In this document: piece after piece, positions 1 through 64,000 of the stretch
Layout of the letters: every line of letters starts with the position of its first letter
Numbering within the stretch: position 1 is the first letter of the stretch
Assembly (NCBI RefSeq): GCF_000621545.1
Contig: NZ_JHYA01000001.1
Coordinates: forward strand, 248,001 to 312,000
From: Anaerovibrio lipolyticus LB2005
GTDB lineage: Bacteria > Bacillota > Negativicutes > Selenomonadales > Selenomonadaceae
Direction: 5' to 3'
Length of the DNA stretch: 64,000 nt
The notes under the pieces: generated by a model
Databases searched by the model: none
Told to the model about the DNA's origin: nothing
Seen by the model: the letters and a program-made list of their open reading frames with translations, nothing else
Program-made: the position numbers and the translations under genes

Positions 1-1545
1 GGCACGAATAACCTCGGTATAAATGGCAACCGACATGGTTTTAGTGGCTCCAGTAAAGAGGATAACCGAAGAACTCAATTCGTTGATAGCCGTAATCCAG
101 GAAATAATAGCTCCACTCATTACACCTGGCAACATCATAACTGCCGTAACCTTGAAGAAGGTTTTAAGAGGTGAAGCTCCCAAGCTAATGGATGCCTCCT
201 CCAGACTCGGACTCAGCTGATAAAGAATAGCTGAACTGGAACGGAGAGTGTATGGCAAACGGCGGATAACCAGTGAAATGATGATAATAAGCGCCGTGCC
301 GGACAGAAGCATAGGGTCATCATTGAAGGCCAAAAGCAGGGTAATACCAAGTACAGAGCCTGGAATGATATAAGGGAACATAGTCAAGGTATCAATGATA
401 TCAGTCAGCCAGCTCTTCTTGCGGGTTGTCAGATATGCCACCGTCATGCCCAGGAACACAATTACAGCCATGGCTGCGGTACTAAAAATGTAAGTGTTAC
501 TGATAGCTGTTCCCAAGGAACCAAATATCGTGCGGTAGCTGTCCAAGGAATAACCATCCACGAAAATGGCACCGTTAGTTTTAAGGAAAGAAGTGTAGAT
601 AACTACCAGCTGAGGAATCATGGATAAAGCCACCAGCAGATAGATACACAGATGCATAACCACATTCTTGATACCCTTCATCTCTCCCACTGGCAAAGGC
701 CGCAGGGAACTCATGGTGAAGGATTTCTTATTTACTACATATTTCTGCAGCATAAAGATGGTGGATGTAATCAATACCATAATAGCAGCCATAGCCGCTG
801 CAAAATTGGCCTGATCGCCAACCTCGTTGATGAACTCAGAATAAATCATAACCGGCATAACATTGAAGCCTTCACCAATCAACATTGGTGTACCAAAGTC
901 TGCCATAGCATTCATAAATACCATTAAGGCTCCAGCAAGGATGGTTGGTGTAATCAGTGGCAACATAATGGTAACCACTTTTTTGATACCGCTGCATCCC
1001 AAGCTCTCTGCTGCTTCAATCAAGGCTGAGTCAATATTTTTCATGGCTCCGGCCACATAGAGGTAGATGAACGGATATAGTTTCAAGGTCAGAACCAGCA
1101 ATATCCCGGCAAAACCGTAGATAGACGGGAATTCTATACCCATACCAGCCAGCCACTGGGTCAAAATACCGCTGCGACCACCAATCAAAATCCAGGAGTA
1201 AGCACCGATAAATGGTGGTGAAAGCAAAGAAATGATAATGCAAATTTCCACAATTCCCTTGCCCCGGACCTTGAACAGAGTCATAAAATAAGCCAAGGCC
1301 GTGCCCACAACTACCGCCAGCACCGTCACACAGGCGGTAACGCTGAAGCTGTTAATCATGGACTGGTAGTAATACTTCCTTTCAAAGAAGTGGGTGAAGT
1401 TCTCCATGGTGAATGCCCCGGTAGTGGCATCCTGAAATGCACTGAGGAACAGGGAGAACAGCGGATAAATCAGAAACAGTCCAAAGATAACTATGGAAAG
1501 CAGGGTTATCCATGCCCAGAAGTCCCATTGGAATTTCTTATTCAT
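1..1545 (-). CDS. Iron(III)-type ABC transporter permease, FbpB-like (3' end beyond window)
   Basis: I translated this frame by hand from the ATG at 1545; it stays open for 515 codons to the window edge, so the C-terminus is missing. It encodes a very hydrophobic inner-membrane protein with two permease halves. Each half carries the cytoplasmic EAA loop that contacts the ATPase: EAAESLGC in the first half and EEASISLGAS in the second. This fused two-domain layout is typical of the FbpB/PotB-like permeases for ferric iron or related small substrates. The start overlaps the end of the upstream ATPase gene by 8 bases, so the two are translationally coupled. The periplasmic binding protein is not in view; the substrate (iron, phosphonate or thiamine) is therefore inferred only from family resemblance. 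Confidence 0.85.
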   Translation of the reverse strand, partial: MNKKFQWDFWAWITLLSIVIFGLFLIYPLFSLFLSAFQDATTGAFTMENFTHFFERKYYYQSMINSFSVTACVTVLAVVVGTALAYFMTLFKVRGKGIVEICIIISLLSPPFIGAYSWILIGGRSGILTQWLAGMGIEFPSIYGFAGILLVLTLKLYPFIYLYVAGAMKNIDSALIEAAESLGCSGIKKVVTIMLPLITPTILAGALMVFMNAMADFGTPMLIGEGFNVMPVMIYSEFINEVGDQANFAAAMAAIMVLITSTIFMLQKYVVNKKSFTMSSLRPLPVGEMKGIKNVVMHLCIYLLVALSMIPQLVVIYTSFLKTNGAIFVDGYSLDSYRTIFGSLGTAISNTYIFSTAAMAVIVFLGMTVAYLTTRKKSWLTDIIDTLTMFPYIIPGSVLGITLLLAFNDDPMLLSGTALIIIISLVIRRLPYTLRSSSAILYQLSPSLEEASISLGASPLKTFFKVTAVMMLPGVMSGAIISWITAINELSSSVILFTGATKTMSVAIYTEVIRA

Positions 1546-2662
1546 TTTCCACCACACCTTCCATCAGGCTCTTGCTGCCATCTGCACGGAATACATTAAT
1601 CTTGGCGGCATTAGGCTTCAGATATACCGTATCTCCGATTTCCAAAACCTTTTCTGCATGTCCCAAATCCTGGCTATACTCAATAGCAGGCTGGTCAGGA
1701 ACCAGCATATCATCTGGAAAATCAAGTCCATAAGTAATATATTTGCCCAGGAAAACCTTGGTTTTAATTTTACACTTAATACCCTGACCTTCTCCACAGA
1801 TGGAAAATTCTTCCGGACGTACTGCAATGGTAACATCATCACCGATTTTTCCCTCTTCCCCAATGGTACTCATTGGAAGGACGAAGCCATCTGCAAAAAC
1901 TACTGCTTTGCCGCCGTTAGCTTCCTCAATGCGTCCCTTAAAGAGATTGGAATGACCGATAAAGGTTGCTACAAACACGTTGTATGGACGGGTATATATA
2001 GTATGTGGTGTGCCCGTCTGTTGAATAACACCCTTCTTCATAACAGCGATTCTATCAGAAATTGCCAGAGCTTCTTCCTGGTCATGGGTTACATAAACAG
2101 TGGTAATGCCAACCTGTTTCTGTACCTCCCGGATAGCCGAGCGCATCTCCACACGCAGCTTGGCATCCAGATTGGACAGAGGCTCATCCATCAGCAGTAC
2201 ACTTGGATGAATAACGATGGCACGAGCAAGTGCCACACGCTGTTGCTGACCGCCGGACAGTCGCTCTGGAAGTCTGTCCTGATACTCCGTAATCTGTACC
2301 ACATCGAGAATCTTGTCCACCTTGGTCTTCATCTCATCCTTTGGCATATTGCGAAGCTTTAAACCGTATTCCACATTTTCCCGCACAGTGAGATGTGGGA
2401 ATATTGCATAGCTTTGGAATACCATACCAATATTTCTCTTATGGGCCGGAATATCATTAATTACCTGATCATTAAAGCGAATCTGGCCACCCTCAATACT
2501 ATTAAATCCTGCAATCATACGCAAAAGCGTAGTCTTGCCACAGCCCGAAGGCCCCAACAAGGTGAAGAACTCCCCGTTTTTAATGTTCTGGGTCAGCTGG
2601 GGTATAATTGTCAGATCCCCATAACGCTTAACCACTTTATCTGCCGTGATGGCAACACTCAT
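1538..2662 (-). CDS. ABC transporter ATP-binding protein, FbpC/PotA-like
   Basis: This 374-residue ATPase energises the permease encoded just downstream. It has a Walker A (GPSGCGKTT), Q-loop (FQSYAIFPH), signature LSGGQQQR, Walker B (LLMDEP) and H-loop (THDQEEA). A C-terminal TOBE-like region of about 130 residues follows, as in iron(III), spermidine/putrescine and sugar importer ATPases. I chose the ATG at 2662 because a GGAGGAGAGG ribosome site sits immediately before it; the ATG at 2677 would lie inside that site. It is the first gene of the pair. The A+T-rich upstream stretch to about 2800 probably holds the promoter, but no convincing -35/-10 pair or Fur box stands out. Confidence 0.9.
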   Translation of the reverse strand: MSVAITADKVVKRYGDLTIIPQLTQNIKNGEFFTLLGPSGCGKTTLLRMIAGFNSIEGGQIRFNDQVINDIPAHKRNIGMVFQSYAIFPHLTVRENVEYGLKLRNMPKDEMKTKVDKILDVVQITEYQDRLPERLSGGQQQRVALARAIVIHPSVLLMDEPLSNLDAKLRVEMRSAIREVQKQVGITTVYVTHDQEEALAISDRIAVMKKGVIQQTGTPHTIYTRPYNVFVATFIGHSNLFKGRIEEANGGKAVVFADGFVLPMSTIGEEGKIGDDVTIAVRPEEFSICGEGQGIKCKIKTKVFLGKYITYGLDFPDDMLVPDQPAIEYSQDLGHAEKVLEIGDTVYLKPNAAKINVFRADGSKSLMEGVVENE

Positions 2663-2813
2663 TGCCCTCTCCTCCATTCGTATTATCTATTATTTGATAT
2701 CTTTATACATATTTTATAGTCAACAATAATAGTAAACAAGCCAAAATATTATACAATTGTCAGAAAAATTGAACTTTGTATGAAAATTTAGTAAACTTCG
2801 ACTTTTTTTGCAA

Positions 2814-2858
2814 CAAAAAAACACGACTGAAAAGCAATACTAACCTTCTCAGTCGTGT
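2814..2858 (-). terminator. Rho-independent terminator after the cheB-like gene
   Basis: A perfect 10-bp stem (2821-2830 with 2849-2858) lies one base past the stop codon of the CheB-domain gene. On the minus strand it is followed by seven T residues. Confidence 0.92.
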
Positions 2859-2859
2859 C

Positions 2860-3495
2860 TTATCTGCTAGGATATACTAATTTAGTTATTTCGTTGGCCA
2901 TGTTTTGTAAGCTGACCTGTCGTTCCACAGCCCCCATATTAAAGGCTGCCTTAGGCATACCATATACAACACAGGAGGCCTCATCCTGTCCCAAGGTACG
3001 GGCACCGGCCTGGCGCATCTCCAATAGCTTGGCTGCTCCATCAACACCCATCCCAGTGAGAATAACCCCCACCGCTTTATTACCAATAACTTTGGCAACA
3101 GATTCAAAAAGCACATCTGCCGATGATAATACACCGTGAATACGTTCACCAGCTTTGCAGTGAATACAGATAGATCCCGGAGAACCGGTAATGGACATAT
3201 GCTTGTCACCAGGAGCTATATAAATTGTATTTGGCTTGGCGTATTCACCTTCCACCGCTTCCTTTACTGTCAGCTCACACTCCCTGTCCAAACGGGCAGC
3301 AAAAAGCTTGGAAAAGGTAGCACTAATATGCTGCACCACCATAACAGGTGGCAGAGGTGGCTTCAGCTTTGACAAAATTTCAGACAATGCCTCCGTACCG
3401 CCAGTAGATGACCCTATAGCTATAAGGCTGCACCAAGACGTTGAGGGAGCTGAGGTGTATGATTCTTTTTTCTCGAATACTTTAGCTGCAAACAA
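2860..3495 (-). CDS. Stand-alone CheB methylesterase domain (no receiver domain)
   Basis: This 211-residue protein is only the catalytic half of CheB, the enzyme that demethylates or deamidates chemoreceptor glutamates. The catalytic triad is present with exact Salmonella CheB spacing: Ser30 in GSSTGGTEA, His56 in VQH, Asp152 in GMGVDGA. Normal CheB is about 350 residues with an N-terminal REC domain, which is absent here; an in-frame stop just upstream of the TTG start excludes a longer product. The start is TTG at 3495, preceded by AAGGA. The gene lies 46 bp downstream of the degenerate sensor-kinase gene and is followed by a strong terminator, so the two form a unit. Nothing else of chemotaxis is in the window. 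Its substrate could be receptors encoded elsewhere or an unrelated protein. Confidence 0.88.
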   Translation of the reverse strand: MFAAKVFEKKESYTSAPSTSWCSLIAIGSSTGGTEALSEILSKLKPPLPPVMVVQHISATFSKLFAARLDRECELTVKEAVEGEYAKPNTIYIAPGDKHMSITGSPGSICIHCKAGERIHGVLSSADVLFESVAKVIGNKAVGVILTGMGVDGAAKLLEMRQAGARTLGQDEASCVVYGMPKAAFNMGAVERQVSLQNMANEITKLVYPSR

Positions 3496-3541
3496 GAAAT
3501 CACATCCTTAAAATTACCTGCAAAAATAATTGAATCAAACA

Positions 3542-4258
3542 TCATTTCTCTCGCAGGGAGCCTAACTGCATAATGGTCTCCTCTATCTTTTCTCTATTGG
3601 TGTTTTCCTTGGAGAAAATGAGATTTAAAATGCCAAGAAGCCTTTCACCATCCTGATGAATAGTATCCATATACTCGCTGATATCCTCATGTCGAACAGC
3701 GGCTTCCCTGGCTGCCTTGGACTGTTTTATGATATTAAGCAAGGGCCCACGGGCAACATCATTTAATTGCTGTCCCATGGCCTCTACAATTTTTCGTTCT
3801 TCTTCGTAAAGATTTTCCTCTGATTGGTGCTGCTTATCCATGCTCTTAAAAGCCATAACCAGCTCATCATTGGAATCCAACACCTTCAAAACCTCACACT
3901 GACCATAATGTATCTCATCATCAGTAAAGGTCCGATAATTAAAACTATAGGACATTTGACGCGAAAATATTTTCCTCAGATTTGAAATGGTAAGTATTGG
4001 TTCAAATACCCTTTGGTCATCCTGATAAACCACATTACGCACAAATTTGTAGATATGGTTTTCGTAATCACCACAACCAAACTGGTCACCAAACTTATTC
4101 CGCACAAATCGCGCCATTCGATAGCTGCGTACCTGTCCCGTAGAGAGGTTAACATAGTACACCCCTTGATAGCTGTAGCATAAAGCATCAATAATCTTAT
4201 AACTGAGCTCCATTTCTGAACGGAGCTTCACTGTATTTGGATTATTGTCCTTATCCAT
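3542..4258 (-). CDS. PAS-like sensor with degenerate histidine-kinase dimerisation region
   Basis: This 238-residue cytoplasmic protein resembles the sensory front end of the hybrid histidine kinases common in Selenomonadales (IIDAL..Y..VYYVNL.TG..R pattern near residues 22-48). It then runs into a helix that aligns with the HisKA box. Where an active kinase has the H-D-I-R-T-P motif this protein has D-V-A-R-G-P (residues 167-172), so the phosphate-accepting His is replaced by Asp. The protein stops about 65 residues later with no ATPase domain, so it cannot be a working kinase. Its own promoter (4292-4320) and the adjacent CheB-domain gene suggest a two-gene signalling unit. It might act as a scaffold or sensor that dimerises with other kinases; that is inference. 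Confidence 0.7.
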   Translation of the reverse strand: MDKDNNPNTVKLRSEMELSYKIIDALCYSYQGVYYVNLSTGQVRSYRMARFVRNKFGDQFGCGDYENHIYKFVRNVVYQDDQRVFEPILTISNLRKIFSRQMSYSFNYRTFTDDEIHYGQCEVLKVLDSNDELVMAFKSMDKQHQSEENLYEEERKIVEAMGQQLNDVARGPLLNIIKQSKAAREAAVRHEDISEYMDTIHQDGERLLGILNLIFSKENTNREKIEETIMQLGSLREK

Positions 4259-4291
4259 GGTATACCACCCCTTTATACTACACTACCTTTA

Positions 4292-4320
4292 ATTATACAA
4301 AACTATTAATGTAAGTACAA
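4292..4320 (-). promoter_or_regulatory. Sigma-70-type promoter for the sensor/cheB-like pair
   Basis: On the minus strand TTGTAC (4315-4320) and TATAAT (4292-4297) are separated by 17 bp, about 35 bp upstream of the ATG at 4258. Confidence 0.75.
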
Positions 4321-4368
4321 TATATAATTCAAGGGGGGCACAGGCTAATAATTATAAACGTACATTAA

Positions 4369-5265
4369 TTAGCTATTTACAACCAAAACTTTATCTGGGA
4401 CTATAGTCTTATTTTTTCTGTCATAATGTCCAATACCAAGAAATTCATTCTGGGCATAAACCCTAAGAATTATTTTGTCCTGATAACAAGGACCACCATC
4501 AAAGCTTCTGTCATCAGAGGAAAGGCCATTACAAAAAGCGTTTCTGCGCTTAGGATTAATGTTATAGCGCCTAATGTGGCCAATATATTCCTCAGGATTA
4601 AGTAACACACCCTCTCCCAGCTCCTTAAGCTCTTCTACAGATACTGCCTCAGAAAGCTGGAATTTCCCTACTGCTGTCCGTACCAAAAAAGACATTGTTG
4701 ATGGTATTCCCAAGGCCTGCCCCATGTCCTGACACAGGGAGCGGATATAGGTCCCCTTGGAGCAATCTACATCAAAAAGCAATGTTCTTTTTTTATCATC
4801 CTTTTCAAGAAGGCGCAGACTATGAATCTCCACTCGTCTTGACGGAATATCTACCTTAATTCCCTGACGGAGCAAATCACAGGCCCGACGGCCATTTATC
4901 TTTATAGCGGAATGAGCTGGAGGCACCTGAACAATATTCCCGGTGAAATCCCTAAATACACTTTCCACCTTCTGTATGTCTGGCATCTCAAAATCTTCTG
5001 CCCATTCTGTCACCTTGCCCGTATCATCGCCGCTATCGGTTTCCACACCTAAGAGCATTTCTGCTCTATAGGACTTGCTTACGTTATCAAGGTATTCTAT
5101 CAAACGGGCAGCTTTGCCTACTGCTATAGGCAATACCCCAGCTGCTCCGGGATCAAGGGTACCCGCATGGCCCACATGCTTTTCATGGAGCACACGGCGT
5201 ACCAATCCCACAGCATCATGTGATGTCATTCCTGGTGGTTTAAGGAAATTAATAAAACCTTCCAT
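4369..5265 (-). CDS. truB: tRNA pseudouridine(55) synthase TruB
   Basis: TruB converts uridine 55 of the tRNA T-loop to pseudouridine. The catalytic aspartate lies in the hallmark GHAGTLDPGAAGVL segment near residue 40, and the PP-AHSAIK.NG region and a C-terminal PUA-like part follow, giving about 298 residues, normal for bacteria. I prefer the ATG at 5265 (MEGFINFLKPPG, the usual family N-terminus), which has AAGGA 11 bases upstream; the ATG at 5277 lies too close to that site. It is the last gene of the rimP-nusA-infB operon and follows nrnA with almost no gap. Confidence 0.95.
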   Translation of the reverse strand: MEGFINFLKPPGMTSHDAVGLVRRVLHEKHVGHAGTLDPGAAGVLPIAVGKAARLIEYLDNVSKSYRAEMLLGVETDSGDDTGKVTEWAEDFEMPDIQKVESVFRDFTGNIVQVPPAHSAIKINGRRACDLLRQGIKVDIPSRRVEIHSLRLLEKDDKKRTLLFDVDCSKGTYIRSLCQDMGQALGIPSTMSFLVRTAVGKFQLSEAVSVEELKELGEGVLLNPEEYIGHIRRYNINPKRRNAFCNGLSSDDRSFDGGPCYQDKIILRVYAQNEFLGIGHYDRKNKTIVPDKVLVVNS

Positions 5266-5279
5266 TCGTTGCAACATCC

Positions 5280-6221
5280 TTATTCTGCCAATGATTCTTC
5301 AATTACCTTTAAAATATCAGTCTTGGCCTGACTAAATGACTTTTCAATAGTGCAGCCGGCTGCCCTTATATGGCCGCCACCTCCAAGGGATTCTGCTATT
5401 TTTGCCACGTCAGTTTTCTTGGAACGCATGCTTACACGACAAACCTCAGGCTCCACGGCCTTTAAAAGTATTGCCACATCCACACCGTCAATTACCCTTA
5501 CCTGATCAATGAACCCCTCAGTGGTATCTAAGGATTCTGTCAGCTCATGGTCAAGGAACAATCCAGCCACTCTTCCATCAGCATGAAGCTCAATGGTCTG
5601 CAGTGCCTTTGCCATGCCCTGTACCACATCAAAATTCTTGGTTTCAATAGCCTCAGAAATTTTTTCAGGTCTGATGCCGGTTTCCATCAGCTCCGCTGCT
5701 GCCCTCATGGTGTGAGGAGTGGTATTGGAATATCTGAAGTAGCCGGAATCCGTGGCCAAACCCGTATAAATAGAGGTGGCAGAGTTTATATCAAACTCTA
5801 CCCCCATTTCCTTGCCCAATTCATAAATAATCTCACAAGTAGCGGCACGCTTGGCATCAAGGTAGAGAAAATCTGCCTTTTCGTCATTAGTACGGTGATG
5901 ATCAATATTTAATCTTGGAGCCTTACACTTTTCAATTACACTGCCAACCCTATCCAGACTGGCATCCAGAATAACCAGATAATCGGCCTCATAGCTTTCA
6001 TTTTCTGGCTTCTCAATAGTATCTATGCCCGGAAGGACACTGAGGAACTTAGGCAGGTCATCATCAATAAGAACCCTTACCTTCTTCCCCAGCTTTTCCA
6101 GCATAAATTTTAACCCCATACAGGAGCCGATGGCATCACCATCTGGATTGACATGGGCTGTCAATATCAGGCTGTTGGCTGCCATCAGTTTGTCTGCTGT
6201 TTCCTTTAAAGATATTATCAT
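5280..6221 (-). CDS. nrnA: DHH/DHHA1 phosphoesterase NrnA (oligoribonuclease / pAp phosphatase)
   Basis: A 313-residue cytoplasmic phosphoesterase that degrades 2-5 nt oligoribonucleotides and dephosphorylates 3'-phosphoadenosine 5'-phosphate. Motifs: the first metal motif VNPDGDAIGS near residue 23, the DHH motif (NIDHHRTN) near residue 107, and the DHHA1 glycine motif GGGGHIRAAG near the C-terminus. The start at 6221 is set by GGAGCAGGG eight bases upstream; the open frame extends to 6308 only because it overlaps rbfA. It sits between rbfA and truB, the standard Firmicutes order. Confidence 0.94.
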   Translation of the reverse strand: MIISLKETADKLMAANSLILTAHVNPDGDAIGSCMGLKFMLEKLGKKVRVLIDDDLPKFLSVLPGIDTIEKPENESYEADYLVILDASLDRVGSVIEKCKAPRLNIDHHRTNDEKADFLYLDAKRAATCEIIYELGKEMGVEFDINSATSIYTGLATDSGYFRYSNTTPHTMRAAAELMETGIRPEKISEAIETKNFDVVQGMAKALQTIELHADGRVAGLFLDHELTESLDTTEGFIDQVRVIDGVDVAILLKAVEPEVCRVSMRSKKTDVAKIAESLGGGGHIRAAGCTIEKSFSQAKTDILKVIEESLAE

Positions 6222-6225
6222 AGCA

Positions 6226-6582
6226 TTATCCCTGCTCCTGCTCTTTTTCAATCTGCAAGAGCAGCTTCTGAATATGGTCACTATAATCCAATGATTTGTC
6301 CAGAACAAATTTAAGTTCAGGAGTTACCCGCAATCTGATGCGATGCCCCACCTCACGGCGGATAAAGCCCAGAGAGCTGTTTAAACCATTCCATGTATCC
6401 TCTATCTGCTTATCGTTGCCCATGATGCTGACAAATACCTTGGCAATGCTAAGGTCTCTTGTAACCTCCACCTGGGTAACAGTAACAAAGCCGATACGTG
6501 GATCCTTCAGCTCCTGCAGAATAATCTGGGAGATTTCCTGCTTCATGAGCTCCTGAATCTTTTCAATACGAAGCTGGCTCAT
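6226..6582 (-). CDS. rbfA: Ribosome-binding factor A
   Basis: RbfA binds the 30S subunit and supports late 16S rRNA 5'-end processing and cold adaptation. The 118-residue protein has the single KH-like fold pattern of the family: ISQIILQELKDPRI near the N-terminus, then VTVTQVEVTRDLSIAKVFVS, and LRVTPELKFVLDKS near residue 85. It lies between infB and nrnA as in most Firmicutes. Confidence 0.96.
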   Translation of the reverse strand: MSQLRIEKIQELMKQEISQIILQELKDPRIGFVTVTQVEVTRDLSIAKVFVSIMGNDKQIEDTWNGLNSSLGFIRREVGHRIRLRVTPELKFVLDKSLDYSDHIQKLLLQIEKEQEQG

Positions 6583-6602
6583 ATAAAACTTGCCCTCCTC
6601 TA

Positions 6603-9209
6603 TTAGTCCTTGTTCACATCATTGATGTTGGTCTCAATTTCTTCCATGGTGTAGGCCTCAATAATATCGCCTTCACGGAAGTCGCTGTAATCCTTAATAG
6701 TGATACCGCACTCATAGCCGGCAGCCACTTCCTTAACTGCATCCTTGAAACGGCGCAGATCTTCCAGCTCACCATCGAATACCTCAATGTTGTCACGGAC
6801 AATACGAATCTTGGACTTGTTGGTAATCTTACCCTCAAGCACATAAGAGCCGGCTACCTTCAAGGTCTTATTAAATACCATTACCTGACGGATTTCTACC
6901 TGGCCCTGGATAACTTCCTTGAACTTAGGAGCCAGCATACCAGACATAGCGTCCTTAACATCGTTAAGTGCATCATAGATTACGCGGTAGGTGCGAATAT
7001 CAATATCCTCGCCTTCAGCAATGCGACGGGCATTGGCATCAGGGCGGACATTAAAGGCGATAATGAGGGCGTTGGAAGCTGAAGCCAGCATAACATCAGA
7101 CTCATTAACTGCACCTACGCCGGAATGGATAATATTTACGCGAACCTCATCGTTCTTGTTAAGGCTCAGCAAGGAGCTGTTAAGTGCCTCAACGGAGCCC
7201 TGAACATCAGCCTTAACCAAAATATTAAGATCCTTCAGCTGACCCTCCTGAATCTGATTGAACAGATCATCAAGAGACACCTTTCTCTTACTAATAAGCT
7301 CAGTACGATGCTTTTCAATACGCTTCTCAGCAATAGTACGGCAGAGCTTTTCTTCCAATACAGCCAGCTCATCACCAGCGGATGGAACATCATTAAAACC
7401 AAGCACCTCAACTGGAACGGAAGGACCAGCCTTCTTAACATTCTCACCGCGGTCGTTAACCATGGCGCGGACCTTACCATAGCAGGTGCCGGCAATAATG
7501 GAATCACCGATATGAAGGGTACCATTCTGTACCAGTACAGTTGCTACAGGACCACGGCCCTTGTCCAGCTGTGCCTCGATGATAATACCACGGGCATCGC
7601 GTTTAGGGTTGGCCTTCAGCTCCTGAATTTCTGCAACCAGCAGAATCATCTCCAGCAGCCCATCAATGTTCATGCGCTTCTTGGCAGATACCTCAACCAT
7701 AATGGTATCTCCGCCGTAATCCTCGGAAACAAGGCCATGCTCCATGAGCTCGTTCTTGACGCGCATTGGATCAGCACCTGGCTTATCAATCTTGTTGATA
7801 GCAACGATAATTGGCACCTCAGCGGACTTGGCATGGTTAATAGCCTCAATGGTCTGAGGCATAACGCCGTCATCGGCTGCAACTACCAGAATAGCAATAT
7901 CAGTAACCTGGGCACCACGGGCACGCATAGCAGTAAATGCCTCATGGCCTGGGGTATCCAAAAATACGATTTTCTTGCCCTGGCACATAACCTGATATGC
8001 ACCGATATGCTGGGTAATACCGCCGGCCTCAGTAGAAGTAACAGCGGAGCTACGGATGCAATCCAACAGGGATGTCTTACCATGGTCAACGTGTCCCATT
8101 ACAGTAACAACTGGTGGACGGAGCACAAGGCTCTTTGGATCATCCTCAATTTCAGGAATCTCAGTAAGATCAACCTCTGGTGGAAGCTCCTCTACATTTA
8201 CGCCGAATTCGGCAGCCACCAAAGTAGCTGTATCAAAATCAATATCCTGATTAATGGTAGCCATAACCCCCATCAGCATAAGCTTCTTGATGATATCAGC
8301 GGCAGTACAGCTAATCTTGCTGGCGAGATCCTTTACAACAATGGTCTCTCCTACCTTGATATTCTTAGGACGGGCAATCTCCATCTTAGGAGCTGGCTGC
8401 TGATTCTTGTTGTTGCGGTTGTTCTTGTTACCACGGAAATTCTTGCCATTGCGGTTGTTGTTATTGTTAAAGCCGCCGCCATTCTTAAAGTTGTTATTTC
8501 TGTTGTTCTTGTTGCGATCCTTACCATTGCGGATATGATCATTATGCTCCATACGGTCATTACGCTCCATACGATTATTTCTTTCATTTCTGTTGCGGTC
8601 ATTGCGATCATTACGATCATTACGGCCGCCCTCATTCATTACAGGCATCGGCTTGCTCATATGGCCGCCAGACTTCCTGCCTTGCTGTGGACGGTTATCA
8701 TAGCCGCCCTCATTACGGTTACGCTCAAAGCCACCCTGTCCACCGTTATTCTTGCGCTCACCGTTGTTGCGGTTGCGGTCAAAATTGCGGTTGTTGTGGC
8801 TACCGTTATTGTTTACTGGACGTGGAGCACTGAAACCGCTGTTTTTCTTGGCTGGAGCCTCGCCATGCTTGGAGTCATGGGACTTTTTCTGCTCTGGCTT
8901 ATGCTCAGCTCTTTGCTCCGGCTTATGTTCATGCTTCTGTTCAGGAGTCTTTGCCTTTTCCGCCTGCTGTGGCTTCTTTGGTGCTTCAGGCTTCTTAGGC
9001 GCTTCAGCCTTTTTAGGAGCCTCGGTCTTTTTAGGAGCCTCAGTCTTTTTCGCTGTAGAAGCCCCCTTTAACGCATCAAGCACCAGCTTCTTTTCACTGT
9101 CACTGATGGAACTGGAATGTTTTTTTCCGGCAATGTTATTTCGCTCTAATATCTCAATAATCTTCTTGTTTTCTGTATTTATTTCTTTTGCAAATTCATG
9201 TATTCTCAT
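6603..9209 (-). CDS. infB: Translation initiation factor IF-2
   Basis: IF-2 is the GTPase that places initiator fMet-tRNA on the 30S subunit. Order: an N-terminal IF2-N helix domain (residues 1-50), a long low-complexity stretch (about residues 55-275) made first of Lys/Pro/Ala/Glu repeats (EAPKK) and then of Asn/Arg/Gly/Asp runs, a second IF2-N module, and the G domain with [14 protein letters not shown] and NKID. Domains II, III and C2 follow. At 868 residues it is normal for a bacterium with an extended linker. The ATG at 9209 has GGGGGTGG just upstream and is preferred over the TTG at 9212. Confidence 0.97.
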
Positions 9210-9227
9210 CAATCCACCCCCGAATGA

Positions 9228-9536
9228 CTATCTGTCTTCAAAGAGTTTGGATAAAGCATCTGCAAAGCCCTTATCCATTATGGCAGCCACCGCCCGGAAA
9301 TCCTTTCCTATACAGTGGCCAAGTTCTTCTCTGTCAAATAGATAATATACGTTTATTTCTGCATCATCCGCCATACGCTGATAATTTTTCTTCGTTTCCT
9401 CAGAGGCATCCTCCGCCACAATCATCAGCAAGGCTTTTCGTCCTTGTACTGCCTTCGTTACGGCAAAATCACCGGAAACCACTTTATTGGCCCGCTGTGC
9501 CATACTAAGCAAATTCAATATTTTCGTCTTATTCAT
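9228..9536 (-). CDS. ylxQ: L7Ae-family K-turn RNA-binding protein YlxQ
   Basis: A 102-residue member of the L7Ae/L30e/S12e fold. Members bind kink-turn RNA; the exact role of YlxQ is not settled. Visible family signs are the N-terminal helix (ILNLLSMAQRANKVVSGDFAV) and the central LLMIVAEDAS strand followed by the Asp-rich turn. It lies between rnpM and infB, its standard position in Firmicutes. It starts four bases before the rnpM stop and so is probably translationally coupled. Confidence 0.93.
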   Translation of the reverse strand: MNKTKILNLLSMAQRANKVVSGDFAVTKAVQGRKALLMIVAEDASEETKKNYQRMADDAEINVYYLFDREELGHCIGKDFRAVAAIMDKGFADALSKLFEDR

Positions 9537-9539
9537 AAT

Positions 9540-9806
9540 TTATTTAAAAAGCTGCTCACTCAGCTCATCAAAAATGTTTTTATCTACCGTACACTTAAAT
9601 GAACGGTCAAAACGATGTTCCTTTACGGCCTTGTCAAAGCATTCTTTATTATTGCAGATATATGCTCCCCGGCCTGCCTTCTTTCCGGTAAGGTCCACGG
9701 AAAAATCCCCCTCCGGGCTGCGTACAATACGTACCAGCTCCTTCTTGGGATGCTGCTCCTGACAGCCTATGCAAAGTCTGGTTGGAATTTTCTTTACTGT
9801 TGCCAT
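9540..9806 (-). CDS. rnpM: RNase P modulator RnpM (YlxR, DUF448)
   Basis: An 88-residue basic RNA-binding protein. In Bacillus the YlxR family binds RNase P RNA and modulates its activity. Hallmarks: PTRLCIGC near residue 7, [19 protein letters not shown], and a second Cys a few residues on. The ATG at 9806 has AAGGG eight bases upstream; a GTG three codons earlier is less likely. It is encoded directly after nusA. Confidence 0.94.
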
Positions 9807-9826
9807 ATCTGTCACCCTTACTTTTC

Positions 9827-10984
9827 TTACTCTTCTTCAGATTCAAACTCATCATCAGCGAAAACATCAAGGTTAAGCTCCTCAGTGCTTTCCTCATCAT
9901 CAAAGCCGAATTCCTCCGCCTGGGATTCACTCTTAATATCGATTTTCCAGCCAGTAAGCTTAGCTGCAAGGCGGGCGTTCTGTCCTTCCTTGCCGATAGC
10001 CAGGGAAAGCTGGTAATCAGGAACGATTACGCGGGAGAGCTTTTCCTCCTCGTTGATAGCTACAGATACAACCTTTGCAGGACTAAGGGCATTGGCTATC
10101 AGCTGTACTGGATCTTCACTCCACTTAACAATATCGATTTTTTCGTTTCTCAGTTCTTCGACGATGGACTGAACGCGAGTTCCGCGAGGACCTACGCAGG
10201 AGCCTACAGCATCGATATTTTCGTCTGCTGCATAAACCGCAATCTTGGAACGCATACCAGGCTCACGGGCAACTGATTTAATCTCCACATCACCGCTCTG
10301 AATTTCAGGAACCTCCAGCTCAAAGAGGCGCTTCAGAAGGCCTGGATGAGTACGGGATACCAAAACCTGTGGTCCCTTGTTGGTATTCTTAACCTCGATG
10401 ATAAGAGCCTTAATACGGTCATTAGGAGCATAAACCTCATGTGGAATCTGCTCGCTGGCTCCGAGAATTGCCTCAGTTTTACCAAGATCAATATATACAT
10501 TCTTATTTTCTACACGCTGTACCACGCCAGTAATAATATCATTGGCACGGTTTACATATTCACTGAAGATAATACCTCTCTCAGCCTCGCGAATAGCCTG
10601 TACAACTACCTGCTTTGCATTCTGTGCCGCAATACGTCCGAAGTTTGCAGGAGTAACCTCCTCCTCCAGAGTATCACCTACAGCATAATCTGCTGACTTC
10701 TGCTGAGCCATGCCCAGGGAAATCTGAGTAACAGGATTTTCAACCTCATCCACTACTTCTTTAATTGCATATACATGATATTCGCCAGTCTGACGGTCAA
10801 GACTTACACGGCAGTTAGCCTCGTTATTGTAGTTCTTCTTGTAGGCAGAAGCCAATGCCTTGTCAATTGCATCAAACAGGATTTCCGGCGCAATGCCCTT
10901 TTCCTTTCCTAAAACCTCAACTGCCTCCATAAAGCCTGTATCAGCCACTGCTGCAGACTTGCTCTTCTTCAATTTGGTAGCCAC
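9827..10984 (-). CDS. nusA: Transcription termination/antitermination factor NusA
   Basis: NusA binds RNA polymerase and controls pausing, termination and antitermination. The 385 residues comprise an N-terminal polymerase-binding domain, an S1 domain (about 135-200, [16 protein letters not shown]), and two KH domains ([10 protein letters not shown] and [19 protein letters not shown]). The tail is short and acidic. It lacks the C-terminal acidic repeats of E. coli NusA, as is normal in Firmicutes. It follows rimP by 11 bp. Confidence 0.97.
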
Positions 10985-10995
10985 TAAAAAACCTC

Positions 10996-11439
10996 CTAAA
11001 AATCTATATGTAAACGAACCTGAGCAACATTGTCCATTGGAATTACCTGCTCGTCGATGGTCACATTATCTCCATCATAGCCGTTCAATACACCTACTAA
11101 TACCTTGCTGCCATCCACTGCGGCATACAAGCTGACATCAACCTTTTTGCCCTGTTCCCGTCTGAAATCCTTTTCCTTCTTCAGCTCACGGTCAAGGCCT
11201 GGAGACGAAACCTCCAGCATATATGCACCCTTGATAACGTCCTTTTCATCAAGGATATCACCAAGACGACCACTTAATTCCTGGCAATCATCTAATTCAA
11301 TGCCGCCTTCTTTATCAATAAACACTCTCAGATACCAGTCTTTTTCGCGGACGTATTCAACCGCCACAAGCTCAATATTGGTACCCTCAAGAAGCTCTTC
11401 AACAATTTTTTCCACAGTGTCTTCTATAAGTTTGCTCAT
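10996..11439 (-). CDS. rimP: Ribosome maturation factor RimP
   Basis: RimP is needed for assembly of the 30S subunit. The 147-residue protein shows the family signature (LEVSSPGLDRELKK) near residue 77, preceded by the alpha/beta N-domain with VEYVREKDWYLRVFIDKEGG. A very strong AAGGGGG ribosome site precedes the ATG. It is the first gene of the eight-gene rimP to truB operon, with a promoter and a leader hairpin upstream. Confidence 0.96.
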   Translation of the reverse strand: MSKLIEDTVEKIVEELLEGTNIELVAVEYVREKDWYLRVFIDKEGGIELDDCQELSGRLGDILDEKDVIKGAYMLEVSSPGLDRELKKEKDFRREQGKKVDVSLYAAVDGSKVLVGVLNGYDGDNVTIDEQVIPMDNVAQVRLHIDF

Positions 11440-11487
11440 ACACGTTCCCCCTTTGCATATTCATTTTTTAATCTTAAACATAAGACA

Positions 11488-11513
11488 AAAGAGCGGGTTT
11501 GCACCCACTCTTT
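11488..11513 (-). promoter_or_regulatory. Leader hairpin upstream of rimP
   Basis: In the 5' leader of the rimP-nusA operon a 10-bp stem with one C-A mismatch (11488-11497 with 11504-11513) encloses a six-base loop. On the minus strand it reads AAAGAGTGGG-loop-CCCGCTCTTT and is followed by TG and further T-rich sequence. Its place between the promoter and nusA suggests an attenuator or protein-binding leader; the U tract is too short to call it a plain terminator. Confidence 0.6.
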
Positions 11514-11538
11514 AATAATCAACTCACTATTTAAAGAC

Positions 11539-11567
11539 ATTTTAACACAGCCTAAGCCGTTTGTAAA
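11539..11567 (-). promoter_or_regulatory. Promoter of the rimP-nusA-infB operon
   Basis: Minus-strand TTTACA (11562-11567) and TAAAAT (11539-11544) with a 17-bp spacer. They lie upstream of the leader hairpin and just past the stop codon of the YgbA-like gene. Confidence 0.7.
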
Positions 11568-11573
11568 CCTATT

Positions 11574-11912
11574 CTACAGTATTTTTTGCTTTATTGCAAA
11601 CCATTCTGTAAGCTTATGCTTAATTGCCAAAAGTGGTGAACGGAACATCATCTTTGGACCGCTGTACCTCATTATCATTCTTATGCGTTCCCGACGGTTA
11701 GGAGCATAGCAATGGGTATCGCAGGCACTGCAAAAGGTTTTCTCACCCATTCGGGGACAAACTGCCACCCTTTTTTTCACATAATCAAGAAGATCCTGAC
11801 ATTCATGGCAGAGATTCCCCCCATCCGTCTTATGGATATCATGGCAAAAAATGCCAATCATTTCAGTCACAGTTGCCAGTTCTTGTTCTCTTTTATGCTG
11901 TACCTTGTCCAT
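11574..11912 (-). CDS. ygbA: YgbA-like protein (nitrous oxide-stimulated promoter family)
   Basis: A 112-residue cysteine-rich protein of the YgbA family, named in E. coli because its gene responds to nitrogen oxides; its biochemical role is not established here. Cysteines are arranged as CHDIH, CHECQ, CPRMGEKTFCSACDTHC, followed by the family-typical RMIMRYSGPKM. This suggests a metal or Fe-S site. The ATG at 11912 is chosen because GGGAGGTG sits six bases upstream. It lies upstream of the rimP promoter and may be a single-gene unit. Confidence 0.85.
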   Translation of the reverse strand: MDKVQHKREQELATVTEMIGIFCHDIHKTDGGNLCHECQDLLDYVKKRVAVCPRMGEKTFCSACDTHCYAPNRRERIRMIMRYSGPKMMFRSPLLAIKHKLTEWFAIKQKIL

Positions 11913-12046
11913 AACTGCACCTCCCATGACTGAACTTTAAAAACTGTCGTACCTTATTTTACCCTAATTACAACAAGTTGTTTAGACATGGAAGGTAATT
12001 CTAACTAAAGTTTAATCTTTTAATCCGTTCTTAATTTTAAATATCC

Positions 12047-13765
12047 TTATTTGCCAGCGCCCAAAATTTCCCGGTCGTAATCCTTGTCATCAAAGATTCG
12101 TGGCCGTAGCTTATTAAAGCTGCGTGAGATTATACTCTTGGTTGGATCAAAATCAGCAGTATGAATATCCGCTATATCCAGCACAGTGTGAATCATATCA
12201 TCCGTCATGTACGGATTCTGAATAGCCTCCCGAATGAGAGCCCACTTCTCCGGGTGATTCTGCTTAAACTTTTCAGAAGCCCACATAATAAGAGGCACTT
12301 CTATCATGTGACGGCTTGGATTTTCTTCAATATGGCCGTTGACACCGCCCTCGTCATATACCGCCTCACCATGGTCAGGAAGATATATTACGATAGTATC
12401 AGAATTCGTCTCACGGAATTTATCAATAATGCCGCTGACAATATAGTCATTATAGAACAGGGCATTGTCGTACTGGGCGATAACCTGCTTCTGGTCATCA
12501 TTAAAGCCTGGTAATGTTATGCTGGTCTCATTGAATTTGGCAAATTCAAAAGGATAGCGATTATAATAGGCCAAATGAGCTCCCATCAGATGTACCACAA
12601 AGAAATTCTTGTTGCTGTCACCTATACCAGCGATGGCGTTATCAACCAACGGGAACAGCTCACCATCCACACGACCCTCGTCCTCCTTGGAATCACGAAT
12701 CTGAGTATAGTGGCTGACATCACTATGGGCCGCATAAATCTGGGCAACATTACCCCAAATACCGGAGCTCTCCTGGTTAGATAGCCAATGAGTCTTGTAG
12801 CCCGCCGCATTCATAATATCGATTAAATTATTATAATCATACCATGGCTTATCGGATTCATGGTCACAGAAGGTAAATATCTTACTTAGAGAAGCCACTG
12901 TAGTTGAATGGGCACTGACCACATCCTTAAAGAAAACGATCTCCCCTTTTTTATACAGCTCATCAAGATTAGGGGTATTTTCCATTGGATAACCGTAGAG
13001 GTGCATGTGGTTACGATTGGTAGACTCACCTAAAATAAACACGATATTAGTAATATGCCCGTCATTTTTGGTAAGATGTATATCCACATCCAGCTTGGCC
13101 TGCAGCTCCTGATAAGCCACATGATTCTTCCATGCCGTGCTGGTGGCTCCCATAAGTCTTGTCAGCGGTGTAAGATTATCCCCACCGAACATTATTCCAG
13201 GGTAAGCAAAGCACATATATATGGCATAAGAGGAGGACACAACCACCACGATGCCGGCAATAACCTTCTGGGATATGGCGTCTGCCGCCAGCTTGTGCCA
13301 TGGCTTATATTTTACCAAGCAATACATTACAGCTACTATGACAACAGCCAAAAGGCCGCCCTGAACCCCCACAAAGGTATTAAGGAACTCGGCAGATTCC
13401 TCAGGATTAGTCTCAAAAAGGGAATTGATAGTTCCTACGCCTGTCAAAGCACCATACTGATAAAGTACAAAGGCCTCAATGATGAAAGCGGCAAAAAGCA
13501 ATGCCACCAAAATATAGCGTATGATTTTACTGGCCTTGGGTACAAACAGCCATCTTGTAATAAAAGTGGCAAGCAGTGCCATCAACAGTCCTGTAAAAGC
13601 CATGGACATAACCAGATCTGTCTTGCCCATCATGCCCCACTTAATAACCTGTGTAGAGCAGCTTAAAAGCCAGAAAAGCATAAACCAGCCAAAATCCTGA
13701 CGCACCAAATCGGCCACACCTTGTAAAAATGTGGCTATCCTATTTGAAAAACAGTGATTTTCCAC
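12047..13765 (-). CDS. Phosphoethanolamine transferase (EptA/CptA-like, sulfatase fold)
   Basis: A 572-residue inner-membrane enzyme expected to move phosphoethanolamine from phosphatidylethanolamine onto lipid A, core sugar or another glycan. Four or five membrane helices fill residues 25-185. A periplasmic alkaline-phosphatase-fold domain follows with the nucleophile Thr249 in GESTNRNHMHLYGY and the metal motif PDHGEAV near residue 455. The start is GTG at 13765 with AGGAGG eight bases upstream. It is the last gene of an operon that also carries pssA and psd, which make the donor lipid. The acceptor cannot be told from sequence. Confidence 0.88.
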   Translation of the reverse strand: MENHCFSNRIATFLQGVADLVRQDFGWFMLFWLLSCSTQVIKWGMMGKTDLVMSMAFTGLLMALLATFITRWLFVPKASKIIRYILVALLFAAFIIEAFVLYQYGALTGVGTINSLFETNPEESAEFLNTFVGVQGGLLAVVIVAVMYCLVKYKPWHKLAADAISQKVIAGIVVVVSSSYAIYMCFAYPGIMFGGDNLTPLTRLMGATSTAWKNHVAYQELQAKLDVDIHLTKNDGHITNIVFILGESTNRNHMHLYGYPMENTPNLDELYKKGEIVFFKDVVSAHSTTVASLSKIFTFCDHESDKPWYDYNNLIDIMNAAGYKTHWLSNQESSGIWGNVAQIYAAHSDVSHYTQIRDSKEDEGRVDGELFPLVDNAIAGIGDSNKNFFVVHLMGAHLAYYNRYPFEFAKFNETSITLPGFNDDQKQVIAQYDNALFYNDYIVSGIIDKFRETNSDTIVIYLPDHGEAVYDEGGVNGHIEENPSRHMIEVPLIMWASEKFKQNHPEKWALIREAIQNPYMTDDMIHTVLDIADIHTADFDPTKSIISRSFNKLRPRIFDDKDYDREILGAGK

Positions 13766-13781
13766 CTGTCGATCCTCCTCG

Positions 13782-14513
13782 TTATAATTGATCCATCATA
13801 CGATGAGTCTGGGGAATAATTCGCACATCATTAAGGCTTTCCAGAGCCTGCTGCTGAAGCTCAAGCATCTGCTCTGGCCGTGCTGCCTCCACTCCATTTA
13901 GTGGAGTAACTGGCTGCAGGATAAGTAAAATATTCGGATCTACCCCAGCCACAAGGTCAACAGCCTTCTGATAATCATCCATGTTAATGTCACCGGATAC
14001 CACCAGTTTTACATAAACATCCTTTTTCTTGGCAATTTCCAAAAAACGTCTATGCTCCTCCCAGTGTTCCTCTCCGGTGGCCTGGGGCAGCTTAATATCC
14101 ATGCTGATAATATCCACCATATCAATAACCCGGGCCAATTTTTCAGGCAAGGTGCCATTGGTCTCCAGCATTACCTTGGTATTAACCATAGGCAAAAGCT
14201 CCTGAAGAAACGCCGTATGAAGCAATGGCTCACCACCTGTGAAGCTAATTGCCTGATGGGGCAGCTCCATCACAAAGCGGTTAATATATGCCGCCACCTC
14301 TGTTGGTTCCAAAGGATTTATGGCATCATGGAATTTGCGGGAACCGGGGAAAGTCTCCACTCCACAAAGAGGATGGGTGCCCGCCTGATTTTCTGTGTCA
14401 CAGTATTTACAGTTTAAATTACAACCCTCAAAACGCACAAAGAGCTGGCGGCAACCAACATAACGCCCCTCACCCTGTACAGAGGAAAAAATTTCAATTA
14501 GATTAGCATTCAT
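13782..14513 (-). CDS. queE: 7-carboxy-7-deazaguanine synthase QueE
   Basis: A 243-residue radical SAM enzyme that converts 6-carboxytetrahydropterin to 7-carboxy-7-deazaguanine in queuosine precursor synthesis. The cluster cysteines are in CNLNCKYC near residue 32, preceded by IFSSVQGEG, the QueE N-terminal signature, and followed by SFTGGEPL. It lies 22 bp downstream of queD. queC and queF are not in the window, so the rest of the pathway must be elsewhere. Confidence 0.94.
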   Translation of the reverse strand: MNANLIEIFSSVQGEGRYVGCRQLFVRFEGCNLNCKYCDTENQAGTHPLCGVETFPGSRKFHDAINPLEPTEVAAYINRFVMELPHQAISFTGGEPLLHTAFLQELLPMVNTKVMLETNGTLPEKLARVIDMVDIISMDIKLPQATGEEHWEEHRRFLEIAKKKDVYVKLVVSGDINMDDYQKAVDLVAGVDPNILLILQPVTPLNGVEAARPEQMLELQQQALESLNDVRIIPQTHRMMDQL

Positions 14514-14535
14514 AACCTTATTTACCTTAATTTCC

Positions 14536-14913
14536 TTACTCCAATGAGTATATTACGGAAGATTTAGGAGATTCCCAAACCTGAATGTGCTTCAGCTTTA
14601 CATTGTCATCAAAGAACTCCGCCTTGGCCATTTCCTCATAAATGTATTGGGCAAGATGCTCGGCAGTAGGATTGTGACCATCAGCAAAGGCTGGCAGCTC
14701 GTTTAAATACTGATGATCCAGAGTCTCCAGCAGATCACGCAGTCTGCCCTTAACCACCTTAAAATCCACCAGCATACCTAAATTATCCAGCTTTTTGCCA
14801 GTAACAGCTGCCTCTACGGTCCAGCTATGGCCATGTAGTCTGTCACATTTTCCATTGTAGCCAGCAACTCTGTGAGCTGCTTCAAACTCGGCACTTACAT
14901 GAATTTCAAACAT
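14536..14913 (-). CDS. queD: 6-carboxytetrahydropterin synthase QueD
   Basis: A 125-residue enzyme of the PTPS fold that makes 6-carboxytetrahydropterin from dihydroneopterin triphosphate, the step before QueE. Zinc ligands are visible as H in EAAHRV and HGHSW (near residues 16 and 28), and the catalytic region LDHQYLN is near residue 69. The ATG at 14913 is chosen because TGGAGGA lies nine bases upstream; the open frame reaches 14985 but the extra 24 residues have no family counterpart and overlap a hairpin. Confidence 0.94.
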   Translation of the reverse strand: MFEIHVSAEFEAAHRVAGYNGKCDRLHGHSWTVEAAVTGKKLDNLGMLVDFKVVKGRLRDLLETLDHQYLNELPAFADGHNPTAEHLAQYIYEEMAKAEFFDDNVKLKHIQVWESPKSSVIYSLE

Positions 14914-14942
14914 ATTTGTATATCCTCCATCATAAATGGGAA

Positions 14943-14973
14943 ACCCCTTCATTGCCAACGCATCTGAAGGGGT
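14943..14973 (-). promoter_or_regulatory. Hairpin between GT2 gene and queD
   Basis: A perfect 9-bp inverted repeat (ACCCCTTCA 14943-14951, TGAAGGGGT 14965-14973) lies between the GT2 stop codon and the queD ribosome site. The following T stretch is weak, so it may be an intra-operon processing, attenuation or partial termination site. It does not match preQ1 class I motifs. Confidence 0.5.
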
Positions 14974-14981
14974 AAATTTCA

Positions 14982-16235
14982 TCATTTGCGACCATCAATA
15001 AACTGGTCGTAGCTTACAGCCTGGGTATGCTTGGTATGTGCCCATTCGTGCTCGTTGCGGTGAATGAAGCCCAAGAATACGATTGGCAACCAGGAATAAA
15101 TAAACACCTGATAAAGAGGTATATAAAGCCATGCCTTCCATTTGGCCCTCATTTTAATGAGGATTATCATTGGCAGCAAATACTGAATAATCGTAATGGC
15201 TGTCATAAGATGATTTGGCATGAAGGAATAAATACTGGTATAAATCTGCTGACCATAAAATACCTGAATATAGCCCATGAGAATAAAGAAGGCTGTAAAC
15301 ATCAGGAAATACGGCTGTATCAGATACAGACAGCCATCCAGAATAGGAATGCTGCGCTGCTTGATGCCCTCCTTCAACAGCTTAGGAATAAAACGATGTG
15401 CCACATCAAACTGGCCCTGGGCCCAACGCTTTCTCTGATACCAGGACTGCATAAAGGTAAGAGGCTTTTCATCATAAATAATGGCATCCACGGCCCAAGT
15501 GGTCTTAATTCCCTCCACCAAGGACTTCATGGTAAATTCCATATCCTCTACCAGACAGTTGGCACGCCAGCCGTGACGCTTCAATACCTCGGTGGTAATA
15601 CACATACCAGTACCACCCAACACGGCAGACAGACCCAAATTGGTCTTGGCCTGATGAATGAGGTAATCAATAACCCAGAAGGAAAGGGCAAATGTGGCAG
15701 AAACCCAAGAATCGTAAGGATTCTTGGCATCCAAAAAGCCCTGAATAATCTTGGCACCCTTCATAAGGTGATGATTCATTTCAATGAGGAATCGCGGATG
15801 AACCAAATTATCTGCGTCAAAGATACAAACAGCATCATAAGGCTTTTCCATGTCCTTTTCCATATCAAAGAGCTTGGCAAACATCCAGTCAAGAGCATAA
15901 CCCTTGGTCTTTCTTTCTGGATCAAAGCGCTCACAGACAATAGCACCGGCCTCACGGGAAACCTTGGCAGTATCATCTGTGCAGTTATCTGCAATTACAT
16001 AAATATCATATAGCTCTTTAGGATAGTCCAGTTCCTGGAGATTCTTTACGAGATGACCAACTACTGCCTGCTCATTATGAGCCGCAATCAAACAGGCGAA
16101 CTTCTTCTCCGGGGTTGTAATTTTCTTCTCTCTAAAAACCACCAGACCAAAAAAACCGATAATAAAGAAATAAATAGTGAAACAAAACAGAAAAATCTGT
16201 AGTGGAATCATTATTATATCAAGTGGATAAAACAT
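14982..16235 (-). CDS. Membrane-bound family 2 glycosyltransferase
   Basis: A 417-residue processive-type GT2. One N-terminal helix (residues 10-32) is followed by a GT-A domain with AAHNE, the nucleotide-sugar metal motif DADN, the acceptor-site VEDME and the processivity motif QRKRWAQGQ near residue 275. Three or four C-terminal helices follow. Enzymes of this layout make or extend polysaccharides such as poly-N-acetylglucosamine, cellulose or envelope glycans; the sugar is not predictable. It lies in the envelope operon between pssA and queD. Confidence 0.88.
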   Translation of the reverse strand: MFYPLDIIMIPLQIFLFCFTIYFFIIGFFGLVVFREKKITTPEKKFACLIAAHNEQAVVGHLVKNLQELDYPKELYDIYVIADNCTDDTAKVSREAGAIVCERFDPERKTKGYALDWMFAKLFDMEKDMEKPYDAVCIFDADNLVHPRFLIEMNHHLMKGAKIIQGFLDAKNPYDSWVSATFALSFWVIDYLIHQAKTNLGLSAVLGGTGMCITTEVLKRHGWRANCLVEDMEFTMKSLVEGIKTTWAVDAIIYDEKPLTFMQSWYQRKRWAQGQFDVAHRFIPKLLKEGIKQRSIPILDGCLYLIQPYFLMFTAFFILMGYIQVFYGQQIYTSIYSFMPNHLMTAITIIQYLLPMIILIKMRAKWKAWLYIPLYQVFIYSWLPIVFLGFIHRNEHEWAHTKHTQAVSYDQFIDGRK

Positions 16236-16273
16236 TAACTACTTTCTCCTTTTTGACAACAACTATATCCCAC

Positions 16274-16978
16274 TTACTTGCTGCCGGAAATAAGATTAAT
16301 ACTGTGATTTACAATACCAAAAATCGCATAGGACGCAAAAATACCAAAGAGGACAGCATAACCAATCCCATCAATGCCCATCCACAGAATAGAGGCAAAC
16401 ACAGCTGCCGCAATCACCTTGGCAACGAGATTCATCTTCTCGCCGTCGCCCTTAAAATCAGGATAATGTACAGTGCTGACCATAAGATATGCCACCACCA
16501 TTACAATAACAGGATATGCGTAGGATATTTCATCCAAATTGTAACCAACGGCATTAATAAGCAGTGTGGATGTAGCAATAAGGCAGCCACCTGCAGGAAT
16601 AGCCAGGCCCATGAAATAGCCATGAACCACAGTGGTGTTGACATTAAAGCGTGCCAAACGCCACATACCACAAAGGGCAAAGAAAATTGCCGCAACGCAG
16701 CCAAAAATACCAAAATCTGCCAGCTGGAGCTTGTATGCAAGCATAGCAGGAGCCGCACCAAAGGAAACCAGATCACACAGGGAATCCATTTCCTTACCCA
16801 TTTCAGAGCTAACCCCAAGGGCACGGGCGGTTCTGCCGTCCAGGCCATCAGCCACCAAGGCCAGCAAAATACAAACAGCACCGAAGGTCAAATTACCATT
16901 GAAAGTACACAAAATGGAAATCATTCCGAAAACAAGATTAGCTGAAGTAAACGCATTAGGAATTACAGATTTGCTCAT
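16274..16978 (-). CDS. pssA: CDP-diacylglycerol-serine O-phosphatidyltransferase
   Basis: PssA joins CDP-diacylglycerol and serine to give phosphatidylserine. This 234-residue integral membrane protein carries the CDP-alcohol phosphotransferase motif with all aspartates (DGLDGRTAR, then G and DSLCD, residues 44-66). About seven hydrophobic segments are visible. Its ATG overlaps the last base of the psd stop codon, so translation is coupled to psd. Confidence 0.94.
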   Translation of the reverse strand: MSKSVIPNAFTSANLVFGMISILCTFNGNLTFGAVCILLALVADGLDGRTARALGVSSEMGKEMDSLCDLVSFGAAPAMLAYKLQLADFGIFGCVAAIFFALCGMWRLARFNVNTTVVHGYFMGLAIPAGGCLIATSTLLINAVGYNLDEISYAYPVIVMVVAYLMVSTVHYPDFKGDGEKMNLVAKVIAAAVFASILWMGIDGIGYAVLFGIFASYAIFGIVNHSINLISGSK

Positions 16979-17616
16979 TAGTCCTTAATCCTCCCCACAA
17001 TGGTCTCTCCTCCATGAACCTTGTCACCCTTCTTCATAAGAACCTCTACGTTCTTAGGTACCACGATCTCAGTACATGAAGCAAATTTAATAAGACCGTA
17101 TACATCGCCCTTCTCCATCTTATCGTCCAAGGTCACCCAGGAAACGATACGTCGGGCCAAAATGCCTGCAATCTGAGTTACAGTCACCTTTAATCTATCA
17201 TTTTCAATGCCAATCATGTGGCGCTCATTCTCAAAGCCTACCTCATCCTTGTAAGCCGGCTTAAAGCGACCGCAAACATATTTCTGGGTCTTGATCTCAC
17301 CAGCAATAGGACTGCGGTTAACATGAACGCTGAAAATTGACAAGAAGATAATCACCTTTGTTCCAGGACCCTTTAAAAAGTCGTCATACTCAACATCCAC
17401 CACGTCCTGCACTGTTCCATCTGCTGGGGAAACAATGAGGTCTTCGTCAGCGGGGATAACACGGTCCGGATTTCTGAAAAAATATGTGAAGTATGCCGCC
17501 AAAATTACCGGTACCACTGCGCCCAATGGTCCCAGCAAAAGTCCAAGAAAGACAGCAACAGCTAAAGCTCCGAAAATGAAAACGTATCCTTCTCTTACAA
17601 TATGGAATTTACCCAA
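16978..17616 (-). CDS. psd: Phosphatidylserine decarboxylase (short, archaeal-type)
   Basis: Psd decarboxylates phosphatidylserine to phosphatidylethanolamine. It is made as a proenzyme that cuts itself before a serine, which becomes the pyruvoyl group. The 212-residue protein has two N-terminal membrane helices, NPDR, SPADG, the HVNRSP histidine motif near residue 98 and a late cleavage region. At the cleavage position it reads Phe-Ala-Ser-Cys (Ala179-Ser180) where most relatives have Gly-Ser. The start is taken as TTG at 17616, since GGAGG lies eight bases upstream and MGKFHIVREG is a normal N-terminus. The ATG at 17682 lacks a ribosome site. Confidence 0.9.
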   Translation of the reverse strand: MGKFHIVREGYVFIFGALAVAVFLGLLLGPLGAVVPVILAAYFTYFFRNPDRVIPADEDLIVSPADGTVQDVVDVEYDDFLKGPGTKVIIFLSIFSVHVNRSPIAGEIKTQKYVCGRFKPAYKDEVGFENERHMIGIENDRLKVTVTQIAGILARRIVSWVTLDDKMEKGDVYGLIKFASCTEIVVPKNVEVLMKKGDKVHGGETIVGRIKD

Positions 17617-17707
17617 AATTTGCACCTCCTGATACGGCCTTAAACTGGAGATATTATATCGCGATTGTTCCAATTTTGCCATAGAAAATATACCATTTTA
17701 CTATATA

Positions 17708-18436
17708 TTATTTCTTGCTTCCCATAACTTTAAATACAAACTTTGGAAGTGCCATAAGGCGACCGATACGGCTAGGCTGCTTCAGACCGCGGAAAAGCCA
17801 CTCCAGCTTCGCCTTCTGCATCCACAAAGGTGCCCGCTGCATAACACCGGCCATAACGTCAAAGGAACCGCCAACACCGATGGAAACTGGAACCTCCAGC
17901 TCCTCCAGATGAGCATACAGCCATTTCTCCTGCTTTGGAACCCCCAGGGCCACAAACAAAATATCTGGCTTAGCCGCCTTTATATCAGCAATAATCTGGG
18001 GCTCGTCATCAGCTGTAAAGAATCCATTGCGAGTTCCTACTATATTAATGCCAGGATACCACTCCTCAGCCTTCTTCTTGGCCATATCTGCCACACCTGG
18101 AGCAGAACCAAAGAAGTAAATCCGCTGATTCTTTTCAGGAGCCAGCTTCATCAGCTCCTGGGACAAGTCATAGCCAGCCACACGCTCAGGCATTGGATGA
18201 CCGAGATAGCCTGCAGCCCATACAGTTCCTGCACCATCTGGTACCACCAGATCAGCCGCATTTAATATGGTCTTTAGCTCCTCATCATAGGTAGCCCGCA
18301 TTATCATTTCAGCATTTGCGGTGGCAATAAGGGTACTCTCCCCCTTTTCAATGAAGCCCTGAACAGTTTCAACAGCCTGCCCCATAGTAGGGGAATCCAC
18401 CTTTACACCTAGTATGTCAACTTTATCAAAAGACAT
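17708..18436 (-). CDS. WecG/TagA/CpsF family (GT26) glycosyltransferase
   Basis: A 242-residue GT26 enzyme that transfers N-acetylmannosamine or a related sugar onto an undecaprenyl-linked acceptor. Key residues known from TagA are seen: Thr in TANAEM near residue 39 and Asp in VPDGAG near residue 66. The family motifs FGSAPGVA, VALGVPKQEKW and GVGGSFDVMAG follow, and a basic C-terminal membrane-binding tail (RGLKQPSRIGRLMALPKF) closes it. It is the first gene of the envelope operon, with a GGAGGC ribosome site. Whether it serves an LPS O-chain, ECA-like or other polymer is open. Confidence 0.9.
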   Translation of the reverse strand: MSFDKVDILGVKVDSPTMGQAVETVQGFIEKGESTLIATANAEMIMRATYDEELKTILNAADLVVPDGAGTVWAAGYLGHPMPERVAGYDLSQELMKLAPEKNQRIYFFGSAPGVADMAKKKAEEWYPGINIVGTRNGFFTADDEPQIIADIKAAKPDILFVALGVPKQEKWLYAHLEELEVPVSIGVGGSFDVMAGVMQRAPLWMQKAKLEWLFRGLKQPSRIGRLMALPKFVFKVMGSKK

Positions 18437-18504
18437 GATTGCCTCCTAAATTCAAAAATACAAATTTCATTGTAACACAAAAGTGTAGAGAAGGCCATAG
18501 AAAA

Positions 18505-18542
18505 ACATAAGAAAAGGGACCGCTTTGCAGTCAGCCCCTTTT
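18505..18542 (-). terminator. Terminator downstream of aspS
   Basis: Minus-strand hairpin with outer AAAAGG/CCTTTT pairs and an inner GACTGC/GCGGTC stem around an AAA loop, starting about 20 bp past the aspS stop codon and followed by CTT. Confidence 0.75.
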
Positions 18543-18560
18543 ACATAATCAACTAATATA

Positions 18561-20360
18561 TTAGTCTTCCTTAATCTTTTTCTTTACATGGGTACGGATG
18601 GAAAGCTCCTTCAGCTGCTTCTCATCAACCTCAGAAGGTGCCTGGGACATAACATCAGATGCACTCTGAGTCTTAGGGAATGCGATTACGTCACGGATGG
18701 ACTTTCTCTTAGCCATGAGCATAACCAGACGATCAAGACCAAATGCCAAACCGCCATGAGGTGGAGCACCATACTTGAAGGCATCCAGCATGAAGCCGAA
18801 CTTGTCATGGGCAGCCTCTGGAGTAAGGCCGATAGCCTCGAATACCTTCTCCTGAAGATCATTCTGATAAATACGCAGGGAACCGCCACCGATTTCCACG
18901 CCGTTAAGAACCATATCATAAGCAATTGCCTTAACCTTGCCTGGATCAGTGGTAAGATACTGAACATCCTCATCACGAGGTGCAGTGAATGGATGATGCA
19001 TTGCCTTCCAGCGCTTATCCTCTTCGCTGTATTCAAACATAGGGAAATCAACTACCCACAGGAAGCTCAGCTTATCTGGGTCAATGAGGCCACGACGACG
19101 GGCCATCTCAAGACGAAGCTCGCCAAGAGCCTGAGCAACTACCAATGGCTTATCAGCAATAACTAACAGCAAATCGCCAGTCTTGGCACCAGTAGCCTTC
19201 TTAATTTCCTCAAAGGTCTCATCGGAGTAGAACTTCTTGAATGGAGACTTAACGCCCTCTTCAGTGTACTGAATCCAAGCCAATCCCTTTGCACCATAGC
19301 CCTGAACATACTGTACAAGGCCATCCAGCTCACGACGAGGAATATTGGCATAATCCTCTACATTAATAACCTTAACCTGGCCACCGTTCTCCAGAACAGA
19401 AGCAAATACCTTAAAGTCAGAGCCCTTAACGTACTCGGAAATATCCATCAGCTCCATGCCAAAACGAAGATCTGGCTTATCAGAGCCATAACGCTCCATT
19501 GCCTCATCCCAAGTCATGCGCAGGAAAGGAGTAGGAATCTTTGTATCAAGTGCCTTTTCGAAGATCTCACCCATCATACCTTCCATCATAGTGAGGATGG
19601 TCTCCTGATCGATGAAGGACATCTCAATATCCAGCTGAGTGAACTCTGGCTGACGGTCAGCACGAAGGTCCTCATCACGGAAGCAGCGAACAATCTGGAA
19701 ATACTTCTCAAAGCCGGAAAGCATGAGAATCTGCTTGTAAATCTGCGGGGACTGTGGCAGAGCGTAGAACTCACCTGGGTTCAAACGGCTTGGTACCAGG
19801 AAGTCGCGGGCACCCTCCGGAGTGGACTTACAAAGCATTGGAGTCTCAATCTCCAGGAAGCCATTGCGATCAAAGTAATCACGCATAATCTTGGTTACGC
19901 GATGACGGAGCATAAGGCACTTCTGCATCTCCGGACGACGAAGGTCGAGATAACGATACTTCAGACGAAGCATCTCATCTACATCAATACCATCCTGAAT
20001 GTAGAATGGAGGGGTCTTGGCCTTGTTGAGGATACGAAGCTCCTTAACTACAACCTCGATTTCACCAGTTGCCATGTTAGGGTTAACGGTTTCCTCGCTG
20101 CGGGCACGAACATCACCCTTTACAGCCAAAACGAACTCGCTACGGATGGTCTCAGCCTTGTGGAAAGCCTCCTCACCAATAGCAGCCTCATCAAATACGA
20201 TCTGCACCAGACCAGAGCGATCACGGAAGTCTATAAAAATCAGACCACCATGATCACGACGACGGGAAGCCCAACCACAGAGAACGACCTCACTGCCAAC
20301 GTTATCCTTACGCAGCTCACCGCAATGATGAGAACGCTTCAAACCTTCTAAAGTATCCAT
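18561..20360 (-). CDS. aspS: Aspartyl-tRNA synthetase (bacterial type)
   Basis: A 599-residue class II synthetase charging tRNA-Asp. Order: N-terminal OB-fold anticodon domain ([22 protein letters not shown]), motif 1, motif 2 ([18 protein letters not shown], near residue 215), the bacterial GAD insertion domain and motif 3 ([12 protein letters not shown], near residue 545). Length and the GAD insert mark the bacterial type. Whether it is discriminating or also charges tRNA-Asn depends on gatCAB elsewhere. It lies 38 bp after hisS; I see no T-box leader. Confidence 0.97.
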
Positions 20361-20398
20361 TTAATTCTTCACCTCATACAAATATTTTTTGGGTATAT

Positions 20399-21649
20399 TT
20401 ATTTTAATTTACTAATAAGCTCATTTACAGGCACCTTTTCCTGCTCACTGCCAGCCATATCACGGAGCATTACTACCCCCTCTGAAAGCTCATCGTCACC
20501 CATGATGGCGGCGAATTTTGCTCCCAGCTTGTTGGCCTGCTTCATCTGGGCCTTCATGCTGCGGCCAGCATAGTCAACTGCTGCGCTGAAGCCCGCATCA
20601 CGGAGATCCATAACCAGTTTAAAGGCCTCCTCCTGTGCTGCTTCACCCAAGGCTACCACATACACATCTACGCTGCGGTTCTTATCTGGCAACAGGCCCT
20701 GCTTTTCAAGGGCCAGAAGAACTCTTTCCAGACCAGTGGCGAATCCCACGGCAGGAGTAGGGTTACCTCCCATTTCCTCAATAAGGCCATCATAACGGCC
20801 ACCGCCTGCCACAGCACTCTGTGCTCCCAATGGTGGGTACTTGACCTCAAAGGCAGTCTTGGTGTAATAATCAAGGCCACGAACCAAGCGTGGATCCAGC
20901 TCAAACTTAACCCCAGCCTTAGTGAGATGCTTCTGCAGCTTTTGGAAGTGATCGGAGCACTCATCACAGAGACAGTCTGTAATCTTTGGTGCATCCTTCA
21001 TGTACGGCTTTTCCGCATCCTTTTTGCAATCCAGGATACGCATTGGTGCCCTGTCAAAACGGCTACGGCAATCCTCACAAAGGTCATCCAGCTTGTCACG
21101 GAAGAAGTCCTGCAGCATAGTGCGGTACTTGGCACGACAGGTTGGACAGCCAACGGAATTAATATAAAGCTCCAGATCGTTAAGGCCAAGACCCTGAAGC
21201 AGCTTCATAGACAAAAGGATAATCTCAGCATCCACAGCTGGATTGGATTCCCCAATGGCCTCCACACCAAACTGGTGGAATTCGCGCATACGGCCGGCCT
21301 GAGGACGGTCATAGCGGAACATGGAGCCAATATAAAACAGCTTAGTCAGGGCATTGTCAGCGTAGAGCTTATTCTGGAGATAAGCACGAACAGCAGATGC
21401 TGTATTTTCCGGTCTAAGGGTGATGCTTCTGTCACCTCTGTCAGTGAAGGTGTACATTTCCTTGTCCACCACATCGGTGCCCTCACCGATACCACGCTGA
21501 AAGAGCTCTGTGTGCTCAAACATTGGGGTCCTTATCTCCTGATAACCAAACCGCCTGCAAAGAGAGCGGATGTTATCCTCCACATAGAGCCAGTCACCTA
21601 CTGTATCTGGCAGTATATCCTTGGTGCCCCTTGGAGCATTTGTCAACAT
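20399..21649 (-). CDS. hisS: Histidyl-tRNA synthetase
   Basis: A 416-residue class II synthetase charging tRNA-His. Motif 1 (PRGTKDILP and GYQEIRTPMFEHTELF), motif 2 (FRYDRPQAGRMREFHQFG), the HisA box LVRGLDYYTKTAFEV and motif 3 (AVGFATGLERVLLAL) are all present. The C-terminal anticodon-binding domain ends LISKLK. It is followed by aspS, a common Firmicutes pair. Confidence 0.97.
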   Translation of the reverse strand: MLTNAPRGTKDILPDTVGDWLYVEDNIRSLCRRFGYQEIRTPMFEHTELFQRGIGEGTDVVDKEMYTFTDRGDRSITLRPENTASAVRAYLQNKLYADNALTKLFYIGSMFRYDRPQAGRMREFHQFGVEAIGESNPAVDAEIILLSMKLLQGLGLNDLELYINSVGCPTCRAKYRTMLQDFFRDKLDDLCEDCRSRFDRAPMRILDCKKDAEKPYMKDAPKITDCLCDECSDHFQKLQKHLTKAGVKFELDPRLVRGLDYYTKTAFEVKYPPLGAQSAVAGGGRYDGLIEEMGGNPTPAVGFATGLERVLLALEKQGLLPDKNRSVDVYVVALGEAAQEEAFKLVMDLRDAGFSAAVDYAGRSMKAQMKQANKLGAKFAAIMGDDELSEGVVMLRDMAGSEQEKVPVNELISKLK

Positions 21650-21701
21650 ATTATAAAAACCTCCTCTGCTTTGTAAAAAGCAAGGTATTGCAATCTATTT
21701 A

Positions 21702-23195
21702 TTATTGGGGACCGCCGTAAGCCTCAGCTATCAGCTTTGCCCTTTTATCAATGTAAATATCAATATCCCTAAGATAGGTTATCAAATCCTTGGCATTAAA
21801 TGAAGATTTCAACCGCTTTTCACGGAAATTTACCACCTTGCTGGTGGCCGCCCCGCCAATACCAAGTATTGTCTGATGCTCCTCCATTATCTGGATATTG
21901 TAAATGCTTTCTGCACCCTTTCGGCAACAGCCCACATTTTCCAGCTGACCGCTCATATACCCCTGACGATAGAGGTAATACGGCTTCATGCCGGCCTTAT
22001 CAATATAGCACATGGCAGTATGGAACATCTCCCGACAGGTCTTGTCATCCGGCAGCTCATATTCCTCAAGGTTCATTTTTAAAACTGAACCCCGTTTCAG
22101 CGCCAGAGAATGAAGGGTGATGTCATCCGGGCCAAGGGCCACTATTTTCTTCATTGTGTCCTCAATATCAGCCACGCCTTCACCTGGAAGGCCAATAATA
22201 AGGTCCATATTTATTTCCGGGATACCAGCTGACCTTAAGTCGTTAAACATGGTCACAATGGCCTCCGGAGTATGATTGCGTCCTATACGCTTTAGTGTAC
22301 GGGGCTGCATGGTTTGCGGATTTACACTGACTCTGGTGACATTCATATCCACCATAGTCTGAATCTTATCCGGGGACATACTGTCCGGACGTCCGGCTTC
22401 TACAGTGAACTCAATAATATGCTCACAGTAAAAAGCCTCCCTCACTGCGCTAAGCATTTCCCGGAAATATTTATCCGGCAGGCTGGTGGGAGTACCTCCG
22501 CCTACATAAATGGACTGAACCTTAAAGCCATAGTCAGCCACGGCCTGCTTTACTGCCGCCAAATCCTTATGGAAAACCTCCATAAACTCATTTAAGCCAT
22601 CCTCCTTTGGAAGAATATTGGCCGGGAATGAGCAATAAAGACAACGGCTCAGACAGAAAGGGATACCAACATAAATACTAATAGTCTTTTCATCAGATTT
22701 TGCCAAAAATGGCAACTGACGAATAGCCATATCCACAATGGTGGTTGCCTTTTCCACACTGGCCTCATAGTCATGAAGCAAGCGCTCCACCACCTCATCC
22801 CTGGATAGGCCCCCATCCAAAAGGCGATGAACTATCTTGGTGGGACGAACCCCGTGAAGAATTCCCCAAGGGGCAGCCTCAAAGCCAAATTCCTTCCTAA
22901 AGAGCTGATAGAGGTTCAGCTTTATCAGGCGATGCTTTCCAGCAGCAAACCTTTCATCACTACGGCCAGCAGTGGTCTGGGTCAAATGGACCCTCTCCCC
23001 CGCCGTACCATTCATGGTAATAACGGTTTCCACAATGGGCACATCACCTGGCTTAAGGTTATTTTCTATATTCAGTGTCTCCCAGGAGTAGTCTTCCTCA
23101 CAGCCCGTCTCAATCTTAAAAAGATTCAGGACTTCACGGACTACCTTGACCACCACCTGATCCTCACTATTTAAGGTAAACTCTTTAATTTTCAA
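21702..23195 (-). CDS. hemZ: HemZ-type coproporphyrinogen III dehydrogenase-like radical SAM protein
   Basis: A radical SAM protein of about 497 residues, close in length to Bacillus HemZ (oxygen-independent coproporphyrinogen oxidase-like). A family-specific N-terminal region of about 150 residues comes first, then the cluster motif CLSRCLYC, the SAM-binding YVGGGTPTSLP and a HemN-like C-terminal region (YYLYRQGYMSGQLENVG). I prefer the TTG at 23195, which overlaps the fur stop by 11 bases and has AGGAGTG upstream; longer versions to 23273 would lie inside fur. Many HemN-like proteins are heme chaperones rather than oxidases, so the exact reaction is not certain. Confidence 0.85.
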   Translation of the reverse strand: MKIKEFTLNSEDQVVVKVVREVLNLFKIETGCEEDYSWETLNIENNLKPGDVPIVETVITMNGTAGERVHLTQTTAGRSDERFAAGKHRLIKLNLYQLFRKEFGFEAAPWGILHGVRPTKIVHRLLDGGLSRDEVVERLLHDYEASVEKATTIVDMAIRQLPFLAKSDEKTISIYVGIPFCLSRCLYCSFPANILPKEDGLNEFMEVFHKDLAAVKQAVADYGFKVQSIYVGGGTPTSLPDKYFREMLSAVREAFYCEHIIEFTVEAGRPDSMSPDKIQTMVDMNVTRVSVNPQTMQPRTLKRIGRNHTPEAIVTMFNDLRSAGIPEINMDLIIGLPGEGVADIEDTMKKIVALGPDDITLHSLALKRGSVLKMNLEEYELPDDKTCREMFHTAMCYIDKAGMKPYYLYRQGYMSGQLENVGCCRKGAESIYNIQIMEEHQTILGIGGAATSKVVNFREKRLKSSFNAKDLITYLRDIDIYIDKRAKLIAEAYGGPQ

Positions 23196-23649
23196 GCTTC
23201 TTGGCACACTCCTGACAGTATCCATAGAATAGTACCTGATGATCGATAATGTTGAAGTTGCAGGTTTCAGCAATCTTCTGCTCCAACCCCTCCAGCATAT
23301 CCTCAGAGAATTCTATAACCTTATCGCATTTTTTGCAAATAAGATGATGGTGCTGATGACCATTTTCCTCGATTTTCTTCAGCTCATAGCGGGCACGCTT
23401 CTCACCGAATTCCATCTTCTGGAGAATGTTCATTTCAGGGCTGCACATTAATTCGAGAGTACGATATACAGTGGCCAGACCAATGTCATATCCCTTATCC
23501 CGGAGAGTACGGTGTACTTCCTCAGCACTAAGGTGTTCTCCTGTACTATTTAAGAAAACCTCCAGCACATCCTGTCTCTGATGAGTCAGCTTGTACCGGC
23601 TGTTCTGGAGTCTTTTTTTCAGTTCTTCAATGCTAAATCCATCACGCAT
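23185..23649 (-). CDS. fur: Fur-family metal-dependent repressor
   Basis: A 154-residue Fur-family regulator. A winged-helix DNA-binding domain (residues 1-80, LTHQRQDVLEVFL and GLATVYRTLELM) leads into the dimer domain with the metal ligands HQHHHLIC and two CxxC pairs (CKKC, CQEC). The pattern fits Fur better than PerR, but Zur cannot be excluded. The start is ambiguous: ATG at 23649 has GGGGGA eight bases before it; ATG at 23688 has AGGAG four bases before it and adds 13 residues. It is cotranscribed with hemZ, linking metal sensing to heme-type chemistry. Palindromic repeats lie upstream. Confidence 0.9.
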   Translation of the reverse strand: MRDGFSIEELKKRLQNSRYKLTHQRQDVLEVFLNSTGEHLSAEEVHRTLRDKGYDIGLATVYRTLELMCSPEMNILQKMEFGEKRARYELKKIEENGHQHHHLICKKCDKVIEFSEDMLEGLEQKIAETCNFNIIDHQVLFYGYCQECAKKLEN

Positions 23650-23721
23650 TTCTATATCCCCCGCATGCCAAAATTTTGTAATTAACATTACTCTCCTAAT
23701 TTACACTCCAATTAGTACATT

Positions 23722-23849
23722 ATAACGTAATTGTTCAAGAATTTCCATAACTATATGGAAATTCTTCCTATTAGACGTTTCGACGAGCCCAAAAGCCTAC
23801 TCGTCATAACGCAATAATTCAATATTTTCCATAACTAATATGGAAATAA
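23722..23849. repeat. Pair of imperfect direct repeats, each ending in a palindrome, upstream of fur
   Basis: Two related units of about 41 bp (23722-23762 and 23806-23847) share ATAACG.AAT..TTCAA and then TTTCCATAACTA..ATGGAAA. The first unit's tail is part of a perfect 13-bp inverted repeat with a four-base loop (23737-23766). Between the units is a small hairpin GACGAG/CTCGTC (23782-23805). They lie between the fur start and the M48 protease terminator, where operators or a short structured RNA could sit. I recognise no named family. Confidence 0.75.
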
Positions 23850-23887
23850 TAAAAATGAGCTACAAGCCTTTGAGTCAGCTGCAGCCC
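23845..23887 (-). terminator. Probable terminator of the M48 protease gene
   Basis: Minus-strand stem pairing 23879-23887 with 23857-23865 (several G-U pairs), followed by ATTTTTATTATT, about 17 bp past the stop codon at 23904. Confidence 0.6.
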
Positions 23888-23903
23888 ATTTATTCACATT
23901 GAT

Positions 23904-25154
23904 TTACTGATAAGTAGCAATATATTTTGCCAATCTTGCATCATAGCTGTATTCATAGCCAGAAGGACGGGTATCATCTCCCAAAAGGTACCTTGCTTCA
24001 TTTGGCTTTATTTTTAGTCTGTCAATGACCTTAAAATATCTTGTATCACCATCTGCACAAGTCAAATATATATCTTCAATATTTGCATTATGGATATCAT
24101 CTGTTGTATATACATTGGAGAAAGCGAACTTTCCACTTCCTAAAAATCCGTTATGGATAATATCGGCTATTTGTCCCGCCACATAATAGGTTCTGTCGAT
24201 GGTTGATACCCTGTTATTACCTTCTATAATTCCTGTTCCCATAAAAGGCTTGCCGTCCAAGTAGAATTTTTGATTATTGAAAGTTACTCTGCCATAGGAA
24301 TGGTCAGAAATTTGCTTTTCCAGCCTACGGATACGCTCAAGAGTATCTGGGTGTGGGTTGTATTCATTCCCATCAATTACCTGAATGCCTTTGATATCAT
24401 ACCTTTTTTCATGCTTATCCATCCGATAGAGGAAGGAAACCAAGCTGCCGGGAGAAAATCGTGTGCTGTTATTTAAAAAGGATACTGCCTGTCTGTCCGC
24501 CAAATATTCCCCTTCAAAGGAGAACTGGGCATTTATGGCAGTTTTATTGTAAGCAATATCTGTCATCAAAAGCATAAGATTTTCAGAAGAAGGCGTGTTC
24601 CAATTGCTCCCCAATAATGCTTTTAATCCTTTTTCTCCATATAAGTTATCTATCTTCCGTTGAAAATCCCGGTTATACCAGTGAGAGGCTTCATGGGCAA
24701 TAACCGAAGCAAGCATGGAGTATTGCCAAAGACTCGCCTCGTTGAACTCTGCACTGTTGTGATAATCTATCTTTTCAATGGAAGGGATCGTCATCGTGAA
24801 ATCAATCATTTGGGTGGACAAAAAAATACGCCCAGAAGGAAGGGTTACGGCATCCACCTCATTAACGGAAGATTCCTTAATAGGATAAAGATAACGGGAA
24901 TGAACTCCGTCATTAAAATTTAATGCACTTGGATTCATTTCAACCAGTTCTTTTTGAATCCTGGAGATAAAATCATTATGCCAGGAACGAACTCCATTGG
25001 CATATTCATCCTCAATATAATCACCATAATGATGTTCAGCTTCATCACTAATTACATAGGCCTCGGAAATATTGGCTACAAATAATGCAGTTACTGCGAC
25101 TATAGCCATAATACTTGTTAAAAATTTCTTTTTGGTGTTCATAATTAATTTCAC
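23904..25154 (-). CDS. Secreted M48-family zinc metalloprotease
   Basis: A 416-residue exported protease. A signal peptide is visible at the N-terminus (basic KKKFLTS, then a hydrophobic run ending in ANISEA). The zinc site is HEASH near residue 157 and the third ligand is the Glu in FEGEYLADRQA near residue 221, matching M48 (HExxH plus ExxxD). The C-terminal 150 residues are unassigned. It starts at GTG 25154, with AAAGGA about ten bases upstream, or at ATG four codons later. It may process or quality-control envelope proteins; no partner gene is adjacent. Confidence 0.82.
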   Translation of the reverse strand: MKLIMNTKKKFLTSIMAIVAVTALFVANISEAYVISDEAEHHYGDYIEDEYANGVRSWHNDFISRIQKELVEMNPSALNFNDGVHSRYLYPIKESSVNEVDAVTLPSGRIFLSTQMIDFTMTIPSIEKIDYHNSAEFNEASLWQYSMLASVIAHEASHWYNRDFQRKIDNLYGEKGLKALLGSNWNTPSSENLMLLMTDIAYNKTAINAQFSFEGEYLADRQAVSFLNNSTRFSPGSLVSFLYRMDKHEKRYDIKGIQVIDGNEYNPHPDTLERIRRLEKQISDHSYGRVTFNNQKFYLDGKPFMGTGIIEGNNRVSTIDRTYYVAGQIADIIHNGFLGSGKFAFSNVYTTDDIHNANIEDIYLTCADGDTRYFKVIDRLKIKPNEARYLLGDDTRPSGYEYSYDARLAKYIATYQ

Positions 25155-25256
25155 TTAAAACAATCCTTTCATGTAATAAAAGTTCCACATGAATCATTAT
25201 ACCAAAATAAACAGGGACTACAGTCTCATATTTTACATCACTTGAAAACTGATCTC

Positions 25257-25290
25257 AAGCCCGCTGAGAACCAGCGGGCTTTTCTTTTTG
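25257..25290 (+). terminator. Terminator-like hairpin, plus orientation, without an upstream plus-strand gene
   Basis: Stem AAGCCCGCTG/CAGCGGGCTT (25257-25266, 25272-25281) followed by TTCTTTTT on the plus strand. Genes on both sides are on the minus strand, so no gene is obviously terminated by it. It closely resembles the terminator at 28364-28396, including the downstream bases. Confidence 0.7.
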
Positions 25291-25314
25291 CCTGTTCAGC
25301 AAATCGTTTCCTCA

Positions 25315-26100
25315 TTAAAACGGTATTTCATTATCCGCATCCAGAGGCGTACTGGTCTCTGGTTCTTTAAATTCAGGTACAAATGGATATTCAGGATTAT
25401 AGTTAGGGTGTTCTTCATCTAGCATTTCTTCTAAAGTTACTTCTTCATCATCAAGTGGTATCCCCCCACTAAAGGAAACATACTCTGCCTTACTCCTCTT
25501 TTCCAGACAGTTTAATATAAAGTTCATTTCCTCCAAGGTTGGCTTATGTTCATGGAATATGAAGCCCACACTGGCCCTGTTTGTTTCCCGCCTATAGTAA
25601 CAAGCTACCTTTATGGATTTCTCATATTTCTTACGTTTTACTACAAAGGAGCCTGTTTCCTCATCCACCACAACATTAATAGCCCGTTTCATCGGATAGT
25701 TCTTTATGTCACATATCTTCATTTCCCCGTGTGTGGAGAGTAAAAGAAAAGTGCCATCATCCATTAGATGGACAGCACGGATTTCCAATTTGTAGAACAT
25801 TTCCAAAACAGCTATAATGCGGAATCTATAATCATCTAATTGAAGGATTACATCAAATGGAGAGCCGTAGCCTAATTTGTGGGCTTTTTCCACATGGTCT
25901 TTAATTAGTCGCATATTATTGGCTATCTCTGAATTAGATAGTTCCAGTCCTACATCATATTTATTCTGTTTTCTGATTTGGGTAATATCATTTGATTCCC
26001 TCCCTTCAATTTCATCCAAGAGGATTTGATGCTCTAAATACTGGGCCTTGCTTATGGTGTATTCCTCTTTCATTTTTCTAAAATGCTCTGGTCTTAACAT
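25315..26100 (-). CDS. Protein of unknown function with SSB-like C-terminal tip
   Basis: A 261-residue soluble protein that I do not recognise. The N-terminal 75 residues are helical and charged. The middle (about 80-205) looks alpha/beta with VILQLDDYRFRIIAVLEMFYKLEIRAVHLMDDGTFLLL and a basic VKRKKYEKSIKVACYYRRE patch. Residues 215-261 are acidic and disordered-looking and end D-A-D-N-E-I-P-F. That end resembles the conserved tip of single-strand binding protein (D-D-x-I-P-F) by which SSB recruits DNA-repair partners. AAAGGAG precedes the ATG by nine bases. It is a single gene beside decayed CRISPR-type sequences, so a mobile or defence origin is possible but not shown. Confidence 0.75.
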   Translation of the reverse strand: MLRPEHFRKMKEEYTISKAQYLEHQILLDEIEGRESNDITQIRKQNKYDVGLELSNSEIANNMRLIKDHVEKAHKLGYGSPFDVILQLDDYRFRIIAVLEMFYKLEIRAVHLMDDGTFLLLSTHGEMKICDIKNYPMKRAINVVVDEETGSFVVKRKKYEKSIKVACYYRRETNRASVGFIFHEHKPTLEEMNFILNCLEKRSKAEYVSFSGGIPLDDEEVTLEEMLDEEHPNYNPEYPFVPEFKEPETSTPLDADNEIPF

Positions 26101-26229
26101 TTAGCAACACTCCTTTCAAAATGCATATAGATGTGCGGGTATAGTCAATGTAACACAAAAAATCAGGCGATTTTTAAAAAAACTCCTTTTTCGATTTTTT
26201 ATTTTCATCTAATACCTATAATCAGACAA

Positions 26230-26508
26230 TTATGATGAAAAGTTTCCATGCACGAAAAAAATCCTGCTATTTAGAAATAATCTAAATAACAGGATTTTTG
26301 TTATGCCGCAAACAGCATCAGTTCGTTGCAACATGTACCCCCTGTGAACCCCCATGGATACTGAACAAAAATGAAACTTTTGGAGTGAAACCTCAAAATT
26401 CACCCCAAAAAGGCTAAACCGAACAACTCCATGCATTACCCGCCCTGTAAATTCAGGCAAGCTCCCATTTTCCCCAGCTCTCAAATACAATACTGCTGCA
26501 CCTAACAT
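26230..26508 (-). pseudogene. Possible cas6 N-terminal remnant
   Basis: From an ATG at 26508, with GGGGAG about 10-14 bases upstream, the frame reads MLGAAVLYLRAGENGSL then PEFTGRVMHG. This resembles the N-terminus of CRISPR Cas6 endoribonucleases, where a beta strand is followed by a small loop and a G-R-x-x-H-A/G helix start. After that the sequence no longer resembles the family, and the frame ends within a terminator hairpin, so about 90 codons remain of an expected 220-280. Assignment rests on one short motif and could be wrong. It lies next to a clearer CRISPR-ancillary remnant. Confidence 0.35.
26255..26299. terminator. Strong bidirectional terminator hairpin
   Basis: An almost perfect 19-bp stem (one C-A mismatch) around a five-base loop, flanked by A runs on the left and T runs on the right, so it can work on both strands. 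On the minus strand it closes the remnant Cas6-like frame. Confidence 0.8.
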
Positions 26509-26576
26509 ATTCTCTCGGTTCTCCCCTACATTCACTATATAATACGGTAAATATTATTAACTTCTTTTATTGTTTT

Positions 26577-27012
26577 CTACAAATGCTTTACAACCTCAAT
26601 ATCCATTTCCTCAGCCCGCTTGGCAATCCCCGGTGTTACTCCGCCTTTAGCCACCAACACCTTGCGTACAAGCTTGCCACCAAATCTGTCCGCCACTGTT
26701 TCCAGCTCATATAGTGGCTGATTCATAGATATCAGTTTATTCTTACAAGATATAAAAGTAGGTATATTTTTCTTCATGTAGATGATATCTATTTCATATT
26801 ACATCCAGCTTGCCTTCTGGCAATGCCACAAAGCCTATCTGCTCTACATTTATGTTTTTGGATTTCAAAAATGCTGCCACTGTGCTGGTGGCTGCCCGAT
26901 CCATATCTTCCTGGGTAAAGCCAAAGAAAATCACCTTCTGAAAGACAAATTTCATACAGGAAAGTACATTATCCATTGGATTCTCACTGAAAAATTCTAT
27001 ATCTACGTTCAC
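26577..27012 (-). pseudogene. Card1/Can2-like (DUF1887) CARF-nuclease gene with internal deletion
   Basis: Two minus-strand fragments are the two ends of one gene. The first (27012-26794), starting at GTG with GGAGG eight bases upstream, matches the N-terminal CARF part (IEFFSENPMDNVLSC, KVIFFG, FLKSKNINVE). The second, reading into the ATG at 26777, has EIDIIY, then IPTFISCKN and LYELETVADRFGGK, the core of the DUF1887 restriction-like nuclease. A stop codon and a missing middle of perhaps 200 or more codons separate them. Intact relatives are about 370-400 residues and are switched on by cyclic oligoadenylate in type III CRISPR immunity. The gene is dead unless the halves act separately. 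Confidence 0.72.
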
Positions 27013-27052
27013 TGATTTTCCTCCGTATAATACACAAAAACATCACATAGCA

Positions 27053-27170
27053 CTAATTCGTTTTGGTAGGTATATTTTCCTGCTGATTCCAGAATAATTT
27101 GTCCTTCTTATCGAGTCTGTCACTCCACACATTAAAAATCATCTTTAAATCGCCACGAGTCAAAAACAAT
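27053..27170 (-). pseudogene. Short C-terminal fragment of an unidentified gene
   Basis: A minus-strand frame of about 38 codons ends at a TAG at 27053, 19 bp before the ribosome site of the Card1-like remnant. It contains LTRGDLKMIFNVW and DKKDKLFWNQQ and has coding-like character, but upstream it dissolves into A+T-rich sequence (27170-27300). I do not recognise the family. It may be the tail of another lost member of the same locus. Confidence 0.3.
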
Positions 27171-27254
27171 TTAAGAATTTTATTTTTTTATTTTGATTTA
27201 TTTTGATTTATGTTTTATTATATTAATATACTCTATAAACCAACTTAACAATAC

Positions 27255-27770
27255 CTTATTCCAACAGTTTCTATCCTAATATTTTTTTCATGCTATAATT
27301 TATTTGACGCAAAGGAGATTTATAACATTGAAACTGGTCGCCGGCTAAATGAGGATATGGAGCTGCATTTTCTTGAAGTACCAAAATTCCAGAAAAAGCC
27401 TATTGGTGAAATGACCCGCATGGAACGGTGGCTGGCCTACTTCTCAAACAAGCTGAATACTGAGGAAATGGAGGAACTTGCCATGAGTGACGCTACTATA
27501 AAAAAAGCCGTTAATGACGCTGACATCTTCATGATGGATTTTGAAGAACGGCTCAAATATATAAACCGACAGATGGCCATTATGGACTACAACACCGATA
27601 TGCGTGTATCACGTGAAGAGGGCCTTGCCGATGGACGTAAAGCTGGCCGTGAAGAAATGGCTATTGATATAGCTCGTGATATGCTTCGGGACAATAAACC
27701 GATTGAAGAAATCGCCAAATATACCAAACTCCCTGAGGATCGCATTCAGGAACTGACCCAGGAAAAATAA
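27255..27770 (+). pseudogene. C-terminal remnant of Rpn/PD-(D/E)XK nuclease family protein
   Basis: The readable part from 27357 (137 codons) is the C-terminal half of the Rpn/PDDEXK_2 'transposase/nuclease' family: ELHFLEVPKF, MTRMERWLAYFS, REEGLADGRKAGREE, and IEEIAKYTKLPEDRI. The same frame is open back to about 27255 and gives IETGRRLNED directly before, which is also family sequence, so homology extends upstream of the ATG. The N-terminal nuclease core (about 130 residues) is absent and replaced by A+T-rich DNA. A 5'-truncated pseudogene is the simplest reading. Confidence 0.75.
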
Positions 27771-27854
27771 AACACATCTTTGCAAACGCATAAGGCTATT
27801 GCCAATACGACCCTCAAGATGAGGGACAATCGATAGAAAGAGGAGCCAAATCAG

Positions 27855-28300
27855 ATGTTAAAAAAATACTTATTATGATGGTACTTGCGCTGACAGTTGC
27901 ATCACTTGGCAATACGAATCTGCCAATTTCTTTCGAACGCAGCACCAGTATCGCCTATGCCTCTCCCTGGCAGGAGATAGATGGGATTCTATTTTGGCAC
28001 GGCGACATGAATTATCCGATTTATGACAGTGGCAATAAATTTTGCAATGGCCTAGACCTAAGCTCTGCTTATGTTGCCAATGATGACGCAAATGAGCTTA
28101 TCATTAAAGTGGCCAGTGTTAATTTCAGCTTTGCAGATGATGCTGCTGTGGATTACGGCAAAGCTTCCTTTAAAGAAGACAAACGGACAGGGAAAGCTTA
28201 CCTGTGCTTTGAAAATTCATCATATTGCCTCAGCACAGACCGCCAAAAGCGTCTGAATGATGTTTACTATTATCTGAAATGTTACCTGCAAGTGCAATAA
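27855..28300 (+). CDS. Small secreted protein with an apparent frameshift in its signal peptide
   Basis: The natural start seems to be the ATG at 27855, nine bases after GAGGAG. That frame stops after seven codons, just past a run of seven A residues. One extra A would give MLKKILIMMVLALTVASLG fused to the remaining 141-codon frame (from 27875), a typical signal peptide with a likely cut after AYA. The mature part of about 105 residues has four Cys and no family I recognise. Alternatives are translation from ATG 27875 (no ribosome site), slippage on the A tract, a real mutation, or a base-calling error. A strong terminator follows. Confidence 0.6.
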
Positions 28301-28363
28301 TCTCAAATACACACAGAACGAGTTTTTGAAACTTGTTGCCCAAAACTAATCATTAACTATTAT

Positions 28364-28396
28364 GGCCCGCTGGGAACCAGCGGGCCTTTCTTTTTG
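28364..28396 (+). terminator. Terminator after the small secreted-protein gene
   Basis: Perfect 10-bp GC-rich stem (GGCCCGCTGG with CCAGCGGGCC) and a GAA loop, followed by TTTCTTTTT, 64 bp past the stop codon. Confidence 0.9.
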
Positions 28397-28418
28397 ACTA
28401 TGCAACAAACTATTTTCT

Positions 28419-29162
28419 TTACTCCACTTCCTCCCCCATGATTTCAATCATGCCCTTTATTATGCTCTGGACCTCATTGAAGCGTTCACTTCTCTCACAA
28501 CCCCGGGCAAGGTAGAGACCGCGGTTTATTTCAATCATAACGGACTGGACCCTGCTGTCCTTGCGGTAATACTTCATAGGCACCAGAGCCCCGGCAAAGG
28601 GTGAGTCGATTTTTACCGACAAATTGTGGTCCTGGAGATAATTTACCATTTTATACACCATGTTCGGTGAGGTGTGGTAGTCATCAGTGCCAATACAGAT
28701 ATCCGGGCGGTTTGGCTGCTGGTCAGGCTCATAAGGCAGGGGCTCAGGATAAAAGGAATGGCCATCCACAATGAGACACCTGCCATAATCGGAGAGTCGA
28801 TTTTCCACCACGGCCTCCAGCCGGACGTGATGGGGATCATAGAAGGTCCTGGCCACCTCTTCCCTCTTTTCGGCAATATGCTTTCTGAATGGCTTCATTT
28901 CTGAGCTGTGGGTATAATACAGTCCCATGCCCATACGGCTCATGGACTCCTCCTTGTCATCGCGGAATCTCTCCACATCACATACCAGACGGTTAACCCT
29001 CAGATTGACCATTTCCGCCTCACAGGCAAAGAGCTCATTGCAATACCAGTCTGTCATTACCAGCATTTCGTGGCTTAGCACCTCTAAATCATAGTCTGGG
29101 ATATACGCCTCTGGAATGTACAAGGATGCGTGTGGTACATGAATTACTACATTTTCTAACAT
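28419..29162 (-). CDS. N-formylglutamate amidohydrolase family protein under SAM riboswitch control
   Basis: A 247-residue member of the N-formylglutamate amidohydrolase (FGase/HutG-like) fold. Family segments: HVPHAS near the N-terminus, VNRLVCDVERF, YYTHS, the metal-site DGHSF near residue 135 and a C-terminal MIEINRGLYL. It should be a Zn-dependent deformylase or amidase; the substrate is not fixed by sequence. The ATG at 29162 is best placed (AGGAG nine bases upstream). No histidine-degradation genes are nearby, and a complete SAM-I riboswitch lies directly upstream, which argues for a role in methionine or S-adenosylmethionine metabolism rather than histidine use. Confidence 0.85.
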   Translation of the reverse strand: MLENVVIHVPHASLYIPEAYIPDYDLEVLSHEMLVMTDWYCNELFACEAEMVNLRVNRLVCDVERFRDDKEESMSRMGMGLYYTHSSEMKPFRKHIAEKREEVARTFYDPHHVRLEAVVENRLSDYGRCLIVDGHSFYPEPLPYEPDQQPNRPDICIGTDDYHTSPNMVYKMVNYLQDHNLSVKIDSPFAGALVPMKYYRKDSRVQSVMIEINRGLYLARGCERSERFNEVQSIIKGMIEIMGEEVE

Positions 29163-29206
29163 TTTCATCGTCTCCTTTTGTTCTGTAAACCAAAAAGAGA
29201 CGCAAT

Positions 29207-29347
29207 GAAAAAGCCCATCGTCTTGATGGGCCCGATTTACTTTATCCTACCCATCAATCAAGCTTTAGCACCTTGCCACGTTTTCACCCGTGGCAGGTTG
29301 CTGAAGGGTCATCGAGCTTGTCTCTCGCCTTCTCTTTATGGTTAAGA
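29207..29347 (-). promoter_or_regulatory. SAM-I (S-box) riboswitch with terminator
   Basis: Minus-strand leader with all SAM-I parts. P1: TCTTAACCAT (29338-29347) pairs with ATGGGTAGGA (29245-29254), nine of ten. P2: GAAGG-CGAG with CTCG-ATGAC-CCTTC, including the kink-turn. The core CAGCAACC, P3 (TGCCACG/CGTGGCA) and AGGTGCTAA follow. Downstream is a terminator GCCCATC/GATGGGC (29213-29231) with a T run. TTGATGGG in the 3' side of P1 is exactly complementary to CCCATCAA of the terminator, giving the antiterminator. SAM binding should therefore switch the amidohydrolase gene off. Confidence 0.93.
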
Positions 29348-29466
29348 ATATATTTAATTATCTTGTTGCCTATACGGCAGTTATAGTGTAGCAAATCTTA
29401 TATTTTCCGTCATTAAAGCGATATTAAAAATTCCTTTCAATTATTTCAGCATTTCTGCCCTGTTCT

Positions 29467-30369
29467 TCAACTTCCATCGCCATCTGAGTTTTCTTCCTCT
29501 ATGACGGTATTAGCACTGGCTTCAATCATTTGTGTAACAACGTGATTTAACTCCGATGCCTTTTTGCTAGTAATAACCGATTTGCCTGTTCCCTCTTCAA
29601 TAGCCTTCCTTGCATCGCCAGCCACCTTGCCACCTCGCTTAGCTACAGAAACATTTTGAGCAAGTCCAGATGGTTTTTCTGCTTCCGAAAATTCTTTGGC
29701 AGCCGTTTCTGCAAGCATATTTATAACTAATTCAGTTGTACTCATATTGTCCCGAAGGCTTTCCTTTTTTAGTCCTTTTAGATTTTTGTACTGACGGGTA
29801 GACATCCCACTCCACGCTCTTGTAAGTTCATCGGTAAGTACAGCATATTCTTTGCCCTGCTTTATCCCACGCTCTTTCCATTCATCCGTTAGTTCCTTGC
29901 GGGCACTGATTGCCATAAGTCGCTGATTGATCCACTCTTTGGTATATCCCTTTCGTTCATAGGTAACCACCAATCTATCAGCTATAAGCTCCGGATCGAT
30001 GGTTTCATCAATACGCTCTTTACCCACCTGGGCCAGCCATAATTTAAACGGTTCTGCCTTTTTCGATGGTATTGACTGTATAATACGCAGCAGCTGTTCT
30101 GTATTTGCCACATCAGTACGTCTACGCTTACCATCGGCGGCTTTTAATTTCAACTGCTTACAATTTGTAAGCAGTTCATCTGCGCCCTCTTCACTAAGTC
30201 TTTTCTTCAAAACAGCCCAATACGTACTGGCGTGTCGTGCATCAGGTTGTTCTGTTAACACCCGCACCACATCCACAATAGAAAAATACCATTCTTCCTC
30301 CGCCTCATTCCAAGCAGTGCGAATAGGCTGGTCCTCAAACAGTTGCATATTTTCCATTTCTTCACTCAT
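29467..30369 (-). CDS. BRO-N / DinD-like protein
   Basis: A 300-residue protein with an N-terminal BRO-type domain (residues 15-115: WNEAEEEWYFSIVDVVRVL, YWAVLKKRL, ANTEQLLRIIQSIPS and FKLWLAQVG). Such domains occur in phage antirepressors and in DinD. The rest (120-290) resembles the DinD-like C-terminus, with the glycine-rich VAKRGGKVAGDARKAIEE near residue 242. DinD inhibits RecA filaments in E. coli; a similar role here is only a possibility. It lies alone in the accessory stretch and is probably of phage or mobile origin. Confidence 0.78.
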   Translation of the reverse strand: MSEEMENMQLFEDQPIRTAWNEAEEEWYFSIVDVVRVLTEQPDARHASTYWAVLKKRLSEEGADELLTNCKQLKLKAADGKRRRTDVANTEQLLRIIQSIPSKKAEPFKLWLAQVGKERIDETIDPELIADRLVVTYERKGYTKEWINQRLMAISARKELTDEWKERGIKQGKEYAVLTDELTRAWSGMSTRQYKNLKGLKKESLRDNMSTTELVINMLAETAAKEFSEAEKPSGLAQNVSVAKRGGKVAGDARKAIEEGTGKSVITSKKASELNHVVTQMIEASANTVIEEENSDGDGS

Positions 30370-30481
30370 TATCCGTTTCTGCCTTTCTTACGTCCTCAAA
30401 ACAGAACAACAATTCTTTTATCTCTATTATATAAAACACATATTCTATAAATCAAGTTTTTTATCAGAAATATGCAATTTC

Positions 30482-30522
30482 AAAAAATACCCTGTAGCTT
30501 CAATTACAAAGCTGCAGGGTAT
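30482..30522 (-). terminator. Terminator of the glyoxalase-like gene
   Basis: Minus-strand 14-bp stem (30509-30522 with 30487-30500, one G-U pair) with an eight-base loop, followed by TTTTTTG. Confidence 0.9.
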
Positions 30523-30545
30523 CTTGCGTATAAATTATCAATTTT

Positions 30546-31169
30546 TCAGAAAAATGGATTTGTTTCCCGCTCTATTCCCATGGTAGAAGCCGGGCCGTGG
30601 CCTGGGAAGACCTTGGTGGCGTCGGATACCTTGGCCAGTTTATTGCGGATGGAATCCAGAATATCCTCGGTACTGCTGCCAGGGAAATCCGTACGGCCGA
30701 CAGAGCCCGCAAAGAGGGTATCCCCACTAAATAAGGCACCGCCCCCATAGAAGCACACACCGCCTGGTGTATGTCCCGGAGTATGGATAACCTTAAGACT
30801 ACAGCCGCCAAAGGAAATATTGTCACCATCCTTCAGCAGCACATCCGCCTCTTCCATTTCTCCCGGTGCACCTACAAATGCCGACAAATTCTTCTTGGCA
30901 TCTGTCAGCATTTCCCCATCATCCTCATGGATTGCCACAGGCACATTCAGGGCTTTCTTTACCTTGTCCAGCCCCCCGATATGGTCGAAGTGGCCATGAG
31001 TCAAAGCAATCAGCTTCACCTCTACACCTATTTCCTTAATGGCAGACAATATCTTCTCCGGGTTTCCGCCGGGATCAATTACCATTCCCTCATTTGAGTC
31101 GATATCTTTAAGGATATAGCAATTGGCGGCCACCGGGCCCACCTCAAAGCTCTTTACAGAAAAATCCAT
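30546..31169 (-). CDS. MBL-fold hydrolase, glyoxalase II-like
   Basis: A 207-residue metallo-beta-lactamase-fold enzyme. Metal ligands: THGHFDHIGG (HxHxDH, near residue 57), HTPGHTPGG, FSGDTLF and a late FPGHGP. The short length and motif order fit the stand-alone hydroxyacylglutathione hydrolase-like thioesterases common in Firmicutes; a glutathione substrate is unlikely in this group. The ATG at 31169 has GGGAGG ten bases upstream; the ATG at 31187 only overlaps the rel stop codon. It is the last gene of the recJ-rel unit. Confidence 0.9.
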   Translation of the reverse strand: MDFSVKSFEVGPVAANCYILKDIDSNEGMVIDPGGNPEKILSAIKEIGVEVKLIALTHGHFDHIGGLDKVKKALNVPVAIHEDDGEMLTDAKKNLSAFVGAPGEMEEADVLLKDGDNISFGGCSLKVIHTPGHTPGGVCFYGGGALFSGDTLFAGSVGRTDFPGSSTEDILDSIRNKLAKVSDATKVFPGHGPASTMGIERETNPFF

Positions 31170-31186
31170 AGACTGCGAACCTCCCA

Positions 31187-33487
31187 TCAGTCATTGCGCT
31201 TATCCGGGTTGCTGGTCATGGCACGGCTTACGCTATATATATCCTTCAGGCGGCGGATTTTCGCCATAATCTGTTCCACCTGAGAAGTGGCATGGACCTC
31301 AATACCCAGAATAATCATGGAAGTCTTGTTGTTACGGTTAGTCTTGGCATTTACAGAGGAAACATTAATCTTCATTTCTGTAGGAACTGCCAAAATGCTT
31401 GCCAAAATACCAGGATTGTCATTGCAATGTATCTCAATTTCTACTGTGTAATCACGGTCAAGACCCACATCCCAGTTTACGGCAATAACTCTGGTGGCCG
31501 CATCGCTGGTAACTGCCACATTCGGACAATCCGCACGATGAACGGATACGCCACGCCCTTTGGTAATAAAGCCAGTAATAGGGTCCCCCGGAATCGGGTT
31601 ACAGCACTTGGCAAGGCGCACCAACATGCCGCCCTCACCCTCAACCAAAATACCATGGCTGGCCCTGGATTTCTTGGAGGAGCCCTGCCCCTGAGGACGC
31701 TTCAGCTTCTCCAGCATTTCAGAAACATCCTGTGGAGTATTCTCCTTCACCAGCTTTTTATGCAGCTCGATTAGCTTGGCAATAACGCCGCTAACGGTAA
31801 CACCACCATAGCCAATGGCTGCCAACAGGTCCTCGGAATTGTTTATATTAAATCTAAGGCAAACCTCATTAAGCCACTCATCACGCAGAAGGTCCTTAGG
31901 GTCATAGCCCAGCTTCTTGCCTTCCTTCTCCAAAAGCTCTTGGCCCTTGGCTACATTTTCCTCGCGGCGCACTTTCTTGAACCAGCCGCGAATCTTGCTT
32001 CTGGTATCTGATGCCGCCACAATGTTAAGCCAGTCACGGCTTGGTCCCTGATTGGCCTTGTTGGTAATAATAGAAACGATATCACCATTTTTCAGCTTGT
32101 ACTCCAATGGCACGATCTTGCCGTTTACCTTGGCTCCAACGCAGTGGTGACCGATTTCCGTATGAATTCTATAGGCAAAATCAATTGGCACGGACCCCTT
32201 TGGCAGGTCAATAACATCCCCCCGTGGAGTAAATACAAACACCTCATCGGAGAAAATATCCATCTTTAGGGCCTGAATGTATTCACTTGGGTCATTAAGC
32301 TCCTGCTGGAGATTTACCATCTGACGCAACCAGGACAGCTTCTTGTCATAATCATTGGCCGCAGTGGCTCCCCTGCCATTTTCCTTGTACTTCCAATGTG
32401 CCGCAACACCGTACTCGGAAATCTTGTGCATGGCAAAGGTACGAATCTGAATTTCCAGCGGAAAGCCACGGGTCATAACAGTGGTATGCAGGGACTGATA
32501 GCCATTGGATTTCGGCATGGCAATATAATCCTTGAACCGCCCCGGAATTGGCTTCCACATGGCATGGATAACGCCAAGAACCGCATAGCAGTCCTTAACG
32601 CTCTGCACCAACACCCTGATAGCTGACAGATCATAAATTTCACTTATGTCCTTATTATCCCGCTTCATCTTGCGGTAAATGCTGTAAAAATGCTTGGCAC
32701 GACCGCTGATTTCCGCCTTTATACCGCTTCTTATGAGCTTGGTATGAATCTGTAAAATAGAATCCTCAATAAAACGCTGACGCTCCTGCCGCTTTTGCTT
32801 GACCTTTTCCACAAGATCATAGTAATGCTCCCGGTCAAGATAGCGCAGGCACAGATCCTCCAGCTCCCATTTAATGCTGGAAATACCCAGACGATTGGCC
32901 AAAGGTGCATATACCTCAATGGTTTCCCGGGCAATACGCTGTTGTTTTTCCTCCTTCACGAATTTAAGGGTACGCATATTATGAAGTCGGTCCGCCAGCT
33001 TTATGATAATTACGCGAATATCCTTGGCCATGGCCAAAAACAGCTTACGGTAGTTCTCTGACTGCTGCTCCACCTTGGACTGGAATTTAATCTTGCCCAA
33101 TTTGGTAACACCATCAATCAGCATGGCAACCTCAGGCCCAAACATTTCCTCCATCTGCTTAATATCGTAGATGGTATCCTCCACCACATCATGTAGCAGA
33201 GCTGCTGTAATGGTTACGGCATCAATCTGAAGCTCTGTGAGTATTTTGGCCACACAGAGAGGATGTATAATATATTCTTCACCAGAAGCCCGTTTCTGGC
33301 CCTCATGGGCCGAATGAGCCAGTTCATAAGCCCTGCGGACAAGGTCCACATCCGCATTAGGCTGATATTTCAACAACGCATTAATAATATCATCAATTGT
33401 AACATCCGCCGTTGCACCGGCTGGAACTGGGGTATAAATATCCACATTTACAGAAGTTGAATTGGCATCCATTGTCATCACCGCCAT
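31187..33487 (-). CDS. relA: Bifunctional (p)ppGpp synthetase/hydrolase RelA/SpoT
   Basis: A 766-residue stringent-response enzyme that makes and degrades (p)ppGpp. The hydrolase HD domain is intact (HPLCVAKIL and ALLHDVVEDT, residues 75-105), as are the synthetase domain (AIRVLV, GRFKDYIAMPKSNGYQSLHTT near residue 335), the TGS domain (VFVFTPRGDVIDLPKG near residue 425), the zinc-finger/helical region and a C-terminal ACT domain. Retained HD residues imply both activities, as in most Firmicutes Rel proteins. The exact start among three nearby Met codons is unclear since no strong ribosome site is seen. Confidence 0.96.
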   Translation of the reverse strand: MAVMTMDANSTSVNVDIYTPVPAGATADVTIDDIINALLKYQPNADVDLVRRAYELAHSAHEGQKRASGEEYIIHPLCVAKILTELQIDAVTITAALLHDVVEDTIYDIKQMEEMFGPEVAMLIDGVTKLGKIKFQSKVEQQSENYRKLFLAMAKDIRVIIIKLADRLHNMRTLKFVKEEKQQRIARETIEVYAPLANRLGISSIKWELEDLCLRYLDREHYYDLVEKVKQKRQERQRFIEDSILQIHTKLIRSGIKAEISGRAKHFYSIYRKMKRDNKDISEIYDLSAIRVLVQSVKDCYAVLGVIHAMWKPIPGRFKDYIAMPKSNGYQSLHTTVMTRGFPLEIQIRTFAMHKISEYGVAAHWKYKENGRGATAANDYDKKLSWLRQMVNLQQELNDPSEYIQALKMDIFSDEVFVFTPRGDVIDLPKGSVPIDFAYRIHTEIGHHCVGAKVNGKIVPLEYKLKNGDIVSIITNKANQGPSRDWLNIVAASDTRSKIRGWFKKVRREENVAKGQELLEKEGKKLGYDPKDLLRDEWLNEVCLRFNINNSEDLLAAIGYGGVTVSGVIAKLIELHKKLVKENTPQDVSEMLEKLKRPQGQGSSKKSRASHGILVEGEGGMLVRLAKCCNPIPGDPITGFITKGRGVSVHRADCPNVAVTSDAATRVIAVNWDVGLDRDYTVEIEIHCNDNPGILASILAVPTEMKINVSSVNAKTNRNNKTSMIILGIEVHATSQVEQIMAKIRRLKDIYSVSRAMTSNPDKRND

Positions 33488-33587
33488 TCAATACACAAAT
33501 TTTAGTCAAACTTTTATTAATTATAGCATATTTTCATAATTCTCTATACATAAAAATAGCTACAATCCTCTATTTTCCTCTTTTTTC

Positions 33588-33620
33588 GTAAAGGAAAGGG
33601 AATAGCTCTTAGCTATCCCC
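33588..33620 (-). terminator. Terminator of recJ
   Basis: Minus-strand stem GGGGATAGCT/AGCTATTCCC with an AAG loop followed by TTTCCTTTA, about 27 bp past the recJ stop codon. Confidence 0.75.
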
Positions 33621-33646
33621 CTGCTTAAATCATATAATTATCCAAA

Positions 33647-35626
33647 CTATTCATTAAGACGGCAAAAGGTCTCAGAATCCTGTAAATTCATCTTGCCAGT
33701 ACCTTCTACCAAGTGACACACACCAGCATCATCCACACTCATCAATCCCAGCTCCTGAAATATTTTTAATCCATATTCAGCAGCCTTGGTCTCTGACTGC
33801 CTGCCATCCATGCGCATTCTCATAGCCAGCCAGGCAGGATCCATTAATACGGGCTTTTCTTCATCATGACACTGTTTGAGAAACAGATACAGCTCCTTTA
33901 GAAATTCCCTGTCAACACTGATAGGCTTTTCATCATCCAAAGGGGTGTCCAGACTTCTTATTATACACTGAAGGTTGCGATTGCCTTCCCATTCGTTTAT
34001 TCCCAGCTCATAAACAAGATTCTGGGGCTGAGAATTCATTTTATCCAAATCCTCATTCATATTGAAGGCCACAGCCTTTACATAGCGATTACCATCTGTG
34101 ATGCTAAAACGCATGTGGCGATTTTCTATACCCATATAAGAGGCATACGCAGTCCTGACCCCCTTACAGCCGAATAGCGGACTGTCGTTTTTCATACCGC
34201 AGGGCTCCAGCAATGCCAGCTCATCTACCATTTCCATGGTAACATCCAATGGGGAAATCTCCTGATCCAATTCATAAAAGGGAATATATTGCTCTGCTGT
34301 CATCTGGCGCTTGGCCTCAATCTCCATAAGCCGTCTGAACTCAGGAATATTTTCTTCTTTAATGGTGAGACCTGCCGCCCCTTCATGGCCACCGAACTGT
34401 ACCAGCACGTCCTTGCAATTTTCCAGTGCCTCATAGAGGTTAAAGCCCTCTATACTGCGGGCAGACCCCTTTCCTATGCCATCCTTCAGGCTGATAACAA
34501 TAGTAGGCTTATAATACTTGGAATCCAGTCCCGCTGCTGTTAGTCCAATAACACCATGATGCCAGTTCTCTCCAGCTACTACCAGCACACGTGTATTGTC
34601 CACGTCCACACCCTTAAGCTGTTCCTCGGCCTCCAGCTGCATATCATCCTTCAGCTTTTTACGCTCTTCATTAATACCATTAAGCTCCAAAGCTATAGCA
34701 TCTGCTTTGGTACTGTCCACAGCAGTCAGAAGGTCAACTCCCAGGGTTGCACTGCTAAGTCTCCCTGCCGCATTAATGCGTGGTGCCAGCATAAAGCCCA
34801 CCACCATACTGGTAACCGGCTTGCCAAGACAGCCAGCTGCCTCCAGCAAGGCCTTTACCCCCACCATATTGGAGTTTTCTATAGCCTTTAATCCCAAACT
34901 CACAATACGTCTGTTTTCGTTGGTAAGGGGCACCGCATCGGCCACCGTCCCCAGGGCCACCAGCTCCAGGCCACGATCATTGAGAGGCTCTCCCTTTATT
35001 CTTTGCCAAAGGGCCTGACACAGCTTAAAGGCAATGCCAACGCCTGCCAGCTCCGGGCATGGATACTTGGAATCCTTTCTGTGTGCATCCACCACTGCCA
35101 CAGCCTGGGGAAGCTCATCCCCCGGAAGATGGTGATCCGTAACGATAACATCCATTCGCCCGGCTACAGCCTTTATTTCCTCCACGGATTTAACACCGCA
35201 GTCCACAGTAATGAGAAGGTCTATCCCCCTATTAACCAATTTCTCCATGGCTTCAGCATGAAGACCATAGCCCTCTGTGAGCCTGTCAGGAATATAGTAG
35301 TCAACCTTCACTCCCAGTTCCTTGAAGGTAATCATCAATAGGGAGGTAGCGGTAATTCCATCGCAATCATAATCGCCATAGATGGCAATTCTTTCCTTTT
35401 TTTCAATAGCATCAGCTATACGCTCTATTGCCTTATCCATATCCGGCAACAAATAGGGATCACAATATTCAAACCGTTCAGGGTGAAGGAATATTTCTCC
35501 CTTTTCCCTGGTATCAATTCCCCGATTTATCAATGCTCCTGCCAGTAACTGTGATATACCCAACTTAGCCGCCAGTTCGGCGGTTCTTTCCCCGGAATAG
35601 GGCTTAATTCTCCATTTTTTTAGCAT
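33647..35626 (-). CDS. recJ: Single-stranded-DNA-specific exonuclease RecJ
   Basis: RecJ is the 5'-3' single-strand exonuclease of recombination and mismatch repair. The 659-residue protein has the DHH core (DYDCDGITA near residue 81, DCGVKS, VTDHH near 160), the DHHA1 motif GGHEGAAGL near residue 415 and an OB-fold region after it. The C-terminal 100 residues follow the Firmicutes type. The ATG at 35626 has AGGAG nine bases upstream. A terminator separates it from rel, so the two may be partly independent. Confidence 0.95.
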   Translation of the reverse strand: MLKKWRIKPYSGERTAELAAKLGISQLLAGALINRGIDTREKGEIFLHPERFEYCDPYLLPDMDKAIERIADAIEKKERIAIYGDYDCDGITATSLLMITFKELGVKVDYYIPDRLTEGYGLHAEAMEKLVNRGIDLLITVDCGVKSVEEIKAVAGRMDVIVTDHHLPGDELPQAVAVVDAHRKDSKYPCPELAGVGIAFKLCQALWQRIKGEPLNDRGLELVALGTVADAVPLTNENRRIVSLGLKAIENSNMVGVKALLEAAGCLGKPVTSMVVGFMLAPRINAAGRLSSATLGVDLLTAVDSTKADAIALELNGINEERKKLKDDMQLEAEEQLKGVDVDNTRVLVVAGENWHHGVIGLTAAGLDSKYYKPTIVISLKDGIGKGSARSIEGFNLYEALENCKDVLVQFGGHEGAAGLTIKEENIPEFRRLMEIEAKRQMTAEQYIPFYELDQEISPLDVTMEMVDELALLEPCGMKNDSPLFGCKGVRTAYASYMGIENRHMRFSITDGNRYVKAVAFNMNEDLDKMNSQPQNLVYELGINEWEGNRNLQCIIRSLDTPLDDEKPISVDREFLKELYLFLKQCHDEEKPVLMDPAWLAMRMRMDGRQSETKAAEYGLKIFQELGLMSVDDAGVCHLVEGTGKMNLQDSETFCRLNE

Positions 35627-35754
35627 CAAAACCAACTCCTATAACTATTACCTAAAAAACTTCGAGAAAACTTTTCAAAATCCTCTTTTGTGTGCAAAAC
35701 ACCCGGGAGTCAGTTTTCAATACATAATTCACACAAAATCATCAGCCCTTACAC

Positions 35755-35783
35755 GAAAAAGGAGCCCCATAACTTGGAGCTCC
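35755..35783 (-). terminator. Terminator of the adenosyltransferase gene
   Basis: Minus-strand stem GGAGCTCC/GGGGCTCC with one T-G wobble, a seven-base loop and a TTTTT tail, immediately after the stop codon region at 35790. Confidence 0.85.
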
Positions 35784-35789
35784 AATTTT

Positions 35790-36287
35790 TCACCGATTTT
35801 CCTCAAGTCTCATAAGTACGAAGCACAGGTCTGAAACCCTGTTAATATATAATCTGTCACTGTCGTGGACTATCTCCTGCTCCGCCAGGTCCAAAATAGC
35901 CCTTTCAGCTCTCCTTATAAAGGTTCTGGCCAGATCTAAGCAGGATCCTCCCTGGGATTCTCCCGCAATCAGAAACTCATGCAGAGGCGGCAGCTTTGCC
36001 TCAATACCGTCAATTATTGACTCCAGTTCATTCACATGTTCATTGGTAATCAATGGCTCCTGATCCAGGGAGGCCAAATCTGCCATGAGCAAGCCGTTGT
36101 TTTTCTGAAGCTTCAGGATAATTTCCTTCACCTCATCATTTTTACAAAAGGCTCTTGCCATACCAAGGGCTGAACTTACCTCATCAATAGTACCGTAGGC
36201 TTTCACCCGCAGGGAATTCTTCGCAACGCGCTGACCTGTATAAAGGCCAGTTGTTCCCTTATCGCCGGTTTTGGTATAAACACTCAT
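35790..36287 (-). CDS. pduO: PduO-type ATP:cob(I)alamin adenosyltransferase
   Basis: A 165-residue enzyme that adenosylates cob(I)alamin to make coenzyme B12. The family hallmarks are the N-terminal ATP-binding TKTGDKGTTGL, the central GGSCLDLARTFIRRAERAI and the C-terminal YINRVSDLCFVLMR (an LNR-like motif). It lies downstream of ndk. The presence of an adenosyltransferase implies B12-dependent enzymes such as methylmalonyl-CoA mutase elsewhere, in line with propionate-forming Negativicutes; that link is inference. Confidence 0.92.
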   Translation of the reverse strand: MSVYTKTGDKGTTGLYTGQRVAKNSLRVKAYGTIDEVSSALGMARAFCKNDEVKEIILKLQKNNGLLMADLASLDQEPLITNEHVNELESIIDGIEAKLPPLHEFLIAGESQGGSCLDLARTFIRRAERAILDLAEQEIVHDSDRLYINRVSDLCFVLMRLEENR

Positions 36288-36335
36288 AACTTCATAGCCT
36301 CCTCTTTCACATCTCTTATGCCTGTCCCATACTTA

Positions 36336-36752
36336 TCAGTCAAAAATCTCAGTAGCACTAAAGTATAAGGAAATCTCTCTTGCTGCACTCTCCGGTGAGT
36401 CGGAAGCATGAACTGCATTGCGGCTGCCACTGGAAGCATAGAGCTTGCGGATAGTTCCCTCATCAGCATCTGCCGGATTAGTTTTACCATTAATCTTGCG
36501 TACATTGGCAATAGCATCCTCACCAGCCAATACCATGGCAATAATCGGACCGGAGGTCATAAAGCCTACCAGATCATCATAATAAGGACGACCAATATGC
36601 TCCACATAGTGCTGGGATGCCAGCTTTTCATCCATCTGAAGCATCTTAACAGCCAAAACCTCCAGGCCCTTTTCCTCGTAAATCTTGAAAATATCACCAA
36701 TGTGATGTGCCTTCATGGCATCTGGCTTAATGAGTACCAATGTCTTTTCCAT
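36336..36752 (-). CDS. ndk: Nucleoside diphosphate kinase
   Basis: Ndk balances nucleoside triphosphate pools by phosphate transfer through a histidine. The 138-residue protein starts EKTLVLIKPDA, has GRPYYDDLVGFMTSGP, and contains the active-site His in NAVHASDSPESA (His117 or thereabouts). It lies 45 bp after the gamma carbonic anhydrase-like gene. Confidence 0.97.
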   Translation of the reverse strand: MEKTLVLIKPDAMKAHHIGDIFKIYEEKGLEVLAVKMLQMDEKLASQHYVEHIGRPYYDDLVGFMTSGPIIAMVLAGEDAIANVRKINGKTNPADADEGTIRKLYASSGSRNAVHASDSPESAAREISLYFSATEIFD

Positions 36753-36797
36753 CTTGAAACAATTCTCCTTTTAAATACCTCAATTTTTGATTTGCTT

Positions 36798-37322
36798 TTA
36801 CAAATCCTTTAAATCCTTACTATACACCTTGGCAAGATCACTGTGGGCATCAGCAGACTCCTGAAGAGCATTAATTTCCTCTTCTGTGAGAGGGCGTATC
36901 AGCTTAGCAGGATTGCCATATACCATAGAATTTGGTGGGATTTTCTTATTCTGTGGAATAAATGAGTTTGCACCAATAATGCAGTTTTCGCCAATCTCAG
37001 TGTACCCCATAATCACTGTTCCCATACCAATAAGACAATTATCATTTATCTTGCTGCAATGTACCACCACATTATGGCCAATGGTAACGTTGTTGCCGAT
37101 AATTGTCGGAGTATCCCACATGGTATGAATGGTACAGTTGTCCTGAATGTTAGAGTTGTTGCCAATAACCACCTTGTTAATATCCCCACGGACAACGGAA
37201 CTGAACCAGACACTGCTGTTATCGCCGATTTTAACATCACCGGCCACCGCAGCATTTGGTGCGACGTAAACATTCTTACCTAGCTCAGGCTTTTTTTCAG
37301 CCAACGCAAAAACATTTCCCAT
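36798..37322 (-). CDS. Gamma-carbonic anhydrase family protein (left-handed beta-helix)
   Basis: A 174-residue protein made of hexapeptide repeats (from AAVAGDVKIG through IIGANSFI), forming the trimeric left-handed beta-helix of the gamma-class carbonic anhydrase/PaaY/YrdA group. The metal-type histidines are present as IHT and GHNVVVHC. Many members have weak or unproven carbonic anhydrase activity. The ATG at 37322 has GGGAGG about eight bases upstream; the longer frame to 37352 is not supported. Confidence 0.88.
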   Translation of the reverse strand: MGNVFALAEKKPELGKNVYVAPNAAVAGDVKIGDNSSVWFSSVVRGDINKVVIGNNSNIQDNCTIHTMWDTPTIIGNNVTIGHNVVVHCSKINDNCLIGMGTVIMGYTEIGENCIIGANSFIPQNKKIPPNSMVYGNPAKLIRPLTEEEINALQESADAHSDLAKVYSKDLKDL

Positions 37323-37381
37323 AAAAATACCTCCCTCAAGATGTATCCTCAATTAATTATAACAAAGTTGTCATACAAATT

Positions 37382-38614
37382 CTAGTCTTTCAGCCATTGT
37401 GCACAAGCCCTGACCCGCTTTTGCCATAGCCAATCCCCCAGTGCCTTTCCCCGAACTCCCTCAGGAGCCATATTTCCATCAATGGATAAAAGCACATCTC
37501 TAAGCTCTGTATAACGCTCCAGATATTTCGGAAGCTGTCCATGGTCAGCCCTTATAATATGGCAAAAATCTTCAGGGGGAAGATAACTGGACATTTTGTG
37601 CAAATGAAGAATCAGTTCTGTTATTTTCCCCGGCTTTTGCATCAACGGGGCCCGCATGTGCTCCTCAATAACCAGACTACCTGCCCGTATCCACTGATTG
37701 GGAAATTTAGCCCGTTTATTCCAGCTCTTAAGGACATCCAGCCCCTTTTTTTCATGGTCATAATGATGGGGCAGCATTTCTTTTGTAGTAACACCTTTTC
37801 CAATATCGTGAACAAGGCCCGCAAAAACGGCCACCACATTGTCAGTGGAGGCTGCCACCTTATCTGCCACCAACATGGTGTGATTGTAGGCATCTCCCTC
37901 CGGATGAAAATCCACAGGCTGAGTCTTGCCAATGAGTGCATAAATCTCAGGAAACAGGGTTTCCAAAAGCTCTGACTTGCTAAGAACTTGAAAGAACACT
38001 GATGGCTTGCTGGATTCCAATGCCTTCTTCAGCTCCCCAAAAATTCTTTCCGAAGGCTCCCCCATTAATTCCTCCCGGCAGCCCATCATGGCATCTATAA
38101 GCTCTTCTGAAACCTCAAAGCCCAGCTGAGTTGCCTGCCGTGCAACTCTTAAAGCCCGCACCGGATCCTCGGAAAAATGCTTTGATATGGGGCGCAGTAT
38201 TTTATCCTCAATATCCCGTCTGCCACCATATAAATCAATGATATTTCCAGTAAGCACCTCCATGGCTATACTGTTCACTGTGGTATCACGCCTGTAAAGG
38301 TCATCCTCAATGGTAATATCCTCATGGGCCACTATTTCAAAGCCTGTATATCCTGTGCCAACCTTTCGTTCCTTTCTGGCAAAGGCCACCTCACAGCTTA
38401 TCCCGTCTATTTTTACAAGGAAAACCGGAAATGCATTACCTATGAGCTTGGCATCAGGAAAGCATATTGCAAAATTTTCCTTGGATAAGCCCACCACCAC
38501 ATAATCCTTGTCATGGGGATCCTTGCCCATGAGCTTGTCACGGACCCAGCCTCCCACTATATAAAGAGTTCCCCCGGCATCTCTTATCTGTATGGCAAAT
38601 TCATTTTCTGTCAT
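37382..38614 (-). CDS. cca: CCA tRNA nucleotidyltransferase with HD domain
   Basis: A 410-residue class II nucleotidyltransferase that adds or repairs the tRNA 3' CCA end. The head domain holds YIVGGWVRD and the catalytic DKDYVV, then RRDTTVNSIAM (nucleotide-selection region). RALRVARQATQLGF lies in the neck, and an HD domain (FAGLVHDIGKG, near residue 265) follows. The HD domain, seen in multifunctional CCA enzymes such as that of E. coli, implies added phosphatase/phosphodiesterase activity. Confidence 0.93.
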   Translation of the reverse strand: MTENEFAIQIRDAGGTLYIVGGWVRDKLMGKDPHDKDYVVVGLSKENFAICFPDAKLIGNAFPVFLVKIDGISCEVAFARKERKVGTGYTGFEIVAHEDITIEDDLYRRDTTVNSIAMEVLTGNIIDLYGGRRDIEDKILRPISKHFSEDPVRALRVARQATQLGFEVSEELIDAMMGCREELMGEPSERIFGELKKALESSKPSVFFQVLSKSELLETLFPEIYALIGKTQPVDFHPEGDAYNHTMLVADKVAASTDNVVAVFAGLVHDIGKGVTTKEMLPHHYDHEKKGLDVLKSWNKRAKFPNQWIRAGSLVIEEHMRAPLMQKPGKITELILHLHKMSSYLPPEDFCHIIRADHGQLPKYLERYTELRDVLLSIDGNMAPEGVRGKALGDWLWQKRVRACAQWLKD

Positions 38615-38684
38615 TTATTCACCGCCCCAGCTCTATTATCTTTTAAAATTCGTTGTTTTACCTAAAATTCCTGCATAACTGCAC

Positions 38685-38718
38685 CAAAAAACTGCCGTAA
38701 CCATGTCACAGCAGTTTC
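38685..38718 (-). terminator. Terminator of the hom-thrB operon
   Basis: Minus-strand stem AAACTGC/GCAGTTT with a few inner pairs and a TTTTTTGG tail, about 19 bp past the thrB stop codon. Confidence 0.85.
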
Positions 38719-38736
38719 CACATTGAAACTCATTTT

Positions 38737-39654
38737 CTATTCAATAAGGCGAGCCCCTTCTTTATCAATATCAAGAATCATATAAGCGGACTCCACATTA
38801 TTCGCCTTAAAGGCTCTCTGCATAGCTTCAGCTACACTTCTCTCATTACCGGAGGCAAGAGCCATAAGGCATGGACCAGCCCCGCTGAGAAACGCCCCCA
38901 GAGCTCCTTCCTTTCTGGCGGCCTTAAACACATCATACATTCCTGGTATAAGCTCAGCCCGATAAGGCTGGTGAAGAGCATCATCAAAGGCATTTCTCAG
39001 AAAATGTCTGCTCCCCTTTATAAAAGCCGCTATCATCATGGCCGTACTACCAATATTGACTATAGCATCAGCCCGATCCACCTTCTCCGGCAACACTTCT
39101 CTGGCCGCCTTGGTAGGCAAAAAGAAATCCGGAACCACAACCACCATCTTAAAACGAATCTTTGGAATAAATCTAAAGGTTTCCGGCCAGCCATTTCTCA
39201 CGGTGCTTATGGTCATACCGCCAAAAATAGCCGGTGCCACATTATCGGGGTGTCCCTCAATATCCGTAGCTATTTTTAATAGGTCACGATTCTTTAACGG
39301 ATTCCCCAAAGCCTCATTAGCTGCCTTAATACCGCCAACGATGGCAGTAGCACTGCTTCCCAGGCCTCTGGAAAGGGGCACATGGTTATCCATCACAATT
39401 CTGGCACCCTTAAATTCATCGGCACAGCCCACTCTGCGAAGTACCTTCTGAATTGAACGCCATACAATATTGCGGGAGGTTCTGGGAATATTTTCCGCAC
39501 CCTCACCGTGAATCTCAATCTCCAGACCTTCCTCCCTAAGAAGTGTAAGCTCCAGATCGTTGTAGCAGGAGCATGCTATTCCCAAAGTATCAAAGCCCGG
39601 CCCCAAATTTGCCGAAGTTCCCGGAACTCTTACTTTAACTGTCTTTGCATCCAT
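38737..39654 (-). CDS. thrB: Homoserine kinase
   Basis: ThrB phosphorylates homoserine on the way to threonine. The 305-residue GHMP kinase has the N-terminal VPGTSANLGPGFDTLG, the ATP loop SRGLGSSATA near residue 96 and a late AFLSGAGPC motif. It follows hom by 24 bp. Threonine synthase (thrC) is not in the window. Confidence 0.96.
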   Translation of the reverse strand: MDAKTVKVRVPGTSANLGPGFDTLGIACSCYNDLELTLLREEGLEIEIHGEGAENIPRTSRNIVWRSIQKVLRRVGCADEFKGARIVMDNHVPLSRGLGSSATAIVGGIKAANEALGNPLKNRDLLKIATDIEGHPDNVAPAIFGGMTISTVRNGWPETFRFIPKIRFKMVVVVPDFFLPTKAAREVLPEKVDRADAIVNIGSTAMMIAAFIKGSRHFLRNAFDDALHQPYRAELIPGMYDVFKAARKEGALGAFLSGAGPCLMALASGNERSVAEAMQRAFKANNVESAYMILDIDKEGARLIE

Positions 39655-39678
39655 AACATTGCCCCCTAATAAATTCCA

Positions 39679-40968
39679 TCAGTCTCCCTCAACACGAATA
39701 ATATTGCAGATTTTATCCACAACCGAGAGACTACGTAAAAGCTCTGCAGCTTTTTCCAGCTTTTTATGCTTTACCACATGGGTAACAGCCACAATCTCCG
39801 CATGATTATTTACCATACGGGTCTGAATAACAGATTTTAGGCTTACCTCGCTGTCGCCAAAGGCTGTAGCAATTGCCGCCAGAACCCCCGGCTCATCATC
39901 CACATGGAGACGAACGTAATAAGAGGATTCCGTATCCGCCAGAGGGCAGATTTCCCGCTTATTATAGCAGGTGCAACTAACCACAGCAGAATTCCCCATA
40001 ACCATATTACGGGCAACTGCAATAATATCAGCCAACACAGCAGAAGCCGTTGGCAGGGAACCAGCACCTCGACCATAAAACATGGCATCTCCAATGGCAT
40101 TGCCCCTAAGGAATATTGCATTGAATACATCATTAACTGATGCCAATGGATGAGTCTGTGGTAAAAATACAGGATGAACCCGTACATTAACTCCCTTGTC
40201 GCCATAATCCTTGGCCACAGCCAACAGCTTTATGACATAGTCCAGCTGCTTGGCATAGGCAATATCGGCAGCCTCGATTTTGGTAATGCCCTCCACGTAA
40301 ACGCTGTCCAGATGAATTCTCGTATTAAAGGCAATGGATCCCAAAATAGCAGCCTTTCTAGCTGCATCCATACCCTCCACATCAGCCGCTGGATTAGCTT
40401 CAGCATATCCCTTGGCCTGGGCCTCCTTTAGCACTTCATCATAATCACTACCATCCTGGGTCATCTTTGTAAGCATATAATTGGTGGTGCCATTTACAAT
40501 ACCCATAATGGAACTGATTTTATTGCCGGTAAGACATTGCTTTAATGGGGTAATAATTGGAATACCGCCACCTACGCTGGCCTCAAACATAAAGTCCACC
40601 TTATTGGCCTCCGCGGCAGAAAACAGCTCCTCCCCGGACTGGGCCACAGCATCCTTGTTGGCAGTTACCACATGCTTACCAGCCTTCATGGACTTTACCA
40701 TGTATTCAATGGCCGGATGAAGTCCACCCATGAGCTCAACTACAATACTGATATCAGGGTCATTTAGTATTTCATCAATGCTATCAGTAATCTTGATGCC
40801 ATCGAGATTTTCCCGTTTCTTGGTCAAATCCCGAACCAAAACGGTTTTAATGCCGATTTCGCAGCCCACGCGCTGCTCGATATCCCTTACATTTTTCTTT
40901 AAGACCTCAACAACTCCGGATCCTACAGTACCGGAGCCCAACAGTCCAATCTGAATTTTTTTCCCCAT
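39679..40968 (-). CDS. hom: Homoserine dehydrogenase with ACT domain
   Basis: Hom reduces aspartate semialdehyde to homoserine for threonine and methionine synthesis. In 429 residues it has the Rossmann motif GLLGSGTVGSGVVEVL, VVTANKD near residue 103, GIVNGTTNYML, the catalytic ANPAADVEGMDAARK region and a C-terminal ACT domain (VDDEPGVLAAIATAFGD) likely giving threonine feedback control. It is preceded by the ACT-domain protein gene and followed by thrB. Confidence 0.96.
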   Translation of the reverse strand: MGKKIQIGLLGSGTVGSGVVEVLKKNVRDIEQRVGCEIGIKTVLVRDLTKKRENLDGIKITDSIDEILNDPDISIVVELMGGLHPAIEYMVKSMKAGKHVVTANKDAVAQSGEELFSAAEANKVDFMFEASVGGGIPIITPLKQCLTGNKISSIMGIVNGTTNYMLTKMTQDGSDYDEVLKEAQAKGYAEANPAADVEGMDAARKAAILGSIAFNTRIHLDSVYVEGITKIEAADIAYAKQLDYVIKLLAVAKDYGDKGVNVRVHPVFLPQTHPLASVNDVFNAIFLRGNAIGDAMFYGRGAGSLPTASAVLADIIAVARNMVMGNSAVVSCTCYNKREICPLADTESSYYVRLHVDDEPGVLAAIATAFGDSEVSLKSVIQTRMVNNHAEIVAVTHVVKHKKLEKAAELLRSLSVVDKICNIIRVEGD

Positions 40969-40986
40969 AAAGCCCTGTTACTCCCC

Positions 40987-41442
40987 TCACGCCTGAGCCT
41001 GGCCAAGAACCTCTAATCTCTTTACTCCATCAACCATACGGAGCTTATCAAGCAGGGCCTCCAGATCTACAGACAGATTTACAGTTTCAATGGAAACAGT
41101 AGCATTAGCCACACCCTGAAGAGGAATTCCCTGGTTAATGGTAAGAACGCTGCCAGAGTCATTGGAAATAGTATTGAGTACACTGGAAAGAACGCCCTTC
41201 TTGTGCTCCAAAAGGAAGGTCAGGGTAACAATCTTGTTCTGACTTGCCTCATAGAATGGGAATACATAGTCCTTATACTTGTAATAAGCGCTGCGGCTAA
41301 GCTCCATCTTTTCAACAGCCTCATTAATAGTGCGGGCATTTCCACGCTTCAGCATTTCCTTAACCCGAATGGTCTTCTTTATTGCTTCTGGCAAAATTTC
41401 TTCTCTAACAAGGAAAAATCCGCTTTTCTCTTTTGATGTCAT
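40987..41442 (-). CDS. pheB: ACT domain-containing protein, PheB/UPF0735 family
   Basis: A 151-residue putative regulator. The N-terminal half has a helix-turn-helix-like stretch (GNARTINEAVEKMELSRSAYYKYKDYVFPFYE). The C-terminal half is an ACT domain (VTLTFLLEHKKGVLSSVLNTIS), the fold that binds amino acids. Family members are usually next to hom and thrB, as here, which suggests amino-acid-responsive regulation; a direct chorismate mutase role has not been shown. ATG 41442 is chosen by GGAGG seven bases before it. It is the first gene of the unit, with a clear promoter. Confidence 0.9.
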   Translation of the reverse strand: MTSKEKSGFFLVREEILPEAIKKTIRVKEMLKRGNARTINEAVEKMELSRSAYYKYKDYVFPFYEASQNKIVTLTFLLEHKKGVLSSVLNTISNDSGSVLTINQGIPLQGVANATVSIETVNLSVDLEALLDKLRMVDGVKRLEVLGQAQA

Positions 41443-41492
41443 ATTTTTTCCTCCGTACACTATAAGTGGATATATTTCTACATACAAGGGAT

Positions 41493-41521
41493 ATTATACA
41501 CTGTATCCTCTGAGATGACAA
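41493..41521 (-). promoter_or_regulatory. Sigma-70-type promoter of the pheB-hom-thrB operon
   Basis: Minus-strand TTGTCA (41516-41521) and TATAAT (41493-41498), spacer 17 bp, about 50 bp before the pheB start. One of the cleanest promoters in the window. Confidence 0.85.
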
Positions 41522-41542
41522 TAGTATTTTCGCCCAAAACGT

Positions 41543-41580
41543 AAAAATGGGTACTCATAATACATACGAGCACCCATTTT
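41543..41580 (-). terminator. Terminator of the der-plsY unit
   Basis: Minus-strand stem AAAATGGGTGCTC/GAGTACCCATTTT (one mismatch) ending in TTTTTAC, about 20 bp past the plsY stop codon. Confidence 0.85.
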
Positions 41581-41598
41581 GTCTACATATCAAATACA

Positions 41599-42204
41599 TT
41601 ATTTAGCGGCTTTAATCTTACTCTCCGTACCATTCAGGAGACGTTCAATATTTGATTTATGACGATAAATAATAAAGATTGCCGCCAGGGTACCAAAGCC
41701 GATATAAACCATAGGCATATCGAAAATAAGGGCAAGAATCGGCACCAGTGCCGCGCCCACTATAGAACCTAAGGATACATACCGGGTTACAAAGACAATT
41801 GCCAGCCAAACCAAAAATACGATGGCCGCAACCACTGGCATAAGCATAATAAGAACTCCCAAACCAGTGGACACACTTTTTCCGCCCTTAAATTTGAGAA
41901 AAAGTGACCAGGAATGGCCTACAACGGCCAAAATTCCACAAATAACACCATACTCAGGATGATCAGGGAAACCGCCGGCATAATAAATACCCAGACCTGC
42001 TCCCAAAAAGCCCTTCAGCATATCCAATACAAAAATGGATATGCCCGCAGGCTTGCCAATAGTTCTCCAAGCATTGGTGGCACCAATATTTTTACTGCCA
42101 TGCTCCCTAAGGTCAACTCCCCAAATAGCCTTTCCTAAAATAAGACCATTTGGAATAGAACCAATTACATAGCTTAATACACAAGCAATTATCAGCTCCA
42201 GCAT
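41599..42204 (-). CDS. plsY: Glycerol-3-phosphate acyltransferase PlsY
   Basis: PlsY transfers an acyl group from acyl-phosphate to glycerol-3-phosphate, the first step of phospholipid synthesis. The 201-residue protein has five or so membrane helices and the three family motifs: GSIPNGLILGK, the GSKNIGATNAWR region near residue 37, and GHSWSLFLKFKGGKSVSTG near residue 98. Its start overlaps the der stop codon (ATGA), so they are coupled. Confidence 0.96.
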   Translation of the reverse strand: MLELIIACVLSYVIGSIPNGLILGKAIWGVDLREHGSKNIGATNAWRTIGKPAGISIFVLDMLKGFLGAGLGIYYAGGFPDHPEYGVICGILAVVGHSWSLFLKFKGGKSVSTGLGVLIMLMPVVAAIVFLVWLAIVFVTRYVSLGSIVGAALVPILALIFDMPMVYIGFGTLAAIFIIYRHKSNIERLLNGTESKIKAAK

Positions 42205-43535
42205 CAGATATCCTCCTCTTCCTTACGACCACGAACAATCAGCTTCAACGGCGTGCCCTCAAAGCCAAAGCTCTCACGGAGACGATTCTCCAAAAATCTC
42301 AGATAAGAGAAGTGCATAAGCTCCGGATCATTTACAAACACGATGAACTTAGGAGGCCTAATATCCGCCTGAGTCATGAAATAAATCTTCAGCTGCTTGC
42401 CCCGATGGGATGGTGGCGGATTTACAGAAACCGCATCACGAATAAGCTCATTCAATACACTGGTCTGAATGCGCATGGACTGCTGATCAGCCACATACTT
42501 TACCAGCTCCACAATACGAGGAATACGCTGATGGGTCAGGGCAGAGGTATACAGAACCGGTGCATACTGCAAAAAGCCAAGCTCATCACGAAGGTCCTCA
42601 GTAAATCTCAAGGTGGACTTATCATCCTTGTCAGGGAAAATATCCCATTTATTTACAATAATTACCACGCCCTTGCCAGACTCATGGGCATAGCCGGCAA
42701 TTTTCTTATCCTGCTCGGTAATACCCTCAAAGGCATTAATAACCATAAGAACCACATCGGCGCGGTCCACAGCACGAAGGGAACGCATTACACTATAACG
42801 CTCAACTGCTTCATCAATCTTTCCCTTGCGACGCATACCGGCAGTATCAATAAGCATAAACTTGTTCCCATCGGACACAAAATGGGTATCAATGGCATCT
42901 CTGGTTGTACCGGCCACATCACTTACGATAACCCGTTCCTCGCCAATGAGTGCATTAACAATGGAGGATTTGCCCACATTTGGACGGCCGATAACAGCAA
43001 TACTGATTTCATCCTCTTCCTTTTCCTCATAATCATTCTTAGGGAAGGATTCCACCACAGCATCCAAAAGATCACCAAGGCCAAGAGCATTGGAAGCAGA
43101 AATACCAATAGGGTCACCAAGGCCCAAATTATAAAATTCGTAGATATTGGCTTCCAGCTGAGGACTGTCAATCTTATTAATGGCCAAAACCACCGGCTTC
43201 TTGGCGGAACGCAGCATGTGTCCCACTTCTTCATCAGCAGAGGTTAGGCCTACACGACCATCCACCACAAATACAATAACATCAGCCTCCTCCATGGCAA
43301 TCTTTGCCTGCTGGCGCATGGAGCGGAGTATCTGATCGCTTTCATCAAATTCAATACCGCCGGTATCAATCATGGTAAAGGTATGATTGAGCCATTCAGC
43401 ATCCATATATATGCGGTCTCTGGTAACACCTGGCATATCATCAACTATGGATACCCGGCGCTTGCCAATCTGATTAAATAAAGTGGACTTGCCCACATTC
43501 GGGCGTCCAACGATAGCTACTATAGGCTTACTCAT
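42204..43535 (-). CDS. der: Ribosome biogenesis GTPase Der (EngA)
   Basis: Der has two tandem GTPase domains and helps assemble the 50S subunit. Both P-loops are visible (GRPNVGKSTLF near residue 10, GRPNVGKSSIV near residue 185), with DTGG and DTAGMRRKGKI switch regions, NKID and NKWD motifs and a C-terminal KH-like domain. ATG 43535 gives the normal 443 residues and has GGAGG eight bases upstream; it overlaps the end of the DUF512 gene. Confidence 0.96.
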   Translation of the reverse strand: MSKPIVAIVGRPNVGKSTLFNQIGKRRVSIVDDMPGVTRDRIYMDAEWLNHTFTMIDTGGIEFDESDQILRSMRQQAKIAMEEADVIVFVVDGRVGLTSADEEVGHMLRSAKKPVVLAINKIDSPQLEANIYEFYNLGLGDPIGISASNALGLGDLLDAVVESFPKNDYEEKEEDEISIAVIGRPNVGKSSIVNALIGEERVIVSDVAGTTRDAIDTHFVSDGNKFMLIDTAGMRRKGKIDEAVERYSVMRSLRAVDRADVVLMVINAFEGITEQDKKIAGYAHESGKGVVIIVNKWDIFPDKDDKSTLRFTEDLRDELGFLQYAPVLYTSALTHQRIPRIVELVKYVADQQSMRIQTSVLNELIRDAVSVNPPPSHRGKQLKIYFMTQADIRPPKFIVFVNDPELMHFSYLRFLENRLRESFGFEGTPLKLIVRGRKEEEDI

Positions 43536-44931
43536 TGTTGTGGCCTCCTCTCTTGGTATATGCAGCATTACTCTGCCACATATAAGCAGCTGCCTCACCA
43601 TCTACTCCCTGGTAATTTTCAAAATCGGTAAGGGCATTGAAATAGTCCTTGCCATCACCTACTGTCTCCACACGACCATGGAACCAGCTCTTGAAATCAT
43701 CCAGCGAAACATCATCTAAAAATATATTATCTCCAGCTCTAAGGGCAGACTCAGGAATCAAAATCCCGTCAAAGGTCTCCCCTAAAGAATCCATTGCACT
43801 TTTCATATCATGGGCAGTCAACAGCCCGGATACATTTACTGTGGTTCCAAAGTGGTTATTAGGAACCGGAACTATGGTAACCTCAAGATTTCCCACTGCC
43901 AGCTCATCTGCCAACTTTCTGAACATTGGTGCCACAGCAGTTCCTGTCATAACTGCCAGCCTGATTTTATTATCATAGCCCTTTGACTGAAGCTCAGTAT
44001 CATTACGGGCAGAGGAAAACTCCTCCATAAAATTACGGGCCAGACCTATACCATTATCCAGCTGTGGAAACCCATCGTAAACTTCTGCAGGAGGAACCTC
44101 TTTTCCTGCCAAAAAATAGAATTCGTCACCTAAATATACAAAGGTTCTGCCTGTAGCCTCACGTTCCTGCTTCTGGAACTTTTCCACTTGTTCAATCACC
44201 CTTAGGGCGCTTTCCCTATCAAATCCCTTTAAAGGGTATTTATCCTGTCGAAACTTTGTAAGTCCCACGGGAACAATAGCCATGGACAGGGCATGTGGCT
44301 TTCTTGCCAGAATATCCCGTATGGATCGGTCCAATTCCTCACCGTCATTAAGGTCACGGCAAAGTACAATCTGGGTGTGATACTCCACGTCAGCCTTCTC
44401 CAGCTTATCCAGCTGGGTCATCAGATTACCCGCCGTCTTGCAGCGAAGTATCTGACATCTTAGCTCCGGATTGGTACACTGGACAGAAACAAACAATGGT
44501 GACAAATGATATTGCTTTATACGCTTAAAATCATTGTCCACCATATTGGTCATTGTAACAAAATTGCCATATAAAAATGACAGACGATAGTCGTCATCCT
44601 TTATATTTAAAGTCTCACGCATACCGGGAGCCACCTGGTCCACGAAACAAAAATAGCAGTTGTTGGCACACTTGCGGATACCATCAAATACTGCAGATTC
44701 GAACTCGACCCCCAGCTCCTCATCGTAATCCTTGTCAAATTCCAGCATTTCCTGATCGCCATTCTCATGCTCGACCAGCATATCTATTTCTTCATCAGCG
44801 AAGGCAAAGCTAAGGTCTATAATGTCCCGGAGCTTCATACCATTCACTTCGATTATCTTGTCTCCCGGAACCAGCTCCAGCTCCTCAGCCAGACTACCAG
44901 GCTCCACGGACAGTATTTTACCGTAGCCCAT
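43528..44931 (-). CDS. DUF512 radical SAM-type Fe-S protein with N-terminal PDZ
   Basis: A 467-residue protein of the DUF512 family. A PDZ-like domain (residues 1-70, SVEPGSLAEELELVPGDKIIEVNG) precedes a radical SAM-like region with CANNCYFC near residue 88 and SFLYGNFVTM. The DUF512 domain fills the C-terminus (RTFVYLGDEFYFLAG, GIGLARNFMEE). The reaction is unknown. It is nearly always encoded next to der, as here, so a link to ribosome assembly or translation is suspected but not shown. Confidence 0.92.
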   Translation of the reverse strand: MGYGKILSVEPGSLAEELELVPGDKIIEVNGMKLRDIIDLSFAFADEEIDMLVEHENGDQEMLEFDKDYDEELGVEFESAVFDGIRKCANNCYFCFVDQVAPGMRETLNIKDDDYRLSFLYGNFVTMTNMVDNDFKRIKQYHLSPLFVSVQCTNPELRCQILRCKTAGNLMTQLDKLEKADVEYHTQIVLCRDLNDGEELDRSIRDILARKPHALSMAIVPVGLTKFRQDKYPLKGFDRESALRVIEQVEKFQKQEREATGRTFVYLGDEFYFLAGKEVPPAEVYDGFPQLDNGIGLARNFMEEFSSARNDTELQSKGYDNKIRLAVMTGTAVAPMFRKLADELAVGNLEVTIVPVPNNHFGTTVNVSGLLTAHDMKSAMDSLGETFDGILIPESALRAGDNIFLDDVSLDDFKSWFHGRVETVGDGKDYFNALTDFENYQGVDGEAAAYMWQSNAAYTKRGGHNNE

Positions 44932-44974
44932 ACATTCTCCTGTTTTTCTTTTATATATAAATATCTAATTAAAC

Positions 44975-45006
44975 TGTAAATAGGGAGTGATGAAATCATC
45001 ACTCCC
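44975..45006 (-). terminator. Hairpin terminator after the S1 protein gene
   Basis: Perfect 10-bp stem (GGGAGTGATG with CATCACTCCC, 44983-44992 and 44997-45006) with a four-base loop; the T tract is weak (TATTTAC on the minus strand). Confidence 0.65.
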
Positions 45007-45054
45007 CAATAATAATCATTATACAGTTAAAGCCCAAGGCCGTAATCTATATGA

Positions 45055-46137
45055 TTACTCAGCCTCGTTGGACTCGCCAGCCTGCTTAATGCTGAGAGAA
45101 ATACGCTTTCTGTCAACATCGATGTTCAGGATCTTAACAGTAACCTTGTCACCGATAGCAACTACTTCATCAGCGCTCTTGATACGTCTGTCAGCAAGCT
45201 CACCCATAGGAATGAGACCATCGAGGCCCTGCTCAATGCGCATGAAAGCACCGAAAGCCTTCAGGCCAACGATCTCACCAGAGATAATATCGCCAGCATT
45301 GTACTTCTCAGCCTTAACTACCCATGGATCTGGCATGGTGTCCTTAACGCTCAGGGAAATACGAACCTTGCCATCCTCAGTCTCAGCAATGCTCTTAATC
45401 TTAACGTCAAGCTCCTGACCCTCTTCCAGAACATCTGCTGGATCCTTAACACGGTTCCAGGAGAGATCGGAAATGTGAACCAGACCATCGATACCACCGA
45501 TATCGATAAACGCACCGTAGTTAACCAGTCTCTTAACAGTACCCTTAACTACATCGCCTTCCTTAACATTCTCCAACCAGGACTTGAGCTCAGTCTCAAG
45601 AAGCTGACGACGGGAGAGAACCAGACGCTGCTTAGCTGGATCCAAATCAATTGGAACAACCTTTACAGTCTGGCCAACATACTTGGAGAGATCCTTAACA
45701 AAGTTAAGCTCAATCTGGGATGCTGGGATGAATGCACGAACGCCGAGAGCGCGGGCAACCAAACCGCCCTTAACAACCTGAGTAATCTCAGCCTCGATTG
45801 GCTCAGCCTTCTCAACGATGCCATCAAGCTCCTTCCAGGATGCAAGACGATCAGCCTTAACCTTGGAAACAGTGAGGCCATTCTCGCCGCCCTTGGCAAC
45901 TACGAGAACCTCAATAACATCATCAACCTTAACAATGTCCTTTGCGGACTCAGGAGCAGGCTCAGCAAGCTCAAACTTGGAAATTGGAACATCGTTCTTG
46001 TTACCCTGGATGTTAACGATTGCTTCGCTATCATTTACTGCAACAACTGTAGCCTTAACTAAATCGCGCTCATGTATCTCCTTCATAGAATCTTCTGCTG
46101 CTAACCAAGCTTCCATTGAATTCATTTCTTCTGACAC
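45055..46137 (-). CDS. rpsA: S1 RNA-binding domain protein (ribosomal protein S1-like)
   Basis: A 360-residue protein with four S1 (OB-fold) domains, at about residues 22-90, 105-175, 190-260 and 275-350. The latter two contain the typical GAFIDIGGIDGLVHISDLSW and GAFMRIEQGLDGLIPMGEL. It should bind mRNA at the 30S subunit, like the short S1 of Firmicutes. The GTG at 46137 overlaps ispH by 16 bases and has GGAGG ten bases upstream inside ispH. In many Clostridia the two genes are fused; here they are separate but overlapping. Confidence 0.93.
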   Translation of the reverse strand: MSEEMNSMEAWLAAEDSMKEIHERDLVKATVVAVNDSEAIVNIQGNKNDVPISKFELAEPAPESAKDIVKVDDVIEVLVVAKGGENGLTVSKVKADRLASWKELDGIVEKAEPIEAEITQVVKGGLVARALGVRAFIPASQIELNFVKDLSKYVGQTVKVVPIDLDPAKQRLVLSRRQLLETELKSWLENVKEGDVVKGTVKRLVNYGAFIDIGGIDGLVHISDLSWNRVKDPADVLEEGQELDVKIKSIAETEDGKVRISLSVKDTMPDPWVVKAEKYNAGDIISGEIVGLKAFGAFMRIEQGLDGLIPMGELADRRIKSADEVVAIGDKVTVKILNIDVDRKRISLSIKQAGESNEAE

Positions 46138-46949
46138 TTTTTATAAACCTCCTTGATAATCCAGTCCGGTGTAGAAGCACCAGCTGTGATACCAATTTTT
46201 TTAATTTTATCAAACCAATCGTCACGAAGCTCATCTGCTGTTTCGATGTGGTAAGTTTTGCATTTATCACCACAAAGCTGTGCAAGCCTTGTAGTGTTGG
46301 CGCTGTTCTTGCCGCCAATAACAATCATCAGATCAACCTCTGTTGCCAGCTTCATAGCTGCTGACTGACGCTGATCCGTAGCTGTACAGATAGTTCTCAG
46401 TATCTTCATGTCGCTGGACTTATCCAAAAGCCGTTCAACAATCAGCTTAAATTTTGGAGCAGAGAAGGTTGTTTGAGCAACAATACCCAGCTTGCCATAC
46501 TTTGGCAATGCATCGGCCTCTTCCTCTGTCTCAATGGCAACAGCTCCATCACCGGCCCATTCGATAATGCTCTTTACCTCCGGGTGGCGCTTTTCACCAA
46601 TAATAACTACCTGATATCCTTCATCAGCAAGCATTTTGGCTGATGACTGGGCTTTACGGACATGGGGACATGTGGCATCCACCATATTAAGTCCCATGGC
46701 TTCAACACGGTCATAAACATCAGGCCCCACTCCATGTGATCTGATGATAATGGTCCCTTCCTTGACTTCATCAAGGGAATCCACCGTTCCAACGCCATTT
46801 CCCGCAAGCTTTGCAACCATCTGGGGATTATGAATAATTGGGCCAAGTGTATTTGTCACCTGGCCTGGAGCCGCTGAATCCTCTGCCAGCTGTATAGCTC
46901 TCTTTACGCCATAACAAAAGCCCAGGTTGTCTGCAAGGATTACTTCCAT
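46122..46949 (-). CDS. ispH: 4-hydroxy-3-methylbut-2-enyl diphosphate reductase
   Basis: IspH is the [4Fe-4S] enzyme of the last MEP-pathway step, giving IPP and DMAPP. The 275-residue protein has the three cluster cysteines (LGFCYGVKRA at residue 12, DATCPHVRKA near residue 95, ICTATDQRQSA near residue 190) and IIRSHGVGP. The stop overlaps the S1-protein start. Confidence 0.95.
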   Translation of the reverse strand: MEVILADNLGFCYGVKRAIQLAEDSAAPGQVTNTLGPIIHNPQMVAKLAGNGVGTVDSLDEVKEGTIIIRSHGVGPDVYDRVEAMGLNMVDATCPHVRKAQSSAKMLADEGYQVVIIGEKRHPEVKSIIEWAGDGAVAIETEEEADALPKYGKLGIVAQTTFSAPKFKLIVERLLDKSSDMKILRTICTATDQRQSAAMKLATEVDLMIVIGGKNSANTTRLAQLCGDKCKTYHIETADELRDDWFDKIKKIGITAGASTPDWIIKEVYKKCQKK

Positions 46950-47016
46950 AACATATCACCTTGTATGCTGATTATTATTATTTACCCAACATACCCATAC
47001 AGTATATCATTATTTT

Positions 47017-47619
47017 TCAAGCTTGGCTATTCATTTTTATTAAATTATCAATTTTCTCCATAATTTTTTTAGAAAAATCAGCCAAAGCTTCCTTATCATT
47101 GTGTTTTCCTTCAAAATACATTGGCTCTCCATAAATAATTTGGAGCTGTGGCAAAAAGCCTCCGTTTTGAAGGATTTTATTTGTGCCAATAATAGCCGTT
47201 GGCACCACAGGAACCTTAGACATAGCTGCCAAAAGGGCCACTCCGGACTCAGCCTTGTGGGTTTTGCCGTCCTTACTGCGGGTTCCCTCTGGAAATACCC
47301 CCAAACAAAGGCCCTGCTTTAAAATCCCCAAAGCAGTTTTTATGGCCCCCCTATCAGCGGCACCACGCTTCACAGGGAAAGCATACAGACTCCTGATTAT
47401 TGCCCCGGCAATGGCGGGCTTAAACAGCTCCTCCTTTGCCATGTAGGCAACTGGCCGCGGCATATATGTTCCCACAATTGGGGGATCCCAGTTACTAAGA
47501 TGGTTGGCAGCCATAATCATGCCGCCCTCCATGGGAACATTTTCCTTGCCCATAACCTTTGGACGGAACAAAATACCAAATAATATCTGAAATATAACCT
47601 TTAATATACTGTAAAACAT
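47017..47619 (-). CDS. plsC: 1-acyl-sn-glycerol-3-phosphate acyltransferase
   Basis: PlsC adds the second acyl chain to lysophosphatidic acid. The 200-residue protein has an N-terminal membrane helix, the catalytic NHLSNWD (HX4D), FPVKRG, and the substrate-binding FPEGTRSKDG. ATG 47619 is preferred (AGGTGATGAG just before it). It overlaps nothing but starts six bases before the cmk stop is passed, so cmk and plsC are coupled, as in many Firmicutes. Confidence 0.94.
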   Translation of the reverse strand: MFYSILKVIFQILFGILFRPKVMGKENVPMEGGMIMAANHLSNWDPPIVGTYMPRPVAYMAKEELFKPAIAGAIIRSLYAFPVKRGAADRGAIKTALGILKQGLCLGVFPEGTRSKDGKTHKAESGVALLAAMSKVPVVPTAIIGTNKILQNGGFLPQLQIIYGEPMYFEGKHNDKEALADFSKKIMEKIDNLIKMNSQA

Positions 47620-47623
47620 CTCA

Positions 47624-48280
47624 TCACCTGCATCTGTCAAGAATAGCCTTAACTACTTCCTCAATGCTCATATCACTGGTATCCAGAAGCTCTGCATCCT
47701 CCGCCTGAACCAACGGGGAAATTTCGCGTTCGCTGTCAGCCTTGTCACGGGCAGCAATCTCCTCCTGGAGCTTTTTCAAATCCACGTCATAGCCCTTGGC
47801 CTTCATTTCCTTGTAACGGCGGTCAGCACGTTCCTCAATGGAAGCTGTAAGGAAAATCTTAATATCTGCATTTGGCAAAACATTGGTGGCAATATCACGG
47901 CCATCCATGATAACTGAGCCCTGGGTAGCCATCTTACGCTGCAAATCTGTGAGTCTTTCGCGTACTGGTCCAAGGGCAGCCACCTGGGAAACGATGCCGG
48001 TTACCTCTGGTGTACGAATTTCAGATGTTACCTCTGTGCCATCTACAAAAACCCTGGTTTTTCCCTCTTTATAATCGAGAACAATATCAATATCCTTAAC
48101 CACATCATTAATCAGAGCATCCGTTACGGTCTTTCCCTGCTGAAGGCTCTTCCAGGCCACAGCTCTGTACATGGCACCAGTGTCAATATATGTGAATCCA
48201 AGCTCCTTTGCTGCCATCTGAGCAACAGTGCTCTTGCCTGCTCCTGCAGGGCCATCAATTGCAACTACTAATTTTTTCAT
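47624..48280 (-). CDS. cmk: Cytidylate kinase
   Basis: Cmk phosphorylates CMP and dCMP. In 218 residues it shows the P-loop DGPAGAGKST, the IDTGAMYRA nucleotide-binding segment and the DGRDIATNVLP region near residue 107. It sits between aroA and plsC, a frequent Firmicutes order (aroA-cmk-plsC-ispH-S1). Confidence 0.96.
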   Translation of the reverse strand: MKKLVVAIDGPAGAGKSTVAQMAAKELGFTYIDTGAMYRAVAWKSLQQGKTVTDALINDVVKDIDIVLDYKEGKTRVFVDGTEVTSEIRTPEVTGIVSQVAALGPVRERLTDLQRKMATQGSVIMDGRDIATNVLPNADIKIFLTASIEERADRRYKEMKAKGYDVDLKKLQEEIAARDKADSEREISPLVQAEDAELLDTSDMSIEEVVKAILDRCR

Positions 48281-48307
48281 TTACCATTACCTCATTTTTA
48301 ATAATTT

Positions 48308-49606
48308 TTATTTTGTTAATCTATCCAGCTCTTCATAGAAATCAGGATAGGAAATATCCACACAATCCGGATTCTGAATCTCCACCCCTGCCCCGGCAAT
48401 ACCCAATACTGCCAGACACATGGCCATACGGTGGTCATCATAGCTAAAGCACTCCGCCATCTTAGGAATACTGCCCCCATGAATAATCAAGCCGTCTTCC
48501 TTGCCTTCGATATTGCCTCCCAGCTTGGTAAACTGGTCACAGATAGCCTCCAGTCGGTCCGTTTCCTTGACCCGAAGCTCCCCGGCCCCAGTAATAATTG
48601 TATCACCCTCAGCAAACATGGCTGCTACAGCAATAATAGGTATCTCATCCACCAAACGTGGGATAATATCTGCTCCAAAGCTGGTGCCATGAAGCTTGGC
48701 ATATTTCACCAAAATATCTGCCACCAGTTCGCCACCGCTCTTGCGCTGGTTCTGAATTGTAAGATCAGCTCCCATATCCTTCAGTACATCTATTATGCCT
48801 GTTCTGGTTTCATTGATGCCCACATTTTTCAAAAGGAGCTCACTACCCGGAATAATGGATGCTGCCACCAGCCAAAAAGCTGCAGAGCTAATATCCCCCG
48901 GCACTACCAGCTCCTTTGGAGCAACCAGCTTGTCAGGTGCCGTTATAGTAATGCTGGTCCCCTCATATTTCAGCTTTACACCAAAGGCCTCCAGCATAAG
49001 CTCTGTGTGATTTCTGGAAGGATATGGCTCCACTACAGTGGTTTCTCCCTCTGCAAAAAGTCCCGCTAAAAGCATGGCGGACTTCACCTGGGCACTGGCC
49101 ACAGGCATATTATATTTATACCCCTTCAGCTTCCCGTCCACGGGAACTATGGTAATAGGCAATTTTGTATTATCTGCCCTGCCCACTATATGGGCCCCCA
49201 TCTGACTCAAGGGCTTGATAACCCGTCCCATTGGCCGTTTATGCAAGGAGCTATCCCCTGTAAACACTGACACAAATTTTTGTGGGGCCAGCATACCCAT
49301 CATAAGGCGGAGAGTTGTACCAGAATTTCCCGCATCCAGAATAGTGGCCGGCTCCTGCAAGCCATGAAGGCCATTACCTTTTACAATAAGCTCAGTATCG
49401 CTTATTATATCCACCTTGGCCCCCAGAGCCCGCATAACGCCTACAGTAGACAGGCAGTCTGCTGAAGGGAGAAAATTTGTAATATGTACAGGAGTATCAC
49501 CCAAAGCGGAAAACATTACACTTCTATGGGAAACGGACTTGTCCCCCGGAATTATAATCTCGCCCCGTAATGCCTTTAAGGCCTTATTTATAACTCTATT
49601 TCCCAC
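48308..49606 (-). CDS. aroA: 3-phosphoshikimate 1-carboxyvinyltransferase (EPSP synthase)
   Basis: AroA condenses shikimate-3-phosphate and phosphoenolpyruvate in the chorismate pathway. It has GDKSVSHR near residue 22, LDAGNSGTTLRLMMG near residue 88, PVASAQVKSA and RVKETDRL near residue 340. GTG 49606 gives 432 residues and lies nine bases after a GGAGG that overlaps the end of the upstream flavoprotein gene; the open frame to 49726 is overlap. Confidence 0.95.
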   Translation of the reverse strand: MGNRVINKALKALRGEIIIPGDKSVSHRSVMFSALGDTPVHITNFLPSADCLSTVGVMRALGAKVDIISDTELIVKGNGLHGLQEPATILDAGNSGTTLRLMMGMLAPQKFVSVFTGDSSLHKRPMGRVIKPLSQMGAHIVGRADNTKLPITIVPVDGKLKGYKYNMPVASAQVKSAMLLAGLFAEGETTVVEPYPSRNHTELMLEAFGVKLKYEGTSITITAPDKLVAPKELVVPGDISSAAFWLVAASIIPGSELLLKNVGINETRTGIIDVLKDMGADLTIQNQRKSGGELVADILVKYAKLHGTSFGADIIPRLVDEIPIIAVAAMFAEGDTIITGAGELRVKETDRLEAICDQFTKLGGNIEGKEDGLIIHGGSIPKMAECFSYDDHRMAMCLAVLGIAGAGVEIQNPDCVDISYPDFYEELDRLTK

Positions 49607-49610
49607 TTGC

Positions 49611-50861
49611 TTACTCCTCCTCATCATTCCATACGGACCAGTTACCCGCTGCTGCCCCCATCGAAAAGGCCGCCTGTAAATTATAGCCCCCGGTGTAGGC
49701 ATCCACATCCACCACCTCACCGGCAAAATACAGATTCTTTATCAGCTTGGACTCCATGGTCTTTGGATTAATTTCCTTTACATCAACGCCTCCGGCTGTA
49801 ACAATAGCCTCCGCAATAGGCCGTGTTTTGGTTACAGTTACCAGCAAGCCCTTTAATACATTTACAAGACGATGGCGCTCCTCCTTGGTGATGGAATTCA
49901 CCATTCTGTCCGGCTCAATATATGCTCCGTCAAGGACCGGTGGAATTAACCTTCCCGGCAATAAATCCTTTAGGGCATTCTTCATTTCCTTACGCTGGTA
50001 TTTCTCAAAATCCCTTAAAACTCTGGCATCCAGCTGCTCGAAGGTAAGGGCTGGCTTCAGATCAATCATCAGCTCCACAAAGCTGTCTTCATCCAACAGC
50101 TGGGCAGTTTTACGACTAAGGGATAGAATTATAGGACCGCTGACACCAAAATGGGTAAACAGCATCTCCCCAAACATATCCGTTATTCTCTTTTCATCAG
50201 CGAAAAGAGTAACCCGAACATTTTTTAGTGACAAGCCCTGTAAATCCTTAACCCATTCCTCCTCCAATTCCAGTGGAACCAAAGCTGGAAGGGGTGTCAC
50301 CACCTTATGGCCGATTTTATCCGCCATTTTATAGCCATCCCCTGTGGAGCCAGTGCCAGGATAGGATGAACCGCCTGTGGCAATAATTACCGCCTCTGCC
50401 TCGAATTTTTGTCCATCATCAGTTTTCACACCCACAGCTTTATTATCCTGTACCAATATATCTGAAACCTTCACATCAGTGTACAGCTTTACTCCCAGCT
50501 CATGAAGCTGAAGCACCATGGCATCCACCACATCGGCGGCCTTGTCGCTGACTGGGAACACCCTGCCTCCCCGCTCCACCTTGGTGGGCACCTCGATTCC
50601 ATTAAAGAAATATTGCACATCCTCATTGTCAAAGGCCCGAATACAGCTGTTCAAAAACTTGCCATTACCAGGGATATTCTTTATCAGCTCAGGGATCTCC
50701 GCCACATTGGTAATGTTGCAGCGACCCTTTCCAGTTATTAGCATTTTCTTGCCGGCCCGCTTCATTTTTTCCAACAGCACCACACTGGCACCGTTCTCCG
50801 CCGCCTTTATGGCCGCCATCATGCCAGCGGGACCTGCTCCAACAACAACAATTTTATCCAT
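49611..50861 (-). CDS. NAD(P)/FAD-dependent oxidoreductase, HI0933/YhiN family
   Basis: A 416-residue flavoprotein with an N-terminal FAD-binding Rossmann motif (VVVGAGPAGMMAAIKAAENG), the family GKGRCNITN near residue 44, ATGGSSYPGTGSTGDGY and a C-terminal TAGGV and FAGEVVDVDAYTGGYNLQAAF. The physiological substrate of this family is not known. ATG 50861 lies within the last codons of rluB and has AAGGTG upstream, so it is coupled to rluB. Confidence 0.93.
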   Translation of the reverse strand: MDKIVVVGAGPAGMMAAIKAAENGASVVLLEKMKRAGKKMLITGKGRCNITNVAEIPELIKNIPGNGKFLNSCIRAFDNEDVQYFFNGIEVPTKVERGGRVFPVSDKAADVVDAMVLQLHELGVKLYTDVKVSDILVQDNKAVGVKTDDGQKFEAEAVIIATGGSSYPGTGSTGDGYKMADKIGHKVVTPLPALVPLELEEEWVKDLQGLSLKNVRVTLFADEKRITDMFGEMLFTHFGVSGPIILSLSRKTAQLLDEDSFVELMIDLKPALTFEQLDARVLRDFEKYQRKEMKNALKDLLPGRLIPPVLDGAYIEPDRMVNSITKEERHRLVNVLKGLLVTVTKTRPIAEAIVTAGGVDVKEINPKTMESKLIKNLYFAGEVVDVDAYTGGYNLQAAFSMGAAAGNWSVWNDEEE

Positions 50862-51594
50862 TGGTTGCACCTTGCTTTCCCGCAATATGCTTTAGCATTG
50901 ACAATTCGTCGGTGGTAAGCTCACGATACTTTCCCCGACTAACCCCCTCCAGAGTTAGCCCTCCAAAGGCAATACGCTTTAAGGCGGTAACCTCGTGACC
51001 AACTGCGCTAAACATTCGTCTCACCTGACGGTTACGGCCCTCATGGATTACCACCTTAACCTTGGACCAATGCCCCTGCTCATTATATTCCACCAGCTTT
51101 GCCTCCGCTGGAGCTGTCATGCCGTCCTCCAGCTTGATGCCACTACGGAATTTCTGCAGTGTTTCCGGGGTAACCATGCCTCTCACTTTAGCAAGATAGG
51201 TTTTCTTTACCTCATAACGGGGATGCAGCAAACCGTTCATCAGCTCACCATCGTTTGTCAGCAATAGCAAGCCTTCCGTATCGTAGTCAAGCCGACCGAT
51301 AGGGTAAATGTATTCCTGCACATCCGCCAGCAGATCAACCACCGTTTTCCTGCCCCTATCATCCTTTACGGTACTCAGATATCCCTTTGGTTTATTCAAT
51401 AAAAAATACAGCTTGGCCTTTTCCTTACCAATGGCCACGCCGTCTATAGCTATTTCATCAGTTTCATCGGCCTGAATGCCCAGCTCTGTAACCACCTGGC
51501 CATTAAGACTTACTCTGCCTTCTTTAATCAGCCGCTCAGCCTCACGACGGGATGCCGCCCCAGCCCGACTGATAAGTTTTTGTATCCGTTCCAT
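50854..51594 (-). CDS. rluB: 23S rRNA pseudouridine synthase RluB/RsuA family
   Basis: A 246-residue enzyme of the RsuA/RluB group that makes pseudouridine in rRNA (position 2605 in E. coli numbering for RluB). N-terminal S4 RNA-binding domain (RIQKLISRAGAASRREAERLI), then LNKPKGYLST, the catalytic GRLDYDTEGLLLLTNDG near residue 102 and a C-terminal EGRNRQVRRM. ATG 51594 has AAGGAG nine bases upstream. It is the first gene of a long minus-strand run to plsY. Confidence 0.93.
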   Translation of the reverse strand: MERIQKLISRAGAASRREAERLIKEGRVSLNGQVVTELGIQADETDEIAIDGVAIGKEKAKLYFLLNKPKGYLSTVKDDRGRKTVVDLLADVQEYIYPIGRLDYDTEGLLLLTNDGELMNGLLHPRYEVKKTYLAKVRGMVTPETLQKFRSGIKLEDGMTAPAEAKLVEYNEQGHWSKVKVVIHEGRNRQVRRMFSAVGHEVTALKRIAFGGLTLEGVSRGKYRELTTDELSMLKHIAGKQGATNG

Positions 51595-51689
51595 CAATAG
51601 ACACTCCTTCTTTATGATTAAAACACAAAGGCCAAATGCTGTCTAGTTTAAATTCATGTGCAATATGAAAATCCCCTGCAGTAAAATGA

Positions 51690-51722
51690 TAACTTTATTA
51701 TTATTAAGAAAATTGATATAAT
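51690..51722 (+). promoter_or_regulatory. Probable promoter of the U32 peptidase gene
   Basis: A perfect -10 TATAAT at 51717-51722, preceded at 16 bp by a weak TTATTA in a T/A-rich stretch, about 65 bp before the ATG. The region 51600-51786 is the divergent spacer between rluB and this gene. Confidence 0.5.
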
Positions 51723-51785
51723 GAATCGGTATGCAAAAAATATTGCGTTATATAAAAAGGTTATTTATATAAAGGAGAGCACAAG

Positions 51786-53735
51786 ATGATTTTAAACCGT
51801 AAATCAGTGGAACTTTTGGCCCCGGCCGGCAACTGGGATGCCCTGGTGGCAGCCGTGGAAGCTGGTGCCGATGCTGTTTATCTCGGTGGCAAGCATTTCA
51901 ACATGCGTATGCACCGCAATAAGGAAACAAACTTTGACGATGAGATGCTGAAGAAGGCTATTGAATATACCCATGCCCATGGTGTTTGTCTCTATATCAC
52001 TCTTAACAACCTTATCAGTGATGATGAAATTGAGCCTTTAAAGCAGTATCTTGCTTATCTGAATGAAATCCGCCCGGATGCAATTTTGGTGCAGGATTTT
52101 GCCGTGCTGGAAATTGCCAAGGAAATGGGCATCACCATTCCGTTCCATACCTCAGTAATGATGAATACCCATAACGAGCACGCCATCAAAAAGCTGAAGG
52201 AATATGGCATTACCAGAATCGTTGTGGGCCGTGAAATGACCCTTTCCGAAATGTCCCTTTTCAAAGAAAGAACAGGGCTGGAAATCGAGTATTTCATGCA
52301 TGGTGATATGTGTATCGCTGAAAGCGGTCAGTGCATCCATTCCGGAGTGCTCTTTGGACAGAGTGGCAACCGTGGCCGTTGCCTGAAGCCTTGTCGTTGG
52401 GCATACAAGCTCATTGACGAGGAAACCGGGGAAATTCTTGATAAGGACGACCAGCACGACTACAAGCTAGCTCTCAAGGATATGTGTATGTACAGAAACA
52501 TCCCTGAGCTCATCCAGGCTGGTGTATTCTCCTTTAAAATTGAAGGTCGTATGCGCCCAGCTGATTTTGTACGCCGCATTGTGGCCACCTACAGAAAGGC
52601 TATTGATGCCTATATTGAGGACCCTTATGGATATCAGGTGGATGAAGAGGGCTGGCAGGACCTTTACAAGAACCGGGCCCGTGATTTTACTACCACCTTT
52701 GCTTTGGGACAGCCTGATGCCAGCGATATCGGCTTTGATGGCTCCCGTGAGCCACGTTTCTTCAGTGATGCTGTAGAAGAGGCTGGTTTCCAGGATGAAA
52801 TTTTAAAGGCTGAGCCAGCAATTAATAAGGAAAACAAGGGCAAACGTCAGCTGGCCGTACAGGTGGCAGATATTGCTTCCGTGGAGGCTGCCTGCTCCAA
52901 TGGTGCTGACATCGTTTATTTATCCGGTGAAGCCTACAAGCCAAAGAAGCCTTGGTCACTTAAAAATGTGGCAAAGGCCATTGAAATCGGCAAAAAATAC
53001 AACGCCAAAATCGTTATTGGTACCCCACGCACCACCATGCGCCGTGAATGTGGCGAACTGGAGCAATATCTTAAGGCAGTCAATGAACTAAAGCCAGCCG
53101 GCGTGCTGGTAAGCAATCTGGGCTCCTTAAAGCTGGCCCAGGAGTGTACTAATTTACCGGTACAGGCGGACTTTTCCTTCAATCTCTTTAACCATAAGGC
53201 TGCCAGCTTTATGAAGAAGAACGGCATATCCATGGGTACTGCTTCTCTGGAGCTTTCCTTTGCCCAGGTGAAGAATCTTGTGGAACAGTCTGAGCTTCCT
53301 ATTGAGATTATCGTTCACGGCTCCTACGAGTCCATGATCTGTGACCACAATTTTGCCGCCATGATTCTTCCATACAAGCATTTGATTAACCCTGAGTTTG
53401 TAAATCGCCATTATGCCTTAAAGGATACTGCAGGCGGTGTTCATCCACTTCGTATGGACCAGTTTGGTCGCAACCATATTCTCTTTACCAAGGATTTGTG
53501 CTACTACCCATATCTGGAGAAATTCAACGGCGTAGCTGCCTTCCGCATTGAGGCCAAGGACTATGCGCCAGAGCTGGTGGCAGAGCTTACCAAGGCATAC
53601 CGCACTGCTCTTGATAATCTGGATGCCGGCAAGCCAGCCTTTGATGAAGAAACCTTCAAGAAGCTGCAGGAGTCCGGTCCTAGAAAGCTGGGTATCGGTG
53701 TATATCGATTCCGCCAGTCCCAGGATTCACTCTAA
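51786..53735 (+). CDS. U32 family peptidase (two-domain, TrhP/RlhA-like)
   Basis: A 649-residue protein of the collagenase-like U32 family. The N-terminal part has LLAPAGNWDALVAAVEAGADAVYLGG and the family cysteine cluster (SGQCIHS...GRCLKPCRW, near residues 180-205). The C-terminal half repeats a similar barrel with SMICDHNF and CYYPYLE. Recent work on relatives ties them to iron-dependent hydroxylation of tRNA or rRNA (TrhP, RlhA) rather than proteolysis; which applies here is unknown. AAAGGAG precedes the ATG. It starts a short plus-strand stretch. Confidence 0.92.
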   Translation: MILNRKSVELLAPAGNWDALVAAVEAGADAVYLGGKHFNMRMHRNKETNFDDEMLKKAIEYTHAHGVCLYITLNNLISDDEIEPLKQYLAYLNEIRPDAILVQDFAVLEIAKEMGITIPFHTSVMMNTHNEHAIKKLKEYGITRIVVGREMTLSEMSLFKERTGLEIEYFMHGDMCIAESGQCIHSGVLFGQSGNRGRCLKPCRWAYKLIDEETGEILDKDDQHDYKLALKDMCMYRNIPELIQAGVFSFKIEGRMRPADFVRRIVATYRKAIDAYIEDPYGYQVDEEGWQDLYKNRARDFTTTFALGQPDASDIGFDGSREPRFFSDAVEEAGFQDEILKAEPAINKENKGKRQLAVQVADIASVEAACSNGADIVYLSGEAYKPKKPWSLKNVAKAIEIGKKYNAKIVIGTPRTTMRRECGELEQYLKAVNELKPAGVLVSNLGSLKLAQECTNLPVQADFSFNLFNHKAASFMKKNGISMGTASLELSFAQVKNLVEQSELPIEIIVHGSYESMICDHNFAAMILPYKHLINPEFVNRHYALKDTAGGVHPLRMDQFGRNHILFTKDLCYYPYLEKFNGVAAFRIEAKDYAPELVAELTKAYRTALDNLDAGKPAFDEETFKKLQESGPRKLGIGVYRFRQSQDSL

Positions 53736-53797
53736 TCGACCTCATCCGAGCGCTACGCTCCCACCTTCCCTATAGGGGAAGGCTTTCAATTCCTAAA
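53736..53797. repeat. REP-like palindromic intergenic element
   Basis: Directly after the U32 stop codon lies GACCTCATCCGAGCGC, then TACGCTCC and CACCTTCCCTATAGGGGAAGG, with GAGCG/CGCTC and CCTTCCC/GGGGAAGG inverted repeats. This layout is typical of dispersed palindromic repeats found in many bacteria. It may also work as a transcription end for the U32 gene. Confidence 0.6.
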
Positions 53798-53827
53798 TAT
53801 TTTTTTAATTTATAGGAGGTATTGATA

Positions 53828-55126
53828 ATGTCATTGGAAAAGCCTATTGGTCCTGAGGCCATTTTGGAAAAAAAGAAGAAATACATCATGCCTTGTCTGG
53901 CTCATTTTTACAAGGAGCCACGTCAGTTTGTAAAAGGCGATATGCAGTTTTTGTACGACAGCGAGGGACGCAAATATCTTGATATGTTCGCTGGTGTATC
54001 CGTTATGAACTGCGGTCACTGCAACCCTGAAATTCTCGAAAATGTGGTAAAGCAGGTCCAGTCCCTGCAGCATGTCTGCAATATTTATCTCACTGAAAAT
54101 TTCGTTAATCTGGCTGAAAAGCTGGCCGAGGTTACACCTGGTGACTTGCAGAAAACCTTTTTCTGCTCCACTGGAACCGAGGCCAATGAAGGTGCCATGC
54201 TATTGGCTTCCATTTATACAGGCAACGACGAGTTTATCAGTCTGAGAAACGGCCTCCATGGCCGTACCAAGCTCACCATGAGTGTTACTGGTATTCAGAT
54301 GTGGCGTACTGATCCTCATCCATGTGGGGGTATTCACTTTGCTCCAAATGCTTATTGTTATCGCTGCCCGTTGGGGAAAAAATATCCTGAATGTGATTTG
54401 GCCTGTGCCAATGCTGTTGAGGACTTGATAAAATATTCCACCAGTGGCCATCCAGCGGCCATGATTGCTGAGCCTATTCAGGGAAATGCGGGTATTGTAA
54501 CGCCTCCAAAGGGATACTTTAAGCGTGTTAAGGAAATCCTTGAAAAGTACAATGCTCTCCTTATTATTGACGAGGTGCAGACAGGATTTGCCCGTACTGG
54601 CAAGATGTTTGCCATTGAAAATTTCGATGTGGTGCCTGATATTATGACCATGGCCAAAGCCCTTGGTAATGGTGCTCCAATTTCTGCCTTCACTGCATCT
54701 GCCAAGATTGCAGATACCTACACCAAGCCAGGTGCCTCCACTCTTGGTGGCAACCCTGTATCCTCCATTGCCGGTCTTAGCGTTATTAACTACATTCAGG
54801 AGCATAATCTCATGCAGAATGCCCAGGAGCGTGGCCAGCAGCTATATGATGGTCTGGTTGAGCTTCAGAAGAAGCACCCTATCATTGGTGATATCCGTGG
54901 TCTGGGGCTCATGCGTGGTGCAGAATTTGTCCATGCTGACAAGAGCCCGGCTCCTGAGGAGCTGGATATGGTTCTTGAAGAAATGAAGGACCGTGGCTTT
55001 ATTATCGGCAAGAATGGTATTGAGAGAAACGTTATGGCCTTCCAGCCACCATTGGTTGTTACTGAGGAAGACATCAATAATGTCTTAAATGCTCTGGATG
55101 ATGTTTTAACAAAACTAATTAAGTAA
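53828..55126 (+). CDS. Class-III pyridoxal-phosphate aminotransferase
   Basis: A 432-residue aminotransferase of the ornithine/4-aminobutyrate/alanine-glyoxylate group. Cofactor features: STGTEANEGAM near residue 120, the Asp of IIDEVQTGFARTGK near residue 245 and the Schiff-base lysine in MAKALGNGAP near residue 275. A Cys cluster YRCPLGKKYPECDLACA near residue 180 matches the AGXT2-like subgroup. The donor and acceptor cannot be told from sequence. The ATG at 53828 has AGGAGG eight bases upstream. A bidirectional terminator follows. Confidence 0.9.
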   Translation: MSLEKPIGPEAILEKKKKYIMPCLAHFYKEPRQFVKGDMQFLYDSEGRKYLDMFAGVSVMNCGHCNPEILENVVKQVQSLQHVCNIYLTENFVNLAEKLAEVTPGDLQKTFFCSTGTEANEGAMLLASIYTGNDEFISLRNGLHGRTKLTMSVTGIQMWRTDPHPCGGIHFAPNAYCYRCPLGKKYPECDLACANAVEDLIKYSTSGHPAAMIAEPIQGNAGIVTPPKGYFKRVKEILEKYNALLIIDEVQTGFARTGKMFAIENFDVVPDIMTMAKALGNGAPISAFTASAKIADTYTKPGASTLGGNPVSSIAGLSVINYIQEHNLMQNAQERGQQLYDGLVELQKKHPIIGDIRGLGLMRGAEFVHADKSPAPEELDMVLEEMKDRGFIIGKNGIERNVMAFQPPLVVTEEDINNVLNALDDVLTKLIK

Positions 55127-55151
55127 ACTGATATCAATTTAATAAACACGC

Positions 55152-55202
55152 AAAAATCCCTGCCAAGAAGGATTAACATTCCTCCCTGACAGGGATTTTA
55201 AT
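55152..55202. terminator. Bidirectional terminator between converging genes
   Basis: Stem AAAATCCCTG/CAGGGATTTT (10 bp; 55153-55162 and 55190-55199) with flanking A and T runs, between the aminotransferase (+) and the FIST-GGDEF gene (-). Confidence 0.8.
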
Positions 55203-55224
55203 ATGCCCGTAGATATTATTTGAT

Positions 55225-56985
55225 TTAAATCACCGTTACACAATTCTTGCCGCCCTGATTCTTTGATTTATACATAGCTGCATCAACCCGCTGAAACAGG
55301 GATAGAATAGTATCATCCTTGGCAGCTGCCGTAATACCGATGCTCACCGTCACATTCTTCACCTTAAATTGTGACGTCAAGCCCATAATTTTACTTCTGA
55401 TACGCTCGGCCACATTAGCGGCCACATCCACATTACAATTATTAAAGACAATTATAAACTCATCGCCACCCCAACGGCCTGCCCTGTCCGTGGCGCGAAT
55501 ATTCTGTTTAATGAGATCAGCCACACTCTTAAGGACCTCATCACCAGTACCGTGGCCCAGGGTATCATTAATGCTCTTGAAATTATCTATATCCAGCATC
55601 ATGATTGAAACTGAATTTCCCGATAATTGACATCTGTATAAAGAATTCGCCATTTCAGATTCCAGCTCGCCACGATTGAGAAGATTGGTGAGAAAATCGA
55701 TTTTGGCAATATCATAAAGGCGTCTGTTGCTTTCCTCCAGCTCGTTGGACACAGCCTGTACAAAATGCATCATGTGGCTCAGTACACTGTTTTGATGCTC
55801 CAAGCGGATTGGCTGCATTGATTCATCATTACTGGATATAACCTCATGGCCGCCCTCCCTGAATCCGATTATGGAAAGGCACATGTTATTGAGGTATATA
55901 TCTCCCCCTGGGGTTCTCATGTATTCGCCGGAGGCGTAAATCCCCGTGGAAGGAACGCCCTTGCGGCAAGCCTCCAATTCCTGGTTAACATCCTTATGAA
56001 GATGAATATTTCTTGCCCAGCAGCTTACAGCAAATATCCCCTCAGGATTAAATCTGATCATTTCCATCTGGATATTGCGGGCCTCTTGAATAATAACAGC
56101 CGGATCACCATAGCACAAGCGAATCATATCACCTACAACGAAATCAGCCCCATAGCTGGCACTGCCATCCTTATCAAGTCGTCTTGGCAGTCTGGACAAA
56201 AAGGCCCCATTTCTGATAATTGAAAATGGAAACGCCACCGCTTCACTTAAAAACTCATCATTCCAATTGGTAATGCCCAAATATTTCTCATAAATTGTCC
56301 GGACAGGCACATCATCTATTTCACAAATAGTATGATAATTATCCAATCTGGTCACGGTCATAGTCTTGCCTAATGGCTTCCAGCCACTACCATAGCCAAC
56401 ATGAACATTTAAGGATTTGCCATTAAAGGCTACCATTACATGTCCCCTATGGATGACATCATCACCAGTAAAAACAAAGCCCTGGCCAGCCGGAGTTGTA
56501 CCATCATCCACCACTCCACCAAAGAATACTACCTCTGGTGGCAACTTAGATATTTCCTCGAAGAAAGGCATTGTATTAATGGCATAGCCGGCAGTGAGCA
56601 TCTCCACTGCAGCCAAATTATCCACCTTGGTCAATTTTTCCAAGGTTTCCACACCGATTTCCTTACTTTTATCATCATCCCAAAATACCGGGAAAACTTC
56701 AATCTGTCCTTCTTTAAACACAGAAAAAGTCAAGGAAATGCCATAATAATTAATGACACCAGCCGTAATCATAGCCGATGCTGTTCCACCGGCGATTTTA
56801 GCCTCAGGTAACACTTCCCGTACCTTTTGAATTAAATCTGGAACCTTATCCTTTAAATGGATATTGGCATAAATCGTAACCAGCACACAGGAATACTCCC
56901 CCATGCCAGCTAGCTGACTGGAAAATTCATCCACTTTATTAAAAAATGACTGTACATCTTCGCATAAATACGGAATGTGCTTCAT
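55225..56985 (-). CDS. FIST-domain sensor with C-terminal GGDEF diguanylate cyclase
   Basis: A 586-residue soluble signalling protein. Residues 1-375 form the FIST N and C domains (VTIYANIHLKD, AKIAGGTASAMIT, FFGGVVDDGT, then CWARNIHL), which in relatives bind small ligands such as amino acids. A short helix (385-420) connects to a GGDEF domain with the intact active site RWGGDEFI near residue 500, so it should make cyclic di-GMP. There is no clear inhibitory-site RxxD just before it. The ATG at 56985 has GGGGTG eight bases upstream. No transmembrane helix is present, so the signal is sensed in the cytoplasm. Confidence 0.88.
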   Translation of the reverse strand: MKHIPYLCEDVQSFFNKVDEFSSQLAGMGEYSCVLVTIYANIHLKDKVPDLIQKVREVLPEAKIAGGTASAMITAGVINYYGISLTFSVFKEGQIEVFPVFWDDDKSKEIGVETLEKLTKVDNLAAVEMLTAGYAINTMPFFEEISKLPPEVVFFGGVVDDGTTPAGQGFVFTGDDVIHRGHVMVAFNGKSLNVHVGYGSGWKPLGKTMTVTRLDNYHTICEIDDVPVRTIYEKYLGITNWNDEFLSEAVAFPFSIIRNGAFLSRLPRRLDKDGSASYGADFVVGDMIRLCYGDPAVIIQEARNIQMEMIRFNPEGIFAVSCWARNIHLHKDVNQELEACRKGVPSTGIYASGEYMRTPGGDIYLNNMCLSIIGFREGGHEVISSNDESMQPIRLEHQNSVLSHMMHFVQAVSNELEESNRRLYDIAKIDFLTNLLNRGELESEMANSLYRCQLSGNSVSIMMLDIDNFKSINDTLGHGTGDEVLKSVADLIKQNIRATDRAGRWGGDEFIIVFNNCNVDVAANVAERIRSKIMGLTSQFKVKNVTVSIGITAAAKDDTILSLFQRVDAAMYKSKNQGGKNCVTVI

Positions 56986-57133
56986 ATAATTCACCCCAAA
57001 ATCAGACAATGGTGCCATTGACAAAATTATACCATAAGATATTAGTTCACTGCGAGGAAAGATTTTTAAAAATTTAAAGAGAAACATTTATTATGTAAAC
57101 ATAAAATAATCAGCACTTTTGTTTGCAGAACAC

Positions 57134-57161
57134 TTGCAATAGAACATATATATGATATACT
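57134..57161 (+). promoter_or_regulatory. Promoter of lexA
   Basis: TTGCAA (57134-57139) and TATACT (57156-57161), 16-bp spacer, about 36 bp before the ATG. Three AGAAC pentamers lie around it (57127, 57141, 57170) and could be LexA-related half-sites. Confidence 0.6.
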
Positions 57162-57196
57162 ATAGGTACAGAACTATTATGTAAGGAGTGTGACTA

Positions 57197-57811
57197 ATGG
57201 GACGTAAACGCTGTGCCGATGAGCGCATGAGCCAAATTTACAAGTACATCAAGGAATTTCTTTTATCAAAGGGCTATCCGCCTTCTGTTCGCGAGATAGG
57301 CAAGGCTGTTGGACTTAAATCATCCTCCACCGTACACGGATATCTCAATCAATTAGAGGATGCTGGGCTGATTCGCCGTGATCCGACCAAACCTCGTGCA
57401 ATTGATCTTTTGGAGGACAAGCCTTGGGAACGTACTGTCAATGTTCCGTTGGTTGGTGCAGTAACCGCCGGTACTCCTATTCTGGCGCAGGAAAATATTG
57501 AGGAGGTCTTTGCTTTCCCACAGAACCTCCTGGGTACCACGTCAGAAACCTTTATGCTGAAGGTTGACGGTGAAAGCATGATTAATGCCGGCATATATGA
57601 TGGCGACTATATCATGGTCAAGCAACAGAGCACTGCAAATAACAGTGATATTGTGGTGGCATTGGTAAATGGAGAAGCCGCCACCGTAAAACGCTTCTTC
57701 AAGGAAAAGGATTGCATCCGTCTACAGCCAGAGAATGACTCCATGGAGCCTTTCTATGAAAAGAACGTAACCATCTTGGGAAAGGTAATCGGCATCTATC
57801 GCCAAATGTAA
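57197..57811 (+). CDS. lexA: SOS repressor LexA
   Basis: LexA represses DNA-damage genes and cuts itself on RecA filaments. The 204-residue protein has the N-terminal winged helix ([29 protein letters not shown]), the Ala-Gly cleavage site in GAVTAGTPI near residue 93, the catalytic Ser in [10 protein letters not shown] near residue 129 and the catalytic Lys in EAATVKRFF near residue 167. AAGGAG lies eight bases before the ATG. It is a single-gene unit on the plus strand. Confidence 0.96.
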
Positions 57812-57837
57812 ATCCAAATTCAACCCGCTTTATGCAA

Positions 57838-57872
57838 AGAGAGCAACCCGTGAGGCTGCTCTCTATTTTTAT
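57838..57872 (+). terminator. Terminator of lexA
   Basis: Perfect AGAGAGCA/TGCTCTCT stem (57838-57845, 57857-57864) followed by ATTTTTATG on the plus strand. Confidence 0.85.
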
Positions 57873-57954
57873 GTCTAAAATTTAATTTTTAAATTTATTA
57901 TTTGTTTTCGCATGGGACGTATTTGCCAATCAGTTTCACTTCTTGGATATGTCC

Positions 57955-59199
57955 TCAGCGGTCAATGTCCTCAATAGCCTGGGCTGCACCCATAATGCCA
58001 ATTACAGCATGCTCGAAGGTGACGCCCCCCTGCATATATACGTTGTATGGAGCACGCATTGGGCCATCAGCACTAAGCTCTATGGATGCCCCCTGTACGA
58101 AGGTACCTGCCGCCATAATAATCTGGTCCTCATAGCCTGGCATATCCCATGGCTCAGGAGCGGCAAAGGAATCCACCGGTGAATACTTCTGAATACCCCC
58201 GCAGAAGGCAATGAGATTTTCAGGAGTATCCAGCTGTACAGCCTGAATAATATCTCCACGCACATCAGTAGGCAATGGCAGAGTTTTATATCCCAATTTA
58301 CTGAACAAACCAGCAGCAAATACTGCACCCTTTATAGCCTGAGCCACCACATGAGGAGCCATAAAGAAGCCCTGGAAAATCATGCGGTTATTTGCCAGAG
58401 ATGCTCCCAGCTCGTCACCCATACCTGGGGAAGTCATTCTGTAGGAAGCCAGCTCCACCAACTCGTCCTTGCCACAGATATAACCGCCGGTAAGGGCAAT
58501 ACCGCCACCCGGGTTCTTGATAAGGGAGCCCGCCATGATATCTGCGCCCACCTGTACTGGCTCTCTTGTATCCACGAATTCACCGTAGCAGTTATCAACA
58601 AAGCACACACAATCAGGCTTAATACGATGCACCTCAGCACAAATAGCCTCAATATCATCAATGCTCAATGGATCACGCATGGAATAGCCACGTGAGCGCT
58701 GGATAAGCACCATCTTGGTATCCGGTGTCAGCTTACCCTCAATTCCAGCCATATCTACCTTGCCATCCACCATATCAAGCTCATCGTATTTTATTCCAAA
58801 TTCCTTTAGGGAGCCCTTGCTCTCAGAAGCATAGCCGATTACAGTCTGCATAGTGTCGTATGGAGCACCGGTAATGGACAGCAGCTTATCACCGGGACGC
58901 AGAATACCAAAAAGTACAGTAGCCAAAGTGTGGGTACCGGATACAAACTGGGTACGAACCAAAGCCCTTTCTGCCCCAAACACCTTGGCAAACAGCTCGT
59001 CTGCCTTCATACGGCCAACATCACTATATGCGTATCCCGATGTAGTATTGAAATGTGATTCCCCCACCTGACACTCCCGCATAGCATCCAATACCTTTAA
59101 AGTATTGGCCTCAGCAATAGAGTCAATACGATCAAACATAGGCTGACTTTCAGCCAACACCTGCTTTTTTAATTCAATTAATTTCTCAGAAAATGCCAT
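57955..59199 (-). CDS. Methionine gamma-lyase-like PLP protein (YnbB / aluminium-resistance family)
   Basis: A 414-residue fold-type I PLP protein of the family annotated as 'aluminium resistance' or methionine-gamma-lyase-like. Visible: GYAYSDVGRMKADELFAKVFGAERALVRTQFVSGTH near residue 60, the PLP-binding Asp in CFVDNCYGEF near residue 198, and the likely Schiff-base lysine in GSLIKNPGGGI near residue 229. Its substrate has not been firmly established in any species. It is usually next to hflX in Firmicutes, as here (22 bp gap). Confidence 0.9.
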   Translation of the reverse strand: MAFSEKLIELKKQVLAESQPMFDRIDSIAEANTLKVLDAMRECQVGESHFNTTSGYAYSDVGRMKADELFAKVFGAERALVRTQFVSGTHTLATVLFGILRPGDKLLSITGAPYDTMQTVIGYASESKGSLKEFGIKYDELDMVDGKVDMAGIEGKLTPDTKMVLIQRSRGYSMRDPLSIDDIEAICAEVHRIKPDCVCFVDNCYGEFVDTREPVQVGADIMAGSLIKNPGGGIALTGGYICGKDELVELASYRMTSPGMGDELGASLANNRMIFQGFFMAPHVVAQAIKGAVFAAGLFSKLGYKTLPLPTDVRGDIIQAVQLDTPENLIAFCGGIQKYSPVDSFAAPEPWDMPGYEDQIIMAAGTFVQGASIELSADGPMRAPYNVYMQGGVTFEHAVIGIMGAAQAIEDIDR

Positions 59200-59220
59200 T
59201 ATATATAAATACTCCCTAAA

Positions 59221-61029
59221 TTAAATTTCATATTGCTTATATGTTTCAGCATCGGTTACAGGAAGCTCAACCTCCAATACCGTGCCCTTTTCATCATAAT
59301 CTGTTTTAAGAACATTGCCATCTTCATGGAGACGGGTGATCACATTTCCTTCAGTATATGGAATGCACAATTTTATAATCACCTTCCCCTGATTAAAGAA
59401 GGAGGCCAGCTTGTCCCTCAGCTTTTGCAAGTCCTCGGATTTTTTGGCAGAAATAACAACACCTTCACGGCCCTGCAGCATCCGCTGGGCATCAAAATCA
59501 GTGCCACCCTTTTCCATTAGCCTGTCAGCCTTGTTAAACACGAAAATGGCAGGCTTTTCCTTTGCCCCGATTTCATCCAGTACCTTAATAACGGCCTTTA
59601 TTTGCAGCTCGTAATTAGGGTCGCTGGCGTCTACCACGTGGACCAGCAAATCTGCCTCTGTGGTTTCCTCAAGAGTTGCTTGAAAAGCGCTTACCAAGGT
59701 ATGAGGTAATTTCTGAATAAAGCCTACAGTATCTGTAAGAAGAATCTGAAGCTTTTCATCCAGATCCACCAGACGGGTAGTAGGGTCAAGGGTGGCAAAC
59801 AGCTTATCCTCAGCCAAAACATCAGAATCTGACAAAGCATTGAGGATAGTGGATTTGCCTGCATTTGTATATCCCACCAAGGCCGCAGAAGCCAGTCTTG
59901 ACTGTTTGCGCTGATTACGATGTAGCTTGCGCTGATTTTTCAGCTTCTTAAGCTGTTCCTCCAAATCGTGGATTCGCCCATGTATCCGACGACGGTCCAT
60001 TTCCAGCTTGGTTTCACCAGGACCACGGGTACCTATACCGCCGCCCAGTCTGGACATAACCAGTCCCTGGCCGCCTAATCTTGGCAGATTGTACTTCAGC
60101 TGAGCCAGCTCAACCTGTAATTTGCCGGCACTGGAACGGGCCCGCTGGGCAAAAATATCCAATATCAGAGCTGTCCTGTCCACCACCCGAAGGCCGGTGC
60201 TTAGCTCTAAATTACGCTGCTGGGATGGGGAAATTTCGTCATCAATCACCAGCAGGTCCGCCTCCACATTCTGGGCCAGCATGGCGATTTCCTCCACCTT
60301 GCCCTTTCCAAGAAAATAGGCATTATCCGGCTTGTCCTTGTTCTGGATAACCTCACCCACTATTTCTGCCCCAGCAGTTTCCACTAAGCCACGAAGCTCC
60401 GCCAAAGAGTCCTCCACCTGCCAGTCATCCCTGCGGGAGCTGAAGGCTACACCAGCCAAAATAGCCTTTTCTGTATGTTCCTCCGTGTCCTTAAGGCGAT
60501 TCTTCCCCAGTGCATTATTTACCAGCACAATAAGCTGAACCAAATCAATATTGTTCAGCTCCTTCAATGGCAGCTCCTTGGTACCACTTACCATATAACC
60601 GCCATCCTCAGTCAGCTCACCGTTAAGAAAGGCCAGACTGCCATAAATTTTATTGTCCTTTTTGAGACCAATGGCCACCATGCAGTCAAATCGCATACTC
60701 CTAAGGGAGGACAAATCTGGGGCCGAAAGTCTTGTATCAGCACTGGGATGGGTATGAACACAGCGAATACCAGATAAGCGGATGGCGCTTCTCTGCTTAA
60801 TATCCGGCAGCTCCACAGTGGCATCATCACCAATGGAAACCTGCACTACAGTTCCCTTGCGGTTAATGTACACTGCCACCTCACGGCCCAAAATCCCCGT
60901 AAGCTCCAGCATTTTTTCCGCTGCCTCCCGGGTAATAATCTGTCCCTGGGGAATTTCCAATTCATAAAGGGCCTCCAACTCCTGGATAACCCCTGATTTT
61001 ATGTTGTCCAGCTTACCATTTACAACCAT
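59221..61029 (-). CDS. hflX: GTPase HflX with N-terminal JAMM-like domain
   Basis: HflX is a ribosome-splitting GTPase acting on stalled ribosomes. The canonical part starts near residue 200 and has the glycine-rich linker RLGGGIGTRGPGETKLE, the P-loop GYTNAGKST near residue 383, DTVGFIQ and NKADRL. The first 185 residues are extra compared with E. coli HflX and contain HTHPSADTRLSAPD: His92, His94, Ser102 and Asp105 in the RadC/JAMM spacing, with Glu50 upstream. Similar long forms occur in Clostridia. Whether this N-domain is an active metallopeptidase is unknown. Confidence 0.92.
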   Translation of the reverse strand: MVVNGKLDNIKSGVIQELEALYELEIPQGQIITREAAEKMLELTGILGREVAVYINRKGTVVQVSIGDDATVELPDIKQRSAIRLSGIRCVHTHPSADTRLSAPDLSSLRSMRFDCMVAIGLKKDNKIYGSLAFLNGELTEDGGYMVSGTKELPLKELNNIDLVQLIVLVNNALGKNRLKDTEEHTEKAILAGVAFSSRRDDWQVEDSLAELRGLVETAGAEIVGEVIQNKDKPDNAYFLGKGKVEEIAMLAQNVEADLLVIDDEISPSQQRNLELSTGLRVVDRTALILDIFAQRARSSAGKLQVELAQLKYNLPRLGGQGLVMSRLGGGIGTRGPGETKLEMDRRRIHGRIHDLEEQLKKLKNQRKLHRNQRKQSRLASAALVGYTNAGKSTILNALSDSDVLAEDKLFATLDPTTRLVDLDEKLQILLTDTVGFIQKLPHTLVSAFQATLEETTEADLLVHVVDASDPNYELQIKAVIKVLDEIGAKEKPAIFVFNKADRLMEKGGTDFDAQRMLQGREGVVISAKKSEDLQKLRDKLASFFNQGKVIIKLCIPYTEGNVITRLHEDGNVLKTDYDEKGTVLEVELPVTDAETYKQYEI

Positions 61030-61043
61030 AAATCACCTTAAAA

Positions 61044-62045
61044 TCATCTGTTAATGATGTTTTGAATATTTTTCAGGGTAATGGACATGGAACCGTCCTC
61101 CTCCTTGAAAAATTCCACAAAATCTGTATTTTCAAAATAATCAGTAGGAATAGTAATCTCAATCCCTGTATCAGTGCTGAGCTTATGCTTTTTCATCTTT
61201 TTCAGGGTAGCCTCCTGATTTACCTCCACAGGCTCCGAAAAACCGGCTGTTTCAATAGCGTGATTGTAGTCAGCCGCCATGGAAGGATTATCCTGGAACA
61301 CCTCACGGCCAACAGCCACAGGATCCAGTACAGCATCCTTTTCCATATTTTCAGCAATGAAGTTCTTTACGGCAGTAACTGCTGCTACCTCATCCTGGCA
61401 ATAGGCTTCAGTGACCTTCTTCACTGCCTTGTTGATTTCCTTTATGGTCTCAGCGGGAGACGGGGTCTGGGCACATTCCAGAAACAATTCGGGAATAAGA
61501 TATATGCTATTGCCATCCACATTGTATTTTCGCGACTTGGAAAGAATTTCCATGGTCTCACAGTTAATAAAAACGAATTCGTCAATTTTCTGGGTAAGGC
61601 CAGGAAGAATAGCATAATTATTAACCAATTCAGTGGATACCTTGCCATTTTCATCCACATTAATCTGATGTACATAGCCCTGATGATTGTTGCATTTAAA
61701 GATAACCAAATATCTTGTTTCATCAATGCGGGCATCACATATAAGCAAATCCGTGGATGAAACGGCCTCTGCTGTGGTCAGTACCTTATAAAGAGCCCCT
61801 GCCACCTGACGGGAAAAATCTATAAATTCCATTTCCCCGCCAATATAGCCATCAAGCATAACCTTAAATTCGCTGTTGCCATAGAAGCTGCCCTTCTTGG
61901 CGTCCTGGCTGGAAATGGTCTTTTCCACATGCTTAATGAGAAACTCCGCTGTAGCCTCATTCATTTCCAACAAGTCGTCTGAAAAAACCTCATTGGATTC
62001 ATTTACATCTAAAATATGAAGAATAGCCTTTTCAATAACAACCAT
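61044..62045 (-). CDS. Nucleoid-associated protein, NdpA/YejK (37-kDa) family
   Basis: A 333-residue protein of the NA37 family of nucleoid-associated proteins. Family traits include the N-terminal AILHILD, the acidic middle, and the C-terminal GIEITIPTDYF near residue 295. The biochemical role is poorly defined; E. coli YejK binds DNA and topoisomerases. It lies between the DUF554 gene and hflX. GAGGTG precedes the ATG. Confidence 0.83.
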   Translation of the reverse strand: MVVIEKAILHILDVNESNEVFSDDLLEMNEATAEFLIKHVEKTISSQDAKKGSFYGNSEFKVMLDGYIGGEMEFIDFSRQVAGALYKVLTTAEAVSSTDLLICDARIDETRYLVIFKCNNHQGYVHQINVDENGKVSTELVNNYAILPGLTQKIDEFVFINCETMEILSKSRKYNVDGNSIYLIPELFLECAQTPSPAETIKEINKAVKKVTEAYCQDEVAAVTAVKNFIAENMEKDAVLDPVAVGREVFQDNPSMAADYNHAIETAGFSEPVEVNQEATLKKMKKHKLSTDTGIEITIPTDYFENTDFVEFFKEEDGSMSITLKNIQNIINR

Positions 62046-62055
62046 ATTTTCACCT

Positions 62056-62086
62056 CAAAAAAGAAGCTGCTGTATTTCACAGCAGC
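62056..62086 (-). terminator. Terminator of the DUF554 gene
   Basis: Minus-strand perfect stem GCTGCTGT/ACAGCAGC with a five-base loop and TTCTTTTTT, about 50 bp past the DUF554 stop codon and just upstream of the NdpA-like gene. Confidence 0.85.
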
Positions 62087-62135
62087 ACCAAAATAGCTAT
62101 ATCATTTTATCACGATGGGAATTTACACGCAACTT

Positions 62136-62825
62136 TTAAAAGCCGGCAAAAATCCAATAAAGTACAGGTGCCACCAGCAGGGACGGCAAATAATCCAGCA
62201 CCTTTATTTTTGTTAAATTAAGCATATTTAGGCCGATAGCCAAAATCAGCAGACAACCTGTGGATGATATTTCAGCAATAAGCTCATCTGACAGAAAGGG
62301 GGAAATATATTCCGCCAACAATACAATACCGCCCTGAAAGAAAAAGGTAAAGGCCGCTGAGCCCATAACACCTATTCCCATGGTAGCAGTAAACATAATC
62401 CCCGATACAAAATCCAGCAATGACTTGGTGTACAGCATGGCAAAATCGGCTCGCAGCCCAGCATTTAGGGAGCCCACAATAACCATGGCCCCAACATTCA
62501 TAATCAGGCAGGATGTAACAAAGGCATTGGCCATCCTAGCCGCTTCACCGGCACCGGCAAAATGGGCCGTAATGCGGGCAGCTGCCCTATTTATCCGGCC
62601 ATCAAGGTCACATAATTTTCCTATAAATACACCTATTACAACCGCCACAATCAACAATAATATATTTTTTTCCACAATGGCCCCCTGAATGCCGATAACC
62701 ACAGTACATAGACCAAGGGCTTCCATAATGGCATCAGAAATCCGCTGAGGAATCCCCTTTCTCAGAACCAATCCGATAAGAACACCAATGATAATGGCAA
62801 CAGTGTTTACAATAACAGCAAAAAT
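62136..62825 (-). CDS. DUF554 membrane protein with a probable ATT start codon
   Basis: A DUF554 (YdfK/YqgA-like) integral membrane protein with about seven helices; function unknown, possibly transport. The family begins with a conserved helix (M-x-x-x-I-V-N-T...GxLIG) followed by RKGIP. That sequence is encoded here: FAVIVNTVAIIIGVLIGLVLRKGIP. The only in-frame standard start, TTG at 62771, falls inside this helix. An in-frame TGA lies three codons before an ATT at 62823-62825, and GAGGAG sits nine bases before that ATT. I therefore propose the ATT start (229 residues, the usual family length). A mutated start codon is the alternative. Confidence 0.78.
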   Translation of the reverse strand: MFAVIVNTVAIIIGVLIGLVLRKGIPQRISDAIMEALGLCTVVIGIQGAIVEKNILLLIVAVVIGVFIGKLCDLDGRINRAAARITAHFAGAGEAARMANAFVTSCLIMNVGAMVIVGSLNAGLRADFAMLYTKSLLDFVSGIMFTATMGIGVMGSAAFTFFFQGGIVLLAEYISPFLSDELIAEISSTGCLLILAIGLNMLNLTKIKVLDYLPSLLVAPVLYWIFAGF

Positions 62826-62890
62826 GAGATATCACTCCTCAAAAACTTACAACTGCCACTATTTTAGCACTTAGACAAAATATATTACAG

Positions 62891-64000
62891 TTAATTGTTT
62901 CTAAACTTCTCCAAGGTGGACATCAACACCTCTACATTTATAGGCTTACCTATATGGGCATTCATGCCGGACTCCTTGGATTTTTGAATATCCTCTGCAA
63001 AGGTATTGGCCGTCATGGCAATAATCGGTATACTCTGGGCATCTGACTTATCAGCCTTTCTTATCTGCACAGTAGCCTCATAGCCGTTCCACTCCGGCAT
63101 CATAATATCCATCAAAATGGCATCAAAGGTACCAGATGGCTTTTCCATGAAAATGTCATAGGCCTCCCGACCATTTCCTGCCTTAGTCAATATGGCTCCT
63201 GCATCCTCCAATATCATGGTGACAATTTCCATATTCAGCTCATTGTCTTCTACCACCAGAATCCGCATCCCCTCAACGGACTTGTCGGATTTCTCTGTCT
63301 CCTCATGTTCTTCTGAAACATGATGGTTAATCTTAAATGGCAAGGTCACTCCAAAGGTAGTACCATGTCCCACCAGGCTGTCCACCACAATCTTGCCCTG
63401 CATCTTATCCACCAAAGCCTTAACAATGGCCATACCCATACCAGTACCCTGATAACGGCTGCGGGCATCGTCCTTTTCCTGGGTAAATGGCTCAAAGATG
63501 TGACGCAAAAACTCCTCGCTTATGCCAATACCGGTATCCTCTACAAAAATATCATAGGTCACCGTATCCTCATCCTCAAAGCCAAGCTGAGCAGAAATAT
63601 CAATGCTGCCGTTAGGTTTATTATACTTGATGGCATTATTTATTAAATTCATCATTATTTGCTTGAAATGCAATGGACTTCCAATAACATCAGGATATTT
63701 CATGCCGCCATTGTCATTATACTTGATGGTAATTCCATTCTCTCGTGCTCTTATACTGCAAATAGCGATTACTTCTGACATAAGCTCTTCAATATTGAAT
63801 GGATCTTCAGCCAATTCAACATTGTCACTTTCCAGCTTGCTCATATCAAGGACATCGTTAATGAGGCTCAACAAATGGTTGGCCGCTACCTTGGCCTTAA
63901 CTCTGTTGGCAATTAACAGCTCCACATCATCAGGATGGCGATCAGCAATTTCCATAAGACCAATAATACCATTTAAAGGCGTCCGTATATCGTGGGACAT
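62891..64000 (-). CDS. Hybrid histidine kinase / response regulator (N-terminus beyond window)
   Basis: The C-terminal 369 residues of a hybrid sensor kinase. The window edge cuts it at the H-box (SHDIRTPLNG), so the sensor part is missing. The HATPase domain has the N-box (MNLINNAIKYN), VEDTGIGIS and QGTGMGMAIV. A REC domain follows with VVEDNELN, the phospho-accepting Asp in ILMDIMMPEW and the Lys in GKPI. It belongs to the Selenomonadales hybrid-kinase group whose sensor resembles the degenerate protein at 3542-4258. Confidence 0.92.
   Translation of the reverse strand: MSHDIRTPLNGIIGLMEIADRHPDDVELLIANRVKAKVAANHLLSLINDVLDMSKLESDNVELAEDPFNIEELMSEVIAICSIRARENGITIKYNDNGGMKYPDVIGSPLHFKQIMMNLINNAIKYNKPNGSIDISAQLGFEDEDTVTYDIFVEDTGIGISEEFLRHIFEPFTQEKDDARSRYQGTGMGMAIVKALVDKMQGKIVVDSLVGHGTTFGVTLPFKINHHVSEEHEETEKSDKSVEGMRILVVEDNELNMEIVTMILEDAGAILTKAGNGREAYDIFMEKPSGTFDAILMDIMMPEWNGYEATVQIRKADKSDAQSIPIIAMTANTFAEDIQKSKESGMNAHIGKPINVEVLMSTLEKFRNN

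Follow-up and report, generated by a model that had tools for sequence, protein, structure and literature searches.

What does a SAM-I riboswitch regulate when the only gene behind it bears a name from histidine breakdown? This question is raised by a locus of Anaerovibrio lipolyticus LB2005, contained in the stretch of 64,000 nucleotides analysed here (the window, to which all coordinates refer unless another locus is named). The first-pass annotation of this DNA had described a complete SAM-I aptamer with a terminator and a matching antiterminator, followed by a single amidohydrolase gene, and had placed the enzyme in methionine metabolism. We find that the aptamer is of an unusual type and that the leader holds a second hairpin, over the Shine-Dalgarno (SD) sequence. 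The elements are as follows.

28364–28386, no strand assigned: GC-rich, terminator-like stem-loop between the gene and a convergent ORF, with its T run on the plus strand
28419–29168, minus strand: FGase-like amidohydrolase gene (PF05013, 157.8 bits, cut-off 28.9), a single-gene transcription unit
29169–29202, minus strand: second hairpin, 12 bp, sequestering the SD sequence (-16.3 kcal/mol, z -4.55)
29172–29178, minus strand: SD sequence AAAGGAG, as read in the sequence
29188–29199, minus strand: anti-SD strand, 11 of its 12 positions pairing with the P1 5' strand plus J1/2
29211–29233, minus strand: intrinsic terminator stem-loop with a T run behind it, 7 pairs being preserved across all 32 distinct leaders
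29248–29344, minus strand: P4-less SAM-I aptamer (RF00162 match; helix covariation on 33 leaders, 32 distinct)
29250–29255, minus strand: P1 3' strand GAUGGG, doubling as the 5' arm of the antiterminator
29259–29264, minus strand: 3' strand of the extended pseudoknot, in place of P4
29317–29320, minus strand: P2 loop strand of the pseudoknot, pairing with 29259–29262
29332–29337, minus strand: AAAGAG, i.e. J1/2 plus the first P2a base, also complementary to the anti-SD strand
29338–29341, minus strand: invariant part of the P1 5' strand, pairing with 29251–29254 (invariant in 32 of 32 distinct leaders)

The aptamer, the enzyme and their recurrence

The Rfam SAM-I model (RF00162) matches over its full length (1–108) at 29344–29248 of the minus strand with 55.7 bits (gathering score 44.4, E 3.8e-10), which bears out the SAM-I call by the covariance-model search that the first-pass annotation had proposed. 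It is the sole Rfam match at gathering within the 64 kb, with RF00162 the best member of its clan, and the one other RF00162 match of this genome sits before a metK gene (recognised by eye). The description of the aptamer as complete holds in part: the CAGCAACC and AAGGTGC cores, P1, P2a/P2b and P3 are all found, but the P4 hairpin of the Rfam consensus is a gap in the alignment, its position being occupied by the pseudoknot strand AGCUUG (29264–29259). This strand complements CAAGCU of the P2 loop, 4 pairs of which can form without competition with P2b. P4 is missing from the 13 leaders of alignment A2 as well. P1 is short, with 4 invariant pairs and an adjoining A.G opposition.

In 33 leaders (32 distinct), 99.8% of the cells of P1, P2a, P2b and P3 are paired, with both sides changed in 8 of 30 pairs (3.9 in shuffles), and cells with both-side changes number 46, compared with 10.7 (sd 2.7) in shuffles, a control that ignores the kinship of the leaders, of which few are compensated. 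For the pseudoknot 98.4% of the cells are paired and 2 of 4 pairs are compensated, these events being few and derived from two leaders. We call the window aptamer a P4-less variant that would work like SAM-I, and since its core is conserved and a phage metK gene stands behind the same type of leader (see below), its ligand is presumably SAM.

The gene behind the riboswitch stands alone, as described previously, the genes past its 3' end facing it. Translation probably begins with the ATG at 29162, 9 nt after the SD sequence, as judged from the start of the Schwartzia protein at the same position. A gene for a BRO-N domain protein (29467–30369) lies directly upstream of the leader; this flank is common to genomes G081 and G063, not G021, a hint of mobility. 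Part of a gene of the PD-(D/E)XK transposase family (27357–27770) lies near the convergent end of the enzyme gene.

The survey of Negativicutes that had been suggested for this pairing upheld it. Among the 101 genomes of the family set there are six enzyme matches; the five with a full gene have RF00162 80 bases upstream, and in the sixth (G065) the frame is truncated and lies where the contig ends. Named relatives among the carriers are Anaerovibrio sp. RM50 and JC8, Schwartzia succinivorans and two MAGs of uncultured Anaerovibrio. Extended to 350 genomes of the class, the search found PF05013 in 17: in 12 the gene is full-length, one is G065, and the remaining four are weak matches (31–36 bits), none of which carries an Rfam match. 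SAM-I is directly upstream of all 12 full-length genes, a count that excludes the four weak matches and the fragments in G020 C9, G065 and G266. Since the window leader folds with a z of -5.13 and the pairing occurs in 12 of 12 full-length genes, the riboswitch-gene arrangement is more than chance. An 890-aa frame in G020 that resembled an enzyme fusion was rejected, as it results from an assembly gap read as N with a partial second copy adjoining. In G266 (L061:1500–2400) the enzyme is a remnant, and the adjacent P4-less SAM-I now stands before an HTH-like gene.

SAM-I precedes the enzyme in two Negativicutes families, three deep protein lineages and two aptamer architectures, the second being a canonical SAM-I with P4 (87.9 bits) before the enzyme of G260 (genus g96), a genome whose other three SAM-I precede metQ, metK and metN (by eye). 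Within the genus of the window, R1, a model built from 13 P4-less leaders, matches with more than 100 bits in 5 of 5 enzyme carriers and in 0 of 11 non-carriers. The g78 and g96 enzymes are 36–40% identical to that of the window, and in the enzyme tree (14 rows) the deep forks are weak and the branches long, so that a single clade of SAM-linked lineages is neither supported nor refuted. Among other Bacillota, the enzyme profile gave matches in 12 genomes, none of which had an Rfam match in the flanks of its best locus; only G497 and G450 (230–242 bits) are close, the others scoring 20–56 bits, and some loci lie at contig ends. Outside the class the nearest relative is the G497 enzyme, whose 44% identity exceeds that of the g78 and g96 enzymes and which is without SAM-I.

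What the enzyme does has been suggested by its Pfam name, from which the gene could be taken for hutG, encoding N-formylglutamate deformylase, with the riboswitch left over from another gene. We regard this as very improbable. HutG identity was rejected, the protein scoring 45.8 bits with the TIGR02017 equivalog against a cut-off of 278.75; urocanase (hutU) was detected in 0 of 16 genomes that encode the enzyme, part of it or a closely related protein, by a search that was positive in 5 of 14 controls; and a leftover does not sit well with a SAM-I pairing in 12 of 12 genes. The missing hutU and the score far under the HutG cut-off make a part in histidine breakdown appear unlikely, and SAM-repressed expression is likely. 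Use of N-formylglutamate as a formate source (one-carbon salvage) would be least likely, since no hut source was found by the search, which covered hutU.

A structure of the enzyme predicted from 21 sequences (pLDDT 92.9), which superseded a poor model from 6 near-identical sequences (pLDDT 53.6), has 2q7s as its best solved match (Z 26.8, 2.5 A over 243 residues), and 2odf matches with Z 21.1; at Z 11 and below follow poly-gamma-glutamate hydrolase, pyrrolidone carboxylate peptidases, amidases and carboxypeptidases. The window enzyme has its fold and sequence family (PF05013) in common with 2q7s and 2odf but differs in its identity to them (about 20%), its score under the HutG equivalog cut-off and the SAM-I in its leader.

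It is possible, though we hold it tentatively, that the enzyme liberates methionine, or else a one-carbon unit, from N-formyl- or N-acyl-methionine and belongs to the methionine regulon. The 12 of 12 pairing, the missing hutU, the amidohydrolase fold and the G260 enzyme, with its canonical SAM-I in a genome where the remaining three precede metK, metN and metQ, would all fit; however, the loci read show no met gene next to the enzyme, the same type of leader stands before genes without known methionine roles, and the 44% identical G497 relative has no SAM-I. The methionine part of the first-pass annotation is supported to that extent, by the recurrence of SAM-I and the met sites of G260, but SAM-I alone is no proof of a methionine substrate, because P4-less leaders also precede proteins without a known methionine role, among them an approximately 100-aa phage family, and because G497 lacks it. 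Most probably the enzyme would release an amino acid from its N-acyl form in or near methionine/SAM metabolism, and it may be needed at low SAM. This reading is compatible with the two-gate mechanism described below.

Members of the FGase family are also found in viruses: a Straboviridae Vibrio phage (L181:1501–2202) encodes one with 30% identity, and there are 20 further viral loci, of which the 12 scanned had no Rfam match.

Terminator, SD hairpin and the strands of P1

Each strand of P1 has a second complementary partner downstream. The 3' strand (29255–29250) can form an antiterminator with the 5' arm of the terminator in all 12 distinct A2 leaders, in agreement with the terminator (29233–29211) and antiterminator noted previously; the antiterminator barely varies among these leaders and therefore gives no covariation evidence. 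The 5' strand, together with J1/2, complements the anti-SD strand, the window duplex having -11.4 kcal/mol compared with -4.7 in shuffles (p 0.007). Part of this complementarity is built in, as J1/2 (AAAGAG) resembles an SD sequence. Among six leaders folded, the SD hairpin has z values of -3.2 to -5.7 in five and -1.6 in G043.

We consider it fairly probable that this P4-less SAM-I leader acts as an OFF switch and that its two gates are kept open by one P1 strand apiece. When SAM is scarce, P1 would not be held; i) its 3' strand GAUGGG would pair with the terminator 5' arm to form the antiterminator, and ii) its 5' strand with J1/2 would take the anti-SD strand, so that the SD sequence is free and the amidohydrolase is produced. 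With abundant SAM, P1 and J1/2 would be locked in the aptamer and the terminator would form, and on transcripts that are read through, the anti-SD strand would close over the SD sequence. Both gates would be OFF with SAM, giving a coherent double OFF switch. The aptamer, the terminator, the SD hairpin, both complementarities and the recurrence of the riboswitch-enzyme pair are all present in the DNA itself, from which we infer that either gate may work in cells.

Of 28 distinct leaders in which the duplex between the anti-SD strand and P1 5'/J1/2 was compared with shuffles, 19 gave p <0.05, one (L040) gave 0.08 and 8 (L055, L141, L140, L139, L220, L224, L226 and L227) failed p 0.1; the test omits L187 (start not found) and L190 (start at a distance of 202 nt). 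Multi-copy leaders of g78 (L125–L138) were excluded from this and the two following tests; in most non-enzyme g78 leaders a second terminator-like repeat or a distant start takes the place of the SD hairpin. When partners were permuted among 21 clusters, with one leader each, the mean was -8.8 kcal/mol for own partners against -7.0 (sd 0.44) for permuted ones, with p <=0.0005 in each of 20 resamplings. Along the aptamer the duplex profile peaks at P1 5'/J1/2 with -11.1, values from offset 21 on being -3.8 to -6.1. The predicted cost of opening the SD sequence in 22 leaders was 2.0 kcal/mol with the strand free, 8.1 with it locked and 7.3 with it shuffled, a strand held unpaired serving as stand-in for the bound aptamer. 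In contrast, 38 canonical SAM-I leaders (from 41 loci), including that of the G260 enzyme, gave 2.9 free, 3.1 locked and 3.1 shuffled, so that the gain is 0.17 for canonical and 6.1 for P4-less leaders (p 3e-8). The effect is also absent from L139 and L140, and from L245, the only cluster outside the first set; L247 and L250 of the outside-set test had no recognised SD sequence and were unscored. The leaders are related, and the permutation and shuffle tests correct for this kinship incompletely.

These data bear on a simpler explanation, namely that the SD hairpin is a fixed translational brake and its match to P1/J1/2 a by-product of the SD-like J1/2. Such a brake would account for the 8 of 28 leaders not beyond shuffles and for the negative L245, and the energies of the competing states also agree with it: the minimum-energy fold of the window leader has the antiterminator and an open SD sequence together, but a slightly different cut of the leader folds with the SD hairpin closed, which indicates that little energy separates the states and makes the prediction soft. 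Near-equal energies are needed by a switch and are also what noise could give. However, the match reaches beyond J1/2 to the P1 5' strand and follows the changes there (CCUAU/AUAGG, ACCAU/UGGU, UCAU/AUGA and UAUC/GAUA, by eye), the permutation gives p <=0.0005, and the 38 canonical leaders show no such effect. We therefore think a fixed brake quite unlikely and prefer the two-gate switch.

Comparison with known riboswitches

The window leader is like SAM-I (RF00162) in its P1, P2a/P2b, P3, pseudoknot and core letters and in the OFF logic of its terminator and antiterminator, but differs in having no P4, a pseudoknot of at least 4 bp that continues towards P1, and an SD hairpin matched to the P1 5' strand. 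In the published account of SAM-IV, P4 is also lacking and the pseudoknot strand leads into the P1 3' strand (PMC6890682). The window aptamer resembles SAM-IV (RF00634) in both respects, whereas P5, PK-2 and the four-nucleotide P2 turn of that class were not recognised by eye and its P2 looks SAM-I-like. The SAM-I/IV variant (RF01725), described as having an undivided P2, a P4 and no PK-1 (PMC6890682; for P2 also PMC2864571), was rejected, as in the window P2 is divided, the pseudoknot present and P4 absent.

An anti-SD element that can be sequestered is shared with the met operon SAM-I of Xanthomonas campestris, where the anti-SD in the expression platform is reported to be taken up by uncharged initiator tRNA (PMC7270179); in the window, by contrast, the P1 5' strand of the aptamer itself would take it, and the leader has a terminator in addition. 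Dual control of transcription and translation, called incoherent by the authors, has been described for the c-di-GMP riboswitch Bc1 (PMC11218506) and the SAM-II riboswitch of metA (PMC9373788), unlike which the switch proposed here would be coherent, with one P1 strand per gate. A P4-less SAM-I of this design was not found among the papers listed in searches of the open-licence literature. That literature also yielded no link between N-formylglutamate (or the full name of the enzyme) and a riboswitch, and the main text of a regulon survey (PMC3766115) contains neither 'formyl' nor 'amidohydrolase'.

If the mechanism is correct, one small aptamer would use both strands of its switching helix for coherent control of two expression steps, giving a tight OFF switch. 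Induction at low SAM would then be a testable entry into an amidohydrolase subfamily annotated by name only. The interest lies in the switch more than in the enzyme. The P4-less leader fronts several unrelated genes, and a riboswitch alone is thus a poor guide to the pathway of its gene.

P4-less leaders in other Negativicutes and on phage contigs

R1 matches with more than 100 bits at 33 places in 16 of the 350 Negativicutes genomes, the next match having 63 bits. Eleven of these places precede an intact enzyme. Most of the 22 others, which include one beside an enzyme remnant, stand before proteins without recognised function; some precede an HTH-like gene followed by a VWA gene, or operons that end in a MetK fragment of 112–124 aa; and two are exceptions, the contig of L130 ending before any gene and L138 having no clear gene. 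Searches of these non-enzyme targets with Pfam, PADLOC and NCBIfam named few. Canonical SAM-I in the same genome set precede metK, metN or metQ in 14 of 15 cases (by eye) and the G260 enzyme in the other.

The P4-less core patterns were also found at 26 loci of IMG/VR, all 26 of which R1 matches (87.6–139.3 bits). Sixteen of these viral leaders precede a protein family of about 100 aa (consensus MRTI..LI..E.KVY...), whose scanned members gave no Pfam match and no clear PHROG match. A protein search with this family gave 24 loci, 15 on contigs already found by the riboswitch and 9 on further contigs, and R1 matches just upstream in 24 of 24 (76.9–113.7 bits). Loci of the family are L183, L184, L185, L188, L189, L211, L215, L217, L220, L226, L227 and L229–L252, and the gene is found also in L221, L222, L223 and L228. 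Two loci (L214 and L218) have a full-length MetK directly behind the P4-less leader, which favours SAM as the ligand. Ten larger ORFs were scanned on four contigs: L218 encodes a DNA methyltransferase/ParB protein, a terminase and a portal protein, L184 and L222 each have a DNA methyltransferase gene facing the approximately 100-aa gene, and the ORFs scanned in L212 gave only a helicase and a polymerase. Phage SAM riboswitches were not found among the literature matches listed, nor in a stricter search of the open-licence literature.

With such a distribution the P4-less leader might be a mobile, phage-type cassette caught by unrelated genes and uninformative on the substrate of the enzyme. 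It occurs at 33 places in 16 of 350 genomes, 11 of them before an intact enzyme, in up to 6 copies per genome, and at 26 viral loci, with terminase and portal genes in L218; the flanks of the enzyme vary among the Anaerovibrio genomes, the BRO-N gene included. Nevertheless, we judge this explanation unlikely, as the 12 of 12 pairing is hard to reach by chance capture and the G260 enzyme has a canonical SAM-I, so that SAM control arose or was replaced there independently of the cassette.

The broader proposal, which we regard as evenly poised between right and wrong, is that P4-less leaders form a distinct, compact SAM-I subclass in which the strands of P1 would open two gates, the terminator and the SD hairpin. 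It would be carried by phages before the approximately 100-aa protein or metK, with DNA methyltransferase genes nearby, and would have been adopted in Negativicutes for SAM control of the FGase-like amidohydrolase and several further genes. If this is so, SAM sensing on phages would take place close to methyltransferases of their own, which consume SAM, and to their SAM synthetase.

Several other loci are worth recording. 1) The MetK fragments at operon ends behind P4-less leaders (L125:7545–7889, L132, L134 and L137) are conserved N-terminal-domain fragments. 2) Genomes of g78 (L125–L142) have up to six similar P4-less leaders each, three of them within about 3 kb on contig 4 of G234, and in several a second terminator-like repeat follows. 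3) At L129:1237–1913 (G186) a small gene pair resembling the HicA/HicB toxin-antitoxin genes (by eye) stands behind a P4-less leader. 4) The P4-less SAM-I at L040:4079–5241, which precedes a 330-aa protein without a family, has a different, compensated pseudoknot, and an apparent relative of this protein (by eye) is encoded behind the same type of leader in L224.
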